Source of the DNA: Aminithiophilus ramosus
GTDB lineage: Bacteria; Synergistota; Synergistia; Synergistales; Aminithiophilaceae
Length of the DNA: 64,000 nt
Assembly (NCBI RefSeq): GCF_018069705.1
Contig: NZ_CP072943.1
Coordinates: 930,001 to 994,000, forward strand
Direction of reading: 5' to 3'
The translations under genes were made by a program, and so were the position numbers. Shown piece by piece: positions 1-64,000 of this stretch (its first letter is position 1; every line of letters starts with the position of its first letter). Below the pieces are notes generated by a model. The model searched no databases and was not told where the DNA came from. It saw only the letters and a list, made by a program, of their open reading frames with translations.

Positions 1-1543
1 GGAAGCGATAGGAGGAGCCGAAGAAGGGACGGCCCTCTTCGTCCGTGACGACGGGCAACTTGCTCCGGCCCATGGCGAGGCAAGTGTTCCCCCAGCTGGA
101 AAGGGCCCATCGGGTGGCCCTGTCGGTCTGATTGGGGTCGGCGGGGACGACGAGCTTCCAGCCGAAGGTGTTCCGCAGGAGGCCGATGTAGTCGATGGCC
201 TGGTGGGTCTTGCCGTCCTCTCCGACGTCGAGGCCCACATGGGTCAGGACGAGCTTGACGTTGGCGTCGTTGATGTCGTTGAGACGCTGCTGATTGTAGG
301 CCTCGGATAGACCGAAGACGCCGAAATCGGCCCAGAGGGCCACGACTCCGGCGGCCGAGGCCGCTCCGGCAACGGTGGCCGTGGCGTGTTCCTGGATGCC
401 CGTCTCGACGAAGGAGCGGGGACAGGCGGCGGCGAAGCCGTCGACTTTGACGGAACCGGCGAGATCGCAGTCGAAGACGAGAAGAGGCGTCCGGCCGGCG
501 ACGCCCTCGTTGAGACGTCCCACATCGGTCAGGGCCGTCCCGAAGGCCGATCGATTGTCCGTCGCCTTCTCCGGGCCGTAGACCCTCGGCTCGCCCGTAT
601 CGAGATAGATGGGATAGCGCGTGAGGTTCCGTCCGTCGGGACGCTCGTCCCGCCGCCTCTGTCGAAGCGGCTCAAGCTCCTGATCGTCGCCGCCCAGCTC
701 CGCCATGGCACGGGCGTAGAGATCGCCCGAGACGGTCTTGCCGTGATAATCGGCGATCCCCTCCATGAAGGAGACGCCTCTGCCCATGACGGTGCGGCAG
801 AGAACGACAGAGGGACGATCGCTCCTGCCGGCCTCTACGAGGACGTCGAAAAGGGCCTGGATGTCGTGACCGTCGCAGTGCAGGACCTGCCAGCCGTCGA
901 TTTTCCAGAGGGCCTCGATGTCGGCGGCCATGACCGATTCCGTCGTGCCCGAAATCTGAATGCCGTTCATGTCGATGAGGACCGTCACCGCCGAGAGACC
1001 TTCCTTGACGGCGATGCGCCTCGCCTCGGCGTTCTGCCCCTTCACCTGCTCTCCGTCTCCCATGAGGGCGAAAACCCGCCCCGAATGGCCCCGGGCCCTC
1101 TGGGCCAAGGCGAAACCGACGGCCGCCGAAAGCCCCTGGCCCAGGTTGCCCGTCCCCCAGTCGATGCCGGGAAGATCTCTCTCGACATGACCCTGATAGG
1201 GACTGCCGACCTGGCGAAAGTGGGCGACGGCCTCTTGGGGGTCGAAAAAGCCGAGCCAGGCCAGGGCGGAGTAGACCCCGGGCGAAGTGTGACCGTGGCT
1301 GACGACGACGTAATCCCTGTCGAGATGGGAGGCGTTGTCGGGCGTCAGGTCGGCGACGGCGTAGGTCATGAGGGCCATCTCCAGGCTGGACAGAGAGCCG
1401 GCGGGATGACCGCTTTCGGCAAGGGTCGTCATCGTCACGGCCCAGCGACGACAGGTCGTCGCCCCGTCTCGAAGGATCTTGAGCGTGTCGTCGTCGAGAG
1501 GACCGGCGGGACGGTTGGAAAGCGCTATCTTCTTGAAGGCCAC
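1..1543 (-). CDS. tkt: Transketolase, 3' end cut off by the window edge
   Basis: Reading the minus strand from GTG at 1543 gives an uninterrupted frame to position 1 (514 codons). It carries the transketolase hallmarks: an N-terminal SGHPAGS segment, a VSHGHTSPGVY segment, the thiamine-diphosphate motif GDGEQVKGQN near residue 160, and a C-terminal pyrimidine-domain region with ETGIQEHA. It would transfer two-carbon ketol units in the non-oxidative pentose phosphate pathway. GGAGG lies about 11 nt before the GTG, which supports that start. Family members run about 620-680 residues, so roughly the last fifth is outside the window. It is separated from the upstream alanine dehydrogenase by a strong hairpin, so it is probably its own unit. 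The family assignment is clear; the exact paralogue role is not. Confidence 0.9.
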   Translation of the reverse strand, partial: MAFKKIALSNRPAGPLDDDTLKILRDGATTCRRWAVTMTTLAESGHPAGSLSSLEMALMTYAVADLTPDNASHLDRDYVVVSHGHTSPGVYSALAWLGFFDPQEAVAHFRQVGSPYQGHVERDLPGIDWGTGNLGQGLSAAVGFALAQRARGHSGRVFALMGDGEQVKGQNAEARRIAVKEGLSAVTVLIDMNGIQISGTTESVMAADIEALWKIDGWQVLHCDGHDIQALFDVLVEAGRSDRPSVVLCRTVMGRGVSFMEGIADYHGKTVSGDLYARAMAELGGDDQELEPLRQRRRDERPDGRNLTRYPIYLDTGEPRVYGPEKATDNRSAFGTALTDVGRLNEGVAGRTPLLVFDCDLAGSVKVDGFAAACPRSFVETGIQEHATATVAGAASAAGVVALWADFGVFGLSEAYNQQRLNDINDANVKLVLTHVGLDVGEDGKTHQAIDYIGLLRNTFGWKLVVPADPNQTDRATRWALSSWGNTCLAMGRSKLPVVTDEEGRPFFGSSYRF

Positions 1544-1600
1544 TGGGAAATCACCCTCCGTGCGGTTCGGATAGGTCCTGGGAGAACCACCCAAGAGTAT

Positions 1601-1637
1601 AGCCCGAAGGGGGACGGAAAACGTCCCCCTTCGGGCT
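1601..1637 (-). terminator. Perfect 16-bp hairpin between ald and tkt
   Basis: A perfect 16-bp inverted repeat with a 5-nt loop lies between the alanine dehydrogenase stop and the transketolase start. There is no run of T on either side. It therefore resembles a terminator stem without a clear U tract; termination of the alanine operon is inference. Confidence 0.55.
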
Positions 1638-1665
1638 CCCTTTCCGTAGACGGAAAATTCTCGCG

Positions 1666-2787
1666 TCAGAGGGAGAGGGCCTCCTCGGGATCGACGTAGA
1701 GCGCTTCGAGACCGAAGGCCTGAGCCACGGGGAGGCAGGTGATCTTTCCCCTATGGACGTTGAGTCCTCCCAGAAGGGGTGCGTTGCCTCGGCAGGCCTC
1801 GACGCCCCGGGCGGCCAGTTTGAGGCCGTAAGCTGTCGTATAGTTGCTGAGGGAATAGGTCGACGTCCGGGCGTAGGCGCCGGGCATGTTGGCCACGCAG
1901 TAGTGAATGACGTTGTCGACGACGAAAACGGGATCGCTGTGCGTCGTCGGATGAGACGTCTCGGCGATGCCGCCCTGGTCGATGGCGACGTCGACGAAGA
2001 CCGCTCCGGGACGCATCAGGGAGAGATGGTCCCGCCTGATGAGTCGAGGCGCCTTGGCGCCGGGGATGAGAACGGCGCCGATGACGATGTCGGCATCGCG
2101 AAGCCCCTCCTCTAGCGAATGGGCATCGCTGTAGAGGGGGAAGCAGTTGGCGGGCATGATGTGGCTCAGATACTCGAGTCGGGACTGGTTGACGTCGAGG
2201 ACCATGACCCGAGCCCCCAGCCCCGAGGCGACACGGGCCGCGTTGTAGCCGACGACGCCGCCTCCGATGACGAGGATGTTCGCCGGAGCCACGCCGGGAA
2301 CACCCGTCGGCAACGTTCCCCTCCCCCCCTGAGGGCGGCTGAGGTAGAAGGCCCCCATGAGAGGCGCCATGCGGCCCGCCACCTCGCTCATGGGCTTCAG
2401 GAGGGGCAGGGAACCGTCGGCCTCTTTGACCGTCTCGTAGGCCAGAGCCGTGATGCCTCTTTCCAGGCAGGCCTGGAGGAGGGCCTCGGCCGCGGCGAAA
2501 TGGAAGTAGGTGTAGACGAGCTGCCCCTCCTTCATCTGGGAATACTCGGCGGCAAGGGGTTCCTTGACCTTGACGATCATCTCCGCCTCGTGCCAGACCT
2601 CGTCGGCCGTGGCGAGGATCGTCGCTCCCGCGGCGACATACTCCTCGTCGGTAATGCCCGATCCGGCGCCGGCTCCCTCCTCGACGAAAAGCTCGTGGCC
2701 GGCCGCGACATAGGCCCGAACGGCGGCAGGCGTGAGGCCGACGCGGTACTCGTGGTTCTTGATCTCCCTGGGACAACCGATCTTCAT
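1666..2787 (-). CDS. ald: Alanine dehydrogenase
   Basis: Encodes 373 residues of the alanine dehydrogenase/PNT family, matching the usual length of about 370. It starts with the family signature MKIGCPREIKNHEYRVGLTP and has the nucleotide-binding GGGVVGYNAARVA segment near residue 175, and VFVDVAIDQGG and HYCVANMPGA motifs further on. It oxidatively deaminates L-alanine to pyruvate with NAD. ATG at 2787 is chosen because GGAGG sits 9 nt upstream; an in-frame TTG one codon earlier is less likely. The start overlaps the alr stop (TGATG), so racemisation and oxidation are translationally coupled. With the upstream carrier this forms an alanine-utilisation operon. Confidence 0.95.
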   Translation of the reverse strand: MKIGCPREIKNHEYRVGLTPAAVRAYVAAGHELFVEEGAGAGSGITDEEYVAAGATILATADEVWHEAEMIVKVKEPLAAEYSQMKEGQLVYTYFHFAAAEALLQACLERGITALAYETVKEADGSLPLLKPMSEVAGRMAPLMGAFYLSRPQGGRGTLPTGVPGVAPANILVIGGGVVGYNAARVASGLGARVMVLDVNQSRLEYLSHIMPANCFPLYSDAHSLEEGLRDADIVIGAVLIPGAKAPRLIRRDHLSLMRPGAVFVDVAIDQGGIAETSHPTTHSDPVFVVDNVIHYCVANMPGAYARTSTYSLSNYTTAYGLKLAARGVEACRGNAPLLGGLNVHRGKITCLPVAQAFGLEALYVDPEEALSL

Positions 2788-3929
2788 CAAATAGGGCCTC
2801 CTTCTCCTGTGGATCTCACGGGCAGGCGAGGGACGCGAGGCGTGAAGAAGCCCGGTACTTCGTAATTGATCGTGCCCAAGAGGGCGGCGATCTCCTCGGG
2901 GGAGACCGTCTCGTCACCCTGACTGCCGATGAGGACCGCCTCATCGCCCACCTGGGCCTCGGGAAGAGACGTGACGTTGACCAGAGTCTGGTCCATGCAG
3001 ATCGTGCCGACGACGGGAAGACGCCTCCCTCGGATCAGGACCTCGGCCTTTCGGGAGAGCCCCCGCCGATAGCCGTCGTCGTAGCCGATGGGAAGCACGG
3101 CCAGACGCTCCGGACCGCGCGTCACGTAGGAGAGGCCGTAGCTGACGCCGCTTCCCCCGTCGAGTTCCCTGATCAGGGCAATGCGGCTTTTGACCTGGAA
3201 GACAGGACGTAGGGGGAAGGGGCGGGGGCCGCCGGGAGAGGGCCACATGCCGTAGAGGATCAGGCCGGGGCGGACGGCGTCGAGATGCATCTCCCTGTGG
3301 GCCAGAAGGGCGGCGCTGTTGCAGCAGTGGCGGAGTCGGACGCCCCTTCCGGCGCTGCGCAGTCCGTCGAGGACGTCGCCGAAACGGGCGAACTGAAGGC
3401 GCGTGTAAACGCCGTCGGCCTCGTCGGCAGTGGCGAAATGGGTGAAGAGCCCCTCGATGTCGAGGCCGGCCATGGAGAGCAGGCTCTCCATGGCCGAGGG
3501 CATTTCCCGGGGGAGAAAGCCCAGGCGCCCCATGCCCGTATCAACCTTGACGTGCACCCTCGCCGGCCGTGCCTGGCGACAGGCCTCGTCGGACAGGGCC
3601 CGGGCAAAGGCCAGATCCGTCACGGTCGACGTGATCTCTTCGGCCACGTAGACGGAGGCCACCTCCAGCGGGGAGGGGCCGAGGACGAGGACCGATTCGC
3701 GAATCCCCCCCTCGCGAAGAGCCAGGGCCTCGTCGGGAGTCGCCACAGCCAGCCTCTGGCAGCCCGCCTCGAGAAGGGCACGGGAGACGGACAGGAGGCC
3801 GTGGCCGTAGGCGTCGGCCTTGACGACGCCCAGGATCTGACAGCAGGGGTCCACGTAGTCCCTGATGGCCCGGAAGTTGGCCTTCAGGGCCGACAGGTCC
3901 ACCTCCATCCAGGTGGGGCGCCAGCTCAT
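2787..3929 (-). CDS. alr: Alanine racemase
   Basis: Encodes 380 residues, typical of fold-type III PLP alanine racemase. The PLP lysine is in VVKADAYGHG (Lys37), and the C-terminal domain has the GVSYGLSY tyrosine segment, the GYDDGYRRGL motif and GTICMDQTLVNV. It interconverts L- and D-alanine. It lies 4 bp after the carrier gene and overlaps ald, so here a catabolic role (feeding D-alanine to alanine dehydrogenase) is at least as likely as a biosynthetic one. Whether another alr serves cell-wall synthesis cannot be seen in this window. Confidence 0.95.
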   Translation of the reverse strand: MSWRPTWMEVDLSALKANFRAIRDYVDPCCQILGVVKADAYGHGLLSVSRALLEAGCQRLAVATPDEALALREGGIRESVLVLGPSPLEVASVYVAEEITSTVTDLAFARALSDEACRQARPARVHVKVDTGMGRLGFLPREMPSAMESLLSMAGLDIEGLFTHFATADEADGVYTRLQFARFGDVLDGLRSAGRGVRLRHCCNSAALLAHREMHLDAVRPGLILYGMWPSPGGPRPFPLRPVFQVKSRIALIRELDGGSGVSYGLSYVTRGPERLAVLPIGYDDGYRRGLSRKAEVLIRGRRLPVVGTICMDQTLVNVTSLPEAQVGDEAVLIGSQGDETVSPEEIAALLGTINYEVPGFFTPRVPRLPVRSTGEGGPI

Positions 3930-3932
3930 CGC

Positions 3933-5303
3933 TTAGAGCAGCCCCTTGCGACGCTTCTCGTCGAAGTCCTTGACGAGGTGACGCAGCTCCTTCGAGACCC
4001 AGAGGAGGGCGATGAGGTTGGGGATGGCCATGAGGCCGTTCATCGTGTCGGCCATGTCCCAGATGGTGGAGAGGAACTTGCCGCCGCCACCGTAGGCTCC
4101 GATGAGGATGACGATCAGCCAGATAACCTTGTAGAAGGGAATGATCTTGTTGCCGAAGATGTAGGTGGCTCCCGTCTCGCCATACCAGTACCAGCCGAGG
4201 ATCGTCGAAAAGGCGAACATGGCCAGCCCCAGGGAGAGGACGGCCACGCCGGGACGGCCCAGCACGACCTGGAAGGCGGAAAGCGTGAGCTGGGCTCCCG
4301 TCAGGTCGGCGTTGGTCGTGAGCACGCCGGAGGTGAGGATGGCCAAAGAGGTGAGAGTGCAGATGACGATGGTATCGGCGAAGACCTCGAAAAGGCCGTA
4401 GACGCCCTGACGGACGGGGTGATCGACGATGGCCGCGGCGTGGACCATGGGAGCCGAGCCGAGACCGGCCTCGTTGGAGAAGACGCCGCGGGCGATGCCT
4501 TTGGTCAGGGCCAGCTTGACCGTCCAACCCGCGAGGGCGCCGGGCATGGCCGAGGGATCGCTGAAGGCGTAATGGACGGCGTTGGAGATGGCGCCGGGGA
4601 CGAGATCGAGATGCATGAAGACGACGATGGCGCCGCCGATGATGTAGAAGACGGCCATGAAGGGGACGAGATAAGTCGTCACGTCGGCGATGCGCTTGAG
4701 ACCGCCCCAGATGACGAGCCCCGTCAGGATGGCGATGACGACGCCCGTGGCGAAGTGGGGAATGCCGAAGCCGAGGCTGAGCCCCTCGGCCGTCGAGTTG
4801 GCCTGAATGGCGTTGCCGATGCCGAAGGCGGCGAAGGTGGTGAAGAAGGCGAAGAGCCAGGCCAGCCATTTCTGCCCCGTGGCCTTCTCCAGGATGTACA
4901 TGGTGCCGCCCCTCCAGTTGCCGTCCTTATCCTTTTCGCGGTAGTGAACGGCCAGAGTCACCTCGGCGAACTTCGTCGTCATGCCGAAGACGGCCGAGAC
5001 GAGCATCCAGAAGAGGGCGCCGGGGCCGCCCAGATGAAGGGCCGTCGCCACGCCGGCGATGTTGCCCGTTCCGATCGTCGAGGCCAGAGCCGTGGCCAGA
5101 GCGGCGAAGGACGAGACGGTTCCCTCCGCCTTGCTGTCCTTGTTGCGGCTGAAAACCTGCCTGAACATGAAACCGAAATAGCGGATCTGGGGAAAACCGA
5201 GGGCAACAGTCAGGTAGACGCCGGTTCCCACGAGCAGGGTCAACATCAGCGGTCCCCAGACGATGCCGTTGACAAAACCATTGATCTTTACCACCGTTTC
5301 CAT
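3933..5303 (-). CDS. Sodium:alanine/glycine symporter (AGCS family)
   Basis: A 456-residue polytopic membrane protein of the alanine-or-glycine:cation symporter family (AgcS/DagA-like). It shows the family segments AALATALASTIGTGNIAGVA (about residue 70), FGMTTKFAEVTLAVHYR and GVFSNEAGLGSAPMVHAAA, with about ten hydrophobic helices. It would import alanine, D-alanine or glycine with sodium. It is the first gene of the operon that continues into alr and ald, which points to alanine as substrate. ATG 5303 follows an AAGGTGA site. A leader of about 140 nt precedes it after an extended -10 at 5444-5449. Confidence 0.9.
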   Translation of the reverse strand: METVVKINGFVNGIVWGPLMLTLLVGTGVYLTVALGFPQIRYFGFMFRQVFSRNKDSKAEGTVSSFAALATALASTIGTGNIAGVATALHLGGPGALFWMLVSAVFGMTTKFAEVTLAVHYREKDKDGNWRGGTMYILEKATGQKWLAWLFAFFTTFAAFGIGNAIQANSTAEGLSLGFGIPHFATGVVIAILTGLVIWGGLKRIADVTTYLVPFMAVFYIIGGAIVVFMHLDLVPGAISNAVHYAFSDPSAMPGALAGWTVKLALTKGIARGVFSNEAGLGSAPMVHAAAIVDHPVRQGVYGLFEVFADTIVICTLTSLAILTSGVLTTNADLTGAQLTLSAFQVVLGRPGVAVLSLGLAMFAFSTILGWYWYGETGATYIFGNKIIPFYKVIWLIVILIGAYGGGGKFLSTIWDMADTMNGLMAIPNLIALLWVSKELRHLVKDFDEKRRKGLL

Positions 5304-5485
5304 TACGGACGCTCACCTTCCTCACTCTCGTCAGACTCTTGCAAGGAATTGCCGGTTTCTCCTCCTCGCTGCGGCGGCAAGCGATCTTTTCGGAGCCTCC
5401 TTTCCGATAGTCTTTTCTAATACTCCCCTCGCCTGTTCTGAATATTGTACCACCGGCGACAGGTCGGGAGAAGCTCCCCTCGGCG
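5304..5485 (-). promoter_or_regulatory. Leader and extended -10 promoter of the alanine operon
   Basis: On the minus strand the region holds an extended -10 (TGGTACAAT, core at 5444-5449) about 140 nt before the carrier start. No convincing -35 is visible. The leader is purine-rich but I recognise no known riboswitch in it. Confidence 0.4.
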
Positions 5486-5536
5486 AAAAAGGATCGGCAC
5501 GGGCCATCATCCCCGGCGGGCGACGGCCGTGCCGAT
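5486..5536 (-). terminator. Rho-independent terminator beyond the displaced grdD end
   Basis: On the minus strand a 10-bp perfect GC-rich stem (arms 5527-5536 and 5493-5502, inner loop partly pairable) is followed by CC and five T (5486-5490). This is a classic intrinsic terminator. It lies 36 bp beyond the stop of the grdD remnant, so it looks like the original terminator of a grd operon. Confidence 0.8.
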
Positions 5537-5572
5537 TCTCACGAAGAAAACCGACGCGCCGACAGCGGCGGA

Positions 5573-5791
5573 TCAGTCGATGTAGCCCTTTTCCCTCAGG
5601 AGGCGCCGCCCCTCTTCGAGGCGGGCGGAGGCCACTTTCACGACGGGCCCCGTGCAGCCCATGGCCGACTCGGCATAGACGCCCGCCTCCCAGAGGAGCT
5701 TCACGGCGTCCTCCACGGCAAGGACGTCGACGCCGTGGATCTCGGCATCGGTCGGCTCGGCCGGCGGCGAACTCCTCTCCAACCACCCCAT
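5573..5791 (-). pseudogene. Displaced 3' end of grdD (glycine reductase complex C subunit), 72 codons
   Basis: Reads as the C-terminal domain only of GrdD: an AEPTDAEIHGVDVLAVEDA stretch, the active-site cysteine motif GCTGPVV, and a tail ending in GYID. The complete grdD at 12519-13664 is 381 residues, so about 310 N-terminal residues are absent. Positions 5637-5769 are identical, base for base, to 12583-12715, including synonymous sites. The last ~20 residues differ from those of the intact gene. Just upstream, 9 further bases match grdD after a skip of 74 bp, which is out of frame. An ATG at 5791 with a weak AAGGG site means a 72-residue product cannot be excluded, but a gene remnant left by an insertion is the better reading. 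Confidence 0.8.
5637..5769. repeat. Left copy of the exact 133-bp direct repeat
   Basis: Identical to 12583-12715 and in the same orientation, at an offset of 6946 bp. It is the sequence coding for the GrdD C-terminal active-site region. The pair brackets the plus-strand gene cluster 5958-12513. Confidence 0.95.
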
Positions 5792-5867
5792 TCTGCCCTT
5801 CTTCCACCCTCAAAGGCTATGATGGGTGAACCGCCACGGCCGACCGCCTTAAACCCCACCGTGGGAC

Positions 5868-5896
5868 TTGACAATAACGAGGGAGCGTGTTTTTAT
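5868..5896 (+). promoter_or_regulatory. Promoter of the murR-like gene
   Basis: TTGACA at 5868-5873 and TTTTAT at 5891-5896 are separated by 17 bp. The region is AT-rich compared with its surroundings and lies about 60 nt before the regulator start. Confidence 0.6.
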
Positions 5897-5921
5897 TGCA
5901 ATTGAAATCTCAAAAAACGTG

Positions 5922-5943
5922 CTGGATGAAATTTGAAATCCAG
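5922..5943. promoter_or_regulatory. Possible operator in the murR-like leader
   Basis: CTGGAT, ten AT-rich bases, then ATCCAG: a dyad just downstream of the predicted transcription start and 15 bp before the regulator gene. RpiR/MurR proteins often repress their own transcription from such dyads; binding here is inference. Confidence 0.35.
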
Positions 5944-5957
5944 AATCGAGGGCGGCA

Positions 5958-6806
5958 ATGAGTGCCGGCAACGTCATCGAACTCATCCGCGAGGCCTACT
6001 CCTCCCTTTCCCGGCAGCAACAGAGAGTGGCCCAGGCCATCCTCGACAGGGGCAACAGGATCGCCTTTCAGACGGCCAAGGAGCTCAGCAGCCACATAGG
6101 CGTCTCAAGCGCCACCATCGTCCGCTTCGCCTGCCGGATCGGGTTTGACGGTTATCCCGCTCTGGCCCGGGAACTTCAGCGCTTCTTCTACGAGGACAAC
6201 GCCCCGATGCAGAAGCTGAAGGCCTCATTCGAAGGTCCCCTTGAAAAAAAGGACCTTCTGGGACACGTCTGCGAAATGGACCGGGAAAACCTCCTTCTGC
6301 TGCGACAGAGCGCCATGGACGACGTCCTGGAAAGGGTCGTCCGCAAGATGGGGGAGGCCCGTCGCGTCGTTCTGACGGGAGGGCGTACCTCTTTTTCCCT
6401 GGTCCACTACGGCGGTTTTCTCCTCCGCCAACTCGACAGGAAGTTCTCGTTTTTCAACGCCTCCGTCGATGACGCTCAGGAGCGCCTGGAGGATCTCGAC
6501 GGAGAATGTCTCCTTCTGGCCGTCTCCTTTCATCGCTACTACAGACAGACAAGGGATCTGGTCAAGACGGCCCGAGAAGCGGGAGTCTTCGTCACGGCCC
6601 TGACGGACGACCTCAAATCGCCTCTGGTCCCTCTGGCCGACGCCCTTCTTCTCGCCCCCAACAGGGCACCTTTTTATTCCTACGTGCCGGCCATGGCCCT
6701 TCTCAACGCCCTCGTCGCCGGTTACGCCAGAGATCTGAACCTCTCGTCGCGAGAGGTTTTCGAAAAGAGGAGCCGCATGCTCCTCGAAAAGGACGTTTAC
6801 GTCTAG
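5958..6806 (+). CDS. MurR/RpiR-family transcriptional regulator
   Basis: A 282-residue protein with an N-terminal RpiR-type helix-turn-helix (about residues 5-80, including the AKELSSHIGVSSATIVRFA recognition region) and a C-terminal SIS sugar-phosphate domain (about 115-250, with LTGGRTSFSLVHYGGF). Members sense phosphosugars such as N-acetylmuramic acid 6-phosphate and control nearby catabolic genes. It heads a plus-strand cluster with a beta-lactamase-fold hydrolase and an Ala-Glu-type epimerase, so muropeptide or peptide breakdown products are plausible effectors. No MurQ etherase is present, so the MurR label is by family only. The ATG has a GAGGG site 5-6 nt upstream. Confidence 0.85.
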   Translation: MSAGNVIELIREAYSSLSRQQQRVAQAILDRGNRIAFQTAKELSSHIGVSSATIVRFACRIGFDGYPALARELQRFFYEDNAPMQKLKASFEGPLEKKDLLGHVCEMDRENLLLLRQSAMDDVLERVVRKMGEARRVVLTGGRTSFSLVHYGGFLLRQLDRKFSFFNASVDDAQERLEDLDGECLLLAVSFHRYYRQTRDLVKTAREAGVFVTALTDDLKSPLVPLADALLLAPNRAPFYSYVPAMALLNALVAGYARDLNLSSREVFEKRSRMLLEKDVYV

Positions 6807-7058
6807 AGGGACCGGAAGGGGTGATGGGATGAAAAAAGAGACGACCGCAGCGTGACCCGGTCGGGCCTTGCCGCTCCAGAGCCGGACGACCCGGATTCAG
6901 GACAGAGGAGGTCTCTTGATCATGTCCCGTCACCCCGTCCCGTCAGAACAGACCGAAAGGGCAACAGACCCTCTTCCGGCGCACTTCCCCGGCGATCGGA
7001 TCTTCTTCCCTCCTGCCCCGAACACAAAGGGGGAGGCTTTTCGTCCTCCCTCCCTGCC
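6807..7058 (+). other. Intergenic region between regulator and hydrolase
   Basis: No gene, RNA or clear promoter is recognised. It contains a very short ATG frame (8 codons from 6829) and purine-rich stretches only. Confidence 0.4.
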
Positions 7059-7850
7059 ATGAAGTCCGATCTTTTCGAGGCGATCAAGCAGAAGGCCCAG
7101 GCTCTTTCGGGCCAGGTCGGCCTCGTCATCGGCTCCCCCTCGAACCTCCTCTCCTGCGGGGCAGATGTCTCCTTTCCTGCAGCGAGCGTGATCAAGCTGA
7201 CCCTCCTGTGGGAACTCTTCCGGCAAGCGGAAAAGGGCATCCTCTGTCTTGCCGATCGAGTCCGACTGGGGGAGGAAGATCGGGTGGGCGGCTTCGGCAT
7301 TCTGCGCGACCTTCGCCCGGGCCTCGAATTGACCCTGGAAGACCTGGCGACTCTCATGATCACCCTCAGCGACAATGTCGCCACGAATCTGCTCATCGAC
7401 AGGCTCACTCTGCAGAGCGTCAACGACGAGATTGCCCGGATGGGACTTTCCCGGACCCGACTGGCCCGCAAAATGATGGATCTGAGGGCAAAGGAGCGGG
7501 GACTGGAGAATGTCACGACGCCAGGCGACATGGCCTCGCTGCTGGTCGCCATTCTTAACGGGCCGGGCCTGTCTCCTCCGTCGAGGAAACGCATGATGTC
7601 CATCATGGAAAGGCAACAGTGCAACAACAAGCTGCCACGGCACATGTCCGGAGAGAGGGCTTTCGCCCACAAGACAGGCGACCTTCCGGGGACGGAACAT
7701 GACGTGGGCATCCTGCCGAGCAGGGAGGGCACCCTGATCGTCGTCGTCATGACCGCCGATTTGAAGGACAACGAAGAGGGAATCCGATTCCACAACGAGG
7801 TGGGGCTTCTTCTTGATCGAGCCTACCCGACATTTCAGCCACAGAGGTGA
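7059..7850 (+). CDS. Class A beta-lactamase-fold serine hydrolase, cytoplasmic
   Basis: With ATG 7059 the protein has 263 residues and the three serine beta-lactamase/PBP motifs: SVIK (Ser43, Lys46), SDN (104-106) and KTG (205-207). There is no signal peptide, so it should act in the cytoplasm, unlike true secreted beta-lactamases. A peptidase or amidase on small peptides is therefore more likely than drug resistance. In Bacillus the murQRP cluster also carries a beta-lactamase-like gene, a known parallel. The ATG has no good ribosome site close by (a GGGGGAGG lies about 23 nt upstream), so the start is less sure. The stop is 7 bp before the epimerase start. Confidence 0.8.
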   Translation: MKSDLFEAIKQKAQALSGQVGLVIGSPSNLLSCGADVSFPAASVIKLTLLWELFRQAEKGILCLADRVRLGEEDRVGGFGILRDLRPGLELTLEDLATLMITLSDNVATNLLIDRLTLQSVNDEIARMGLSRTRLARKMMDLRAKERGLENVTTPGDMASLLVAILNGPGLSPPSRKRMMSIMERQQCNNKLPRHMSGERAFAHKTGDLPGTEHDVGILPSREGTLIVVVMTADLKDNEEGIRFHNEVGLLLDRAYPTFQPQR

Positions 7851-7857
7851 CCTCAAG

Positions 7858-8967
7858 GTGAACAGAAGCCGAATTGTCGACATCCAGGTCCATGTCGTGG
7901 AACTTCCCCTGCGAAAGACCTGGCAGATTTCCCTTTATGCCGCGAACAGGCGCGCTCACGCCGTCGTCCGTCTCCAGACGGAAGATGGCATCGTCGGCTA
8001 CGGAGAGGCTGCCCCTTCTCCGGCCTTCATGGGCGAGACAGGCTACACCATCGAGACGGTCCTGAACCGTTATCTGCGGGAAGCGGCCCTGGGCGAGAAC
8101 CTTTTCGACATCGCCCGGATCCACGAGCGGATGGACAGCTCCATCGACGGAAACAGCGCGGCGAAGGCCGCCATCGACATTGCCGTCCACGACGCCATGG
8201 GAAAGAGCCTGGGTCTGCCCGTCTACCGTCTCCTCGGAGGCAAGGTCCGCCCGCGCATGGCCCTTTCCTGGGTCGTCGGCCTTCAGAGCTTCGATCAGGC
8301 CGTCGAAGAGGCCCGTCGGAAGGTGGCCGAGGGCTACCGTGTCATCAAGATCAAGGTGGGACAGGCCCTGGCCGATGACGTTCGACTCATAAGGACCTTG
8401 CGAGAAGAGCTGGGAGATGCCGTTCCCATTCGCCTCGACGCCAACCAGGGCTTCACGCCGCGGGAGGCCCTGGCTCTGCTCGACCAGGTTCGGGACTGCC
8501 CCGTCGAGGCCTTCGAACAGCCTGTAAGAAAATGGGATCTGGCGGGCCTGCGCTTCGTTCGAGAACGATCGGGGGCCGTGCCGATCATGGCCGACGAAAG
8601 CGCTTCCACTCTTCAAGACGCCTGCAACGTGCTCCGCAACGAGGGCGCCGATCTGTTCAACATCAAAGTCGGCAAAGTCGGGGGACTCTATCGGGCCTGC
8701 CAGATCGCCGCCCTTGTCGAGGCAGCTGGATTGAAGGCCACGGCGGGAAGCAATCTGGAAGTCTCCATCGGCGAGGCGGCCAGCGTCCACTTCGTCGCCA
8801 GCCAGAAGGCCCTCTCCCTTCCCAACGACATGCTCCTCGGGTCGGCACTTCACAGCGCCAACCTCGTCTCCGAGCCCCTATCCGTCATCGAAGGCCACGT
8901 GCTCTGCCCGGAAAGGCCGGGACTGGGAGTCGACGTCGACGAAGGGCTCTTCGGCCACAGAAGCTGA
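7858..8967 (+). CDS. Dipeptide epimerase (L-Ala-D/L-Glu epimerase-like, enolase superfamily)
   Basis: A 369-residue muconate-lactonising-enzyme-type protein. Catalytic features are visible: the KIK motif (Lys164, Lys166), metal ligands in LDANQG (Asp194), EAFEQP (Glu220) and MADESA (Asp246), and the second catalytic lysine in NIKVGKVGG (Lys270). This set matches L-Ala-D/L-Glu epimerases (YkfB/YcjG), which convert murein L-Ala-D-Glu for degradation. Substrate specificity in this group varies among dipeptides, so the exact substrate is open. GTG 7858 is preferred because AGAGGTGA lies 7 nt upstream; an in-frame ATG 45 bp earlier would overlap the hydrolase gene. Confidence 0.85.
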   Translation: MNRSRIVDIQVHVVELPLRKTWQISLYAANRRAHAVVRLQTEDGIVGYGEAAPSPAFMGETGYTIETVLNRYLREAALGENLFDIARIHERMDSSIDGNSAAKAAIDIAVHDAMGKSLGLPVYRLLGGKVRPRMALSWVVGLQSFDQAVEEARRKVAEGYRVIKIKVGQALADDVRLIRTLREELGDAVPIRLDANQGFTPREALALLDQVRDCPVEAFEQPVRKWDLAGLRFVRERSGAVPIMADESASTLQDACNVLRNEGADLFNIKVGKVGGLYRACQIAALVEAAGLKATAGSNLEVSIGEAASVHFVASQKALSLPNDMLLGSALHSANLVSEPLSVIEGHVLCPERPGLGVDVDEGLFGHRS

Positions 8968-9044
8968 CTCTTCATCCAGAGGCGCTTCGCCCGTCGGTTT
9001 CGAAAACCGTCACGGAGATTTGAGAAGAGAAAGGACTGAATGCC

Positions 9045-10352
9045 TTGATTTTCGACCTCCCAGCCATTCTCGGTTTTCTCCCGCTGCTTCTGTATATCGT
9101 TCTCATGTTCCGAGGCACGGACATGAACCTCTCCGTCCTTCTCTGCGTACTTCTCGGCGCCGTCCTCACGGGGGAATCGCTGACCGGATTCGGGGCCACC
9201 TTGCAGGGTGCCCTGAGTTCCTTCCTCTCCCTCATCGGATTCATCATCGTCCTCGGAGCCGGCCTGGGCGAGATCCTCACCGAATCCAAGGTGGCCCAGA
9301 ACATCGTTCACTATGTCATCGGCCGCAGCAAGATCACATCCCAGCGCCAGGCCATCATCGTCGCCATGTTCATTTCGACGGCCCTCGTCAGTATGCTGGG
9401 AACTCTGGCCGGATCGAACGCGATCATCGCCCCCATCATCATCCCCATCGTTGCCAGCCTGGGGATCACACCGAGCACGCTAGGCGTCATTCTTCACGGG
9501 GCCGGAGCCACGGGCCTCTACATCGGCCCCTTCGTCCCTCCCGTCGTCACCATCATGGGGCTGACGGGACTGACCTACGGCCAGTTCATGGCAACGGCCG
9601 GAATCCCTCTGGCTCTTATCGTCTGGGGCAGCACCTTCTTCATCGCCTGCAGAACACAGAGGCAGACGGAGGGCAAGGTCGCCTACAGCGACGCCGACTC
9701 GGCCCAGGATGCCTTTGAAATAACGCCCCAGATCCGGCGGGCGACGATCGTTTTTCTCGCCACCATGGCCTTCATGCTGGGTTACGGCATCATGGCCAAG
9801 TCGGGAGCCTCCTACGCCATCGTCGTCATGCTCGTCGCCGCTCTGGCCACGGGAGCCGCCTCGGGGATGTCCCTGACGGAGGCTCTGAAGACTCTCGTCC
9901 GGGGCAGTTCGAAGATGTACTGGATGTTTTTCATGTTCGTTCTCTTCGATCCTTTTCTCAACTATGTGGCCAAGTCGGGCGCCTTCAACGCCCTGGCCGG
10001 CTACATCCAGCCTCTCATCGACAAGGGCGGGGAAGTGGCCTTCCTCATGCTCAGCACCCTCATCGGCGTCTTCGGAATCTCCGGGGCCGGAGTGGCCCAG
10101 GCTCAGATAACCCACGAGCTCTTCCTTCCCCTGGTCACGGAGAACCACATATCGATGACCATCTGGGCTCTCGTCGTCCTCGTCGCCTGTCAGGTCACCT
10201 TCTTCGTTACGCCTACAGTCGACATGGTCGGCCAGATGGGCCTGGCCCGCTCCAAAGACATACGGGCCATGCTCAAAAACGGCTGGTGTCTGACGATCAT
10301 AACCTTCCTTTATGTCTTCGTCCGGGCCTTTCTTTACGTCCACGGGAACTGA
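9045..10352 (+). CDS. Ion-transporter-superfamily permease (GntP/citrate-like), substrate unknown
   Basis: A 435-residue integral membrane protein with about 11-12 hydrophobic helices and two similar halves, each with a loop rich in glycine and proline (GTLAGSNAIIAPIIIP near residue 125; GVFGISGAGVAQAQ near 345). This architecture is typical of the ion transporter superfamily of organic anion or amino acid permeases. I cannot assign a substrate; within this cluster a dipeptide, acylated amino acid or organic acid is likely. TTG at 9045 is chosen because AAAGGA lies 9-10 nt upstream and the frame has no ATG nearby. Confidence 0.7.
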   Translation: MIFDLPAILGFLPLLLYIVLMFRGTDMNLSVLLCVLLGAVLTGESLTGFGATLQGALSSFLSLIGFIIVLGAGLGEILTESKVAQNIVHYVIGRSKITSQRQAIIVAMFISTALVSMLGTLAGSNAIIAPIIIPIVASLGITPSTLGVILHGAGATGLYIGPFVPPVVTIMGLTGLTYGQFMATAGIPLALIVWGSTFFIACRTQRQTEGKVAYSDADSAQDAFEITPQIRRATIVFLATMAFMLGYGIMAKSGASYAIVVMLVAALATGAASGMSLTEALKTLVRGSSKMYWMFFMFVLFDPFLNYVAKSGAFNALAGYIQPLIDKGGEVAFLMLSTLIGVFGISGAGVAQAQITHELFLPLVTENHISMTIWALVVLVACQVTFFVTPTVDMVGQMGLARSKDIRAMLKNGWCLTIITFLYVFVRAFLYVHGN

Positions 10353-10384
10353 GGGAAAGACGGGAAACGGAGGAGGAATCGACC

Positions 10385-11254
10385 TTGATTCAAGTCGCTC
10401 TTTTGCAGACCGACATTCACTTCAAGGAACCTCTCAGAAATTTCGAAACCGTAGGCGGGCTTTTTGAAGAGGCCATGGCGGCCCGTCAAAAACCGGACGT
10501 CGTCATCCTCCCCGAGGACTGGAGCTGCGGTTTCTCTCAGGAGATGTTCCATCACATGGCCGATTTCATTGAACCCGAGGGAGGACCATCCGTCTCCTTC
10601 CTGCGCGATTTGGCCAGGAGGCATCGGGTCTGGGTCGTGGGGGGCTCCATCGGAACGCAGTTCTCCGACGGGAAGATGCGCAACACGACCTTTCTCATCG
10701 ACCGAGAGGGAAATATCGCCGGAGACTACAGCAAGACACACCTCTACAGCGATATGGACGAAGATCTCCCCTATTCCCAGGGCGACCGGAACGCCGTTTT
10801 CGAGACCGAATGGGGCAAGGTCGCCTTCATGATCTGCTATGACATCCGTTTCTGCGAGCTCTCCCGAGGGTACGCTCTCGAAGGGGCCGAGGCCCTGATC
10901 GTCACCTCCAACTTTCCCAACCCCCGCCTGAATCACTGGAAAACGCTGCTCACGGCCAGGGCCATTGAGAATCAGATGTTCGTCATCGCCTGCAACCGCG
11001 TGGGGACAAGCCCCATGGGAAGCTATTTCGGACACTCCCTCGTCATCGATCCCTTCGGTGAAATCCTCGCCGAGGGCGGGGAAAAGCAGGAAATCGTCAC
11101 CGCCCAAGTCGATTTCAGCGCCGTGAAAACGATCCGCGAGACGATCCACATGTTCCGAGATCGTCAGCCTCACCTCTACTCCAGAGCCCTTCTGACGCCC
11201 AATACGCTCCAGGAAGAGCGCAGGGAGGCCCTGCGTCGTCTGTCGGAGCGCTGA
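10385..11254 (+). CDS. Carbon-nitrogen hydrolase (nitrilase superfamily)
   Basis: A 289-residue single-domain nitrilase-superfamily enzyme with the catalytic triad Glu44 (ILPEDW), Lys117 (YSKTHLY) and Cys151 (MICYDIRF). Members hydrolyse amides such as omega-amides, N-carbamoyl amino acids or deaminated glutathione. Its neighbours (permease, M20 amidohydrolase) suggest an amide or carbamoyl-amino-acid substrate. TTG 10385 follows GGAGGAGG by 8 nt. A second, distinct nitrilase is encoded at 20705-21499 with the same triad. Confidence 0.85.
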   Translation: MIQVALLQTDIHFKEPLRNFETVGGLFEEAMAARQKPDVVILPEDWSCGFSQEMFHHMADFIEPEGGPSVSFLRDLARRHRVWVVGGSIGTQFSDGKMRNTTFLIDREGNIAGDYSKTHLYSDMDEDLPYSQGDRNAVFETEWGKVAFMICYDIRFCELSRGYALEGAEALIVTSNFPNPRLNHWKTLLTARAIENQMFVIACNRVGTSPMGSYFGHSLVIDPFGEILAEGGEKQEIVTAQVDFSAVKTIRETIHMFRDRQPHLYSRALLTPNTLQEERREALRRLSER

Positions 11255-11283
11255 CACCCGTCATCGCCCCGGACACACCCAGA

Positions 11284-11312
11284 GGGAGCCGGAAAACCCG
11301 GCTCCCCTTTTC
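11284..11312 (+). terminator. Hairpin with short T run after the nitrilase gene
   Basis: GGAGCCGG and CCGGCTCC form an 8-bp stem around a short A-rich loop, followed by CC and TTTT. It lies between the nitrilase stop and the M20 ribosome site, so it may terminate or attenuate before the last gene of the cluster. Confidence 0.6.
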
Positions 11313-11331
11313 CCCCAGACAGGAGGCCATC

Positions 11332-12513
11332 ATGTATTCCGTCGCCGACAAGATGGAAAGGACTCTCAGGGAAGTCCTCCCCGAAGCCATCGCCCTCCGC
11401 CGTGCCATCCACCGGAATCCGGACCTCTCCGGAGAAGAGACTTCCACCGTCGAGAAGGTTCTGGCCTTCCTTCAGGATTCCCCTCTCTCCTTTCGCCGCA
11501 CGGAAAGGGGAAACGCCCTCGTCGCCAACCTCGGAGGGGACGACGGCGAACGCCTGGCCTTCAGGGGAGACATGGACGCCCTGCCCCTCCGCGAGGAGAC
11601 GGGACTTCCCTATGCCTCCGAGGACCTACGGGCCATGCATGCCTGCGGCCACGATTTCCACACGGCCATCCTCGCAGGGACGGCGAAAATTCTCTCACAG
11701 ATCTGCCCCGATCCCTGCCGCCCCCTGCGGTTTCTCTTTCAACCCAGCGAAGAGGACAGTCCCCGAGGCGGCTCGAGGACACTCATCGAGATGGGGGCTC
11801 TTGAAAAGGTCTCCGCCCTCTACGGCCTTCACCTCTGGCCCGAACTCTGCCTGGGAGAGGTGGCCACGAAACGGGGCCCCCTCATGGCGGCCTCCGATCG
11901 CCTGACGGTCCGGATAGACGGCGTCGGGAGCCACGCAGCCAGTCCCCACAGAGGCATCGACGCCCTGACGGCTTCGGCCTATGTGGCAACGGCCGTACAA
12001 AGTCTTCTGTCGCGGCGGATCGATCCTTTCGAGCCGGTCGTCCTGACCTTCGGCCGCATCGAAGGTGGCGACCGCTACAACGTCCTGGCCCATTCCGTCT
12101 CCATGGAGGGGACGTGCCGGACCTTCAGTCCCGACGTCCGCGATTTCATGGAACGCGAGATCTCCGGCCTTTCCTGCTCCGTCGCTCAGGGGATGGGCGC
12201 CCGCTGCTCCGTCGAATACGAACGCGGCTACCCGGCCCTGATGAACGACTCCGAACTGGCCGAAAGTTTTCTCCGCGACAGAGAGCGTCTTCTGCCTCAC
12301 CTGAAGGCCATCGACGCCGAGAGGCCCTCGATGATCGCCGAAGATTTTTCCTTCATGGCAGCCCAGGTCCCCTCCCTCTTTTTCTGGCTGGGCTGCCGAC
12401 CGGCAGAGCGCCCTCTGGCCTCTTTTCCGTCCCTCCACAGCAGCCGCTTCGTTCCCGATGAGGCCGTCCTCGAAAAGGGTCTCCGTCTTTTCTGCTTCCT
12501 GGCTCTGAGGTGA
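11332..12513 (+). CDS. M20-family amidohydrolase (N-acyl/aminoacyl amino acid hydrolase)
   Basis: A 393-residue M20D-type metallopeptidase. The metal and catalytic segments are visible: FRGDMDALP, MHACGHDFHTA, FQPSEED, HLWPEL and the late ligand region near residue 370. Family members (hippurate hydrolase, N-acetyl-L-amino acid amidohydrolase, IAA-amino acid hydrolase) cleave acyl- or aminoacyl-amino acids. No signal peptide is seen, so it acts in the cytoplasm. AGGAGG lies 5 nt before the ATG. The stop is only 5 bp from the convergent grdD stop. Confidence 0.9.
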   Translation: MYSVADKMERTLREVLPEAIALRRAIHRNPDLSGEETSTVEKVLAFLQDSPLSFRRTERGNALVANLGGDDGERLAFRGDMDALPLREETGLPYASEDLRAMHACGHDFHTAILAGTAKILSQICPDPCRPLRFLFQPSEEDSPRGGSRTLIEMGALEKVSALYGLHLWPELCLGEVATKRGPLMAASDRLTVRIDGVGSHAASPHRGIDALTASAYVATAVQSLLSRRIDPFEPVVLTFGRIEGGDRYNVLAHSVSMEGTCRTFSPDVRDFMEREISGLSCSVAQGMGARCSVEYERGYPALMNDSELAESFLRDRERLLPHLKAIDAERPSMIAEDFSFMAAQVPSLFFWLGCRPAERPLASFPSLHSSRFVPDEAVLEKGLRLFCFLALR

Positions 12514-12518
12514 CGGTT

Positions 12519-13664
12519 TCAGTCGATGAGATGGGCCTGACGAAGGATCGCCTCGGCCCGCCCCTTCCGGGCCGAGGCGATCTTCACGACGGGCCCCGTG
12601 CAGCCCATGGCCGACTCGGCATAGACGCCCGCCTCCCAGAGGAGCTTCACGGCGTCCTCCACGGCAAGGACGTCGACGCCGTGGATCTCGGCATCGGTCG
12701 GCTCGGCCGGCGGCGCGGCGGGGGCTTCCGGCCCCTGGGGTCTTTCTCTGCGGAGGAGCTCGGCCAGTCCGGCCCTGCGGGCGGCGGCGAACTCCTCTTC
12801 GACGAGGCGAGGCAGATGGGAGCGCACGGCCTGGGCCGTGAAGGTCAGAGCTCCGGCGATGACGGAGGCCCCCGAGGCCCGGGAGATGATGGAAATCACC
12901 GAGGGCCAGCCTTCGCCGACGGAGGGACCGTAGCCCCATCCCAGGCTCTCCCTTCCCCCGCCGGTGGTGAAGGCCGAAAAAAGCTTGACGAGAACGTTGC
13001 CCGTCAGCGTGTCGCAGAGGCAGATGTCGACGGCACCGGAGAGGAGGTCATTGCCCCGCAGAAGAGCCCCCCCATCGCCTCGGCCGCTTCGTCCGAAGCG
13101 AAGGGGGTAGCCTCCGTCGGCCAGAGACTTCAAGGCCCTCAAAGCCGACGGGGCTCCCTCGACGTTGAGGACGCCCAGGGAGGGATCGGTCTTGCCCAGG
13201 CTTCGCGCCACGGCTCGTGCGAGGAGGGCGTTTTTCACCATGGCCTCGACGCGGTCCGTCGCCGAGGCGCCCGTCGAGGTGGCGACGAGAAGATCCCGCC
13301 CGTCGGCGGGGACGACGACGCGGCCCACGGTGGCCACCCCCAGCGGGAAGGGGTAATGGAGGGCCACGGCCCCGTCGATGCGCCCTTCCGCAAGGGCTCC
13401 TTCCATGGCGGCCACGACGTCGGCCTCGCAGCCGTCGGTCTCGATCCAGTCCAGGCCCTCTCCCTCAGGCACCTGGGGACCGATGGGAAGGACCTGGAGA
13501 TCCCGGCTCTCCTGGGCGAGGCGGGCTCCGGCGACGATTTCGGCCGCCCCCAGTTCGCTGCCGTAGGCCATGAGGCCGATCTTCGTCGGAGCCGGGCCGG
13601 CCCCCTGAGAGAGGATCTCCTCCAGAAGCTCGCCGACGAGGCGAGACGGTCCGCTCACTCTCAT
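12519..13664 (-). CDS. grdD: Glycine/sarcosine/betaine reductase complex protein C, subunit GrdD
   Basis: A 381-residue component C subunit. The N-terminal part is a phosphotransacetylase/PlsX-like fold (GLMAYGSELG, LHYPFPLG, STGASATDR segments); the C-terminal domain after an alanine/proline-rich hinge has the acetyl-accepting cysteine motif AMGCTGPVVK. With GrdC it turns the carboxymethyl group delivered via GrdA into acetyl phosphate. ATG 13664 is preferred: GAGG lies 5-6 nt upstream and it is 8 bp after the grdC stop. Its last 21 codons differ from the displaced copy at 5573 and contain a perfect 15-bp hairpin. Confidence 0.92.
   Translation of the reverse strand: MRVSGPSRLVGELLEEILSQGAGPAPTKIGLMAYGSELGAAEIVAGARLAQESRDLQVLPIGPQVPEGEGLDWIETDGCEADVVAAMEGALAEGRIDGAVALHYPFPLGVATVGRVVVPADGRDLLVATSTGASATDRVEAMVKNALLARAVARSLGKTDPSLGVLNVEGAPSALRALKSLADGGYPLRFGRSGRGDGGALLRGNDLLSGAVDICLCDTLTGNVLVKLFSAFTTGGGRESLGWGYGPSVGEGWPSVISIISRASGASVIAGALTFTAQAVRSHLPRLVEEEFAAARRAGLAELLRRERPQGPEAPAAPPAEPTDAEIHGVDVLAVEDAVKLLWEAGVYAESAMGCTGPVVKIASARKGRAEAILRQAHLID
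12546..12582. other. Perfect 15-bp hairpin inside the 3' end of grdD
   Basis: Arms 12546-12560 and 12568-12582 with a 7-nt loop lie within the codons for the GrdD tail, exactly the part that is unlike the displaced copy. It sits just inside the convergent M20/grdD stops. There is no T run on either side, so a terminator role is possible but unproven. Confidence 0.6.
12583..12715. repeat. Right copy of the exact 133-bp direct repeat
   Basis: Identical to 5637-5769. Here the repeat is part of the intact grdD. The identity stops at 12715 in a GGCGGCG tract, and a second GGCGGCG 74 bp on (12783-12789) is followed by bases that again match the left copy. Confidence 0.95.
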
Positions 13665-13671
13665 CACCGCC

Positions 13672-15210
13672 TCAGTCGCCCTTGAGGGCCCGGGCCACAT
13701 CGCCCAGGGCCTCGAGGATCATCTGTCGCACCGCCTCACGGTCGAGGCCCCGAGCGGCGACCTCCTTGGGACGACCGGCCTCGACGAGGAAAGAAGCCCC
13801 GTCGGCCAGGTTGGTCAGGCGAGCCAGGAAGAGACTTCCCTTGCCGATGATCATGGCCCGCCTCATCGTTCCGGCCGAGATGGCGTCACAGGCATGGCCC
13901 AGGAAGGGGACGCCCGAAGGGATATGGCCCTGAGTGGGGGCGAAGCCGATCAGCCCCCGCCGGGCGACGAAATCCATCATGTCGGCCTTCTCGAGCTGCC
14001 CCTTCATGACGGCCAGGGCGGCGATCATCTTGGCGTTGGCCAGGGGCACGTCGCCGGCCCCTGCGGGCAGAGTCACTTCGGCGTTGTGAAGCTCGGCGGC
14101 ATAGCGGTCCACGTCGGCGAAAGAAAGGCCCACCTTCTGAAGGGGCTCCAGGACCAGGGCCGTCGTCACGGCCTGAGGCGAGGCTCCGGCCCCGACGGTA
14201 TGTTTGCCCAGGGCGTCGAGGCGGATGACGGGCATCGTTCCGTCGTCGGCGACGAGGAGAAGGGCGAAATTGCCCAGGACGTCCTCGAGGGCCGGCAGCC
14301 CCTTGCGGACATGGTCCTTGGCGTTCATGAAAAGCTTGGGAACGGCTCCGCCGCCGAGGACGACGCAGTTGGGCTGAGCTCCGGCGGCAACGAGAGAGGC
14401 CCCGGCGATGACGGCGTTGACGGGACCGGCACAGAAGCCCCGGACGTCCATGCCGCTGGCGTTGACGCAGCCGGCGATCTCGGCGACGGCCTTGGCGAAG
14501 TTCCCTCCGCCTCGCTGGTTCATGTCTCCCGCCGCCTCCTCGGAGCACTCGATGACGTAATGGACCTCCTCGGGAGCCATCGCGGCGTTCTTCAAGAGAT
14601 GCAGAAGGGCCAGGACGCCTCCGGCCTTGCAGGCCAGGTTCTCCAGGAGGACATAGGCCTCGAGGCACTCGTCGACGTCGTGGCCCTGACGGACGCAGCC
14701 CACGATCCTTCCGCCTAGAGAAAGAGGAAGGGCATGGCGATCCCTCACCTCATCGTCGATCTCGACGAGGGGATGGCCTTTTTCCAGGCGCTTTTTCATC
14801 GCCTCCGTGACGAGAGGGTGGCGATCGAGCCGCTGAGCCACGTCGGAGGCGAAGTCCCTCTCGAGCCAGACGAGATCGAAGACGTCGCAGATATCGAGGA
14901 GCCCCAGAAATTCCTCCTCGGGCATGATCTCGCCGTAGCGGCCGTAGCGGCAGGGCTCTTCGGCTAAGTTCTCATGCCAGGGTTTGGGCGATCGGGCCAG
15001 TTCGTCGAGGCCGATGGCGCCGATATAGGCCCGATTGGGAGCGTAGGAGGCAGCCTGATCGAAGGTCCAAAGGTGACCGGGCAGTTTTTCCAGGAACTCC
15101 GTCTCCTTCTTGGTCTTCCGTTCGATCCAAGGCGTGTTGCCGTAGAGCCGAGCGAGCTCGGGCACGTGGTTCAGGGCATAGGCCGTGGCCTTGATTGCCG
15201 CCGTCGTCAT
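13672..15210 (-). CDS. grdC: Glycine/sarcosine/betaine reductase complex protein C, subunit GrdC
   Basis: A 512-residue protein matching GrdC in length and sequence, with a FabH/thiolase-like character (FCAGPVNAVIAGASLVA, GCVNASGMD and NQRGGGNFAKAVAE segments and a final IGFAPTQGHIPSG region). GrdC and GrdD form component C, which releases acetyl phosphate. The gene lies 20 bp after grdB and 8 bp before grdD. ATG 15210 has AAGGAGA about 11 nt upstream. Confidence 0.93.
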   Translation of the reverse strand: MTTAAIKATAYALNHVPELARLYGNTPWIERKTKKETEFLEKLPGHLWTFDQAASYAPNRAYIGAIGLDELARSPKPWHENLAEEPCRYGRYGEIMPEEEFLGLLDICDVFDLVWLERDFASDVAQRLDRHPLVTEAMKKRLEKGHPLVEIDDEVRDRHALPLSLGGRIVGCVRQGHDVDECLEAYVLLENLACKAGGVLALLHLLKNAAMAPEEVHYVIECSEEAAGDMNQRGGGNFAKAVAEIAGCVNASGMDVRGFCAGPVNAVIAGASLVAAGAQPNCVVLGGGAVPKLFMNAKDHVRKGLPALEDVLGNFALLLVADDGTMPVIRLDALGKHTVGAGASPQAVTTALVLEPLQKVGLSFADVDRYAAELHNAEVTLPAGAGDVPLANAKMIAALAVMKGQLEKADMMDFVARRGLIGFAPTQGHIPSGVPFLGHACDAISAGTMRRAMIIGKGSLFLARLTNLADGASFLVEAGRPKEVAARGLDREAVRQMILEALGDVARALKGD

Positions 15211-15230
15211 CGGAAGTCCGGTCTCCTTTC

Positions 15231-16538
15231 TCAGCCGGGAAAGACGGTCTGGCCGTCGATCTCCGTCTGAAGGGCTCTGAGTCCCTTCTCGACGAGAGAG
15301 CGCCGGAGAGCCTTCTCTTCCTCGAGCGATTTGGTGGGATCACCGAAGGGGTGGGGAATGGCGATCGTCGGAACGATTCGATTGGCTCCGACAGTCTGGG
15401 AGATGGGGACGATGGTGCACATGTGGACGACGGGGAAGCCTGCACGCTCGATTTCCTTGACCATCGTTGCGCCGCAACGAGTGCAGGTCCCTCAGGTCGA
15501 GGTGAGGATGACGGCGTCGACGGCGGCCTCCTTCAACTTTCGGGCGATCTCGCGGCCGAATCGGGCCGCCATGGCCACGGGCGTGCCGTTGCCCACCGTC
15601 GTGTAGAACACCTCGTGGAGCTTGGCGAAAAGGCCCTCTCTCTCCATCTCGCGCAGGACATCGACGGGAAGGACCCTGTCGGCATCGCCGTCGGCCGCCG
15701 TCGGATCGTAGCCGCCGTGAGCCGTCCCGTAGCCCGCCGAGGTGAGATCGTCGACGCCGGAGATGTCGTACTCGCCGTAGCGACTGGCGCTGGAGGCCTC
15801 GATGTGATCGGGGTTCCCCCTGGGAACGATGCCGCCCGACGTGACGAGGGCGATCCGGGCCCCCTTGAGATCCTTGAGGGCGGGAGCGGGAGGAACCCTG
15901 TCGAAGACGGGCATGGGGTACTCCGTCTCGAAAGGCTCCCCTCGGAGCTTGCTGACGAGCATGGCGACGGCCCTCTCCGCTCCCCTTTCGGGGCGGAAGA
16001 GGTTGCGGCGCAGGCCTCGGGCGATGTAGCCCTCTGCGGCGGGGAGGCCCAGTTCCTCTTTCCTGAGGAGCTTGACAAGGAGGGAGGCCATGACGGGAAC
16101 GGCCTTGCGCAGCCCCCGCGCGCTGTCGGCGGCCTCGACGATGACCGTATCCCTGCGGAAGAGGTCGACGCCGGGATTCTCGGGATACATGGCCGTCAGC
16201 GTCGGAAGATAGAGGGTCTCGCCCACGGCCTTGCAGACGGCGCCGCAGGCCGTGCCGTAGCGACCGGCGTTGAAGGCAGGCCCTGCCACGACGCCGTCGG
16301 CTTGACAGGATCGAATGAGCTCGATGATTTCTGCCGTCGCCGCCTCGATGTTCTCGGCGAAGTAGCCGTCGCCGCAGATGACGGTGGCGACGATCTCCGC
16401 CTCGGAACCCAAGGCCGCTGCCAGGGCCTGGCCGGGCCCGACGATGCCCTGGCGCAGAAGGGGCCTCTGGCCGGCAGCCTCTTCCCCGCCGATGCCGGCG
16501 AAAAACTGATTCAGGTAGTGGACCACGCGATAGGTCAC
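15231..16538 (-). CDS. grdB: Selenoprotein B of glycine (or related) reductase, UGA read as selenocysteine
   Basis: The frame is open from 16547 to an in-frame TGA at 15494-15492 and continues to a real stop at 15231. Around the TGA the peptide is TST-Sec-GTCTRCGATMVKE, the conserved selenocysteine site of GrdB-type proteins. GTG 16538 is preferred: AGGAGG lies 9 nt upstream, and MTYRVVHYLNQFFAGIGGE matches the usual GrdB start; an ATG at 16547 directly abuts the ribosome site. The product is then 435 residues with Sec at 349. With GrdE it binds the substrate and passes the carboxymethyl group to GrdA. GrdB, GrdF (sarcosine) and GrdH (betaine) are similar, so the substrate is not certain; the glycine riboswitch favours glycine. 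Confidence 0.93.
15465..15479 (-). promoter_or_regulatory. Candidate bacterial SECIS hairpin for grdB
   Basis: Twelve nt after the UGA a perfect 6-bp stem (CGTTGC / GCAACG) closes a 3-nt GGC loop, within the coding sequence for TRCGA. Bacterial SECIS elements lie directly 3' of the UGA, so position and form fit. SelB binding here is inferred. Confidence 0.5.
15492..15494 (-). other. Selenocysteine UGA codon of grdB
   Basis: In-frame TGA flanked by conserved GrdB residues on both sides; the downstream 87 codons remain open and conserved. This is recoding, not a frameshift or stop. Confidence 0.93.
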
Positions 16539-16566
16539 GGTCTTCATCCTCCTTTTGGCAGACCGG

Positions 16567-17853
16567 TCAGACCGTAGCCGCCGAGAGGCGACCCAGTCCC
16601 AGCTCGCTCGTGGCGCCCGTGATGGCCTGAAGTTCCACCTCGATCGATCCGTCCTCGTGCAGGGAGCCCTCGAAGCCGCCGGCGATGACGTTGGCCTCGG
16701 CGGGAAAGCCGATCACCCTCTCCAGGGGAGGCAGGACGATGCGCGCGTTGGCGTTGCCGGCGGAGACGACGGCCGTCGCCTCCGTGGCGGCGTCGGCCAG
16801 AGACTGGCTGGCCCCGTCGGAACCGGCGAACTCGTCGGTGATGAGGACGGTTTTGATGCCGGCCCTCTCGGCGCGGCGACAGTTCATGATCAGGTCGGCG
16901 TCGGGATTGCCGAAACCCTCTTCGGAGATGACGAGCCCCTCGACGCCGAGCATGCGGGCCAGCTTGACGGCCTGTCCCGACGAACGCTTCTTGTCGGCCA
17001 GTGTCACGTTCTCGTTGGTGACGATGGCGCCGACGAAGTTGATCTCCCTGCCGTGGCGGGCGAGAAGGGCGGCCATGACGGGGTTGTTCTGGTGGGCGTA
17101 GGTGCTGTTCTTGTCGCAGGCCGAGACGCAGTTGCCCGAGACGATGGCGCCGTCCATGACCTCCGTCGGCGTCACGAGGGTGGGCAGGATGCGCTTGACG
17201 TCGACGCCGTAGAGGTAGGTGTCGTGAAGGAGTCCCTGAGACTGGAGCATGTAGAGGTAGGCCACCTTGGGCAGGCCGGGGTGGGAGGTCATGGCCTCGT
17301 CCAGAGAGGGCCAGTCGACGGTCTCGACTCTGTCGGCCTCGGTCGAATCGACGGATCGGGCCAGGTAGTGGGCCGCTCGGAATCCGGCCATGCGGCAGGC
17401 CGATTCGTACTCGTGCCGGTCGAGTCCCGCGACGGGCACGAGCGTGACGACGACGTTACAGGTTCTGGAGAAGGGCGTGTAGTCGGCGCCGGGACCCGAC
17501 ATGTCGATGATGCCCTCCTGGAAGCCGACGATCTTGCCGCAGGTCACCACGGCGGCCCCTTCGAGGACGCGCGTCGCCCCCTCCCCGACGGGCTCGACGT
17601 CGCCGATGAAACCGGGGAAGACCTCGCCGGGCCCCTCGATCTTGCAGCGCGGCTCGACGACATCCTTGACGGGGAGAATGCGCAGACTGTCTCCGGGCAG
17701 AGCCAGATCCAAAGAGACAGACAGGAGACGGCCATCGACGGCCAGCAGCGACGTCAGCTCCTCCCTGTCGACGGAAAGGACGCCGTCAACGAGGGATGTC
17801 CTCGCTCCCCAGGTCAGGCCCCGCACGTGAAGGCGATGAAGTTCCAGCTTCAT
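16567..17853 (-). CDS. grdE: Glycine reductase complex component B, proprotein GrdE
   Basis: A 428-residue GrdE/GrdG/GrdI-type proprotein. It contains the processing site SGNCVSACDKN, with Cys242 at the position where this family is cleaved to give a 25-kDa and a 22-kDa subunit with an N-terminal pyruvoyl group that forms the Schiff base with the substrate amine. Upstream it has the conserved GKIVGFQEGIIDMSGPG segment. It lies directly before grdB, as in known operons, with a 28-bp gap to the chosen GTG of grdB. Substrate class (glycine, sarcosine or betaine) cannot be fixed from sequence reading alone. Confidence 0.93.
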   Translation of the reverse strand: MKLELHRLHVRGLTWGARTSLVDGVLSVDREELTSLLAVDGRLLSVSLDLALPGDSLRILPVKDVVEPRCKIEGPGEVFPGFIGDVEPVGEGATRVLEGAAVVTCGKIVGFQEGIIDMSGPGADYTPFSRTCNVVVTLVPVAGLDRHEYESACRMAGFRAAHYLARSVDSTEADRVETVDWPSLDEAMTSHPGLPKVAYLYMLQSQGLLHDTYLYGVDVKRILPTLVTPTEVMDGAIVSGNCVSACDKNSTYAHQNNPVMAALLARHGREINFVGAIVTNENVTLADKKRSSGQAVKLARMLGVEGLVISEEGFGNPDADLIMNCRRAERAGIKTVLITDEFAGSDGASQSLADAATEATAVVSAGNANARIVLPPLERVIGFPAEANVIAGGFEGSLHEDGSIEVELQAITGATSELGLGRLSAATV

Positions 17854-17875
17854 GCTTTACTCTCTCCTTTCGCTC

Positions 17876-18196
17876 CTACTGAAGAAGCCCTTCCGTGGCC
17901 TGACGGATGGCCTCAAGCGAGACGGCGGCGCCGGTCAGAGTCTGAACCCTCTCGCCTCCCCTGAAGAAGAGGAAGGTGGGCACGGCCATGACCTTGAGAC
18001 CGATGACGAGCCGCCGATTGCCGGCCACGTTGAGCTTGCAGAACTTTACCCGCCCCTCGAACTCGGAGGCGAGCTCCTCCACCTTGGGCATAAGGGCCAG
18101 GCAGGGGCCGCACTGGGGCCCCCAGATATCGACGACGACGGGCAGGTCTCCCTGCGCCGTCTCCACCTCGAAAGTATCCTTGTCCAGTTCGATCAT
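17876..18196 (-). CDS. trxA: Thioredoxin of the glycine reductase operon
   Basis: A 106-residue thioredoxin with the active site WGPQCGPC near residue 30 and the cis-proline AVPTF near residue 73. Grd-linked thioredoxins reduce the selenenyl-sulfide formed on GrdA during turnover. The gene overlaps grdX (ATGA) and precedes grdE by 22 bp. No thioredoxin reductase (trxB) lies beside it, unlike many clostridial grd operons. Confidence 0.93.
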   Translation of the reverse strand: MIELDKDTFEVETAQGDLPVVVDIWGPQCGPCLALMPKVEELASEFEGRVKFCKLNVAGNRRLVIGLKVMAVPTFLFFRGGERVQTLTGAAVSLEAIRQATEGLLQ

Positions 18197-18621
18197 GACG
18201 ATGCCTCCTCTGTATCCGTCTGCCTCCCCTCCGAAGAGAGAAGGGCTTCCAGTCCGCAGCGGGCAAGGCTCTCCCGGACGAGCTCTCCGTCCACGTAGGC
18301 GTAATCGGCCTCGATGGAGGGATCCAGCTCGCCGGGAAGAGCGATGGGCCCGGACGCGCCATAGATGGAAAGGGCTCTTTCGATGAGGGAAAGGGACTCG
18401 ACGTCGACGGCTCGGGACTCGGCGGTTTCCTCGACGACGAGGGAGCGGAAGGGCTGCTGATGGGGACGGAAGTTGCCGTAGAGGGGATGATTGACGAGGA
18501 CGGCGCCGCGATGGAGGCGATCACGGACGGAAAGAAGAAGCTGGAGCGACGAGACCTCCCCGTAGTGAGGCGAATGGCGAAGGCGCGGGTTGTTGGTGAA
18601 GACACAAAAAGACCGGACCAA
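18193..18621 (-). CDS. grdX: GrdX family protein
   Basis: A small protein of about 142 residues with the GrdX features FTNNPRL near the start and VRDRLHRGAVLVNHPLYGNFRPHQQP in the middle. Its function is unknown, but it is the usual first gene of grd operons. TTG at 18621 is chosen because GAGGGGGTG lies about 6 nt upstream. GTG 18630 in the same frame would sit inside that ribosome site. The open frame extends upstream into the riboswitch, which is not coding. Confidence 0.85.
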   Translation of the reverse strand: MVRSFCVFTNNPRLRHSPHYGEVSSLQLLLSVRDRLHRGAVLVNHPLYGNFRPHQQPFRSLVVEETAESRAVDVESLSLIERALSIYGASGPIALPGELDPSIEADYAYVDGELVRESLARCGLEALLSSEGRQTDTEEASS

Positions 18622-18647
18622 GGACGTCACCCCCTCACGGGATATCG

Positions 18648-18823
18648 TCTCTGTCCAGATGCCCTGGGGATTCGCCCCGCAAGAGCGGGGGTTGCCCCGT
18701 TGGCAGGCCGAAGCCTTCTCCAGAGAGCTGTCCGACCGCAATCCTCTTTGCCTGAGAGATTCGACGCGATGCGCCTTGCCCCTTCGGCGCCCTGCCCCGA
18801 AGGGCAGAGGCTCTCTTGCGATC
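18648..18823 (-). promoter_or_regulatory. Tandem glycine riboswitch
   Basis: Two consecutive glycine aptamers on the minus strand. Aptamer 1 has P1 (18817-18823 with 18734-18740), the GCCGAAGGGGCAA core and the CTCTCAGGCAAAGAGGA segment. Aptamer 2 follows at once with CTCTCTGGAGA, a GCCAACGGGGCAA variant core and CAGGGCATCTGGACAGAG. It lies between the grd promoter and grdX, so glycine should switch on its own reduction. The ribosome site of grdX (GGGGGT) is complementary to ACCCCC in aptamer 2 (18687-18692), which suggests translational control; this last point is inference. Confidence 0.92.
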
Positions 18824-18842
18824 CTCATCCAGCCTTTCGTTC

Positions 18843-18871
18843 ATTCTGACACCCTTCGGGTGGAGAGTCAA
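18843..18871 (-). promoter_or_regulatory. grd operon promoter
   Basis: TTGACT (18866-18871) and CAGAAT (18843-18848), spaced 17 bp, end about 20 bp before the riboswitch. The spacer contains a small dyad, CACCC-GAA-GGGTG. It starts right after the terminator of the preceding gene. Confidence 0.75.
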
Positions 18872-18876
18872 CGGAC

Positions 18877-18909
18877 AAAAAAGGGGGCCTCGGCTCTGCC
18901 GAAACCCCC
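18877..18909 (-). terminator. Terminator of the NSS symporter gene
   Basis: GC-rich stem (GGGGG/CCCCC and CGGC/GCCG separated by a small internal loop) followed by six T on the minus strand, 20 bp after the symporter stop. Confidence 0.85.
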
Positions 18910-18931
18910 TTTCGCGTTCAACGTGGGACGG

Positions 18932-20272
18932 CTACCACTTCAGCCCCCGGATGAAGATGTAGGCGATGGCCACGGGAGCGACGACGCGGCAGACCCAGAT
19001 CCAGGCCTCCATGATCCCGAAGGGATGGGCGCCGTCGTTGGTGACCTCGCGACGCGCCTTGTCGGTCCAGACCCAGCCGACGAAGAGGGCGATGAAGAGG
19101 CCGCCCAGGGGAAGGATGACGTTGGAGGAGACGAAGTCCATGGCGTCGAGGAAGTCCTTGCCGGCGATCTGGAGCTTCATGGCACCCAGAGAGAGGGCCG
19201 AGGGGACGCCGAGGAGGAAGATGAGGCCGCCCATGACGCAGGCCGCCTTGGGACGGCTCCACTTCATCTCGTCCATGAAGTAGGCCGTGACGACTTCGAG
19301 GAGGGAAATGGCCGACGTGAGGGCGGCGATGAAGAGGAGAAGGAAGAAGAGCGCCGACCAGACGGAGCCGCCGGGCATCTTGGCGAAGACGGAGGGGAGG
19401 GTGATGAAGGTCAGCCCGGGACCGGTCCCGGGCTCGACGCCGAAGGCGAAGACGGCGGGGAAGATGACGAGGCCCGCCAGGAGGGCCACCATGGTGTCGA
19501 GGAAACAGACCTGGACGGCGGCGCCGGGGAGGATCTCCTTTTTGCCCAGGTAGCTGCCGTAGGTGATCATGCAGCCCATGCCCAGGGAGAGGGAGAAGAA
19601 GGCCTGCCCCATGGCCGCCAGGAGCGCCCCGCCCGTCAGCTTGGAGAAGTCGGGCTTGAGGTAGAACTCGAGCCCCTTGCCGGCCCCTTCGAGGGTGACG
19701 GAGCGGACGATGAGGATGAGCAGAATGAGAAAGAGCGACGGCATGAGAATCTTGCAGTAGCGTTCGATCCCCTCGCCGATGCCCTTGTAGACGACCCAGA
19801 TCGTCAGGGCCATGAAGGCCGCCTGCCAGCCGATCACCAGGGCGCCGTTGCTGATGAAACCGCCGAAGAAGTCGCCGGCCTTGCCGGCCTCGGCGATGGA
19901 CATGAGGCCCGTGAAGGACTTGATGATGTAGGCCATGGTCCATCCCCCGATGACGCCGTAGAAAGAGAGGATCATGAAACCGGCGATGACGCCCATCCAG
20001 CCGACGATGGGCCAGGCACCGCCCTTGAGCTTCTTGAAGGATCCGACGGCGTTAAGCTGGGCGCTCCGTCCGATGGCGACCTCGGCGAGCATGACGGAAA
20101 AACCGATGATGAAAACGATGAGCACGTAAAGGAGAACGAAGGCCGCTCCGCCGTTCTGTCCCGTGATATAGGGGAAACGCCAGATGTTGCCCAGCCCGAC
20201 GGCCGATCCCGCCGCGGCCAGGATAAAACCAAGCTTAGAACCCCACTGTTCGCGTTCGGTTCCGTTGCTCAT
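18932..20272 (-). CDS. Neurotransmitter:sodium symporter family amino acid carrier
   Basis: A 446-residue LeuT-fold (NSS/SNF) carrier. The unwound helix 1 signature AGSAVGLGNIWRFPY (sodium and substrate site) is near residue 25, and the helix 6 segment AFFSLSLGMGCMITYGSYL near residue 245. It imports an amino acid with sodium; bacterial members often carry tryptophan, tyrosine, leucine, alanine or methionine, and its place beside the grd operon might suggest glycine or alanine, which is inference. GAGGAGGGG lies 5 nt before the ATG. It has its own promoter and terminator. Confidence 0.9.
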   Translation of the reverse strand: MSNGTEREQWGSKLGFILAAAGSAVGLGNIWRFPYITGQNGGAAFVLLYVLIVFIIGFSVMLAEVAIGRSAQLNAVGSFKKLKGGAWPIVGWMGVIAGFMILSFYGVIGGWTMAYIIKSFTGLMSIAEAGKAGDFFGGFISNGALVIGWQAAFMALTIWVVYKGIGEGIERYCKILMPSLFLILLILIVRSVTLEGAGKGLEFYLKPDFSKLTGGALLAAMGQAFFSLSLGMGCMITYGSYLGKKEILPGAAVQVCFLDTMVALLAGLVIFPAVFAFGVEPGTGPGLTFITLPSVFAKMPGGSVWSALFFLLLFIAALTSAISLLEVVTAYFMDEMKWSRPKAACVMGGLIFLLGVPSALSLGAMKLQIAGKDFLDAMDFVSSNVILPLGGLFIALFVGWVWTDKARREVTNDGAHPFGIMEAWIWVCRVVAPVAIAYIFIRGLKW

Positions 20273-20411
20273 GATATCCCCTCCTCTGCTCTTTTATCCG
20301 GAGACAGGGTTCCTGTCCCTCCGCCTCTTCCAAAACGGCTCCGCCTCGACGAAAGATCTCCCCCCCTCTTCACGGGTTGAACGACAACATGACGCTGAGG
20401 CAATCAGAAGC

Positions 20412-20441
20412 ATTATAGTATGATAGTCGATCGCTTTACAA
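20412..20441 (-). promoter_or_regulatory. Promoter of the NSS symporter gene
   Basis: TTGTAA (20436-20441) and a consensus TATAAT (20412-20417), 18 bp apart, about 140 bp before the start codon. Confidence 0.7.
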
Positions 20442-20704
20442 GAACGAAGAATGAAGGAAAAGGGCGTCGACCGTCAAAATTGCATGACATTTCCTCTTGA
20501 GACTAACACAGCCCCGGGCCTTCCGCAACCGTGCCGAATCCGCAGGCTCTTCAAGGCAAACACCGCCGGATCCGCCGACTCAAGGCCCATTCCTCTTTCC
20601 TTCTCCGGTGCGGGTTCAGGGCGACCGTCTCCGTCCTCCAGACGCCTCCCGGCCGAGCGAGGGAAGCTTCCATCTGTTTTCTGCCTGTAGATCGGAAACC
20701 GCCC
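20442..20704. other. Intergenic region with a dispersed repeat
   Basis: No gene is seen. It holds the dispersed repeat copy at 20536-20640 and the 3' flank of the nitrilase gene. Confidence 0.5.
20536..20640 (+). repeat. Dispersed intergenic repeat, copy A
   Basis: Shares GAATCCGCAGGCTCTTCA, then CCGCCGGATCC-CCGACTC, then CCGGTG-G-GTTC and a CCGTC-C-GTC end with copy B at 33207-33312, same orientation and similar spacing. It is non-coding in both places. Confidence 0.65.
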
Positions 20705-21499
20705 CTAAACCCAACGCCGATAGAGTTCGGGCCGAAGCGAGGCGAGCACCTCGTGTCGCGCCCGAGCTCGCCCGACGGCTCCCAGATCGAGGGAGACGAT
20801 GTCGAAGCGAGGCTGGTGATCCATGTGGAGAAGGACCTCTCCGAAGGGGTTGACGACGAGGCTGTTGCCTCCGTAGGAGAGGGAAGGCCCCCTGTCGCAA
20901 CGGTTGACGCCGACGACAAAAAGCTGGTTTTCCAGGGCCCGAGCCACCAGCAGCGTTCTCCAGAGGTGAATATGGGGAAGGCCCCAGGCGCCGGGAACGA
21001 AGAGGACCTGAGCCCCTCGCAGGGCCAGGGCCCGAACCTGTTCGGGAAACTCGGCGTCGAAGCAGACGAGGACGCCTGCGCGGCAGAGGGGGAGATCGAC
21101 GAGCCCCAGGGAATCTCCGGCGATGAAGGCATGCTCTTCCTTGAGCTTGGGATGAAGGTGGATTTTGTCGTAGGCCAGAAGCACCTCTCCATCGGGGCCG
21201 ATGACGTAGCAGCGGTTGCGATTGCCCCCAGGCGTTCTGACGGCCAGACTTCCGGCGACGATGGCGATCGCCTTTCTCCTCGCAAGTTCGCGCAGACGGG
21301 AGAGGATGGGCTCCCCCTCGTCGAGGAGGGAGAGTCCCCTTCCCAGGGGAATGACGGCGTTCCAGAGTTCGGGAAGGACAAGAAGGTGACACTGCCGTCC
21401 CGAAAGGCTCGTCAGGAGATTCATCGCGTCCTGAAAGTTGCCCTCGGGATCGGTCCGCTTGAGAGCGAGCTGAAGCAATCCGACACGAAGTTCCGTCAT
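20705..21499 (-). CDS. Carbon-nitrogen hydrolase (nitrilase superfamily), second copy
   Basis: A 264-residue single-domain enzyme with the triad Glu44 (VLPELWN), Lys112 (YDKIHLH) and Cys146 (VCFDAEFPE). It resembles omega-amidase/Nit-type amidases. It is only distantly like the nitrilase at 10385. AAGGAGA lies 4-5 nt before ATG 21499. It stands alone between a terminator upstream and the non-coding repeat region downstream. The substrate is unknown. Confidence 0.85.
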   Translation of the reverse strand: MTELRVGLLQLALKRTDPEGNFQDAMNLLTSLSGRQCHLLVLPELWNAVIPLGRGLSLLDEGEPILSRLRELARRKAIAIVAGSLAVRTPGGNRNRCYVIGPDGEVLLAYDKIHLHPKLKEEHAFIAGDSLGLVDLPLCRAGVLVCFDAEFPEQVRALALRGAQVLFVPGAWGLPHIHLWRTLLVARALENQLFVVGVNRCDRGPSLSYGGNSLVVNPFGEVLLHMDHQPRFDIVSLDLGAVGRARARHEVLASLRPELYRRWV

Positions 21500-21609
21500 G
21501 GCGTCTCCTTTCCAGGGCCGTTCGCGGCACCTTTCGCGGCTTCGGGAGGGGACGGAGAGGCGAAGCCTCCGACAAAAGGGTAAACGATGGAGGCCTCGCG
21601 GTCCACGAC

Positions 21610-21646
21610 AAAAGCGCGGGGACCTGCCTTGAGGCAGGTCCCCGCG
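21610..21646 (-). terminator. Terminator after ymdB
   Basis: A 14-bp perfect GC-rich stem with a 4-nt loop (21615-21646) followed by C and TTTT on the minus strand, 24 bp after the ymdB stop. Confidence 0.85.
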
Positions 21647-21669
21647 CACGTGATTTCCGAACCTCTTCG

Positions 21670-22446
21670 TCAGGACAGGCGCCGATCCACCCTCCGAAAG
21701 GAGAGGGCCAGCCCCCGGTCGTCGTCGACATCGACGACGACGCCGTTGAGGCGCAGGTCCTTTTCGCAGACTTCGAACTTGGTCGGCATAGCCGTCAGGA
21801 AGCGGGGCAGGACGGAGGAGGCCTCCATGCCGATGACGCCGCCGTGACCGCCCGTCATGCCCACATCGGTGATGTAGGCCGTGCCTCGGGGGAGAATCTC
21901 CTCGTCGGCGGTCTGGACATGGGTGTGGGTCCCCACGACGGCCGAGACGCGGCCGTCGAGATAGAGGCCCAGGGCGCGCTTCTCCGACGAGGCCTCGGCG
22001 TGAAAGTCGACGAAGACGCAGGGCGTGTCGATCCTCTCGAGCAGGCCGTCGGCGACGCGGAAGGGACAGTCGATGGCGGGCATGAAGACCCGTCCCTGGA
22101 GATTGACGATGGCCAGGCGCCGTCCGCCCTTCTCGAGGACTTTGACGCCCGATCCGGGACAGGAGGGGGGATAGTTGGCCGGACGGAGGACGCGGTCCTC
22201 TTCCATGAGGCGGGGGACATAGTCGCGCTTGTCCCAGACGTGGTTCCCCGTGGTGATGGCATCGACGCCGAGGTCGAACAGCTGGTCGACGACGCGTTCC
22301 GTGAGGCCGAAGCCTCCTGCGGCGTTCTCGCCGTTGACGACGACGAAATCGAAGGGCCCCTCGTCCTCCCTCAACCGAGGGAGGACGTCGGCCACGAGTT
22401 TTCTTCCGGGACGGCCGATGAGGTCACCGATGAAGAGCAGGCGCAT
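21670..22446 (-). CDS. ymdB: YmdB-family metallophosphoesterase
   Basis: A 258-residue calcineurin-like phosphoesterase with the motifs FIGDLIGRPG, VVNGENAAGGFG, TTGNHVWDK, DFHAEASSEK and GTHTHVQTADE. The Bacillus homologue is a 2',3'-cyclic-nucleotide 2'-phosphodiesterase that affects RNase Y activity and biofilm/motility decisions. Here too it directly follows rny (3-bp gap), the conserved arrangement. Confidence 0.93.
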   Translation of the reverse strand: MRLLFIGDLIGRPGRKLVADVLPRLREDEGPFDFVVVNGENAAGGFGLTERVVDQLFDLGVDAITTGNHVWDKRDYVPRLMEEDRVLRPANYPPSCPGSGVKVLEKGGRRLAIVNLQGRVFMPAIDCPFRVADGLLERIDTPCVFVDFHAEASSEKRALGLYLDGRVSAVVGTHTHVQTADEEILPRGTAYITDVGMTGGHGGVIGMEASSVLPRFLTAMPTKFEVCEKDLRLNGVVVDVDDDRGLALSFRRVDRRLS

Positions 22447-22449
22447 GGA

Positions 22450-23991
22450 TTACTTCGCGTATTCCACGGCCCGCGTCTCCCTGATGACGGTGACGCGGAT
22501 CTGGCCGGGGTACTTCATCTCTTCCTCGATCTTGCGGGCCACGTCGTAGGCCACCTTCTGGATGCCTCCCGCGTCGGGGACGTTGGGCGAGACCATGACG
22601 CGGATCTCGCGGCCGGCCTGGATGGCGAAGGCCTTGCTGACGCCCTGGAAGGACGTGGCCAGGCTCTCCAGCTTCTCCAGACGCTTGATGTAGGTCTCGA
22701 GGCTCTCCCTGCGCGCGCCGGGCCGGGAGGCGCTGATGGCGTCGGCGGCGGCGACGAGGACGTCGTAGACGGTCTGGGGCTCCTCGTCTTCGTGGTGAGA
22801 GGCGATGGCCCGGATGACGTCCTGAGGCTCGTTGTATCGCTTGGCGAGATCGGCGCCGATGATGGCGTGAGGTCCTTCGACCTGGTGGTCGACGGCCTTG
22901 CCGATGTCGTGAAGGAGGCCGGCTCGACGGGCGAGGGCCTCGTCGACGCCCAGCTCGGCGGCCATGATGCCCGAGAGGTGGGAGACCTCGAGGCTGTGAG
23001 CGAGGGCATTCTGGCCGTAACTGCTGCGGAAGCGGAGCTGGCCGATGAGTTTCATCAGCTCGGGGTGCATGTTCTTCGTGCCCGTCTCGAGGAGAGCCTC
23101 CTCTCCGGCCTCGAGAATCATCTCATCGACGTCCTTGGAGGCCTTTTCGATGAGTTCCTCGATGCGGGCCGGATGGATCCTGCCGTCGACGATGAGGCGC
23201 TCGAGGGAAAGGCGGGCCACTTCGCGCCGGACGGGATCGAAGCTGGAGATGGTGACGGCCTCGGGCGTGTCGTCGACGATGAGGTCGACGCCGGTCAGGG
23301 TCTCGAAGGCCCTGATGTTGCGCCCTTCCCGCCCGATGATGCGTCCCTTCATCTCGTCCGAGGGGAGATGGACGACGCTGACGGCCACCTCGGAGGTGTG
23401 CTCCACGGCCGTTCTCTGGATCGCCGTGACGACGATCTCTCGGGCCTTTCTCTGGGCCTCGCGCTTGGCCTTCTCCTCGAGCTCCTTGAGGCGGAGTCCG
23501 ATGCGATGATTGGCCTCCTCCTCCACTTCGGAGAGGAGGAGCTGCTTGGCCTCCTCGCCCGTCATGGCGGCGATCTCCTCGAGGCGCGCCACCTGCTCGA
23601 GGCGAAGCGACTCGACCTCGGAAAGGCGGGTCTCGATCTCGTCGTGGCGGTTCTTGAGCTCCTCTTCGCGACGGGAGACCTTCTCCGTCTTGCGGTCGAG
23701 GTTCTCCTCCTTCTGCTCCAGCCGCCGTTCGGCGCGCTGAAGCTCGTTACGGCGCTCGCGGATCTCCTGCTCGGCCTCGTGGCGGAGCCGGAGAACCTCC
23801 TCCTTCCCCTCGTTGAGGGACTCCCTTTTACGTCGATCGGCCTCCGCTCTGGCCTCGGCGACGATCCGTTCCGCCTCGCTTCGGGCGCCATCGCGCAGTG
23901 TGCCGTCCGATCTCCGACGATGCCAAAGGGCAAGGGCCGCGCCGGCAGCTCCGCCGACGGCCAGACCCAGCATCAGGTACAGAATGTGCAT
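22450..23991 (-). CDS. rny: Ribonuclease Y
   Basis: A 513-residue membrane-anchored endoribonuclease: an N-terminal transmembrane helix, a long charged coiled coil (about 30-200), a KH domain ([21 protein letters not shown]) and an HD domain with [11 protein letters not shown]. It initiates mRNA decay at the inner membrane. ATG 23991 is preferred because AAGGGGTGAT lies at proper distance; the GTG four codons earlier falls too close to it. Confidence 0.95.
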
Positions 23992-24087
23992 GGTTGCGAT
24001 CACCCCTTATTCGATTGTCAAGGTACGGCTTCTGCTGCTCTATCCGGTAACACGCAATCAGCGAAACCATACAGAGACATTCTAACC

Positions 24088-24525
24088 TCAGGGAGCCTTT
24101 CGCTCAAGACGGTCCAGAAGGGATCGCACCAAAGCGGGCGGAAATCCCCGCCGGAGGAGGCGACCGGCGATGAGACGACTCTCGACGCCCCTCTCGTGCC
24201 ACTGGAGGGCCAGCCCGAAGGCCGCCTCCTCCTCGTCGTCTTTTTCCTCCAGGGCCGCCGCAATCGTCGCCTCGGCGACGCCGCGACGACGCAGGTCATC
24301 CCTCAGACGACGCTTTCCCCTATCGCCGTGCCCCTCGACGTAGAGCCTGGCGTAGAGACCGTCATCGATGTAGCCCAGGGCCTCGAAACGGCCGAGAAGG
24401 GCGGCGATCTCCGTGCCGTCGGCCCCCCGGCGGAGGAGGCGCTCCTCCAGAGAACGACGCGTATGGGCTCCCCTCTCGAGGAGGCGGAGCAGATAGGACT
24501 CATGATCCCCTCCCCGCTCCTTCAT
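24088..24525 (-). CDS. recX: RecX regulatory protein
   Basis: A 145-residue helical protein with three RecX-type repeats (ending in ALGYIDDGLYARLYVE, GVAEATIAAALEE and GFPPALVRSLLDRL). RecX modulates RecA filaments. Its ATG overlaps the recG stop (ATGA), giving an uncommon recG-recX coupling; recA is not in the window. Confidence 0.88.
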   Translation of the reverse strand: MKERGGDHESYLLRLLERGAHTRRSLEERLLRRGADGTEIAALLGRFEALGYIDDGLYARLYVEGHGDRGKRRLRDDLRRRGVAEATIAAALEEKDDEEEAAFGLALQWHERGVESRLIAGRLLRRGFPPALVRSLLDRLERKAP

Positions 24526-26591
24526 CCCGTCACCGCCAGGTCCAGGCCCTCGCCGTAAAGGCGGTAGAGCCCATCCCTGAGCCGGGGACAGCGCGACAGG
24601 GAGGGATCGATCTCCACCAGGTCCTGGGCTTCACGACGCGCCTCGTCGAGGATCTTGCCGTCTTTGAGGAGATCGGCGACACGGAAATCGGTCAGACCGT
24701 GCTGGCGCACGCCGCAGACCTCGCCGGGCCCCCTCAGGCGAAGGTCGATCTCGGCGATGCGGAATCCGTCGCCGGTGGCGCAGAGGGCCTCGATCCGCCT
24801 GCGTCCCTCGACCGTCGTGGCGTCGCCCAGAAGCAGGCAGTAGCTCTCCTCGGCCCCCCGGCCGACGCGGCCCCGGAGCTGGTGGAGCTGAGAGAGGCCG
24901 AAACGCTGGGCATCCTCGACGACCATGACGGTGGCGTTGGCCACGTCGACGCCCACTTCGATGACCGTCGTGGCCACGAGAAGATCGACGGCCCCCTCGT
25001 GGAAGGCGGCCAGGAGGGCCTCCTTCTCCCTCGAGGCCATCTGGCCGTGGAGAAGTCCCACGCGACGCTTCGGGAAAAGGCGCGACAGCTCCTCGTGACG
25101 GCTCGTCGCCGAAGCGACGTCGAGCGTCTCGCTCTCCTCGACGAGGGGACAGACCCAGTAGACCTGTCGTCCCTCTCTCATCTGTCCGTCGATGAAGGAG
25201 AGAAGACGGCGGCGGTCCTTGCTCTCCACCTTGCGGGTCACGACCGGCCTCCGCCCCGGAGGCAGCTCGTCGAGGACGGAGACGGCCAGGTCTCCGTAGA
25301 TGGAAACCGTCAGAGTCCTGGGAATGGGCGTCGCCGTCATGACCAGGACGTGAGGGGACTCCCCCTTCCCGGCGAGGGCACCGCGCTGGAGGACGCCGAA
25401 GCGGTGCTGCTCGTCGATGACGATGAGGCCGAGACGGCGGAAGCGGACGCCCTCCTGAATGAGGGCATGGGTACCCACGGCGAGAGAGGCCCGTCCCTCC
25501 TCGAGGGCACGGAGGTTCTCCTCCCTCTCCCGCGGAGGCAGTCCGCCTCTCAGGAGGACGACGTGCAGTCCCAGGGGACTCAGCAGGGCGCTGAGTCGGC
25601 GATGGTGCTGGAGAGCCAGGACCTCCGTGGGGACCATGAAGGCTCCCTGAAAACCGCCGTCGACGGCGGCCAGCAGGGCCAGGACGGCGACGACGGTCTT
25701 GCCCGACCCGACGTCACCCTGAAGAAGACGGTTCATGGGCTCATCGAGGGAGACGTCGGCGCCGATCTCGCCGACGACGCGCCTCTGGGCCTCCGTCAAA
25801 GGGAAGGGAAGGGCGTCGAGGAAGGCCCGGGCCATGGGACCCATGGGGGTCAGTCGAGGGGAAAGACCCCCCTTGCGGGCCTGATGGCGCCGCAGGGCCA
25901 GACCGAGCTGGAGAAGGAAAAGCTCCTGGAAGGCGACGCGACGACGGCAGGCCCGCCAGTGATCGCCGTCGCGAGGATAGTGAAGTCCCTCGACGGCGGC
26001 GGCCAGATCGAGAAGGGAACGGCGGCGGCGGATCTCCTCGGGCAGGTCGTCGACGAGAAGGGGAAGGGCCTGGGGCAGGATCTGCCGCAGCAGACGTCTC
26101 AGCCAGAGGGGGGAGAGCCCCTCCGTGGCCGGGTAGACGGGGACGATGCGCCCCGTCGAGTCGGGTTCCCCCTCGTCGATGACCTCCACGTCGGGGTTGG
26201 TGATCTGGAACTTGCCCCGGTGGAGCTCGATGGGGCCGTAAAAGGAGGCCTCCGTTCCCGGCGGCAGAAGGCGATCGACGCCGCGGCGGTTGAACCAGAG
26301 GGCATAACCGTACCCCTTGCCGTCGGTGAGAAGAGCTCGGACGAGAGTCAGGCCGGGACGACGGGTCGGTCGGTTTTCGACGGTGACGACGCGGGCCAGA
26401 ACGGCCGCCGTCGTCCCCGGCCTCAGGGCCTCGAAGGCCGTCAGCTGCCTGCGGTCCTCGTAGCGACGGGGGAAAAGGTAGAGCAGGTCGCCGACGGTGC
26501 GGATCGAAAGCCGCTCCAGGAGGCGGGCTCGGCCCGACCCGACGCCTCGGAGGAAGCGGACGTCGCTGTCGAGCGCCAGGGTCTCCGTCAA
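24522..26591 (-). CDS. recG: ATP-dependent DNA helicase RecG
   Basis: A 689-residue branch-migration helicase with an N-terminal wedge/OB domain, Walker A GDVGSGKT near residue 290, Walker B-type IDEQHRFG, motif III TATPIPRTL and the helicase C-terminal domain with QLRGRVGRG. It remodels stalled forks and Holliday junctions. TTG 26591 overlaps the divIVA stop (TTGA). Confidence 0.95.
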   Translation of the reverse strand: MTETLALDSDVRFLRGVGSGRARLLERLSIRTVGDLLYLFPRRYEDRRQLTAFEALRPGTTAAVLARVVTVENRPTRRPGLTLVRALLTDGKGYGYALWFNRRGVDRLLPPGTEASFYGPIELHRGKFQITNPDVEVIDEGEPDSTGRIVPVYPATEGLSPLWLRRLLRQILPQALPLLVDDLPEEIRRRRSLLDLAAAVEGLHYPRDGDHWRACRRRVAFQELFLLQLGLALRRHQARKGGLSPRLTPMGPMARAFLDALPFPLTEAQRRVVGEIGADVSLDEPMNRLLQGDVGSGKTVVAVLALLAAVDGGFQGAFMVPTEVLALQHHRRLSALLSPLGLHVVLLRGGLPPREREENLRALEEGRASLAVGTHALIQEGVRFRRLGLIVIDEQHRFGVLQRGALAGKGESPHVLVMTATPIPRTLTVSIYGDLAVSVLDELPPGRRPVVTRKVESKDRRRLLSFIDGQMREGRQVYWVCPLVEESETLDVASATSRHEELSRLFPKRRVGLLHGQMASREKEALLAAFHEGAVDLLVATTVIEVGVDVANATVMVVEDAQRFGLSQLHQLRGRVGRGAEESYCLLLGDATTVEGRRRIEALCATGDGFRIAEIDLRLRGPGEVCGVRQHGLTDFRVADLLKDGKILDEARREAQDLVEIDPSLSRCPRLRDGLYRLYGEGLDLAVTG

Positions 26592-27052
26592 GGATTCTCC
26601 CTCTCGGGAATCTCTCCGATGAGAGACTGGTATCTGAAAAGAAGGGCCCTGAAGTCGGCGACGAATTCCTGTCGCTTTTCACGGAGCTCCTTCAGCTCCC
26701 GGCGAGCCATGGCCACCTCCTCCTGGGCGGCGGAGACGAGCCGTTCGGCCTGCCCCTTGGCCTCGGCAAGGATGGCCTGTCCCTGCCGCTCCGCGGCCTG
26801 GACCCTCTCTTCGGCGCTTTTCTGGGCGAAAAGGAGCGTCTCCTGAAGGGAGGCCCTCAGCTTCTCGTGATCTTCCGTCTTGTCGCGGAGCAGGTCGACT
26901 TCCCGCTGCATGTCGAGAACCTGCTGGGCATAGCCCTGGAGACTTTCGGCGATCTGGTCGAGAAAGGCATCGACCTCGCCCTGGTTATAGCCTTTGAATC
27001 CTCGGCCGAAAACCTTGTTGGCCACATCGAGAGCGCTCATCCATTCCGTCAC
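26588..27052 (-). CDS. divIVA: DivIVA domain protein
   Basis: About 154 residues. The N-terminal DivIVA domain is clear (ALDVANKVFGRGFKGYNQGE then VDAFLDQI), followed by a long coiled coil to the end. DivIVA binds negatively curved membrane at poles and septa. GTG 27052 is preferred because GGGGATCAGGAAC precedes it; ATG 27040 is an alternative. It follows sepF by 18 bp, a classic division cluster order. Confidence 0.88.
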   Translation of the reverse strand: MTEWMSALDVANKVFGRGFKGYNQGEVDAFLDQIAESLQGYAQQVLDMQREVDLLRDKTEDHEKLRASLQETLLFAQKSAEERVQAAERQGQAILAEAKGQAERLVSAAQEEVAMARRELKELREKRQEFVADFRALLFRYQSLIGEIPERENP

Positions 27053-27069
27053 GTTCCTGATCCCCTTCC

Positions 27070-27432
27070 CTATTCCAGCACTTCGACGAGAGAACGGTGG
27101 GCCAGGGCCAGAAAGAGCGCCGGCGCCAGGCGCATCACCGCACCCTGACTGGCCTCGACGGCACCGCTGAGGTAATCGAGAAGGGCCTGCCCCTCTTCGC
27201 GGTCGACGCCCCGAAGATCGACGACGACGGCCCGTCCGCTCCGCAGGGCCTCGAGAAGCTCTTTTCTCCGCCCGAGGCAGCTCTTCCCGCGGCAGATCAG
27301 GATCCCCCCTCCGACGGGCAGGGGACGTCGAAGACGCTCTTCCCGTTCGCGGATCTCCTCGGTCGAGGCAAGGGCCTCCAGATCGTCGGCAGGTCTTTCG
27401 GCAAGGCCCAAAAGGGCCATGAGATTCTTCAC
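27070..27432 (-). CDS. sepF: Cell division protein SepF
   Basis: A 120-residue protein with the SepF core: SGRAVVVDLRGVDREEGQALLDYLSGAV and a terminal LAPALFLAL segment; an N-terminal linker replaces the usual longer one. SepF tethers FtsZ to the membrane. It lies between yggS and divIVA. The start may be GTG 27432 or ATG 27420. Confidence 0.85.
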   Translation of the reverse strand: MKNLMALLGLAERPADDLEALASTEEIREREERLRRPLPVGGGILICRGKSCLGRRKELLEALRSGRAVVVDLRGVDREEGQALLDYLSGAVEASQGAVMRLAPALFLALAHRSLVEVLE

Positions 27433-27438
27433 GGCCCT

Positions 27439-28128
27439 TCAGCGCCTTCCGAAGAGGGCCGTGCCGATGCGCAGGACGGTGCTCCCCTCCTCGACGGCCC
27501 AGAGGTAATCGCCGCTCATCCCCATGGAGAGATGAGGAAGGGCCAATCCCGTCCTCTCCCGAAGACGACCGCGCTGTTCCCTCAGGGAGGAGAAGGCACG
27601 ACGCGTCGCCCTCTCGCCGCCGTCGAGAGGGCCGATCGTCATGAGCCCCTCGACGGACAGGTGAGGGCAGGAGGTGACGACCCGCTCCAGAAGAGCCTCG
27701 ACCCCGTCGGGGGCGAGGCCCGTCCTGGCCTCGTCGTCGGAGCATTTGACCTCGACGAGGACGGGAAGTTCCCGCCCCTCCTCGGCCAGAACCCGCTCCA
27801 GAGTCAGGGCGAGATCGACGCTGTCGAGACTGTCGAGGCTGTCGAAGACGGCCAGGGCCTTGCGGACCTTGTTCCTCTGGAGGTGACCGATCATCCTCCA
27901 GGGAAGCCCCCTGTCGGGCCAGAGGGTCCGCTTCTCCACCGCCTCCTGGACTCGGTTTTCCCCGAACCCGTCGATGGGGGCCGTCGCAAAGGCCTTCATG
28001 GCCTCGACGGAGTGATTCTTGGAGACGGCCACCAGGGCCACATCGCGCCCGGAGCGCCCGGAGCGGCGCGCCGCTTCGTCCACTTCGGCTCTTATCGATA
28101 AGACGCGTTCAACGGCTTCCTTCACCAT
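27439..28128 (-). CDS. YggS-family PLP homeostasis protein
   Basis: A 229-residue single-domain PLP protein with the lysine in VALVAVSKNHS (residue 37), FGENRVQE, HLQRNKVRKA, LMTIGP and SMGMSGDY motifs. It controls PLP availability. The start overlaps the end of the HlyD-like gene by 7 bp, and sepF follows after 6 bp, as in Gram-positive ylm clusters. Confidence 0.93.
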   Translation of the reverse strand: MVKEAVERVLSIRAEVDEAARRSGRSGRDVALVAVSKNHSVEAMKAFATAPIDGFGENRVQEAVEKRTLWPDRGLPWRMIGHLQRNKVRKALAVFDSLDSLDSVDLALTLERVLAEEGRELPVLVEVKCSDDEARTGLAPDGVEALLERVVTSCPHLSVEGLMTIGPLDGGERATRRAFSSLREQRGRLRERTGLALPHLSMGMSGDYLWAVEEGSTVLRIGTALFGRR

Positions 28129-29048
28129 AGTCGGACCTTGCCCTCCTTAGCGCGGGCCCCTCGGGCGACGACGACTTCGCCCGCCTTGAGGCCTTCGGTG
28201 ACGAGAAACTGTCTGCCCGAAACGGGCAGACCCAGAACTTCGCGAAACGAGACGGTCTGGCCCTGGACGACGAAGACTCCCTGCCGGCCCTGGCGGTGGA
28301 CGACGGCCGTCTCGGGAAGGACGACGCCGACGAACTCCTCGCCGGAGAGGATGAAGGTCCCGATCCTCCCGTCGAGAAACTCCAGGGGGAAGAGAGGCAA
28401 CGTCAGGTAGACCTTGAAACGGGCCCCAAGGTCGCGGAAGACGCGGACCGTCGCCGGGAAGGGGAGATCTTTCTCCTTCCGTCTGATCCGGACCGACCCT
28501 CGGGCCATATCGGCCTCGCTGGCAGGCGTACGATCGACGTAGCCGATGGCCCGGAGCTCCTGGGGCTGGGGGATGAAGACGCCCAGGGGATCGCCCTTGG
28601 CCAGCATTGTCCCCGCCGCGACGGTGACGCGCCCTCCGGGATCGGCCAGGGCCCTCTCTCCGAACCAGAGGTCGGCATAGCGCCACTTTCCCTCCTGCCC
28701 GTCGAGGAGGGTCGTGAAGTAGCCGGGGCTGGGGGCAGCGACCCGCCTCGCCCCCTCGGGGCCGGCGACGACGGCCAGGACGTCCCCCTTGGCCACCCGC
28801 AGCGAGGTTCCCCCTCCCGGAAAGGAGACTTTCCCCGCCAGAGGCGCTGTCACGACCCGCTCCTCCCAGAGAAGGGCCACGTGAAAAGGGACATCGTTGC
28901 GGTAGACGAAGGGCCGGGCCTGGACGAGATCCTGGTTCCTCTCCTGGAAGTGATCCCACCAGGCCAGAAGGAACCAGCCTCCGGCGGCGACGACGAGCAC
29001 GGAGGCGAAAAAGGCCGTCACATTCTTCGTCCGTCGGCCCAGGGCCAT
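28122..29048 (-). CDS. HlyD-like membrane-anchored protein
   Basis: A 308-residue protein with one N-terminal transmembrane helix (about residues 10-30) and a periplasmic part with biotinyl-lipoyl-like segments (VTAPLAGKVSF, GDVLAVVAGPEG, LKAGEVVVARG) typical of membrane-fusion proteins. There is no efflux pump or outer-membrane partner beside it. Similar HlyD-like proteins occur beside sepF/yggS in Firmicutes, where their role is unclear. A part in division-site envelope biology is inference only. Confidence 0.7.
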   Translation of the reverse strand: MALGRRTKNVTAFFASVLVVAAGGWFLLAWWDHFQERNQDLVQARPFVYRNDVPFHVALLWEERVVTAPLAGKVSFPGGGTSLRVAKGDVLAVVAGPEGARRVAAPSPGYFTTLLDGQEGKWRYADLWFGERALADPGGRVTVAAGTMLAKGDPLGVFIPQPQELRAIGYVDRTPASEADMARGSVRIRRKEKDLPFPATVRVFRDLGARFKVYLTLPLFPLEFLDGRIGTFILSGEEFVGVVLPETAVVHRQGRQGVFVVQGQTVSFREVLGLPVSGRQFLVTEGLKAGEVVVARGARAKEGKVRLW

Positions 29049-29070
29049 CGATCCGCCTCCCCTCCGAGAC

Positions 29071-31242
29071 TCATCCGCACCGGGAATAGCCGCAGCTCTC
29101 GCACTTCAGGCACCCCTCGGCGGCGACGAGAGGGGCCCCGCAGGAGGGACACATCTCGCGGGAGGAATCCCTGTAGCTCTCGCCCAGCGCCCGCTCCAGC
29201 CCGCGGGCCACCGCGTCGGGAAGGCTGAGGATGACGCCGTCGCTCTCCCAGACGGGCTGACTCCCTCCGATCCCCTTGAGCTGTTCGACGATCTGCCCGG
29301 CCGGGACGCCGCTTCGCAGGGCGAGGGAGATGAGCCGCCCCAGGGCCTCCGTGTGAGCCATCGTATCCTTGCCCGATTTGCCCAGGGTGGCGAAGACCTC
29401 GAAGGGTTTCCCCTCGGCCTCGTTGACGGTGAGATAGAGGTTGCCGAAGGAGGTCATGATCTTCACCGTCGTCCCCTTGAGGACTCCGGGGCGGCCGGCG
29501 GGCTTCTTCCGTTTTTTGACGGCCTCGCCCTCTCCCCCTCCTCCCCGGTAGAGCACCTGCGTGGCCTTGCAGCGGTCGCGGTAGACGGTGATCCCCTTGC
29601 ATCCCTCGCGGTAGGCCCTGAGATAGGCCGAGGCCACGTCGTCGACGGAGGCCTCCTCGGGGAGGTTGATCGTCTTGGAGACGGCGTTGTCGGTGTGGCG
29701 CTGGAAGGCGGCCTGCATCTTCACGTGCCAGGCCGGGTCGATCTCGTGGGAGGTCACGAAAAGACGGGTCAGATCGTCGGGAAGCCCCAGCCCCGCCAGC
29801 GACCCCTTCTCGGCGATGGGACGGAGCCGTGCCTCGTCGTCGAGCCCCCGCTTTTTCAGTTCCTCGACGAGAAGGGCGTTGACGTAGGTCAGGGTGCGCT
29901 CCTCGAAGACCTTGCGGCGGTAGGCCAGGGCGAAGAGAGGCTCGATGCCGCTGGAGCAGCCGCAGATGAGGGAGATCGTCCCCGTCGGCGCGATCGTCGT
30001 CACCGTGGCGTTCCTCAGGGGGATTCCCCTCTCCTGCCACCGGCTCCCCTCCCAGTTGGGAAAGACGCCCCGCTCCTCGGCCAGAAGACGGCTCTCGTCG
30101 CGGCCGGAGGCGGTGACGAAGGCCATGAGTCTCTCGGCCCGCCGGAGGGCCTCGTCGCTGTCGTAGGGAACGCCCAGGCGAAAGAGGGACTCGGCCCAGC
30201 CCATGACTCCCAGGCCGATCTTGCGGTTGCCCCGCGAGCGCTCGGCGATCTGGGGCAGGGGAAAGCCGTTGATCTCGATGACGTCGTCGAGGAAGCGCAC
30301 GGCCAGGCGTACCGTCTTTTCCAACTTTTTCCAGTCGAAATCGTCGCCGTCGATCATGTGAAGAAGATTGATCGACCCCAGGTTGCAGCTCTCGAAGGGA
30401 AGCAGAGGCTGCTCGCCGCAGGGATTGGTGGCCTCGATGCGTCCCACCTGGGGAGTGGGATTGTCGGCCTCGATCCTGTCGGAAAAGACCAGGCCGGGGT
30501 CGCCCGTGGCCCAGGCGCTCTCGACGAGAAGGTCGAAGATCTCCCGGGCCGGCAGGGTCCTGACCGTCTCGCCTCTTCGCCTGTTGACGAGAGACCAGTC
30601 TCCGTCGGCCTCGAGCGTCTCCATGAAGGCGTCGGAAAGGGCCACGGAGATGTTGAAGTTGGCCAGGCGGCCCTCTTTCGTCTTGGCCTTGAGGAAACTC
30701 AGCAGATCGGGGTGGTCGCAGTCCAGGATGGCCATGTTGGCGCCGCGTCTCATGCCTCCCTGTTTGACCACCTCCGTGCAGGTATCGAAAAGCTCCATGA
30801 AGGAAACGGGCCCCGAGGCGACGCCGCAGGTGCTCCGCACCACATCGCCCGAGGGGCGAAGGCCGGAGAAGTTGAAGCCCGTTCCGCCGCCCGACTTGTG
30901 CACCAGGGCCGTCCACTTGAGGGCGTCGAAAATCTCCTCCATGCTGTCGCCCACGGGAAGGACGAAGCAGGCCGAAAGCTGGCCCCCCTCCGTCCCGGCG
31001 TTCATGAGCGTCGGCGAATTGGGCAGAAAATCGAGACGGGCCATGACGTCGTAGAAGCGCTCGGCCCAGACCTCGGGGGCCACGCCCCAGCGCCCCTCGG
31101 CCCCGGCCACGGCCGAGGCGACGCGCCAGAACATCGCCTCGGCCGTCTCGACGATCTCGCCCGAGGCATCCTTGCGCAGGTAGCGCTGCTCCAGAATGGG
31201 CCGCGCGTTGTCGGGAAGATCGACCTTACGTCGTTCTTTCAT
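29071..31242 (-). CDS. nrdJ: Adenosylcobalamin-dependent ribonucleotide reductase (class II)
   Basis: A 723-residue class II reductase with LPNSPTLMNAG, the SGGGTGFNFSGLRP loop, the active site NPCGEQPLLPFESCNLGSIN and a C-terminal cysteine-rich tail (CPSCG...CLKCESCGYSRC). It makes deoxyribonucleotides without oxygen, needing B12. No ATP-cone is apparent. Length is on the short side for NrdJ (often 740-850). The HAD gene precedes it by 17 bp. Confidence 0.95.
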   Translation of the reverse strand: MKERRKVDLPDNARPILEQRYLRKDASGEIVETAEAMFWRVASAVAGAEGRWGVAPEVWAERFYDVMARLDFLPNSPTLMNAGTEGGQLSACFVLPVGDSMEEIFDALKWTALVHKSGGGTGFNFSGLRPSGDVVRSTCGVASGPVSFMELFDTCTEVVKQGGMRRGANMAILDCDHPDLLSFLKAKTKEGRLANFNISVALSDAFMETLEADGDWSLVNRRRGETVRTLPAREIFDLLVESAWATGDPGLVFSDRIEADNPTPQVGRIEATNPCGEQPLLPFESCNLGSINLLHMIDGDDFDWKKLEKTVRLAVRFLDDVIEINGFPLPQIAERSRGNRKIGLGVMGWAESLFRLGVPYDSDEALRRAERLMAFVTASGRDESRLLAEERGVFPNWEGSRWQERGIPLRNATVTTIAPTGTISLICGCSSGIEPLFALAYRRKVFEERTLTYVNALLVEELKKRGLDDEARLRPIAEKGSLAGLGLPDDLTRLFVTSHEIDPAWHVKMQAAFQRHTDNAVSKTINLPEEASVDDVASAYLRAYREGCKGITVYRDRCKATQVLYRGGGGEGEAVKKRKKPAGRPGVLKGTTVKIMTSFGNLYLTVNEAEGKPFEVFATLGKSGKDTMAHTEALGRLISLALRSGVPAGQIVEQLKGIGGSQPVWESDGVILSLPDAVARGLERALGESYRDSSREMCPSCGAPLVAAEGCLKCESCGYSRCG

Positions 31243-31259
31243 CGCCGACAGGGACCCCG

Positions 31260-31922
31260 TCAGTCCCGCACACGGGAGGAATCGGCGACGCCGACGAGGG
31301 GACAGAGCCCGGTCAGGTCGTCGAGGACCTTCCAGGCTCCGGCGGAGAGAAGCCCCTCTTCGTCGAAGTTGCCCGTCGTCATTCCCACGGCCCGGACGGA
31401 GGCCGCCAGAGCCGTGGCCATGTCGATATCGGTATCGCCCACGTAGAGGACCTCCGCCGGGCCCAGGCCGAGGCGTCCCATGGCCTTGACGAGAGGATCG
31501 GCATCGGGCTTGGGGCGATCGACCTCATCGAGCCCCAGGACGAAATCGAAGGCCCAGGTCAGCCCGGCGCCTTCGACGGCGATCCGGGCGTTGCCCCTGT
31601 TGGAGACGACGCCGAGGCGGAGACCGGCCCCCTTGAGGGCCTTCAGAACGGGAACCGTCGACGGGAAGGGACGGATGAGGGCGATCTCCTCGGCCCGGTA
31701 GTTCTCCCTGTAGCGGTCGACCCACCGGGGATCGAAGCGGCCCCAGAGCTTTTCCCACCCCAGGGGAATGGGATCGCCGATGGTCAGGAGAACCTCCTCG
31801 CGCGTGACGGAGGGAAGCCCCTCGGCGGCGGCCAGGAGATTGAGGCAGTGGGTGATTCCCCGACTGCTGTCGACGAGGGTCATGTCGAAATCGAAAAGCA
31901 GGGCCTTGATCGAATTTTTCAT
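31260..31922 (-). CDS. HAD-family hydrolase (phosphoglycolate phosphatase-like)
   Basis: A 220-residue HAD phosphatase with motif I DFDMTLVDSS (Asp nucleophile and Asp+2), motif II VSNRGN, a lysine in DRPKPD and motif IV YVGDTDIDMATA. Length and cap fit the Gph/PpaX group. The ATG has GGAGG 7 nt upstream and overlaps the methyltransferase stop (TAATG). Confidence 0.88.
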   Translation of the reverse strand: MKNSIKALLFDFDMTLVDSSRGITHCLNLLAAAEGLPSVTREEVLLTIGDPIPLGWEKLWGRFDPRWVDRYRENYRAEEIALIRPFPSTVPVLKALKGAGLRLGVVSNRGNARIAVEGAGLTWAFDFVLGLDEVDRPKPDADPLVKAMGRLGLGPAEVLYVGDTDIDMATALAASVRAVGMTTGNFDEEGLLSAGAWKVLDDLTGLCPLVGVADSSRVRD

Positions 31923-33100
31923 TAAAAAACCTCCAAAACGAAACCTTTGAGATAATCCGTCTCGGCGACATGGGGCAGTACGGGATGATCGGGCGGCTGA
32001 TGAAGCTCGGCGACGACCTTGGCGTCCCGCCTTCCGTCCAGGGCGGCCTCCCTTAGAACGTCGAGAAGGGCATCGCGCCCGAAGGCGTGAGAACAGCAGA
32101 AGAAGAAGAGGGTTCCTCCTGGCCGGAGAAGGCGCAGCCCCCTCAGAGCCAGATCCTTGTAACCCCTTCGGGCCGATTCGACCTGACGACGGCTCGGAGC
32201 GAAGGGCGGCGGATCGAGGACGACGACGTCGAAGGTCCGTCGCTCCTCCTCGAAGCGTCGAAGGACATCGAAGACGTTGCCGCAGACCCAATCGACGCCG
32301 TCACGGAGGCCGGAAAGGGACAGACCCCGCCGCCCCGCCTCCAGAGCCGGGGCGGACTGATCGACGGCCGTCACCCGTTCGGCGCCGTAGCGGAGGGCGT
32401 GGAGGGCGAACTGGCCCTGGAAGCAGAAGGCATCGAGAACGGAGGCTCCCCGGCAGAGACCGCGGAGAAGGCGGGGGAAGTGGCGCACGTCGAGATAGAG
32501 CCCCGTCTTCTGTCCCGCCAGGGGATAGACGAGACTCTTGATCTCTCCCAGGGCGACGACGCGGCTTTCACCCGCCTCCAGAGCGCCTCTGAGCACTTTC
32601 TTTTCGGCTCTCAGCCCCTCTCTCTCCAGGGCGCGCACATCGTTGCGCAGGAGCACCGCCGTCGGATCGAGAAGCTCCGAGAGGGCCTCGACGATTTCCT
32701 CCCGCATCCCGTACCAGCCCAGGGAGAGGAGCTGAAGGCAGAGGACGTCATCGTAACGATCGACGACGAGGCCGGGCAGGCCGTCGGCCTCGCCGTGGAC
32801 GAGGCGGAAGGTCTCCTCGCCGGGGCACCAGCGGCGGCGCAGGGCCAGGGCCGACCGGAGACGATCGCGGATCAGGTCGGGAAGGTGAGGACGTTCGGAC
32901 CCCCATGAAAGAAGGCGGAGGGCCAGCGACGTCTGGGGATTCCAGAGCCCCCAGGCCAGAGGCCTCCTGCCGTCGCCGACGGCGACCAGCTCGCCTCCTT
33001 CCGCCTCGGGAAGGGAGGCCAGGTCTCCCCTGAAAATCCAGGGATGGCGGCTCTGCAGACGTTCCAGGCCCCGAGGGGCCAAGCGGGCTTGAGAGGGCAC
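31922..33100 (-). CDS. Class I SAM-dependent rRNA methyltransferase (RlmI-like)
   Basis: A 392-residue protein with an N-terminal PUA domain (RLQSRHPWIFRGDL), the SAM-binding segment VLDAFCFQGQFALHALRYGA and catalytic LDPPPFAPSRRQ, as in the YccW/RlmI family of 23S rRNA m5C methyltransferases. The exact position modified cannot be inferred safely. GTG 33100 has AAGGAGG 7 nt upstream. Confidence 0.88.
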   Translation of the reverse strand: MPSQARLAPRGLERLQSRHPWIFRGDLASLPEAEGGELVAVGDGRRPLAWGLWNPQTSLALRLLSWGSERPHLPDLIRDRLRSALALRRRWCPGEETFRLVHGEADGLPGLVVDRYDDVLCLQLLSLGWYGMREEIVEALSELLDPTAVLLRNDVRALEREGLRAEKKVLRGALEAGESRVVALGEIKSLVYPLAGQKTGLYLDVRHFPRLLRGLCRGASVLDAFCFQGQFALHALRYGAERVTAVDQSAPALEAGRRGLSLSGLRDGVDWVCGNVFDVLRRFEEERRTFDVVVLDPPPFAPSRRQVESARRGYKDLALRGLRLLRPGGTLFFFCCSHAFGRDALLDVLREAALDGRRDAKVVAELHQPPDHPVLPHVAETDYLKGFVLEVF

Positions 33101-33558
33101 GATTTTTCCTCCTTGGCTTCTGTCGCCGGGAATCTTCCGGCCTGTACCTTTCCGAACCTCATCATGATAGCAGCAAAGGGGACGTTGCGTTCAGAGGGGG
33201 AAACCGGAATCCGCAGGCTCTTCAGGAGCAGCTCCGCCGGATCCACCGACTCGCGATCCCTCGAATCGCCTCGCCGGTGAGAGTTCGAGGCGGCCGTTCC
33301 CGTCTTTTCGGACCTCTCCTGGTCGGGCCGATGAAGCTCCCCTCCCGTTTCGCCCGTGGATCGGGGGGAGAACGCGCCGTAAAGACGCGCCGAGGACGGC
33401 GACGGGGCCTCAATCCGGCCTCGGGGGACGGCAAGCCGATCTTCCCGATTCAGCCGATCCCCTCCGAGCGGAAGGGGCAACCAAAAGGGGAAGCCAAGTC
33501 CCTCCGGATCGGAGCGAGCGTCGCCGCGCCCTTGTCGCCCCCCGCGCGGAGGCTTATA
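33101..33558. other. Divergent intergenic region with a dispersed repeat
   Basis: Lies between the divergent methyltransferase and ureohydrolase genes. A TATCAT hexamer (33163-33168, minus) may be the methyltransferase -10. The rest is the repeat at 33207-33312 and GC-rich sequence with no recognised gene. Confidence 0.45.
33207..33312 (+). repeat. Dispersed intergenic repeat, copy B
   Basis: Similar over about 105 bp to copy A at 20536-20640; starts with the same 18 bases GAATCCGCAGGCTCTTCA. It contains an internal CCTCGAA/TTCGAGG dyad that copy A lacks. Confidence 0.65.
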
Positions 33559-34572
33559 ATGACCGCCACATTCTTCGACAGGGTCGAGGTGAGTCCTTTG
33601 TGGAGCGAGCTGGTTCCTCCCGAGAGGGAGCTTTTTTTTTCTAAAGGGGACGAAAAGGATCCCCGCATGGGGGAGATCGTCCTGCCCGCCGCCGGGACGA
33701 TTCCCGATGGCGTCGACGTGGCCTTCGTCGGCGTTCCCGAAGACCGGGGCATCGTGGCCAACGGCGGTCGCGAGGGGGCTCGGTCGGGTCCCAGGGCCAT
33801 CCGCCGGGCCTTCTACCGCCTGACGCCGGGCTTCCGTCCGGCCCTGAGCGACCTGAGCCTCATCGACATCGGCGACGTGAGGACCGAGGGGAGAACGCTG
33901 GAAGAGGTCCACGAGAGCGCCCGGACCGTCGTGACCTCCATTGCCGCCAGGGGGATCCTCCCCGTCGTCCTCGGCGGCAGCCACGACCTGACCTTTCCCG
34001 GACTGGCCGGGCTCGTCGACGGCCTCGGACTGAACGAGGGCGACCTGGGCGTCGTCAACGTCGACAGCCACCTCGACGTCCGCGACATGAGCCACGGCCT
34101 CACCAGCGGAACCCCCTTCTTCAGGGCCCTCGAGGAACTTCCCCGGCGAGCCCTGAAGGGGGACAATTTCGCCGAATACGGCATTCAGGAACTCCACAAT
34201 TCGCCCTGGTACTACCAGTGGCTCCGCCAGGCCGGGGGCTCCGTCTTCACCCTCAAATCCCTCCAGGGACGGCCCATGGAGACCTTCCTTCAGGCTCTTC
34301 AGGTGGCCGGAGAGGGGCCGCACACCATCGCCGTATCCGTCGACATCGACGCGGCTCGCAGCACCGACGCCCCCGGCGCCTCGGCGAGCAACCCCAACGG
34401 CCTCTCGGCCCAGGATCTGGAAAAAGTGGCCTACCTGGCCGGCAGGACCGAACGGGTCCGCTTCTTCGACATCATGGAGATGAGCCCCCCCCTCGACGTG
34501 GACGGAAGGACGGCCGCCCTGGCCGCGGCCGTCCTCTTCTGGTTCCTCAAGGGCCTCTGCGAGAGGAAATGA
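33559..34572 (+). CDS. Ureohydrolase (arginase/agmatinase/formimidoylglutamase family)
   Basis: A 337-residue binuclear-manganese ureohydrolase. Metal motifs are GGSHDLTFP, NVDSHLDVR (the usual DAHxD is DSHxD here) and SVDIDAARSTDAPG. The group hydrolyses arginine, agmatine, guanidino acids or formiminoglutamate. With an amino-acid-fermenting lifestyle, formiminoglutamate from histidine or guanidino compounds are plausible; no hut or arginine genes adjoin. ATG 33559 has GGAGG 6 nt upstream. Confidence 0.85.
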   Translation: MTATFFDRVEVSPLWSELVPPERELFFSKGDEKDPRMGEIVLPAAGTIPDGVDVAFVGVPEDRGIVANGGREGARSGPRAIRRAFYRLTPGFRPALSDLSLIDIGDVRTEGRTLEEVHESARTVVTSIAARGILPVVLGGSHDLTFPGLAGLVDGLGLNEGDLGVVNVDSHLDVRDMSHGLTSGTPFFRALEELPRRALKGDNFAEYGIQELHNSPWYYQWLRQAGGSVFTLKSLQGRPMETFLQALQVAGEGPHTIAVSVDIDAARSTDAPGASASNPNGLSAQDLEKVAYLAGRTERVRFFDIMEMSPPLDVDGRTAALAAAVLFWFLKGLCERK

Positions 34573-34895
34573 GAGGCCCAGGAGGCAAACCCGCAGGCCG
34601 ACGAGGGGCGTTCCGCCGATCCGGTCACGAAGCGACACGGAGAGCCTGACGGCCGATCCCTGCCCTTCCTCCCGAGAAACCCGACGCTCCCCGGTTCGGA
34701 GGTACCCGTCTCCGCCTCGAGAGATGATCCCGGGGCCACCTCTCTGCGGACCCGACCTCTCCTGCCCCATGCCTCGCAAACAGGACCTGTCGATCGGGGA
34801 GTGGCCTTTAGGGGAATTTTTCACTTTCTAAAAAACCTTCCAAATGGTATGCTTGTGGCCGAAAATCCCATGCGATTGCCGAAGGAGGAACCATC
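34573..34895. other. Intergenic region; weak third repeat copy and a promoter
   Basis: Positions about 34590-34715 resemble the repeat of copies A and B weakly (CCGCAGGC, TTCCGCCG-ATCC, GGTTCGGAGG, CCCGTCTCCG). A promoter for the next gene is seen at 34825-34853. Nothing else is recognised. Confidence 0.4.
34825..34853 (+). promoter_or_regulatory. Promoter of the FMN reductase gene
   Basis: Extended -10 TGGTATGCT (core 34848-34853) with a weak -35 TTTCTA 17 bp upstream (34825-34830), about 40 bp before the start codon, in an AT-rich patch. Confidence 0.5.
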
Positions 34896-35450
34896 ATGAC
34901 AAAGGTCACACTGATTCTCGGAAGCCCCCGCAGAGGCGGCAACACGGAGACGCTGGCCGAGGCCTTTCTGTCGGCGCCGGGAAAGGCGGAGAGAATCGAC
35001 CGCTTCCGCCTCTACGACATGTCCTTTCAGGGCTGCATCGACTGTCGCGGCTGCTGGACCCAGGGAAGGCCCTGCCTCTTCGACGACGATCTGACCGCCC
35101 TTTACGAGTCCCTCCGGGAGGCCGACGTCGTCCTCTTCGCCTCGCCTCTCTACTGGTACAGCTGGACGGGCCCCGTCAAGACGCTCTGGGACCGTCTTTT
35201 GCCCCTCTACGGGGAGCATGACGGGGGCTTCTCCCTGAAGGGGAAGAGATCGGTTCTGATCGGCGCCGCCGGCGACGAGGACGGCACCTGTTTCCAGGGA
35301 CTCCTTTTCAGCTTCCGCCGATCCTCCGCCCTCATGGGAATGGCCGTCGCCGGCGAGTTCTGTCTCTCGGGTCTCTATGAGGCCGAAGCCGTCAGGAAGC
35401 GACCCGAGCTCCTTCAGAAGATGGCCCTCGCCGGCAAGTCCATCCTCTGA
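34896..35450 (+). CDS. NAD(P)H-dependent FMN reductase / flavodoxin-like protein
   Basis: A 184-residue flavodoxin-fold protein starting with the FMN phosphate loop LGSPRRGGNTE and carrying CIDCRGCW near residue 47 and ASPLYWYSWTGPVKTLWDR near residue 86. The cysteine cluster recalls iron-sulfur flavoproteins, though spacing is not the usual one. It is likely an electron-transfer flavoprotein in an anaerobe. AAGGAGGA lies 7 nt before ATG 34896. The lysO pair follows after 6 bp. Confidence 0.82.
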   Translation: MTKVTLILGSPRRGGNTETLAEAFLSAPGKAERIDRFRLYDMSFQGCIDCRGCWTQGRPCLFDDDLTALYESLREADVVLFASPLYWYSWTGPVKTLWDRLLPLYGEHDGGFSLKGKRSVLIGAAGDEDGTCFQGLLFSFRRSSALMGMAVAGEFCLSGLYEAEAVRKRPELLQKMALAGKSIL

Positions 35451-35456
35451 GGGGCC

Positions 35457-35738
35457 ATGGACATCCTTCTTTTCGCCCTCTGTCTGACTGCGGGGATCGC
35501 GGCGGGAAAGAGCGGCCGGCTGCCCTCGTCGGTAACGGCCCGAAGCTCTCTGGGGCTGACGGCGGCCGTCTATCTCCTTCTCTTCCTCATCGGCTGCGAG
35601 CTGGGAAGCTACCGTTCCCTGCTGGGACAGATGGGAAGCCTGGGCCTCAAGGCGGGAGCCCTCTGCCTCGGGGGGCTTCTGGGCAGCGCCCTCCTTTGCC
35701 GCCTCGTCGTCTTCGGCGGAGGTGACGGTCCTGTTTGA
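35457..35738 (+). CDS. Lysine exporter LysO, N-terminal part
   Basis: A 93-residue membrane protein with three hydrophobic helices, matching the N-terminal third of E. coli LysO (YbjE, about 300 residues). Together with the next gene it makes up the whole exporter. Its last 17 bp overlap the second gene in the +1 frame. Split LysO pairs occur in other bacteria, so this need not be a damaged gene. Confidence 0.75.
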   Translation: MDILLFALCLTAGIAAGKSGRLPSSVTARSSLGLTAAVYLLLFLIGCELGSYRSLLGQMGSLGLKAGALCLGGLLGSALLCRLVVFGGGDGPV

Positions 35739-36339
35739 CCCCAGACCGCTTTTCGTCCTCCTGGCGGGAACGGCCCTGGGCGCCATGGGCTGGCTTCCCG
35801 AGGGCTTCTCCTCTCTCATCGACCCGCTGCTCAAGGGGGCCTTGATCCTCCTCTTCCTCGCCATCGGCCTCGACATGGGCAAGGACCCCCACCTCTGGGA
35901 GAGCCTCCGCTCTCTTTCGCCCAGAACACTCCTCCTGCCCGCCGCCGCCCTCGGCGGCAGCATCGGCGGCGGCGTCCTGGCCGGAATGGCCACGGGACTT
36001 CCCCTTGCCCTCTCGGCATCGGCCTCGGCGGGCTGCGGCTACTACAGCATCACCATGATCCTCCTCAAGGAAGCCGCCGGAATCGAGGCCGCCACGGTGG
36101 GTTTCGTCGCCAATCTGCTCCGGGAGATCCTCATCATCGTGGCCATGCCCCTCCTGGTCCGCCTTTTCGGCAAAAACGGCGCCGTCGGCGCCGCAGGAGC
36201 GACGGCCATGGACACGGCCCTTCCCTTCATCGTCCGCAGCGCCGGCAAAGAGGTGGCCGTTCTCTCCTTCCTCTCCGGCGTCGTCTTGACGCTCGTCATT
36301 CCCCTGGCCGTTCCCCTCGTCTACCGCCTCCTCCTCTGA
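35722..36339 (+). CDS. Lysine exporter LysO, C-terminal part
   Basis: About 205 residues with six to seven helices; it matches the C-terminal two thirds of LysO, including ASASAGCGYYSI, NLLREI and GATAMDTALPF. It would export L-lysine (or thialysine). The frame begins at GTG 35722, but a complete GGAGGTGA overlaps that codon; the only in-frame codon at a normal distance is CTG 35731. The true start is therefore doubtful: GTG, CTG, or a fusion by +1 frameshifting. Confidence 0.75.
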   Translation: MTVLFDPRPLFVLLAGTALGAMGWLPEGFSSLIDPLLKGALILLFLAIGLDMGKDPHLWESLRSLSPRTLLLPAAALGGSIGGGVLAGMATGLPLALSASASAGCGYYSITMILLKEAAGIEAATVGFVANLLREILIIVAMPLLVRLFGKNGAVGAAGATAMDTALPFIVRSAGKEVAVLSFLSGVVLTLVIPLAVPLVYRLLL

Positions 36340-36340
36340 T

Positions 36341-36383
36341 CGTGTCCATGCAGGTTTTTTCACGAAAAACCTGCATGGACACG
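36341..36383. other. 19-bp perfect palindromic hairpin before glnN
   Basis: Arms 36341-36359 and 36365-36383 pair without mismatch around a 5-nt loop. The T run lies inside the stem next to the loop, not after it. It begins 2 bp after the lysO stop. It could terminate lysO mRNA or act as a protein-binding site upstream of the glutamine synthetase gene. Confidence 0.7.
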
Positions 36384-36443
36384 ACAATATTCCTGCTAAA
36401 TTGATCTGATCGCGCAATTCGGCAATTGTTTCTCACGAAAAGC

Positions 36444-36472
36444 TTGCGCAATCTGCCGAGACGTGATAAAAC
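36444..36472 (+). promoter_or_regulatory. Promoter of the glutamine synthetase gene
   Basis: TTGCGC (36444-36449) and TAAAAC (36467-36472) with a 17-bp spacer, 31 bp before the start codon. TCACGAAAA occurs at 36434-36442 just upstream and again at 36360-36368 in the palindrome, possible activator or repressor sites. Confidence 0.5.
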
Positions 36473-36503
36473 ACCTCCATGCTCTCCAAGGAGGATGATC
36501 GTT

Positions 36504-38621
36504 ATGACCGAGTCGCTGCGGCCTTCAGCCACTTTCGGCGTCAACGTTTTCGACAGGCGCACCATGAGGGAACGTCTTCCCCGTGATGTCTACGAACAGC
36601 TCCTTGCCTCCGTCGAAGGAGGCGCCCCCCTCGACGACGGCGTGGCCAACGCCGTCGCCATGGCCATGAAGGAGTGGGCCCTCGCCCGGGGAACCACGCA
36701 CTACACCCACTGGTTTCAGCCCCGGACGGAGATGACGGCGGAAAAGCACATGGCCTTCCTCTCCCTGGACCGCAAGGGATTTCCCCTGGAGACCTTCACG
36801 GGCGGCGAGCTGATCCAGAGCGAGCCCGACGCCTCCTCGCTGCCTTCCGGCGGCATACGGACCACCTTCGAGGCCCGGGGCTACACGGCATGGGATCCCA
36901 CCAGCCCGGCCTTCATCATGGACGACGGCGTCGGCGGAACTCTTTTCATCCCCTCCGTTTTCATCTCTCACGACGGCACGCCCCTGGACCTCAAGACGCC
37001 CCTCCTGCGCAGCCTCGCGGCCATGGAGCCCCGAGCCCTGCGCCTTCTCAAGCTCTTCGGCAACAGGACCGTCAAAAACGTCCAGATGACCGTCGGGTCG
37101 GAGCAGGAGTTCTTCCTCGTCGACGAGGAAGTCGCCCGACGCAGGCCCGATCTGATCTACTGCGGAAAGACCGTTTTCGGCTCCCTGCCGCCCAAGGCCC
37201 AGCAGATGGAGGATCACTATTTCGGGACGATCCATCCCCGCGTTCTGGCCTTCATGAACGACGTCGAAGAGGAGCTGACGCGCCTGGGCGTCGTCATCAA
37301 GACGCGCCACAACGAGGTCGCCCCCTGTCAGTTCGAATTCGCCCCGCTCCACTGCGAGGCCAACCTCGCCTCGGACCAGAACCAGATGACCATGGGCGTC
37401 ATGCGCAAGCAGGCCCGCCGGCACGGCTTCCGACTCATCCTCCACGAGAAACCCTTCATGGGCCTCAACGGCAGCGGCAAGCACACCAACTTCTCCCTCC
37501 AGGACAGCGAGGGGCGGAACCTGCTGGAGCCGTCGACGAACCAGAGGCGCAACCTCCAGTTTCTGGCCTTCCTCTCGGCCCTTCTCCTCGGCGTGGCCCG
37601 TTACGGCGGCCTTCTGAGGGCCTCCATCGCCTCGGCGGGAAACATGCACCGTCTGGGCGGCAACGAGGCGCCTCCGACGATCATGAGCGTCTACCTGGGC
37701 GACGTGCTGACGCAGCTGCTGGAGAAGATCAAGGAGGGCTCCTTCAGCGACATGCCCGACAAGGGCCTCCTCGATCTGGGCCTCAGCCGCCTTCCCTCGG
37801 TCAAGATCGACAACACGGACCGCAACAGGACCTCGCCCATCGCCTTCACGGGCAACAAATTCGAGTTCCGCGCCACCGGATCCTCCCAGTCCATCGCCGG
37901 ACCGGTGACAATGCTGCTGGCCCTCTGGAGCTGGGGCATGGACCGGATGGCCGAGATGATCGAAAGCCGCACCGGAGGCGGCTGGGACATCACCGACGCC
38001 GCCCTCGACGCCATCCGCCAGGCCTACCGGGAGGGAAGCATCGTCTGCTTCGACGGCAACTGCTACGCCTCGGAGTGGCGCGAAGAGGCCCAGGGACGGA
38101 AGCTCCCCCTGGCGGACACGACGCCCGAAGCCCTGGCTCTCTACCTGGTGCCGGAGCACCGGAAACTCCTCGACGAGATGGGGATCATGTCCGACAGGGA
38201 GATCGTGGCCTATTACGAGACGCGACTGGAACAGTACTTCAAGACCGTCGACATCGAAATGGGCATCTTCTCCTCCATGGTCTGGGAGGGTGTCCTGCCC
38301 GCCCTCTCCCAACAGATCGGCCAGGAGGCCCAGGCCCTTCGCGACCTTCCCGAGGAACTGGCCGGCCAGGCGACGGGATGGAAGGAGGATCTGGGACGTC
38401 TCCTGGGGCTCCGCCAGAGCCTGTCGGAGAGGACGAAGAAGCTCGAAGGCCTGAGGAAGAGCCTGGCCGACCTCGACATCGAAACTCAGGCCAACCGCCT
38501 GACCTCCGAAGGTCTTCCCCTCTTCGAGGAGGCCCGTGCCCTCTGCGACGAGGTGGAGGGGCTCGTCTCCCTGCCGGTCTGGCCCTACCCCACCTACCGG
38601 GATCTCTTCTCGCTCAAGTAG
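36504..38621 (+). CDS. glnN: Glutamine synthetase, type III
   Basis: A 705-residue GS-III enzyme, matching the long type III length rather than the 440-470 residues of type I. It has the GS-III features FGVNVFDRRTMRERLP at the start, THWFQPRT, GSEQEFFLVD, the ATP-binding KPFMGLNGSGKHTNFS segment and NRTSPIAFTGNKFEFRATGS. It assimilates ammonia into glutamine. Ammonia is plentiful in an amino-acid fermenter, so tight control is expected. ATG 36504 has AAGGAGG 9 nt upstream; an ATG directly abutting that site is in frame but too close. Confidence 0.95.
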   Translation: MTESLRPSATFGVNVFDRRTMRERLPRDVYEQLLASVEGGAPLDDGVANAVAMAMKEWALARGTTHYTHWFQPRTEMTAEKHMAFLSLDRKGFPLETFTGGELIQSEPDASSLPSGGIRTTFEARGYTAWDPTSPAFIMDDGVGGTLFIPSVFISHDGTPLDLKTPLLRSLAAMEPRALRLLKLFGNRTVKNVQMTVGSEQEFFLVDEEVARRRPDLIYCGKTVFGSLPPKAQQMEDHYFGTIHPRVLAFMNDVEEELTRLGVVIKTRHNEVAPCQFEFAPLHCEANLASDQNQMTMGVMRKQARRHGFRLILHEKPFMGLNGSGKHTNFSLQDSEGRNLLEPSTNQRRNLQFLAFLSALLLGVARYGGLLRASIASAGNMHRLGGNEAPPTIMSVYLGDVLTQLLEKIKEGSFSDMPDKGLLDLGLSRLPSVKIDNTDRNRTSPIAFTGNKFEFRATGSSQSIAGPVTMLLALWSWGMDRMAEMIESRTGGGWDITDAALDAIRQAYREGSIVCFDGNCYASEWREEAQGRKLPLADTTPEALALYLVPEHRKLLDEMGIMSDREIVAYYETRLEQYFKTVDIEMGIFSSMVWEGVLPALSQQIGQEAQALRDLPEELAGQATGWKEDLGRLLGLRQSLSERTKKLEGLRKSLADLDIETQANRLTSEGLPLFEEARALCDEVEGLVSLPVWPYPTYRDLFSLK

Positions 38622-38664
38622 CTCAAGCGGCTCGAGGCGTTTTCGACGAAGAGAGGCCCATCGA

Positions 38665-38702
38665 CGAAGGAGGAGGTCCCTGAGGGGGGACCTCCTCCTT
38701 CG
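38665..38702 (+). terminator. Perfect 16-bp hairpin after glnN
   Basis: Arms 38665-38680 and 38687-38702 with a 6-nt loop, 43 bp after the stop. No T run follows, so termination is likely but not certain. Confidence 0.6.
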
Positions 38703-38992
38703 CTGTTACGAGTCGCAGAAGAACGTCACGGGATCTGACACAAGTCAGGGAGAGAAGGACAGACCCCGCATCTTCCGGACGAGGGACCAGTCTCCCCCGG
38801 AAGACGGCGACCGGCAAAAGGGTGAAAAGGACGAAAGCGCTTCCCCGTCACAGTAGGGGAGAAACCGCTTCCCGACAAGGGTGATTTTTCTCACCCCCCC
38901 TCGGGGAAGCAGTGTCGAAGAGGGTTTGCAGCGACGATGAAGCATGATACTCTGTGGGAGTGGCAGCGTCCACTCAAGGAGGTCCTTCTCTG
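38703..38992. other. Intergenic region before the LuxR-type regulator
   Basis: No gene recognised. It has a small hairpin GGGTGA/TCACCC (about 38880-38898) and another, GAGTGG/CCACTC (38958-38975), which ends exactly at the AAGGAGG ribosome site of the regulator and might limit its translation. Confidence 0.45.
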
Positions 38993-40390
38993 ATGTTTTC
39001 CTCCGCTTTCGGTCTCGGAGCCGTCACCGCCTGGCGGTGGCTGACCTTTCTCGAGGGACACCTTCTTTCCGTCTTCCCCGAGAGGACCTTGCTCGCCCCC
39101 CAGCAGGCCTTTCTTCTGTTCACCCTCCTCCACGGTCTGGGCCTCTTCGCGGCGGCCCGCCGTCTTCTTCCCTTCGACGAGGGGCGCGCGAAGACCACGC
39201 TCGTCCTGGGGGCCCTTCTCTCCTCGGCGAGCCAGGTCCCCTTCCTCCTGCCGGGATACGTCACTTCCTGGGGCTGGGGCCTCCTCTTCACCTTCGTCGG
39301 AGCCCTGGGAGCGACGATCCTCTTCGTCCTCTGGTGCTGGCACCTCACGCAGTTCTCTCCGGCCGCCTCGGCCTTCCTCTTCGGCTGCGCCAACGTCCTG
39401 AGCGCCCTTGTCATCACCTTTTCTCCCTGGATCCCCCGAGAGATTCTTCTGGCCCTGACGCTCCTCCTCCCCTTCGTCGCCGCCTGGTGCTGGCGCGCCC
39501 CCTCGGAGGGACTCTACGGGGCGAGAATCCCCTCTCCCCTCTCTCCCTCCTGGGGGCTTTCCCCCTATTCGCCCAAGCTGATGCTCCGCATCGGCTCCTT
39601 CTTTTTCACCTGTTCCCTCTTCCACGCCCTGCTCCTGACCTCTTCCTCTCCGGAACTCTACCGGATCTGGAAGGTGACGGAGCCCCTCTACAGCATGGGG
39701 GCCCTGACCACGGGCCTTCTGATCTGGCGCTTCGCCGAGATCGACCTGCGGAATCTCTACCGCATGGCCCAGACCCTCCTGGGCCTGGGTTTCGCCACCT
39801 TCCTCTTCCTCGGCGGTCATCATCCCCTCATCGCCGTGGCCCTGCTGCAGACGGGCTACGGCGTCTTCGGAACCTACGCCTGGGTCCTCCTCCTCTACCT
39901 GGCCTCCAGGGCCGGGAGGAAAGAGGCCCTCGCCGTCGCCTCTCGGGGGCATTTCGGGGTCGTTCTTTCCGTCCTCGTCGGCATCGCCCTGACTCAGGGA
40001 GCCCAGAAGGCGGCCATGAAGTTGGGGCTGCCTCTGTCCCCCTTCCTGAGCCTGCTGGCCATCGCCACCCTCTTCCTGGCGGGCCTTGCCTTCGACGACG
40101 ACAGAGAGACCTTCGCCGGCTATGACCTGCCCCTCGCCGACGGCGACGAGGAGGGCGGCGAAGGCCTCTCTCTTGCGGGACTTCTCGAGGAGGATCTCAC
40201 CCGGCAGGAGCGGCGTGTCGCCCTTCTCGTCGCCGAGAGATGCTCCAACGCCGACATCTGCGGCCGGCTCAACATCACGACCAACACCGTCCGGACCCAT
40301 CTGAAGAACATCTACCGCAAGCTGGACGTCTCGGGCCGGGAGGAACTTCAGGATCACCTGGCCTCTCTGGGGAAAAGGGGAGGACTTTAA
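38993..40390 (+). CDS. LuxR-type regulator with polytopic membrane domain
   Basis: A 465-residue protein with about 12 hydrophobic segments over residues 1-375 and a C-terminal LuxR helix-turn-helix (LTRQERRVALLVAERCSNAD, then TTNTVRTHLKNIYRKL). Such fusions of an MFS-like sensor domain with LuxR DNA binding occur in anaerobes such as Eggerthella and are poorly characterised. It may sense a substrate at the inner membrane. Target genes are unknown; the secretion operon beyond it is convergent. ATG 38993 has AAGGAGG 10 nt upstream. Confidence 0.8.
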   Translation: MFSSAFGLGAVTAWRWLTFLEGHLLSVFPERTLLAPQQAFLLFTLLHGLGLFAAARRLLPFDEGRAKTTLVLGALLSSASQVPFLLPGYVTSWGWGLLFTFVGALGATILFVLWCWHLTQFSPAASAFLFGCANVLSALVITFSPWIPREILLALTLLLPFVAAWCWRAPSEGLYGARIPSPLSPSWGLSPYSPKLMLRIGSFFFTCSLFHALLLTSSSPELYRIWKVTEPLYSMGALTTGLLIWRFAEIDLRNLYRMAQTLLGLGFATFLFLGGHHPLIAVALLQTGYGVFGTYAWVLLLYLASRAGRKEALAVASRGHFGVVLSVLVGIALTQGAQKAAMKLGLPLSPFLSLLAIATLFLAGLAFDDDRETFAGYDLPLADGDEEGGEGLSLAGLLEEDLTRQERRVALLVAERCSNADICGRLNITTNTVRTHLKNIYRKLDVSGREELQDHLASLGKRGGL

Positions 40391-40673
40391 CCCGTCTTTC
40401 GCGCCCCGGCCTTGCCCTCCTCCGCGACGGAATTCGGCGGACCCGCGAGACAGGCCACCCGCAGCCGAGCCGCCGATCTCCGGAGGAGCAAGGCCGCCGC
40501 GAAGATCGGCCGTCCCCCGAAAAGCGACGCCTCCAGGCCGGACGGGGACCCGCGAACCGGGAGCGGCCGTGCGCCCACCTGAGACGAAAACGGCCGCGTT
40601 CCCGCAGGAAAGCCGACCGGTCACGCGCCGACGGCCCCCACTGGGACAGGACCCGCGAGGCTAGAGGCGGGAT
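40391..40673. other. Convergent intergenic region
   Basis: Between the regulator stop and the gspH-like stop. Very GC-rich, no gene, tRNA or clear terminator recognised. Confidence 0.4.
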
Positions 40674-41087
40674 TCAGGGCCGCTTGACCTCCAGAACCTG
40701 GCCCGTCACGGTGACGTTGAAGGAACGGCCCTCTTCCCCCCTTTTCAGGACGATTTTCGACGGAGAGAAGGAGCCGTCGGAGAAGATCAGGAGACGTTCC
40801 GGGACGAAGGCGACGGTCCACCGCCCCAGGGGGTAACGACCCAGCTCTCGGCCCGGCCCCTCGGCGGCGGGCCCGTAAAGGACGGCCGAAGCCCCCTCGC
40901 CTCGCAGGAAAAGCGTCTCCCCCTCTTTTTGAGCCCTGAGGGCCCCGTCGGTGAGAAGACGTTTCAGCTCCAGGGCCGCGTCGGGCTCGGGAGCGACGAG
41001 ACGGGGCAGAACCAGGCCGGCCAGGACGGCCAGGAGGGCCACCGTCACGAGGAGCTCGACGAAGGTGAACCCCCTCCCGGCTCTCAC
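40674..41087 (-). CDS. GspH-like minor pseudopilin of type II secretion
   Basis: A 137-residue prepilin-like protein: short positively charged leader, then GFTFVELLVTVALLAVLAGL, the class III prepilin cleavage site (G/F) and hydrophobic stem with Glu5. It would be cleaved by a prepilin peptidase, which is not in the window. Last gene of the type II secretion operon. GspH is assigned from position and size; it is not sure which minor pseudopilin it is. Confidence 0.75.
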   Translation of the reverse strand: MRAGRGFTFVELLVTVALLAVLAGLVLPRLVAPEPDAALELKRLLTDGALRAQKEGETLFLRGEGASAVLYGPAAEGPGRELGRYPLGRWTVAFVPERLLIFSDGSFSPSKIVLKRGEEGRSFNVTVTGQVLEVKRP

Positions 41088-41090
41088 GGC

Positions 41091-41522
41091 CTAGTCCCAG
41101 CTGGTGATGTCGGCGTTGGCCCCGTCTCCGCCCTCATCGCCGTCGGGACCGTAGGAGAAGAGATCGTACTCGTCGTGATCGCCGGGAGCCCGATAGACAT
41201 AGGGCCCGCCCCAGGGATCGACGGGGATCTTCTGAATGTAGCCTCCGTCGCGGTAATTTCTCGGCTCGGGAGGCAGCGTCGGCTTGGAGACGAGCGCCTC
41301 CAGTCCCTGGTCCGTCGTGGGGTAGAACCCGCTGTCGAGCTTGAAGAGATCGAGGGCCTGACCGAGCTGGCGGATCTGGACCTGGGCGGCCGTCCGCTTG
41401 GCCTCCTCGCCTCGGCCGACGACGCGAGGAACGACGAGACCGGCCAACAGGCCGATGATGACGACGACGACGAGAACTTCGACAAGGGTAAAGGCACTTC
41501 TGCGACGGCGGTTCATCTGCAT
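41091..41522 (-). CDS. gspG: Major pseudopilin GspG
   Basis: About 143 residues, with the prepilin motif AFTLVEVLVVVVIIGLLAGL, then VPRVVGRGEEAKRTAAQVQI and the GspG C-terminal pattern DSGFYPTTDQGLEAL and DPWGGPYVYR with acidic calcium-site residues near the end. The leader cleavage is A/F instead of the usual G/F, a notable change. It forms the pseudopilus shaft. ATG 41522 has AGAGGTGA 7 nt upstream. Confidence 0.9.
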   Translation of the reverse strand: MQMNRRRRSAFTLVEVLVVVVIIGLLAGLVVPRVVGRGEEAKRTAAQVQIRQLGQALDLFKLDSGFYPTTDQGLEALVSKPTLPPEPRNYRDGGYIQKIPVDPWGGPYVYRAPGDHDEYDLFSYGPDGDEGGDGANADITSWD

Positions 41523-41558
41523 CACCACATCACCTCTTTCTGAAATTTGGGCATTGCC

Positions 41559-42710
41559 TTATTTCACGAGACCGGAGAGATCGAAGATGGGCAGAAGGAT
41601 GGCGACGACGACGAAGCCAACGGCCCCTCCGAGGAAGAGGATCAGCAGCGGCTCGACGAGGCTGGCCAGACGTTCCATCTGCGATTCGGCCGTCTCCCAG
41701 CTGTTCTCGGCGACCCGCTCCAGGGCCTCGGGAAGCTCCGATCCCATCTCTCCGATGCGCACGACGTAGACGACATCCTCGGGAAAACTCCCCTGCCGCT
41801 CCAGGGACTGGGCGAAACGATAGCCCTCGCGGACCCCCTGGGCCACGTCCTTCCATCTCTCCCGATCGCCGTCCATGGGAGCCGTCATCTGAATGGCCTG
41901 GACGAGGGGGATGCCCGACGAGACGAGCGTCGAGAGGTGGGAGAAGACGAGGGAGAGGGCGATCCGCTCCCTGAGCCCCCTCATGAAGGGAAGTTTCACC
42001 TTCACCCTCCCCCTCTGGACGAGGAGAAGAAGGACGAGGGTCCCCAGGAGGAGGGGAATCCAGAGGGCCTGGGCCCCGGCCGAGAGGGCCAAGAGAATCC
42101 GCGTCGGCACGGGGAGGGCCTGGCCGATGTCGGAAAAGAGGGCCGTCAGCCTGGGGACGACGTAGGTGAGGAGGAAGGCGATGACGCCCAGGCCGACGAC
42201 GACCATCACGGCCGGATAGACGAGGGCCGACTGGACCTTGCGCCGCAGCTGCTGCTCGGCCCTGTAGACTTCGGCTCCCTTGACGAGGATCTCCACCAGC
42301 GAGCCGCTGGACTCGCCCGACTCGACCATGCCGATGAGCCCCTCGCGGAAGACGGCCTGATCGCGCATGGCCGTGCCGAGACGGCGCCCTCCCTGAACGC
42401 CCTCGAGAAGAGCCCCGTAGGCCTCGCCGAGACGCCTGTCGGGCGTCTGGCGCCGGAGCATCTCGAGGGCCTCCGTGACGGGAAGGCCGCTTTTGAGGTA
42501 GGCGCTGAGGCTCTTGCAGAAGAGGACGTGGGAGGCCAGGGAAAGGGGCCGGCCCAACGCCCTTTTTCTGCGCTCCTCGGCGGCGATTTCGACGACGACG
42601 AGCCCCTGGAGGGCCAGCTCCCTCAGGGCCGCCTCCGACGAGGCCCCGTCGAGGCGCCCCCGCTTGAGGCGCCCTTCCCCGTCGTAGGCGCTGTAGCGGA
42701 AGGTCGTCAC
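41559..42710 (-). CDS. gspF: Type II secretion inner-membrane protein GspF
   Basis: A 383-residue protein with two GspF domains, three transmembrane helices and the family segments FCKSLSAYLKSGLPVTEAL and VRIGEMGSELPEALERVA. It is the platform protein contacting GspE. GTG 42710 overlaps the gspE stop. Confidence 0.93.
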   Translation of the reverse strand: MTTFRYSAYDGEGRLKRGRLDGASSEAALRELALQGLVVVEIAAEERRKRALGRPLSLASHVLFCKSLSAYLKSGLPVTEALEMLRRQTPDRRLGEAYGALLEGVQGGRRLGTAMRDQAVFREGLIGMVESGESSGSLVEILVKGAEVYRAEQQLRRKVQSALVYPAVMVVVGLGVIAFLLTYVVPRLTALFSDIGQALPVPTRILLALSAGAQALWIPLLLGTLVLLLLVQRGRVKVKLPFMRGLRERIALSLVFSHLSTLVSSGIPLVQAIQMTAPMDGDRERWKDVAQGVREGYRFAQSLERQGSFPEDVVYVVRIGEMGSELPEALERVAENSWETAESQMERLASLVEPLLILFLGGAVGFVVVAILLPIFDLSGLVK

Positions 42711-44188
42711 GACGGGTCCTCTCCCGTGACGCGCAGGACTTCCTCGGCGGAGGTGACGCCGGCGGCCACCTTCTCGAGACCCAGCCGCCAGAGGCTGACG
42801 AGGCCTCTCTCGACGGCGGCGCTCCGCAGGCGCGAGGCGGGCAGCGCCTGGGAGATGGCCTCGCGGGCCCCGTCGTCGACGACGAACTGCTCGTAGAGCC
42901 CCACCCGTCCCCGGTAGCCCGTGCCGCCGCAGTGCTCGCACCCGACGGCGCGCCAGTGGGACTCGAGGCCGTAGCGGCGAAGAAGGGGCGTGGCCGCCTC
43001 CTCGACGCGGCACCTGGGACAGAGACGGCGGACGAGACGCTGGGCCACGACGCCGTTGAGCGAGCCGGCCAGGAGGAAGGGCTCGACGCCCATGTCGATG
43101 AGGCGCGTCACGGCACTCGTCGAATCGTTGGTGTGGAGCGTCGAGAGGACGAGATGGCCCGTCAGCGCCGCCTGGACGCCGATGTGGGCCGTGTCGTAGT
43201 CGCGCATCTCGCCGATCATGATGATATCGGGGTCCTGGCGGAGAATCTCCCGGAGGGCCCCGGCGAAGGTGAGCCCCACCTTCTCGTTGACCTGGATCTG
43301 GGCCACGCCGGGGAGATCGTACTCGATGGGGTCCTCGACGGTGAGGACATTGACCTGGGGACGGGCCAGGGCCTGGAGGATGGCGTAGAGCGTCGTCGTC
43401 TTCCCCGACCCCGTCGGCCCCGTCAGGAGGATGATGCCGTGGGGCCTGGCGATGACCTCCTCCAGGACGGTCCTCTCCCTTTCGGCCATGCCCAGATGCT
43501 CCAGGGTCAGCAGTCCCTGCCCCTTGTCGAGGATGCGCAGGGCCAGCCGCTCGCCGTGCTGGGTCGGGATGGCGCCGACGCGGATGTCGATGGCGTGTCC
43601 CCCGACGGTGATGCCGATGCGGCCGTCCTGAGAGACGAAGCGCTCGGCGATGTCCATGCGGGCCATGACCTTGAGGCGGCTCGTCAGAGGGGCCTGATGG
43701 CCCTTGGGAAGACGGAGGCGGTCGCGGAGGACGCCGTCGACGCGGAAGCGGACGAGGACGCTCTCCTCGTAGGGCTCGATGTGGATGTCGGTGACGCGCT
43801 CCCGGATCGCCTCGGCGATGAGACCGTTGACGAGGCGGATGATGGGGACGTCGACGGAGTCGCTCAGGACGTCCTCGCGGGCCAGGTCGGCCAGATCGTC
43901 GACGCCCTCGACGGCGTCGACGTCCTCTTCGGCGAGACCGCTGCGCAGGTCGTAGAGGGCCCGGAGAAGGCCGTCGATGGCCTCTCTCCTGTGGATCTCC
44001 ACCTCGACGGGCAGCCCCAGCGAGGCCCCCAGGATCTGGGCCTGGGGGAAGGCTTCGAGGGAGACGGCGCCGACGATGAGCAGCTCCCCCTCGCGTCTCA
44101 GGGGAACGATGCCCTGCTGGCGCAGCGTGTCGAGGCTGAGCGCCTCAGGCAGAAAGGGAAGGACCTGAGAGGGCTCGGGCAGGGTCAC
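42707..44188 (-). CDS. gspE: Type II secretion ATPase GspE
   Basis: A 493-residue traffic ATPase with Walker A GPTGSGKTTT (257 onward), the Asp box VEDPIEYDLPG, Walker B-type IMIGEMRDYDTA, the His box and a four-cysteine zinc site (CPRC...CEHC). It powers pseudopilus assembly in the cytoplasm. GTG 44188 overlaps the gspD stop. Confidence 0.95.
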   Translation of the reverse strand: MTLPEPSQVLPFLPEALSLDTLRQQGIVPLRREGELLIVGAVSLEAFPQAQILGASLGLPVEVEIHRREAIDGLLRALYDLRSGLAEEDVDAVEGVDDLADLAREDVLSDSVDVPIIRLVNGLIAEAIRERVTDIHIEPYEESVLVRFRVDGVLRDRLRLPKGHQAPLTSRLKVMARMDIAERFVSQDGRIGITVGGHAIDIRVGAIPTQHGERLALRILDKGQGLLTLEHLGMAERERTVLEEVIARPHGIILLTGPTGSGKTTTLYAILQALARPQVNVLTVEDPIEYDLPGVAQIQVNEKVGLTFAGALREILRQDPDIIMIGEMRDYDTAHIGVQAALTGHLVLSTLHTNDSTSAVTRLIDMGVEPFLLAGSLNGVVAQRLVRRLCPRCRVEEAATPLLRRYGLESHWRAVGCEHCGGTGYRGRVGLYEQFVVDDGAREAISQALPASRLRSAAVERGLVSLWRLGLEKVAAGVTSAEEVLRVTGEDPS

Positions 44189-46149
44189 AGATTCTTCACC
44201 GCCTCACGGTAGAGGGACTCGAAGCGGTCCTGGAGCTCCTTCTCGGCCTGGGTCTTGCCGCCGTGCTCCTCGCCGCCCATGATGCGCTTCGTGGCCGCTC
44301 CGGCCATCTCGGGCGTCTCGAGGATCTCCGGCGTCAGGAGAAGGATCAGCTCCACCTTCTCCTTCTGCTTCGACGTGGTGGTGAAGAGATTGCCCAGAAG
44401 GGGAATGTAGGAGAGGCCGGGGACGCGGTTCTTGAGGAACTTCTCCGACTCGGTGATGAGGCCGCCCAGGACGATGGTGTCTCCGTTGCGGACGAGGACG
44501 GAGGTCTTGATCTCCCGCTTGGCCGTCACGGGCGTATCCGACGTCTGGGCCGTCAGGACGTCCTCGGTGCGCTGCTCGATGTCGAGGGCCACCAGATTGC
44601 CGCTGCGGACGTGGGGCGTCACCTTGAGGACGATCCCCGTGTCCTTGTACTCGTAGCTGTTCTGGACCGCCGAGGGGTTGGTGATGTCGGAGTTCTTCGA
44701 CGTCAGCTGAGGAATGACCTGGCCCACCTGGAGCTGGCTCTCCATGTTGTCGGTGCACATGAGGCGGGGCATGGAGAGGACGTTGATGGCGTCGTGCTTG
44801 TTGAGCATGTTGATCGACGTGTAGAGAAGGCCCTTCGTCTCGGTGTTGGTGACCTTATAGGTTTCGCCGTCCCTTGGCAGAAACTCCTCTTTCGTCGTCA
44901 GATCCGTGAAGTAGTCGATGATCGACGACGGTACGGACGTGTTGCCCAGCTGGATCTGGCCTCCCAGGATGGCGTCGCCTCCCAGCTCGGCGCCGCCGTA
45001 GGCCGCCCAGTCGATGCCGGCGCTGTTGAGGCGCGTCAGGTTCACCTCGGCGATGAGGCCTCGGAGGAGGACCTGCTTGGGCTGGGTGTCGAGGGCCTCG
45101 ATGATCTTGAGGAGCTCCTCGTACTGGCTGGGAGGGGCGGCGAAGATGAGGCTGTTCGTGGCCGTGTCGGCCACGACGGTGTTGGGGATCTTCCCCTCCT
45201 TGTCGGCCTCGAGACGAGCCGCCACGGCCAGAAGCTGGCTCAGCTGCTCCGCCACAGCCGTGGCGTCGGCGTTCTGGAGCTTGTAGATGTGGAACTCGCC
45301 CGACCGGGCCGGCACGTCCAGCTCGCTGACGACGCGCCCCGCCTCGGCCAGGGCGGCGCTGTCGCCGACGATGACGAGTTTGCGGCTGGCCTCGTCGGCG
45401 GCGACGAAGATGCCGAAAAGGGGCGAGTTCTGCTCCTTCGAGAGGAGGGTCAGGTGCTGGGCGATGACCTTGGGCGACCCGCTGACGATGGGGAGGGCCA
45501 GGCTGACCTTGACGCTCTCGGGCGAGTCGACGGCGCGGATGACGCCCACGGCCTGCTGGACGAGGGAGGAGAGCCCCGAGAGGACGACGCCGTTGCCCGA
45601 GAGGAGGGGGACGATGCCGATGCCCTTGCCGATGGAGGTCTGGACGGCGTTGACGACGAAGGAGGCCGAGACGTAATCGAGGGGGACGAGCTGGACCACC
45701 GTCTGGTCGCCCGAGCCGGGGCCGACGCGTCCCTTGCGGACGATCTGGTCCGAGCTGGGGCCCTTGCTGGCCGGGACGAGCTTGCTGTAGCCGCTGTATC
45801 CCTGAAGGGAGAGGCCGTTCATCTCCAAGACGGAGACCATGAGGACCCGGGCCTGCTCGAGCGAGACCGACCGGGGGGAGACGACGGTCACCGTTCCCTT
45901 GACGGCGGGATCGACGAGGATGTTCTCCTGGAGGAGTTCGGTCATGAAGCGCATGAATTTGATGATGTCGAGGTCCTTGAAGTTGAGCTGGACCCGCCCC
46001 GAATCGCGCATGACCCGAGCCGCCTCGATGAGATTCTGTTCCGTCAGTTCGGCGTCGTCCGCGGGAAGATCTTCCGCCGCCAGGGGGCCGGGAAGGGCCA
46101 GAAGGGCCACGACCAGGCAAAGATAGAGAAAAAGCCTCGTGCCTCGCAT
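44185..46149 (-). CDS. gspD: Type II secretion secretin GspD
   Basis: A 654-residue outer-membrane secretin. ATG 46149 is chosen (GGAGG 7 nt upstream); it opens with a signal peptide ending near AALAAED-like PLAAED. N0-N3 domains follow, and the secretin domain ends with VPGLSYIPLLGNLFTTT and ILLLTPEILETP. It forms the outer-membrane channel, which shows that the cell is diderm. No pilotin is visible. Confidence 0.95.
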   Translation of the reverse strand: MRGTRLFLYLCLVVALLALPGPLAAEDLPADDAELTEQNLIEAARVMRDSGRVQLNFKDLDIIKFMRFMTELLQENILVDPAVKGTVTVVSPRSVSLEQARVLMVSVLEMNGLSLQGYSGYSKLVPASKGPSSDQIVRKGRVGPGSGDQTVVQLVPLDYVSASFVVNAVQTSIGKGIGIVPLLSGNGVVLSGLSSLVQQAVGVIRAVDSPESVKVSLALPIVSGSPKVIAQHLTLLSKEQNSPLFGIFVAADEASRKLVIVGDSAALAEAGRVVSELDVPARSGEFHIYKLQNADATAVAEQLSQLLAVAARLEADKEGKIPNTVVADTATNSLIFAAPPSQYEELLKIIEALDTQPKQVLLRGLIAEVNLTRLNSAGIDWAAYGGAELGGDAILGGQIQLGNTSVPSSIIDYFTDLTTKEEFLPRDGETYKVTNTETKGLLYTSINMLNKHDAINVLSMPRLMCTDNMESQLQVGQVIPQLTSKNSDITNPSAVQNSYEYKDTGIVLKVTPHVRSGNLVALDIEQRTEDVLTAQTSDTPVTAKREIKTSVLVRNGDTIVLGGLITESEKFLKNRVPGLSYIPLLGNLFTTTSKQKEKVELILLLTPEILETPEMAGAATKRIMGGEEHGGKTQAEKELQDRFESLYREAVKNL

Positions 46150-46169
46150 CGAAAAACCTCCGTCTCGCT

Positions 46170-46493
46170 CTAAGGTATGCATAATGTCATCGATCGCCCT
46201 TTGTACTGAAGGCGGAGCAGACCGTACTGGGCCGTCCAGAGCCCCTCGAGGAGCTCTCTCGTGACGGGCCGGACCTCCCAGGCCAGGTCACCCTCGGAAC
46301 CGGACGACGGAAGGTCGCCGGCCAGGGCCCGGACCTGAAGGGCCCTGGCTCCGTCGAGAAAGTCGCGCTGAAGGCGCACCTCGGCCAGGCTTCTCTGGGA
46401 CATGGCCACGAGCCGCAGCGCCCCCGTGGCCGACAGGGCCAGGATGGCCACGGCGACGAGAACTTCCAGAAGGGTGAATCCCCGGGAGGCCAC
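46170..46493 (-). CDS. GspI-like minor pseudopilin
   Basis: A 107-residue prepilin-like protein starting MASRGFTLLEVLVAVAILAL (G/F cleavage, Glu5). Its size and its place between gspC and gspD suggest GspI. GTG 46493 follows the gspC stop by 1 bp. Confidence 0.8.
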   Translation of the reverse strand: MASRGFTLLEVLVAVAILALSATGALRLVAMSQRSLAEVRLQRDFLDGARALQVRALAGDLPSSGSEGDLAWEVRPVTRELLEGLWTAQYGLLRLQYKGRSMTLCIP

Positions 46494-46494
46494 G

Positions 46495-47430
46495 TCACTT
46501 CACCGTGTAGCTCAACTCGACGGGCTGGCCGCCGCGGAGGACGGAGACGTCGAAGCGCGATCCCCCCATGAGAGAGGAGATGGCGTTGGCCACGTCGTTC
46601 ATGTTCTGGATCTGAACGCCGTTGACGGACTGGATGACATCGCCCCGCGAGACGCCGAGCTGACGGAGAATGCTGTCGTCGCGGATGTAGCGCACCTCGA
46701 TGCCGGCGGCCGAGCCGTCCTGAACGTGGGGCTGGAGACGGATCTTGCGCAGCTCCTCGAAGGGGTTCATGAGGAGGTTGTTGACGAGATCCCTGTCGAC
46801 GGCCCCCTCCTTACCGGGGGCGGCGGCCGTGACGGAGAGGGCGGCCGGTTCGGGAGCGGGCGCGGGACGGGCCGCCCTGGCGGGAGGGGCAACGGCAACG
46901 GCCTTGGCGAACTCCAGCGTCAGGACGAGGAGGTCTCCCTCTGCGCCCCGGAAGAGGGCCCGACCGGGCTCGACGTCGGTCAGCTCGTAGCCCTGGGCCG
47001 TCTGGCCGCGGAGGATGAGCCGCACCGTCTCCCCGACGAGGACGAAGGCCCCCTCGGGTGGCAGGGTGCCGACGAGACGGGCCTTTCGGAAGGAGGCCCG
47101 ATCGGGCTCCGCGGCGGCGGGAGTCCGATCCTGGAGGGCGATCTGCCTTTCGACGCCGAAGGGGTTGGCCTCGACGAAGGCCTTCAACCCTTCGGCGAGG
47201 GGATCGCCCGATGGAAGGGTCCCGACGGAGCTCTCCCGGAGGGCCCAGGTGTGAATGCCGTCGAGGAGGCGCTGTCTGAGGGCGATCTCGACGGCCCGGG
47301 CGCCGACGGAGCCGACGATGACGCCGGCGACGGCGACGGCCAGAGGAAGGGCCAGCCGTCTCCCCCAGAGGAGGAGGGCACTCCGTGCCGACCCCGAGAT
47401 CCGGGGCGGGGAGAGGCGGAGACGTCTCAT
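46495..47430 (-). CDS. gspC: Type II secretion protein GspC with PDZ domain
   Basis: A 311-residue protein: one transmembrane helix (about 25-45), the homology region (VGTLPPEGAFVLVG) and a C-terminal PDZ domain (LRQLGVSRGDVIQSVNGVQI). GspC couples inner-membrane platform and secretin. ATG 47430 overlaps the gspN stop (ATGA). Confidence 0.88.
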   Translation of the reverse strand: MRRLRLSPPRISGSARSALLLWGRRLALPLAVAVAGVIVGSVGARAVEIALRQRLLDGIHTWALRESSVGTLPSGDPLAEGLKAFVEANPFGVERQIALQDRTPAAAEPDRASFRKARLVGTLPPEGAFVLVGETVRLILRGQTAQGYELTDVEPGRALFRGAEGDLLVLTLEFAKAVAVAPPARAARPAPAPEPAALSVTAAAPGKEGAVDRDLVNNLLMNPFEELRKIRLQPHVQDGSAAGIEVRYIRDDSILRQLGVSRGDVIQSVNGVQIQNMNDVANAISSLMGGSRFDVSVLRGGQPVELSYTVK

Positions 47431-48023
47431 GGCCGGGTCACCTTCCATCGTCCTTCGCCCTCTTTCTTGATGGGCAGCAGGGCCCGAAGTCCCGTAAGGA
47501 CCGGGTCCAGTTCGGCAGGGGCGCCGATGTCGAGGGAGGCCCGCGTCAGAGCGGACGAGGTCGGGTCGAAGGAGAAGGCGCCTTTGACGGAGAGGGGGCC
47601 GGACAGGTCGACGTCGAAGACGTCGACGGACCGGGGTCGGGCCTTCAGGAGCAGGCGCCCGGCGTTCCACGAGGCGCGATGGCCCTGAAGGAGGATCAGG
47701 TCGCCGGGACCGACGGCGAGGTCCACCGCCAGGGATCGGCTCAGGATAGAGGAGAGCGGATCGAGACGCCCCTCGACGAGGGCGGCGTTCACCTTCAGGA
47801 AGGGGTGGGAGAGGGAGAGACCTCGGGCGAGGAAGAGGGGACGGAGCCCCCCCCGGCCCGAGACTTCGAGGGCCGTCATCTCCACCCCCTGGCGCTCCAG
47901 ATGGCGGGCCGTCTCGTCGAAAAGGGCCTGGGCCGCCTGATTCCAGGGGAAGAAGAGCCAAAGGCCGGCTCCAAGGCCCAGGAGGAAGAGCGAAAGGAGG
48001 AAAAAGACGCGGACGACCTTCAT
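47427..48023 (-). CDS. GspN-like protein
   Basis: A 198-residue protein with an N-terminal transmembrane helix (FFLLSLFLLGLGAGLWLFF) and a beta-rich periplasmic part; position between gspM and gspC and the general pattern (VEGRLDPLSS, VDVFDVDLSGPLSVKG) fit GspN. Function of GspN is auxiliary and unclear. It overlaps both neighbours by 4 bp. Confidence 0.7.
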   Translation of the reverse strand: MKVVRVFFLLSLFLLGLGAGLWLFFPWNQAAQALFDETARHLERQGVEMTALEVSGRGGLRPLFLARGLSLSHPFLKVNAALVEGRLDPLSSILSRSLAVDLAVGPGDLILLQGHRASWNAGRLLLKARPRSVDVFDVDLSGPLSVKGAFSFDPTSSALTRASLDIGAPAELDPVLTGLRALLPIKKEGEGRWKVTRP

Positions 48024-48517
48024 CGCCGTTCCCCCCCGACGAGGATCGAACAGGAGAAGCGCTTCGTCTCCCCCTGAGGGACGGAGCGGAGTTCGGCCGA
48101 GAGAGGGGGAAGGTCCTTCCTCTCCAGTTCCTGGAGGAGCGTCGCCAGCTCCTCGCCGTAGAGGCGCTCCAACTGAAGCGTCGCCCCGGCGGCGCCGGCC
48201 GAAAGCTGGACGAGGCGGTCCTTGACGCCGACCTGATCGATGAGGGACGAGAGGATCGAGAGGATGTCGCCGGAGGGAGCCTTTTTCGTCTCCTGTCGGG
48301 GCTGGTTGCGGTAGCTCCGGACGACCTGGGCCAGACGGCGGAAGCGATCCTCCTGAAGGATCATGCGGCTTCTGAGATCGCCGGCCTCTCCCCAGAGGCT
48401 GATGGCCGTCAGCCAGAGGGCCGCTCCCAGAAGCAGAAAAAGGACCGATCTCCGGGCCTGTCTGTCGGTCCGGAGCCAGTCGAAGCCTTTGCGCAGATGA
48501 CGTTCCAGGGCACTCAT
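48020..48517 (-). CDS. GspM-like protein
   Basis: A 165-residue bitopic protein with one helix near residue 25-45, a short coiled coil and a small ferredoxin-like C-terminal domain. It fits GspM by size and by its place after gspL. ATG 48517 overlaps the gspL stop. Confidence 0.72.
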   Translation of the reverse strand: MSALERHLRKGFDWLRTDRQARRSVLFLLLGAALWLTAISLWGEAGDLRSRMILQEDRFRRLAQVVRSYRNQPRQETKKAPSGDILSILSSLIDQVGVKDRLVQLSAGAAGATLQLERLYGEELATLLQELERKDLPPLSAELRSVPQGETKRFSCSILVGGERR

Positions 48518-49683
48518 GGCTGTTCCCACCTCAGAGAGAGGGAGAAGCGCAGCTTCCCCCCCGGAGTCTGCTGAATGTCGCCCAGTCGCGAATCCAGTCC
48601 CTGCGTCTTCAGGCGGGCCTGAAGGCCCTCGATGTCCCGGACGTCAGGGGCGGCGCCGACGACGTCGGCCCCGAAAGCATTATAGCGCAGCGTCTCGAGC
48701 GTGACGTCGACGGGGGCCCCGCCGGAGCTCCAGGATTCTCCGACGAGGGAGAGGATCTCGGCCAGGGAGGGACCGGCGTTTCCCCCCGGGGAAGTCATGA
48801 GCCGGGCCCGGGCCTGGCTGAGGGGATCGCGGAGGACGCCGTCGTCGCCGAAGGTCTCCCGGTAGAGGGACTCGGAGCGCCTCTGGATGTCCCGGAGGTC
48901 GGCCCTGAAAAGGAAGAGGAAGGAGGCCGCCAGGAGAGAGGCGGCGAGCCCCGTGGCGGCGACGGCCCAGCCGGCCCTCCGGACGAGGGAGAGAAGCCTG
49001 TCGGCCCTCAGGGCGGCATCGATGGCCTGGCCCGAGAGATCGACGCCGTAGAGGCGATGGGAAGGATCGAGAAGCTTCAGGGCGCCCTCGCGAAGAAGGG
49101 CAAGGGCCCGAGGCTCGTCGGCGACGAGGTCGGCCGAGACGATCGAGGCCTCCGCGTCGCCGAGGAACTGGCGCAGCCAGGCGACTTCGGCCTCCATGTC
49201 CCGTCTGTCGCGGGGCTGGCAGCGCAGGGCCAGAGGCTGGCCATCGCCGAGGGCGACGCTGTAGAGGTGGTCGCCATCGCCGAGCAGGGCGCCGTCGCCG
49301 CCCAAAGCGGCCAGGGCCAGGACGGCCGGAACGAGGCGGACCTCCCTGCCGTTGGCGGGCGGAGCCCACTGGCTCCTCTCCCCCCTCGAGACGAGCCAGG
49401 CGACGCCGCGGCTCTTCTTCCCCTCGCTCGCCGTGACAAGGGGAAGGAGGTCCAGCCCCCCTCCGGCGAGGAAGGGCTGAAGGCGCAGTCTGAGAGCCTC
49501 GCGAATCTGCCCCAGGTTGGAGAGGGGCAGCTCGAAGGGGTGAACGGCCACGGTCCGAAAGGGGCAGAGGACGAGGAGGCTCCCCTTCCCCTCCGAAGGG
49601 GACGGGAGATTCCGGGAGCCCTCTCCGGTGAGCTCGAGAAGAAGGTCCTTGCGGGCGAGGCATATCTTGGGCACGTCGGCCAT
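48514..49683 (-). CDS. GspL-like protein
   Basis: A 389-residue protein with a cytoplasmic actin-like part (1-235), a transmembrane helix (AVAATGLAASLLAASFLFLF) and a periplasmic domain. GspL recruits GspE. The match to classical GspL is by architecture and order. Confidence 0.75.
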   Translation of the reverse strand: MADVPKICLARKDLLLELTGEGSRNLPSPSEGKGSLLVLCPFRTVAVHPFELPLSNLGQIREALRLRLQPFLAGGGLDLLPLVTASEGKKSRGVAWLVSRGERSQWAPPANGREVRLVPAVLALAALGGDGALLGDGDHLYSVALGDGQPLALRCQPRDRRDMEAEVAWLRQFLGDAEASIVSADLVADEPRALALLREGALKLLDPSHRLYGVDLSGQAIDAALRADRLLSLVRRAGWAVAATGLAASLLAASFLFLFRADLRDIQRRSESLYRETFGDDGVLRDPLSQARARLMTSPGGNAGPSLAEILSLVGESWSSGGAPVDVTLETLRYNAFGADVVGAAPDVRDIEGLQARLKTQGLDSRLGDIQQTPGGKLRFSLSLRWEQP

Positions 49684-49686
49684 GGT

Positions 49687-50616
49687 CTAACGCTCCTTCC
49701 AGAGAAGAATATCCGCCGCTTTGCCCCGTTTCCGGAGAACGACTTCATAGTGGAGCTGGGCTCCCGAGAGAAGCTGAACCTCCACCTGGGCCCGGAAGGT
49801 CTCGCTCTTGAACCCGAGAAGGTTCGACAGGCGCGGAAGAGCCGCGTCGGCGACGCCGCCCCTCGATTTGAGCTCCTCCATGGAGGTGAAGGGCGTCTTC
49901 CGACGCGCTTCGACGACGGACCGGGCCCTGTCGGAGGTGAAGGTATCGTCGAGGACGGTCAGCACGTCCGCCTCGGCCACGTTGACGTTGATCCTGTTCC
50001 CTCCCCAGGGAGAGAGAAAATGGACGAGGCCGGGACGTCCCCGCGAGGGGTCTCCGTAGAGGACCTTCTCGTCGACGCCGGGGCAGGCCAGAAGTTCCGA
50101 GAGATCGGCCGGGATCCGGTTGGGGTAGGCCTCTCTCTCCATTCCTCCCAGGCGGGGGGCGACGTTGCCGTCCATGAAATCGAGGACGACCTGTTCCAGA
50201 TCGGTTCTCTCCAGGCGTTCCCAGATGCGGCGCCAGGGCTGCTCCATCTCGAGGCGCAGCGTCTCTCCGTCAGGCAGGAACAGGGCCGACAGGGAGATCT
50301 TGTCGTCGCCGGGGAGGAAGGAGACGACGGCGACGCCGATTTCCTCGACGGGAATGACGTGGGTGCCGAACCAGAGCTCGTCGAGACCGTCGTAGTCGTT
50401 GGTGTCGAAGGCGAGACCCGCCGCGAGTTGGCGCGTGGCGATGTAGGCCAGGCTCCGGGCCGTCAGCGACTCTCGCTCCCGCTCGATCTGCCTCACCTGG
50501 CCTCGGACGAACCAGGCGAGCCCCGTCGAGGCGCCGAGAAGAACCATGACGGAAAAGAGGACGGCGACGAGGATGAAGCCGGGCCGTCTAGCGCGTCTGA
50601 GGGAGCCAGTCCTCAT
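49687..50616 (-). CDS. GspK-like minor pseudopilin
   Basis: About 309 residues: a prepilin-like start PGFILVAVLFSVMVLLGAST in which the Glu5 position is absent (GFILVAVL), as is typical for GspK, then a large helical domain (VAEADVLTVLDD). It caps the pseudopilus tip with GspI and GspJ. The start (50616 or 50628) overlaps the gspJ end. Confidence 0.82.
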   Translation of the reverse strand: MRTGSLRRARRPGFILVAVLFSVMVLLGASTGLAWFVRGQVRQIERERESLTARSLAYIATRQLAAGLAFDTNDYDGLDELWFGTHVIPVEEIGVAVVSFLPGDDKISLSALFLPDGETLRLEMEQPWRRIWERLERTDLEQVVLDFMDGNVAPRLGGMEREAYPNRIPADLSELLACPGVDEKVLYGDPSRGRPGLVHFLSPWGGNRINVNVAEADVLTVLDDTFTSDRARSVVEARRKTPFTSMEELKSRGGVADAALPRLSNLLGFKSETFRAQVEVQLLSGAQLHYEVVLRKRGKAADILLWKER

Positions 50617-51208
50617 AGAGGTTTTCAACCTCCCCTCGAGTCAGAGTCAGCCTGAGGGCCCGCGGAAGGGGGCCTGAATACTCGTCGACCCACTGGTTTC
50701 CGTTCAGGAGGGTCACCCTCAGCCCGTCGAGGCCCTGGAGGACGAGCTGCCCCTCTTCGTCGGCGAGGGCAGCCACGTTGATCTCCGACGGGAGGGCGCC
50801 GGGCAGGATCCAGCGCATCAGGGAGTTCTCGTAGGCCCGGCTTCCGCCCAGGCGGTAGACGACGGTCCCCGCGGCCCTTCCCTGTCGCAGCGGAGCGACG
50901 CTCCAGAAAAGAAGGGCGTCATCGGCCCTGCCCCCGAAGCGATCGTGGCGGACGAGCCGCACGGCCGGCTCCTTGGGCGGCTGCTGATACTGGCGCATGT
51001 CGCCGACGATGCGGGCCGAGGCGAGGCGAAGTCCGGCCTCGGCTCCGAAGGATCCCTCCAGGTCGCGGAGAACGCCGACGGTGTGGATCAGGGGCGTGAA
51101 GGCCGTGACGGCGATCAGCCCCGCCAGGGCCGCGACGACGAGGATCTCGACGAGGGTGAAGCCCTCACGGAGACGGGCCACCCCGGACTTTCCCGATCGG
51201 GTCACCAT
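50588..51208 (-). CDS. GspJ-like minor pseudopilin
   Basis: About 206 residues with leader REGFTLVEILVVAALAGLIA (G/F, Glu5) and a mixed globular part. Order ligase-gspJ-gspK-gspL fits GspJ. The ATG at 51208 has a poor ribosome site, so it may depend on coupling to the gene 10 bp upstream. Confidence 0.78.
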   Translation of the reverse strand: MVTRSGKSGVARLREGFTLVEILVVAALAGLIAVTAFTPLIHTVGVLRDLEGSFGAEAGLRLASARIVGDMRQYQQPPKEPAVRLVRHDRFGGRADDALLFWSVAPLRQGRAAGTVVYRLGGSRAYENSLMRWILPGALPSEINVAALADEEGQLVLQGLDGLRVTLLNGNQWVDEYSGPLPRALRLTLTRGEVENLYEDWLPQTR

Positions 51209-51218
51209 GGAGACACGG

Positions 51219-53015
51219 TCAGGGCGTCCCCGAGAGGGTCGACGAGGGTCCGATGCGGTAACTGCCCGGCTTGAGGTAGGAAACCGACTCCATGAGCTCC
51301 TCTTTTCGCCCCAGACGGCCCTGCCACTTAAGGAGGGCGCGCAGCTCCTGGCTGTGGGGCTCGCTGCGGAAGACCGTCTCGAGGCGCAGGACGCCGTCCA
51401 GGAGAATCTCGCGGTTTTTCGTGATCTCGCCGATGGAGACGAGGTGATGAGCCAGCTGTTTGGCGGCGATGTCGCGGACGAGAAGATGGTCGTGGGCCTT
51501 CTCCAGAAGCTCCCTCCGAGTCTGGGCGCTGCGGCTGCGCATGGCAACGGCAATTTTACGGTCTCCGACCATGGAATCAATCATGAGGGCCGATCCGGCC
51601 AGGGCGACGACGGTCACCAGTCCACCCAGAGCCCGAAGCGCCCGGGGACGGCAGCGGCTCCAGGCCGTCTCGACGGGCAGGAGCTCCCTGTTGGCCAGGG
51701 CGAAGGCGAGGCTCATCCAGAGGACGTTCTCGATGCGGTGGAAGGGACGGGTCCAGAGGGCGTCGAACCAGAAGAGGAAGAGAAGGCCGATGGCCCAGAG
51801 AGCCGCCGAGGAGAGCTCCTTTTTCCGAGTCAGGGCCCGCAGAAGGGAGAAGAGCCACCATCCCCCGAGGCCGACGAGGAAGAGAAAGCCGAAGAGACCG
51901 AACTCGCAGAGGAACTGGAGGACTTCGCTGTGGGCCCAGAGGGTGAACTTCCAGTCCCTGTCGGGGTGGTCGCGGAGCATATCCCTCTGGGCGTCGAGGT
52001 AGTTCCACTTGTAGTGGCCCAGCCCCACTCCGGTGAGAGGATGTTTTTTGAACATGGCCCAGGAGGTGAGCCAGATGGAGTCGCGATGGCCCACGGTCTC
52101 GACGTCCCGGACCATCTCGGCAGCCTTTCGGACGAGCTGATGGCCCCTTCCGGCCCCTTCGGCGGCGAAGAGGGTGGCAGCGAGGATGAGGAGGATCGTC
52201 AAGAGGCGCCGGAGTCCCTTTCTGCCGACGAGGCGGCCGTAGACGAGGGAGAGGGCGGCGAGGCCGACGAAGAAACTCAGGTAGGCCGAGCGGCTCGTCG
52301 TGTTCCAGAGCCCCCAGGCGTTGACGGCGAATAAAGCCAGGTTGATCAGGCCCTCCCTCCGGCTCCCCTCCCGGACGAGGTGGAGGAAGGCGCCGCCGTA
52401 GAGGGCGATGGCGATCCAGACGCCGAGCATGTTCTGCTGCCCCGTGTTGCCGATGTAGTGGCCCGGCGTGGGGAGGATGAAGGGGAAGGGACCGTTGAGC
52501 TCCCTGATCTGAAGCTCGGCGAAGAGGACGTTGACGGCGCCGTTGAGGGCGGCGGCCAGGAGAAAGAGGGAAAGGCGCCTGCCGTCGAAGTCGTGGCGGG
52601 CCCAGACGTAGGCGGCCCAGAGGGTGGCCAGGTAGAACCACTCCCGCACCAGGGTGGGAATGGAGGTGACGGGGGCCCACAGGGGCTGAAAAGCGGCGTA
52701 GAGGAGGAGGAGGAACCAGAGGGCGCCGAAGGGATCCAGCGAAAAGGCCGTCCCTTCGGGGCCGCGGCGGAGAAGACGCCATCCGACAACGACGGAGAGG
52801 AGGGCGACGGGGATCATGGCGAGAAACCATTTCATGAGGTGGAGCGTCTGGAACCAGTAGGCGCCGGAGAAGAAGAGATTGGGCGCCGTCAGGGCGACGA
52901 AGAGCATGCTTTCGAGAAGCCACTCCGGCGCCAGACGGGGGGCGGAAGAGGCGGCCTCTCCGACGATCGAGGGGGTTTTCACGCTCCCCCTGCCGCCCTT
53001 GAACGTTCGGGCCAT
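51219..53015 (-). CDS. O-antigen ligase / O-oligosaccharyltransferase-like membrane protein
   Basis: A 598-residue protein with about 12 transmembrane helices and a Wzy_C core: GNTGQQNMLGVWIAIAL, HPLTGVGLGHYKWNYLDA, and AHSEVLQFLCEFGLFGFLF with the conserved histidine. A soluble C-terminal tail (about 460-598) looks TPR-like. The family includes WaaL ligases, Wzy polymerases and PglL/PilO pilin glycosyltransferases. Its place at the head of the secretion operon, next to pseudopilin genes, favours a protein O-glycosylating enzyme; this is inference. Confidence 0.8.
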   Translation of the reverse strand: MARTFKGGRGSVKTPSIVGEAASSAPRLAPEWLLESMLFVALTAPNLFFSGAYWFQTLHLMKWFLAMIPVALLSVVVGWRLLRRGPEGTAFSLDPFGALWFLLLLYAAFQPLWAPVTSIPTLVREWFYLATLWAAYVWARHDFDGRRLSLFLLAAALNGAVNVLFAELQIRELNGPFPFILPTPGHYIGNTGQQNMLGVWIAIALYGGAFLHLVREGSRREGLINLALFAVNAWGLWNTTSRSAYLSFFVGLAALSLVYGRLVGRKGLRRLLTILLILAATLFAAEGAGRGHQLVRKAAEMVRDVETVGHRDSIWLTSWAMFKKHPLTGVGLGHYKWNYLDAQRDMLRDHPDRDWKFTLWAHSEVLQFLCEFGLFGFLFLVGLGGWWLFSLLRALTRKKELSSAALWAIGLLFLFWFDALWTRPFHRIENVLWMSLAFALANRELLPVETAWSRCRPRALRALGGLVTVVALAGSALMIDSMVGDRKIAVAMRSRSAQTRRELLEKAHDHLLVRDIAAKQLAHHLVSIGEITKNREILLDGVLRLETVFRSEPHSQELRALLKWQGRLGRKEELMESVSYLKPGSYRIGPSSTLSGTP

Positions 53016-53022
53016 CGGACCT

Positions 53023-53991
53023 TCACGACCTTTCCTCGGCCTCGGGGCCGTGACTGTGAAGCGCCATGCGGATTTCGACGACGCGCTCCCTCTGCCCCTC
53101 TTCGCGGACCTTCCACTGCACGGACCGTCCCGAGGAACGAGCCCTTTCGACGAGGTCGGCCAGAGCCTTCAGGAAACCGTCGTCGTCGACAGGTGGAGAG
53201 ACCTCGGGAGAGGGTCTTCGTTTCCGGGACTTGGAGAGGGGCTCCGTCCTCCTCTCTTCCTTCGGTTCCTCCCTGGGCGTCTCGGCCTCGGCGGGCGCCG
53301 TCTCCTCGGCGACGAGGCCCTCCAGCTCGCGGACGCGCAGCCCCTCGTCGACGGCCCTGCGGGCCAGGTCGATCTGACGCTCCGCCGGCAAGGGAAGAAG
53401 GGCCCGGGCCTGGCGCTCCGAAAGCCGTCCCGAGACGATCAGATCGAGGACGGGCTCGGGAAGACGAAGGAGGCGGAGCTTGTTGGCGATGGCCCCCTGC
53501 GAGCGGCCCAGCCTGCGGGCCAGTTCGATCTGGCTCCAGCCCGTCCGCTCCATGATGCCGCTGTAGGAGCGCGCCTCTTCGGCCGCCGAGAGGTCTCGGC
53601 GCTGAAGGTTCTCGACGAGGGCCAGGACCTGCTGCGTCGCCTCGTCGGCCTCGGTGACGACGGCGGGAATGGTCTTCCATCCCGCCCTTTCGCAGGCCCG
53701 AAGGCGGCGCTCTCCGGCGATGAGCTCGAAGGCGCCGGAGCCGAGGCGGCGGACGACGACGGGCTGAATGAGGCCGAAGGAACGGATCGACTGGGCCAGC
53801 TCCTCCAGTTCCTCTTCGTCGAAATGCTGTCGGGGCTGGAAGGGGTTGGGCCGGAGGGCCTCGATAGGCACTTCGACGAAGCGGGCCGCCTCGGCGTCGG
53901 CCTCGCCCGAGACGGTTTTGGGAACCTCCTTCCGCGCCGGCGGCGAGGCGTTGAGGAAACGGGCCACATCCCATTCGTAACGGCTACCCAA
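53023..53991 (-). CDS. parB: ParB/Spo0J-family partition protein
   Basis: A 322-residue protein with the CTPase motifs RPNPFQPRQHFD, GERRLRACERAG and ENLQRRDLSAAEEA, a helix-turn-helix near residue 165-190, then a charged linker and a C-terminal dimer domain. It would bind parS sites. No parA lies beside it, unlike the usual parAB pair. TTG 53991 has a GGAAGG site. It follows dnaB by 24 bp. Confidence 0.9.
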   Translation of the reverse strand: MGSRYEWDVARFLNASPPARKEVPKTVSGEADAEAARFVEVPIEALRPNPFQPRQHFDEEELEELAQSIRSFGLIQPVVVRRLGSGAFELIAGERRLRACERAGWKTIPAVVTEADEATQQVLALVENLQRRDLSAAEEARSYSGIMERTGWSQIELARRLGRSQGAIANKLRLLRLPEPVLDLIVSGRLSERQARALLPLPAERQIDLARRAVDEGLRVRELEGLVAEETAPAEAETPREEPKEERRTEPLSKSRKRRPSPEVSPPVDDDGFLKALADLVERARSSGRSVQWKVREEGQRERVVEIRMALHSHGPEAEERS

Positions 53992-54015
53992 GGGGCTCCC
54001 TTCCTTCCCTGTCGA

Positions 54016-55362
54016 TCAGCGGCGGCTGTAGATCTGGTCGGCGTTGACGAAGCGGGCGAATTCGCGCAGAAAGACGAGGTGGACCGTCCCCGTCGGGCCG
54101 TTGCGGTGCTTGGCGACGATGATCTCGGCGGCGTTGTCCGTCTCCTCGGCCGTCGTGGCGTTGTAGTAGCCGCCGCGGTAGAGGAGGATGACGAGGTCGG
54201 CGTCCTGCTCGATGGCACCGCTGTCGCGGAGGTCGGAGAGCATGGGGCGCTTGTCGTTGCGCGACTCGACGGCCCGCGAGAGCTGGGAGAGGGCGACGAC
54301 GGGAACTTCCAGTTCGCGGGCGACGGCCTTGAGGGCCCGCGAGATTTCGGCCACCTCCTGCTGTTTGCTCTCGACGCGTTTGGCCATGGACATGAGCTGG
54401 AGGTAGTCGACGACGACGAGCCCAAGCTCGGGATAGAGAGCCTTGAAGCGGCGGCAGCGGGCCCGAAGCTCCAGCGTGGAGAGGACGGAGCTGTCGTCGA
54501 TGTAGAGGGGGGCCTGGGCGAGGACACCGGCGGCCTCGGCCAGGGACTCCCAAGCCGTCTCGTGAAAGGAGCCCGTCCGCAGGTCGTGGATGTTGATGCG
54601 GGCCTCGGCGCCCAAAAGGCGCTGGACGAGCTGTTCGGCCCCCATTTCGAGGCTGAAGACGAGGACGGGGACCTTCTTGCGGACGGCCGCGTACTGGGCG
54701 ATGTTGAGGGCGAGGGCCGTCTTGCCCATGGAGGGACGGGCGGCGACGATGTTGAGGCTTCCCGGCTGGAGGCCGCCCGTGAGACGATCGAAGTCGGCGA
54801 AGCCCGTCGAGACGCCTGTGACGGCCTCGCCGGCCTGGAACTGGATCTCGATCTGGCGAAAGGTGGGGCCCAGGACCTCGCCGACGTGGCGGAAGAGGTT
54901 CTTCCCCCCCCGCTGGGAGATCTCGAAGACGGCCCGCTCGGCCTCGTCGAGGATCTCGTCGACGTCGCGGTCCTCGGCGTAGCCGAGACGGACGATGTCG
55001 CTGCCCACCTGGATGAGGCGGCGATGGACGCTCTTGTCCCTGACGATGGCCACATGATACTCCACGTTGGCCACGGTCGTCACCGAATCGACGAGCTCGG
55101 CCAGGAAGGGCTGTCCCCCCAGCTCGTCGAGAATCCCCTTGCGGCTCGCCTCTTCCATGAAGGTCAGGGGATCGACGGGACGATCCTTCTGAGCCAGATC
55201 GACCATGATATCGAAGGCCCGCCTGTGACGGAGGTCGTAGAAATCTTCGGTCTGGAGGGTTTCGGTCACGAAAAGGAGACCGTCCTTATCCAGGAGCGAG
55301 GCTCCCAGGACGGCCCTTTCGGCTTCCAGATTGTGGGGCGGGACTCTGAGAGGTTCGGCCAA
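54016..55362 (-). CDS. dnaB: Replicative DNA helicase DnaB
   Basis: A 448-residue hexameric helicase: N-terminal domain (PPHNLEAERAVLGA), RecA-like domain with Walker A ARPSMGKTALAL near residue 210 and the DNA-binding/Arg-finger region (SRAVESRNDKRPMLSDLRDSG). TTG 55362 has GGTGGAGG 9 nt upstream and lies 1 bp after the rplI stop. Confidence 0.96.
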   Translation of the reverse strand: MAEPLRVPPHNLEAERAVLGASLLDKDGLLFVTETLQTEDFYDLRHRRAFDIMVDLAQKDRPVDPLTFMEEASRKGILDELGGQPFLAELVDSVTTVANVEYHVAIVRDKSVHRRLIQVGSDIVRLGYAEDRDVDEILDEAERAVFEISQRGGKNLFRHVGEVLGPTFRQIEIQFQAGEAVTGVSTGFADFDRLTGGLQPGSLNIVAARPSMGKTALALNIAQYAAVRKKVPVLVFSLEMGAEQLVQRLLGAEARINIHDLRTGSFHETAWESLAEAAGVLAQAPLYIDDSSVLSTLELRARCRRFKALYPELGLVVVDYLQLMSMAKRVESKQQEVAEISRALKAVARELEVPVVALSQLSRAVESRNDKRPMLSDLRDSGAIEQDADLVILLYRGGYYNATTAEETDNAAEIIVAKHRNGPTGTVHLVFLREFARFVNADQIYSRR

Positions 55363-55363
55363 G

Positions 55364-55810
55364 CTAGTCGGCCTCCACCTTGAGGGTCATTTCGACCTCG
55401 ATGGAGGGGGCGAGGCGGATCCTGAAGGGGAAGATCCCGACCTGGCGAACCGCCTCCTCGAGACGGATCTCCTTCTTGTCGATCCGAGTCTGAAGCTGGT
55501 CGACGAGAGCCGAAGCCATCTGGGCCGTCGTGACGCTTCCGAAGAGCTTGCCTCCCTCTCCGGCGCTGACTTTCACGACAATCTGTCGACCTTGAAGATG
55601 TTTTTTCGTCTCCTCGGCCTGGAGGCGTCCCTTCTCCTGGCGGGCCTCCTTGGCGCCCTGGAGCTCCTTCCAGAGCTTCAGCCTGCCCGGCGTGGCCTCT
55701 TCGGCCAAGCCTCGAGGAAAGAGGTAGTTGCGGCCGTAACCGTCGCTGACCTCGATGAGTTCTCCTTTTTTGCCCAGCTTGCTCACATCCTGCAACAGAA
55801 TCACTTTCAT
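55364..55810 (-). CDS. rplI: Ribosomal protein bL9
   Basis: A 148-residue bL9 with the N-terminal signature [17 protein letters not shown] and [16 protein letters not shown] 55810 follows GGAGGTGA. Located between yybS and dnaB, the conserved order. Confidence 0.97.
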
Positions 55811-55818
55811 CGCACCGG

Positions 55819-56763
55819 TCACCTCCTGAGACGATTCCTCAAATCGTACCAGATGTCGACGACACCGAGCACGAGAACGATCTGAGAGAGAAAGGGAACG
55901 AAGGCCAGAAGGAAGACGACGGCGTAGCGCAGAGGGGCGACCATCTTCCTTGAGACCAGATAAAACCATACCACAGAGAGTCCCTGGAAGAAAAAGAGCA
56001 TAGAGACGAGGAGGCGCAGGTTGAGGCCCGCCTCGACGGCGAACTCCCCCAGGGAGGGGCCGAGAAGCTGAAGGCCCATGGAGGCCAGGAGAGCCCAGAA
56101 GACGCTTTTGGGAAAACGCCACTGGCTGAAGGCAGGCAACGGAGGAAGGCTGAAGCCTCCCAGCCGCCGGACGATGGCGCCGCTGATGACGTAGCTCAGG
56201 AAACAGTCCATGGCCGACGCCATGACGAGAAGGGTCGGGAAGATGCGGGGAAGCAGGGCCACCATGGACCGGAACTGCTCCCTCATCGCCTCGAGGGATT
56301 GTGTCGGAAGGCCGACCGTTCCGTAGAGCCGGACGACGCCGTCGAGAGACTCCTCGAGGGCGGCGCCGTCGAGGCTGAAGGGATTCATTCCCGTCATCTT
56401 GATGAGGATGGCCATGAGGGCCAGCTTGCTGGCCAGGGAGATGACGAGGCCATAGAGGATGACTTCGGAGCCGCTCTTGCACCGCCGGGCCAGGTAGCCC
56501 AGGCCGATGCCGAGGATGCCGAAGCCGAGGAGGAAAAAGAGGGAGGTCACGACGCCGAGAAGGGCCGCCGTGAGGAGCGTCGCCGTAAAGGTCCCCAGAA
56601 GGGCCCGTTTCAGGTCGTGACGGAGACCCAGCACGACAAGAGGGGCCGGGCAGACGAGGGATACCAGAAGTCCCACGACGGGGAGATAGTGGCTGGCCGC
56701 GAAAAGGACGACGGCCAGGGAGACGAGCAGAGAGGCTTCGACAAGGGCCCGCGTCGGTGACAT
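55819..56763 (-). CDS. YybS/DUF2232-family membrane protein
   Basis: About 314 residues with seven to eight hydrophobic helices, matching the DUF2232 (YybS) family found before rplI in Bacillus and relatives. Function unknown; S-component-like folds have been suggested for such proteins. ATG 56763 has GGAGGA 5-6 nt upstream. Confidence 0.8.
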
Positions 56764-56807
56764 GACTTTCCTCCTTCGGGACCGTTCCATCTGAAGGGGA
56801 TCGGGCG

Positions 56808-56930
56808 CCTTCGAGGGCCCGGGAAGAACAAGAGAGCCGAAAGCCCCGAAGGGCCTCCGGCTGCTCCGATGAGAAGGGCGGACCTGCGTCCTCCGAAGGC
56901 CGAAGGAAGAATCCCCTCGGCCCTCGAAGG
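56808..56930 (-). ncRNA. Structured RNA element between rpsR and yybS
   Basis: A 12-bp perfect helix (56808-56819 with 56919-56930) encloses further hairpins, including GCCG-GAG-GCCC-TTCG-GGGC-TTT-CGGC on the minus strand. The whole 123 nt lies between the rpsR stop and the yybS start. It has no trailing T run. It might be an attenuator, a processing site or a partial terminator; I know no named family for it. Confidence 0.55.
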
Positions 56931-56957
56931 ACCCGGGACGAACCTCTCCCCAACCCC

Positions 56958-57191
56958 TCAGTCGGTGCTGAAGGGCAGCAGGGCCATGATGCGGGCCCGC
57001 TTGATGGCCGTCGTCAGCTGGCGCTGGTGTTTGGCACAGTTGCCCGTGACGCGCCGGGGAAGAATCTTGCCCCGCTCGGAGAGGTACTTGCGGAGACGGT
57101 CGAGATCCTTATAGTCCGCATGGGCGACCTTGTCCACGCAGAAGAAACAGACCTTGGGGCGGCGCTTGCCGCGCCTCTTGTTGAATGCCAC
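56958..57191 (-). CDS. rpsR: Ribosomal protein bS18
   Basis: A 77-residue bS18 with KVCFFC near the start, [20 protein letters not shown] and [19 protein letters not shown]. The paired cysteines suggest a zinc-binding form. It follows ssb by 42 bp. Confidence 0.97.
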
Positions 57192-57233
57192 GTTCTTTTC
57201 CCTCCTACCCTTGCACGACCCACGAGGCCTCCC

Positions 57234-57776
57234 TCAGAAGGGAATGTCGGCCTCCTCCTCGCCCGAATCTCCGCCTTCGTACTCGGAGATGTCGAGGGGG
57301 AAATCGTCTGCGCCCGACTTGGGAAGGGGCTTCTGGAAGCCCCCGTCGCGGAAGCTCCCCACGTCGGCTCCGCTCCGCGTCGCCCCGCGATCGCCGCCCT
57401 CGCCGTAGCTCGAGCCCGAAGCGCCCTCGTCACGGCGCCCGCCCAGGAAGGTGACTCCCTGGGCCTGGACTTCGGTGACGTAACGCTTCTCGCCCTGAGG
57501 CGTCTCGTAGGAGCGGGTGTTGATGCTCCCCTCGATCAGCACGGGACGTCCCTTGCTCAGGTAGCGCTCGCAGTGTTCGGCCTGGATGCCCCAGACGACG
57601 ACGGGGATGAAGTCGGTGTGCTCCTGGAGCTCTCCGTTACTCCCCTTCCAGCTTCGTCCCACGGCCACGGTGAAGCGCGCGTAGGCTTTGTTGGCCGCCG
57701 TGTAACGGATCTCGGGGTCACGCGTCAGATTGCCCATGAGGACGACCTTGTTGAAACCTCGTGCCAATGAACCCAC
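57234..57776 (-). CDS. ssb: Single-stranded DNA-binding protein
   Basis: A 180-residue SSB with an OB fold (NKVVLMGNLTRDPEIRYT, FIPVVVWG), a glycine-rich linker and the acidic tip DIPF for partner binding. It lies between rpsF and rpsR as usual. Confidence 0.97.
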   Translation of the reverse strand: MGSLARGFNKVVLMGNLTRDPEIRYTAANKAYARFTVAVGRSWKGSNGELQEHTDFIPVVVWGIQAEHCERYLSKGRPVLIEGSINTRSYETPQGEKRYVTEVQAQGVTFLGGRRDEGASGSSYGEGGDRGATRSGADVGSFRDGGFQKPLPKSGADDFPLDISEYEGGDSGEEEADIPF

Positions 57777-57783
57777 CTCCCGC

Positions 57784-58068
57784 CTATTTCTCGTCGAGCC
57801 TGACGACGATGTGACGGATCACGTCGTCGCGAAGCTTGAGCAGGCGATCAAGCTCCTGAACCTGAGTGGGATCCATGTCGAGAGTGTAGAGAGTGTAGAA
57901 TCCGTCTACGATTTTGTCGATGGGGTAGGCCAGACGCCGTTTCCCCCAAATGTCGACCTTGGCGATCTCTCCGCCAAGACCCCGCACGACCTCGCCCAGA
58001 ACTTCAACAGTAGCCTTGTGATCTTCGATCTCGGGCTTGAGCAGTACCATCAGCTCGTAGGGTCGCAC
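57784..58068 (-). CDS. rpsF: Ribosomal protein bS6
   Basis: A 94-residue bS6 beginning MRPYELMVLLKPEIED. GTG 58068 is chosen because GGAGGTGA lies 5 nt upstream and the family starts there. First gene of the rpsF-ssb-rpsR-yybS-rplI-dnaB run. Confidence 0.95.
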   Translation of the reverse strand: MRPYELMVLLKPEIEDHKATVEVLGEVVRGLGGEIAKVDIWGKRRLAYPIDKIVDGFYTLYTLDMDPTQVQELDRLLKLRDDVIRHIVVRLDEK

Positions 58069-58078
58069 GATTTTCACC

Positions 58079-58129
58079 TCCTCCCTGTGGACTAAGGTCT
58101 CTCCTCTTCGGGAGAGACAGGGACACACG
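58079..58129 (-). promoter_or_regulatory. rpsF leader with candidate S6:S18 binding hairpin
   Basis: In the minus-strand leader, TCCCTGT pairs with ACAGGGA, enclosing a perfect 8-bp stem (58097-58118) whose loop carries CCG. The 3' arm of the outer helix merges into the rpsF ribosome site. rpsF leaders in many bacteria carry an S6:S18 autoregulatory motif with a key CCG; identity with that motif is inference. Confidence 0.5.
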
Positions 58130-58136
58130 CTTGAGA

Positions 58137-58165
58137 ATTATACCCGCAGCCGCTCAGGGGAGCAA
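58137..58165 (-). promoter_or_regulatory. rpsF operon promoter
   Basis: TTGCTC (58160-58165) and consensus TATAAT (58137-58142) with a 17-bp spacer; the -35 overlaps the end of the ftsB-like gene. Confidence 0.8.
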
Positions 58166-58453
58166 GGGCTCGTCGGCCGAAACGACCTGGAGACGATAGA
58201 TCTTCTCGCCGGGCTTGACGAGGTTGAACTGTTCCCGGGCCAGCCGGGCCAATCCCTCCTGCGTCCCGTAAAAGGAGACCTTCTCCTCCATGTCCTGATT
58301 GGTCCGCGACAGACGGACCAGCTCGGCGACCTTTCTGTCCACGGCTCCGCCGAGGCGTGCCGTCCGCCGGAACTCCGTCACGTAGGCCGCGAAGGTCACG
58401 GTGAGGAAGACGACGGCGAAGGTCCAGAGAAGAACCCAGCGGAGGCGGGGCAT
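58154..58453 (-). CDS. Septum formation initiator (FtsB/DivIC-like)
   Basis: A 99-residue bitopic protein: transmembrane helix at about residues 6-26 (WVLLWTFAVVFLTVTFAAYV), a coiled-coil segment and a C-terminal ARLAREQFNLVKPGEKIY motif typical of FtsB/DivIC. It would act in the divisome. ATG 58453 lies 1 bp after the argS stop. Confidence 0.8.
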   Translation of the reverse strand: MPRLRWVLLWTFAVVFLTVTFAAYVTEFRRTARLGGAVDRKVAELVRLSRTNQDMEEKVSFYGTQEGLARLAREQFNLVKPGEKIYRLQVVSADEPLLP

Positions 58454-58454
58454 C

Positions 58455-60131
58455 TCACATGTTCTGGGGAGCCTGGATTCCCAGAAGGGCCAGGGCGTTG
58501 GCCAAGACGACGCGCGTCGCGTCGAGAAGGGCCAGCCGGGCCAGGCAGAGGGAAGGCTCGGCGTCGAGGACGCGATGGGCGTTGTAGAAGCTGTGGAAAA
58601 GAGAGGCCAGATCGTAGAGGAAGAAGGTGACGCGGTGAGGGGCCAGCTCCTCGGCGGCCTTGGCCAGTTCATCGGGGAAGGCCGCCAGCTTGCGGATCAG
58701 GGCCTGCTCCTCCGGCGCCCCGAGGATGGACAGGTCGACGAAGGCATCGGGAAGGACGATTCCCCTGCCCAGGGCCTCACGGAAGACGCTGTGGATCCGG
58801 GCGTGGGCGTACTGGACGTAGAAGACGGGATTGTCGTTGGAAGCCTCCTTGGCCAGGGCCAGGTCGAAGTCGAGGTGACTGTCGCAGCTGCGCATGACGA
58901 AGAAGTAGCGCGAGGCGTCGACGCCCACCTCGTCGATGACGTCGCGAAGGGTGATGAACTGTCCCGATCGCGTCGACATGGAGACCTGCTCTCCTCCGCG
59001 GAGGAGGTTGACGAACTGAATGAGGAGGATCCGCAGGTCTTCGGCCTTCCGGCCCAGGGACTGAACGGCGGCCGTCATGCGGGGAACGTAGCCGTGATGG
59101 TCGGCCCCCCAGACGTCGATGACGAGATCGAAGCCCCGGTCGTATTTGTTCTTGTGATAGGCGATGTCGGACATGAAATAGGTGGCGACGCCGTTGCTCC
59201 GGAAGAGGACCCGGTCCTTGGCGTCGCCGTAGCGCGTGGCACGGAACCAGGTGGCCCCGTCCTGTTCGTAGGCCTGGTCGCGCTCTTTAAGGAAGGCCTC
59301 GGCCGCCTTGACGGCTCCCGTGTCGTAAAGGCTCTTTTCGGAGAACCAGACGTCGTGGTGGACGCCGAAATCGGCCAGGTCGCGTCGGATCATGGCCAGG
59401 ATGGCGTCGGAGGCGTAGACCTGGAAGAGGGGGAGGCTCACCTCGACGGGCTCGTCGAGGTGAACGGGGCCGTCGCGCTCGATGAGCTCCCGGGCCAGAT
59501 CGTAAATGTAGTCGCCCTTGTAGCCGTCTTCGATCATGGGAGCCCCTTCGGGCCTGCCGAGAAGCTCGAAGTAGCGGCTCTGGACCGATTTGCCAAGGAG
59601 AGTCATCTGGAGGCCGGCGTCGTTGATGTAGTACTCCCGCTCCACCTCCCATCCTGCGGCGGCCAGGATGTTGGCCGTCACGTCGCCGACGACGGCTCCT
59701 CTGCCGTGGCCGACGTGAAGGGGACCGGTGGGGTTGGCCGACACAAATTCGACCTGGACCTTGCGCCCCTTGCCGGAAAGGCCGTGACCATAGGCCTCCC
59801 CCTGCCGGCGGACCTCGGCGATGACCTCCGAGGCCCAAAGAGGAGAGAGGAAGAAGTTGATGAAGCCCGGGCCGGCCACTTCGGCCTTCTCCAGATAGCC
59901 GCCCTCCAGATCGAGCCGATCGACGACGGCCTGGGCAATCTCGCGGGGGTTGGTTCCCATGGCCTTGGCCACCTGCATGGCCACGTTGCAGGCCCAATCG
60001 CCCTGTCCCTCCCTGCGGGGGCGTTCGAGCATGATGGGCAAGACATCGGGGAGATTCCGTCCCCTCTCGGCGGCCACCTTTCGCAGCGCCCGCTCCGTCA
60101 GGGAGCGCACCGTCTCTTCAATGTTGATCAA
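58455..60131 (-). CDS. argS: Arginyl-tRNA synthetase
   Basis: A 558-residue class I synthetase with the N-terminal Add-1 domain, the HIGH-type motif in NPTGPLHVGHGRG, the MSTRSG stretch in the KMSKS position and a DALR anticodon-binding domain at the end (LYDLASLFHSFYNAHRVL). It charges tRNA-Arg. It ends 1 bp before the ftsB-like gene. Confidence 0.96.
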   Translation of the reverse strand: MINIEETVRSLTERALRKVAAERGRNLPDVLPIMLERPRREGQGDWACNVAMQVAKAMGTNPREIAQAVVDRLDLEGGYLEKAEVAGPGFINFFLSPLWASEVIAEVRRQGEAYGHGLSGKGRKVQVEFVSANPTGPLHVGHGRGAVVGDVTANILAAAGWEVEREYYINDAGLQMTLLGKSVQSRYFELLGRPEGAPMIEDGYKGDYIYDLARELIERDGPVHLDEPVEVSLPLFQVYASDAILAMIRRDLADFGVHHDVWFSEKSLYDTGAVKAAEAFLKERDQAYEQDGATWFRATRYGDAKDRVLFRSNGVATYFMSDIAYHKNKYDRGFDLVIDVWGADHHGYVPRMTAAVQSLGRKAEDLRILLIQFVNLLRGGEQVSMSTRSGQFITLRDVIDEVGVDASRYFFVMRSCDSHLDFDLALAKEASNDNPVFYVQYAHARIHSVFREALGRGIVLPDAFVDLSILGAPEEQALIRKLAAFPDELAKAAEELAPHRVTFFLYDLASLFHSFYNAHRVLDAEPSLCLARLALLDATRVVLANALALLGIQAPQNM

Positions 60132-60166
60132 TCGTCACACCTCCAGAAATAAGGGGAAACACCTTC

Positions 60167-61969
60167 CTACCGTTTGCGGACGGGGAGCGTGAGGGCGCTC
60201 CACTGATCGCCCCTCTGGATCAGGGCGGCCAAAGTGGCCGCTCCGCCGTCATCGAGGACGCTCGTCGTCACGACGAGGCGGGAACTCCCCTCGATGCTGC
60301 CCGCCCTCTTCTTCTCCCTGAAGGTCTCCGTCAATCGGACGGGCCCCGTCTCCACGTTGCGTCGCGTCGGAAAATCCAGAGGGCGGTAGCCCTGGGGCAG
60401 GGTAATCTCGAAGGCCTGCTCGAAGACGAAGGGGAACTGAAGGGAGAGGGGCCCCAGACCCCGTCGGAGATCGGAGAAGGCCCGAGGATCGACGCCGGGA
60501 ACCTGCAAGAGCAGCGACGCGTTGCCGGGAATCCCCAGCCCTCCCCGGACAGGGTAGGTCACGCGCAGGCCCGCCTTGCGCCGGGCCACTTCGGGCTGGC
60601 CCAGAGACAGAGGGCTTCCCCTGAAGGAGAGCCCCTCGATGCCGTGGGGGGAGACGGCCCCGACGAGGGAGAACCAACCGCCGAAGACATCGACGACGAG
60701 ATCGCCGGAGGCGAATCCCTTCTCGTCGACGGCGAGGCGCCAGGTCAGGATGAGGCGGTTTTCCAGGGCATCTCCGCCGGGAACGGAGACGGAGACGACA
60801 TTGCCCCGATCGAGACGATAAAGGGTCTTCCCCCTGATCTCCGAGGGCGTCTCGCCCAGGGGGACGGCCTGTCCCGGGAGATAATAGGCCTGGGAGAGGC
60901 CCGGAGCGGAAAGGGAGAGGACGGGCCTCAGCCAGAGGGTGCGCGTCGCCGGAACGGCATCGTCCAGTTCCGTCAGAGGCTGCCAGAAAAGATCGCACTT
61001 CCAGCCAGCAGCCGCGAGCCAGCGGGAGAGGAGAAGCGTCCGCTCCCACTCCGTCCAGGGTCCCTCGGCCGGGAGAAGCTCCTGCGGCCGGACCCAGCTT
61101 GCGGGGAGATCCCGCCGAAGGCGCGCCTCTCCATCGACGTAGCCCAACAGGGCCTCGCCACGGCGGATGACGTTCGTCGACGACGTCGCCAGAGCCGGGG
61201 GCAGGGCGAGGTCCAGCCCTGCGGACAGCGATCCCAGCTCCTCGAGGGAGCTGCGGGGGCCACGCCTCAGGCTGAAGGCCAGGGACGGACGTCCGTCGGC
61301 GACGAGGCCGCCGCCCTTCCAGGCCGGGCGATTGACGAGACGCCAGGCATAGCGGTCGCGTCCCTTTTCCGTCGTCTTCGACGGCGATAGTCCCTCCGAG
61401 GAGGTCCAGACGAAGCCCGCCGCCTCGGGGACGTCGACGGTGATTTCCCCCTCCCAGAGGGGAAGGTCCACGTTGGTCCAGAGACGGTCGTCGACGTTGT
61501 ACCGCCGGGGCAGGATCTCGCGGAATTCCAGGGCCAGAACCAGGTCGGCCGTCTCCGGAGGCAGGCGGAGCTCGACGAAGGAGAGGCCCGCCTCTTCCTT
61601 CGTCACGGGCAGGAGAGGCAGGACGAGACGGGAGGTGACGGGATCGTAGAGGCCGGCCTCGAAAACATCGATCTGGCCTCCGGGCGCGATGGGAAGGATC
61701 CAGTGACGCCACGCCGAGGGAAGGCCGAAGGGACCGGCCAGGACGAGCCATCTCTGGCTGCGGGTGAGGCTTCCGTCGGCGGCCAGAGAATAGGCGAGAT
61801 CACGCTTCCAGACCATTCCCTCGGCCTCGGGAAAGGAGACGAGAGGAGGCGCCTCCGAGACGATGCGGCCCATCTCGGCGGAGACGTCCCAATCGGCGGA
61901 GGCGAGGCCCGAGGCCAGCGCCGCCAGGCAGAGGGAAAGAGCGACGACACGCACAATCTTCATGGGCAT
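60167..61969 (-). CDS. Secreted DUF3857/transglutaminase-like protein, function unknown
   Basis: About 600 residues with a signal peptide (IVRVVALSLCLAALASGLAS) and then a DUF3857-like beta domain (WKRDLAYSLAADGSLTRSQR, ILPRRYNVDD). A transglutaminase-like middle region is suggested by WTEWERTLLLSRWLAAAGWK and the WLRPVLS strand, but I do not see a clear Cys-His-Asp triad. A DUF3858-like C-terminal part follows. Probably periplasmic. ATG 61969 or 61963 both fit the GGAGGAG site. Follows secA by 31 bp. Confidence 0.65.
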   Translation of the reverse strand: MPMKIVRVVALSLCLAALASGLASADWDVSAEMGRIVSEAPPLVSFPEAEGMVWKRDLAYSLAADGSLTRSQRWLVLAGPFGLPSAWRHWILPIAPGGQIDVFEAGLYDPVTSRLVLPLLPVTKEEAGLSFVELRLPPETADLVLALEFREILPRRYNVDDRLWTNVDLPLWEGEITVDVPEAAGFVWTSSEGLSPSKTTEKGRDRYAWRLVNRPAWKGGGLVADGRPSLAFSLRRGPRSSLEELGSLSAGLDLALPPALATSSTNVIRRGEALLGYVDGEARLRRDLPASWVRPQELLPAEGPWTEWERTLLLSRWLAAAGWKCDLFWQPLTELDDAVPATRTLWLRPVLSLSAPGLSQAYYLPGQAVPLGETPSEIRGKTLYRLDRGNVVSVSVPGGDALENRLILTWRLAVDEKGFASGDLVVDVFGGWFSLVGAVSPHGIEGLSFRGSPLSLGQPEVARRKAGLRVTYPVRGGLGIPGNASLLLQVPGVDPRAFSDLRRGLGPLSLQFPFVFEQAFEITLPQGYRPLDFPTRRNVETGPVRLTETFREKKRAGSIEGSSRLVVTTSVLDDGGAATLAALIQRGDQWSALTLPVRKR

Positions 61970-62000
61970 ATCTCCTCCGGGCTCTCTCGTTCGACGACTC

Positions 62001-64000
62001 TCATTCGTTCCTGCCGCAACAGTGCTTGTATTTCCGGCCACTGCCACAGGGACAGGGGGCGTTGCGTCCCACCTTGGGACCTCTGCGGACGGGCTCCCGC
62101 GCCTCTGTATGGCCTGCCCGATCGGCGGCCTCCTGATCGGCCGTACGAAGGGGAACGGAGAGGGCTCGCCCCTCGTGGAGCCCCTCCGGCGAACGTCGCC
62201 GTGTCTCTTCGCGGACGACGGAGACGCGGAGGGCGAGGTCGGCCACGGAGTAGCGGACGCGGTCGAGCATCTCCTGGAAGAGGTTGTACGATTCGAACTG
62301 ATACTCCACCAGCGGATCTTTCTGACCGATGGCGCGGAGGCCGATGCCCCGGCGAAGCTCGTCCATGGCCAGAAGATGTTCCTTCCAATGGCTGTCAAGG
62401 ACGTTGAGGGTGATGAAGCGGAAGAGCTGCTCCGCCGTCTCCTTCCCCAGCTCCTCCACCTTAGCCTCGAAGCGCCGCCGGAGCTCCTCCGTCATGGCCT
62501 CTCGGGCGGCGGGGAGAAGGTCGCGGCTGATAACGCCCTCGAGATGACGATCCAGGCCGGGCCCGAAAAGCCCCTTGATCCGAAGCCTGGCCGAGGCCGG
62601 ATCGGCGTCGGACTCCTCGGGAAAGGCCCTGTCGAGGATGGACGAGAGGACGCCGACGACGATCTGGCGCGTGTGGTCGACGATTTCTCCGTCGAAGAGG
62701 ATGGTGCGGCGCTCTCCGTAGACGGCCTCGCGCTGCTGATTCATGACGTTGTCGTACATGAGGAGCTGACGGCGGATGTCGAAGTGCATCTCTTCGACTT
62801 TTTTCTGGGCCGATTCGATGGAGCGCGTCAGCAGGGGGTGCTCGATGGCCTCGCCCTCCTCCATGCCCAGCTTCCCCATGAGGCCCTGGATTCGGTCGGA
62901 GCCGAAAAGGCGGAGCAGGTCATCCTCGAGGGAAAGGTAGAAGCGGCTGCCGCCGGGATCGCCCTGGCGACCGCCCCGTCCGCGGAGCTGGTTGTCGATG
63001 CGGCGCGCCTCGTGACGCTCGGTGCCGATGATCTGGAGCCCCCCCACCTCGAGGACCTTTCGCCTATCCTCCTCGCAGAGGCGGCCCATCTCCTCCCTGA
63101 GGGGTTCGAAGACCCCTGCGTCGCCGACGTCGAGCCCGCGACGTCCGGCCTCCTCGCGGGCCCGGAAATCGGCGTTGCCGCCCAGGACGATATCCGTCCC
63201 CCGGCCGGCCATGTTGGTGGCCACCGTGACGGCACCGTAGGCTCCGGCCTGCGCCACGATGGCCGCCTCCCGTTCGTGCTGCTTGGCGTTGAGCACTTCG
63301 TGGGGAACCTTGCGTGCCTTGAGAAGACGGCTCATCCGCTCCGAACTCTCGATGGAGGTCGTGCCGACGAGAACGGGACAGCCTTTTTCGTGGAGCTCGG
63401 CCACCTCGTCGGCGGCGGCGGCGAACTTCTCCGTCCTGGTCCTGTAGATCACGTCGGAGTGGTCGACGCGGACGCAGGGCCTGTTGGTGGGGACGATGAC
63501 GACGTCGAGACCGTAGATCTCCTTGAACTCCTCGGCCTCGGTGGCGGCCGTGCCCGTCATGCCCGCCAGCTTGCGGTACATGCGGAAGTAGTTCTGGAGC
63601 GTGATGGTGGCCAGGGTCTGATTTTCTCTCCCGATGCGGACGCGCTCCTTGGCCTCGATGGCCTGATGGAGGCCATCGGAGAAGCGCCTCCCGAACATGA
63701 GCCGTCCCGTGAACTCGTCGACGATGACGATCTCGCCGTCCTTGTCGACGTAGTGGACGTCGCGCTGAAAAAGGTTGTGGGCCTTCAGGGCCTGAAGGAT
63801 CTTGTGGGCCAACTGGGAATGGGCCATGTCGGAGAAGAGGTCGTCGAGGTGGAGCATCTCCTGGCAGCGGGCCATCCCCTCCTCGGTGAGAGCCACGTTG
63901 CGCTCCTTCTCGTCGACTTCGAAATCGTCGCCCTTTCTCAGCCTGCGGGCCACCTGATCGGCCGTCCGGTAGGGCTCCGTCGAGTCCTCCGAGGGGCCGG
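62001..64000 (-). CDS. secA: Preprotein translocase ATPase SecA, 5' end cut off
   Basis: About 666 C-terminal residues of SecA: GRRFSDGLHQAIEAKE, TGTAATEAEEF, VATNMAGRGTDIVLGGNADF, the RGRGGRQGDPGGSRFYLSLE motif and the C-terminal zinc site RNAPCPCGSGRKYKHCC. It drives Sec-dependent protein export, including substrates of the type II system. The N-terminal third lies outside the window. Confidence 0.96.
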   Translation of the reverse strand, partial: GPSEDSTEPYRTADQVARRLRKGDDFEVDEKERNVALTEEGMARCQEMLHLDDLFSDMAHSQLAHKILQALKAHNLFQRDVHYVDKDGEIVIVDEFTGRLMFGRRFSDGLHQAIEAKERVRIGRENQTLATITLQNYFRMYRKLAGMTGTAATEAEEFKEIYGLDVVIVPTNRPCVRVDHSDVIYRTRTEKFAAAADEVAELHEKGCPVLVGTTSIESSERMSRLLKARKVPHEVLNAKQHEREAAIVAQAGAYGAVTVATNMAGRGTDIVLGGNADFRAREEAGRRGLDVGDAGVFEPLREEMGRLCEEDRRKVLEVGGLQIIGTERHEARRIDNQLRGRGGRQGDPGGSRFYLSLEDDLLRLFGSDRIQGLMGKLGMEEGEAIEHPLLTRSIESAQKKVEEMHFDIRRQLLMYDNVMNQQREAVYGERRTILFDGEIVDHTRQIVVGVLSSILDRAFPEESDADPASARLRIKGLFGPGLDRHLEGVISRDLLPAAREAMTEELRRRFEAKVEELGKETAEQLFRFITLNVLDSHWKEHLLAMDELRRGIGLRAIGQKDPLVEYQFESYNLFQEMLDRVRYSVADLALRVSVVREETRRRSPEGLHEGRALSVPLRTADQEAADRAGHTEAREPVRRGPKVGRNAPCPCGSGRKYKHCCGRNE

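Follow-up and report, generated by a model that had tools for sequence, protein, structure and literature searches.

The genes rpsF, ssb, rpsR, yybS (DUF2232), rplI and dnaB follow one another in this order on the minus strand of the 64-kb stretch of DNA analysed here (hereafter the window), which comes from a single-contig genome of 3.1 Mb of the phylum Synergistota. The question raised by this locus is whether the 123 nt at positions 56808-56930, between rpsR and yybS, encode a structured RNA with a function of its own. The original prediction placed there a perfect 12-bp helix enclosing GC-rich hairpins, and proposed that this structure, which separates the ribosomal genes from yybS-rplI-dnaB, either might determine how strongly the downstream genes are expressed or might be an unreported cis-element. 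On the upstream side lies rpsR (56958-57191, minus strand; Pfam Ribosomal_S18, 5.1e-28), which encodes S18 and is the last gene of rpsF-ssb-rpsR, and on the downstream side yybS (55819-56763, minus strand; Pfam DUF2232, 2.4e-61), followed by rplI and dnaB, in which Pfam recognises the L9 and DnaB domains. The start codon of yybS is probably the ATG at 56763 rather than that at 56790, since it stands behind an AAGGAGG motif (56770-56776, minus strand), read in the sequence as the likely ribosome-binding site, and since this motif also precedes ATGTCACCGACG in both other species of the genus. The rpsR-yybS gap of a second genome of the same species (G047) is identical to that of the window.

The fold depends on the strand that is read. 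The fold considered earlier was that of the plus strand, which is antisense to all six genes, from rpsF through ssb, rpsR, yybS and rplI to dnaB; on this strand the 123 nt reach a minimum free energy (MFE) of -58.4 kcal/mol (z -2.51, with two of 200 shuffles as good) in a structure that contains the 12-bp helix. The sense (minus) strand folds at an MFE of -74.1 kcal/mol (z -4.81, 0/200 shuffles as good) without this helix, forming a 19-bp hairpin (from 56930 to 56890) and then a second one, capped by a UUCG loop and followed by a U-rich tail. Within 450 nt of sense context, the 35 pairs of these two hairpins have probabilities of 0.81-1.0, save for one at 0.65, while the ten remaining pairs of the isolated fold do not exceed 0.063 and all 12 pairs of the 12-bp helix stand at 0.0 (to four decimals). 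The stretch had also been described as far more ordered than the neighbouring gaps, a comparison that says little, since by the open reading frames the two upstream gaps measure 7 nt (rpsF-ssb) and 42 nt (ssb-rpsR), against 194 nt for rpsR-yybS.

The second hairpin, which lies at 56832-56867 on the minus strand (12-bp core at 56835-56862, where the pattern scan lists its terminator-like site), resembles an intrinsic terminator. Its U-rich tail CTCTTGTTCT occupies 56825-56834 on the same strand, and the first bases of this tail can pair too. The z of the terminator hairpin is -3.83 (none of 200 shuffles as good), and the equivalent hairpins of the genus's two other species reach -4.99 and -4.50, whereas the z of the 90-nt stretch upstream of it, -4.47 in the window's species, falls to -0.29 and 0.03 in the other two. 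Of the two hairpins, therefore, only the second is preserved within the genus. We put at roughly 85% the probability that this element is an intrinsic (Rho-independent) terminator that ends the rpsF-ssb-rpsR transcript, a reading drawn from sequence comparison. Like the known terminators of this class, it has a GC-rich stem with a short loop on the transcribed strand and a U-rich tract directly behind it, and it lies at the end of an operon, recurring, as described below, after the last gene and not inside the unit; it differs from them in the broken U tract of the window's genus and in its long stem. In a Term-seq survey, the longest and most stable terminator hairpins were those of Streptomyces, perhaps due to high GC (PMC12207403). 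A polymerase leaving rpsR would make the GC-rich hairpin with its UUCG loop and then the U-rich tail, and the two together would release transcripts, so keeping the level of S6, SSB and S18 separate from that of YybS, L9 and DnaB. What has been computed is the position of the hairpin, its fold and its recurrence at the junction across Synergistota, and from these we infer that transcription actually terminates there.

Termination may be weak in the window's genus because the U tract is broken (TCTCTTGT in the window, TTTCGATC and TTTTCGAT elsewhere in the genus). CTCTTGTTCT satisfies the scan's rule of 5 or more T in 8, but as a tract it is weak; many relatives have a stronger one. The terminator of this genus is probably leaky, and since the gap shows no promoter-like site, polymerases reading through would account for some or all of the transcription of yybS-rplI-dnaB. 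Between a point 40 nt inside rpsR and one about 7 nt short of the probable yybS start, the window has no -10-like hexamer under a rule that covers one promoter type (A and T at positions 2 and 6, no more than two mismatches to TATAAT, and a -35 position 16-18 nt upstream). The gap is equally empty in a coarser promoter scan of 53500-60500, which puts its two sites on the minus strand inside rpsF and dnaB. No promoter of yybS was seen in the gap in the window's genus.

A hairpin of this type recurs at the junction across the phylum. YybS is present in 168 of 185 Synergistota genomes, and 110 loci around it were taken from these 168, with 20 of them chosen from family f5 and the large genus g3 of family f3 left out; rpsR adjoins YybS in 107 of the 110, and the other three (L079, L093 and L096) were dropped. 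The scan required at least 6 pairs, a loop of 3-10 nt, one mismatch at most, four or more T among the 8 nt that follow the stem and an energy of -12 kcal/mol or lower. In the first set of loci, 68/87 rpsR-yybS gaps contain such a strong hairpin followed by a U tract, compared with 1/87 for ssb-rpsR, 0/86 for rpsF-ssb, 4/87 for the stretch before the rpsR stop and 1/261 for mononucleotide shuffles. With 20 further loci, a terminator-like hairpin is found in 83 of the 107 rpsR-yybS gaps. The scan returned none in the other 24; among these misses, the search placed rpsR and yybS overlapping in four (L067, L068, L070 and L073), and some others (e.g., L032, L112 and L113) hold, by eye, hairpins with a bulge or a loop outside the scan rules. 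As a separate observation, the rpsR-yybS gaps of L056, L080, L081 and L086 are unusually long (217-480 nt) and contain long inverted repeats, possibly inserted inverted-repeat elements.

The stems were also compared pair by pair. In 53 distinct stems the 5' arm is mostly purine-rich and the 3' arm pyrimidine-rich, and positions switch between GC, AU and GU pairs, mostly without loss of pairing. Twelve stems could be compared in register, and alignments in which differing loop lengths shifted the stems were kept out of the counts: 98.5% of their cells are paired and three pairs are changed on both sides, either value being reached by 5 of 500 shuffles, and sliding the stems by 1-3 columns lowers the paired fraction to 64-77%. 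Of the 11 pairs, four are invariant, and 35/500 shuffles reach the observed number of pair types. The pair counts for both the 53 and the 12 stems are partly circular because the scan selects paired stems, a flaw from which the positional controls given above are free.

Whether the hairpin sequence is particular to this junction was addressed with a covariance model (R1) built from 12 junction hairpins of families other than the window's. At E ≤0.5, R1 finds sites in 37 of the 41 genomes searched and gives 27 matches in that of the window (both strands of one palindrome counted apart). Against the window it gave 18 matches at E ≤10, none of which is the window's own rpsR-yybS hairpin. Among the matches listed, the junction hairpin is the best of R1 in 9/37 genomes, three of which contributed to the model (G011, G014 and G016) and six of which did not (G018, G022, G024, G027, G034 and G040); in G027 and G034 it scores at least 10 bits above the next match listed. 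In the other 28, which include the window's, some other site ranks above it or the matches listed lack the junction. The result is thus mixed: some families conserve the junction sequence well, and in others nothing sets it apart. The style of the hairpin is shared with other terminator-like sites, and R1 matches away from the junction are what such a style would lead one to expect. With a simpler pattern, each of 10 genomes yielded 1-7 matches, and the reversed control yielded none. In the window R1 has a strong match at 48528-48562; the hairpin there (48528-48572) is matched on both strands (26.4 and 19.0 bits) and is perhaps a two-way terminator.

An improbable alternative, although the one that survives best, is that a single transcript runs over both gene groups and the stems do no more than protect the 3' end of rpsF-ssb-rpsR after nuclease cleavage (selective RNA processing and stabilisation). 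Stem-loops of this kind at operon junctions are described (PMC8219983), and the missing yybS promoter in the window's genus would agree with it, as would the 19-bp hairpin (56890-56930, minus strand), which has no U tract and stands just before the terminator. However, a U tract accompanies the stem in other families, often TTTTTT or longer, and the 19-bp hairpin is the one that is not preserved. This hairpin was rejected as a second terminator, there being no U-rich tail behind its full stem; the terminator scan picks up its 5' arm in a shorter form of 7 pairs with the tail ATTCTTCCTT, a hit taken as a chance match. The 19-bp hairpin may at most protect the rpsR mRNA at its 3' end.

The perfect 12-bp inverted repeat is present as predicted, its arms at 56808-56819 and 56919-56930 surrounding the GC-rich hairpins between rpsR and yybS. 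On the minus strand, the former is the 3' arm, downstream of the terminator, and the latter lies inside the 5' arm of the 19-bp hairpin. This arrangement might suggest a regulated attenuator or cis-element bound by a ribosomal protein, in which S18, S6:S18 or L9 would shift the RNA between the 12-bp-helix and the hairpin forms and so set the expression of yybS-rplI-dnaB. The two forms share the arm 56919-56930, forcing the 12-bp helix on the isolated 123 nt costs only about 3 kcal/mol (-70.1 versus -73.2), ribosomal proteins are encoded on both sides, and the sequence is well kept in the 9 of 37 genomes in which the junction hairpin is the top R1 match among those listed. Nevertheless, we regard such a switch as very unlikely. 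The forced 12-bp helix leaves the terminator hairpin intact within its loop, so that it would not act as an antiterminator, and the terminator has already been transcribed when the second arm of the helix appears. Moreover, in G001 and G002, the genus's two other species (YybS 82% and 79% identical), the 12-bp repeat is absent from the gap, where no repeat exceeds 8 and 9 bp; those 8- and 9-bp repeats correspond to the terminator stem or, in the case of one 8-bp pair, lie close together near the end of rpsR. Relatives therefore offer no compensatory changes in a helix that both other species of the genus lack, and with the 19-bp hairpin not preserved in them either, the proposal of an unreported cis-element resting on the 12-bp helix finds no support. 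Dinucleotide shuffling of the 194-nt gap produces a perfect repeat of 12 bp or longer in 10 of 1000 trials (mean longest 8.1), which is unremarkable for one pick out of a 64-kb window. As a conserved element the long-range helix is rejected on the fold in context and on its absence in the two nearest species, and it is probably due to chance; neither it nor the 19-bp hairpin is common to the nearest species, and neither needs a function.

Comparison with known RNA families points the same way. The two other species of the genus share neither the 12-bp helix nor a significant fold at the 19-bp hairpin, so nothing beyond a plain terminator, and Rfam recognises no ribosomal leader at E ≤5 in 56700-58300, a region that includes the sequence just upstream of rpsF. 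The leader bound by S6:S18, described as very widespread in bacteria (PMC7247131), belongs to the same operon but precedes rpsF, i.e., it is found at the opposite end (PMC4647458; PMC7247131). At gathering score Rfam has no match in the locus, and membership of a known RNA family was discarded, as the matches there (microRNA families and the like) score far below the gathering scores. Elsewhere in the window, and on the minus strand in both cases, Rfam matches a glycine riboswitch at 18729-18828 (60.4 bits) and a SECIS_4 element at 15454-15491 (57.4 bits), the latter suggesting a selenoprotein gene. This junction is the subject of no title or abstract opening among the publications listed for Synergistota terminators, rpsR/yybS, the rpsF operon and promoters overlapping terminators. 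A mobile or repeated extragenic element of the short inverted-repeat kind, which the 12-bp terminal inverted repeat around some 100 bp of hairpin-forming DNA might recall, can be set aside, as the window's genome holds no second copy at the sensitivity of the genome search, the best other matches being 24-nt pieces (E 0.01).

An additional feature of the terminator-like boundary emerges in the sister family f5, in which a promoter may be embedded in the terminator. An exact TATAAT occurs in 21 of the 87 gaps of the first set, against 2.9 expected from mononucleotide shuffles, a count that includes 40 nt of rpsR and 20 nt downstream (the motif is inside rpsR in L068 and L073). Counted from the rpsR stop, TATAAT is found in 26/107 gaps, and in 18 of these it ends 2-6 nt before a hairpin with a U tract, the hairpin beginning at position 3-7 after the -10 (3-5 in 17 of them). 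Seventeen of the 18 loci belong to eight genera of f5 (L076-L078, L080, L081, L085-L090, L094, L108-L111 and L114) and one (L063) to family f9; a TG lies just upstream of TATAAT in 15 of them, and the hairpin is weak in L080, L081 and L086 (-5.8 to -9.1). The remaining eight gaps with TATAAT have no such hairpin: five are from family f4, where the motif is downstream of the terminator, and three from genus g18 of f5 (L095, L112 and L113), which keeps the TGTTATAAT box with no hairpin behind it, although a large-loop hairpin with a U run is visible by eye further upstream in L112 and L113. As a rule, transcription starts about 7 nt after the -10 element, and therefore the f5 and f9 transcripts are expected to start within the 5' arm of the hairpin and should escape the terminator. 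It is possible, as a tentative extension from these motif positions, that the rpsR-yybS boundary of Synergistota works as a one-way filter. In at least one family, transcripts of yybS-rplI-dnaB starting inside the 5' arm would lack the full stem and pass, and read-through from rpsR would make the full stem and stop; the window's genus would be without that promoter and rely on a leaky terminator. The TATAAT-in-stem layout itself does not apply to the window's genus.

In all, the locus most likely holds a terminator of the ordinary kind, and the long-range repeat enclosing it would be a product of chance. Of the proposed separation of the ribosomal genes from yybS-rplI-dnaB, with an influence on the downstream level, the plainest form is supported, with a conserved terminator-like element at the boundary in the shape of the second hairpin, and the cis-element built on the 12-bp helix is not. 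For the window itself this matters little: an operon boundary is located and one candidate RNA element is struck off. Across much of the phylum it amounts to a rule, according to which rpsF-ssb-rpsR ends in a terminator-like hairpin ahead of yybS-rplI-dnaB, and in the sister family it brings forward a promoter-inside-terminator layout that can be tested.
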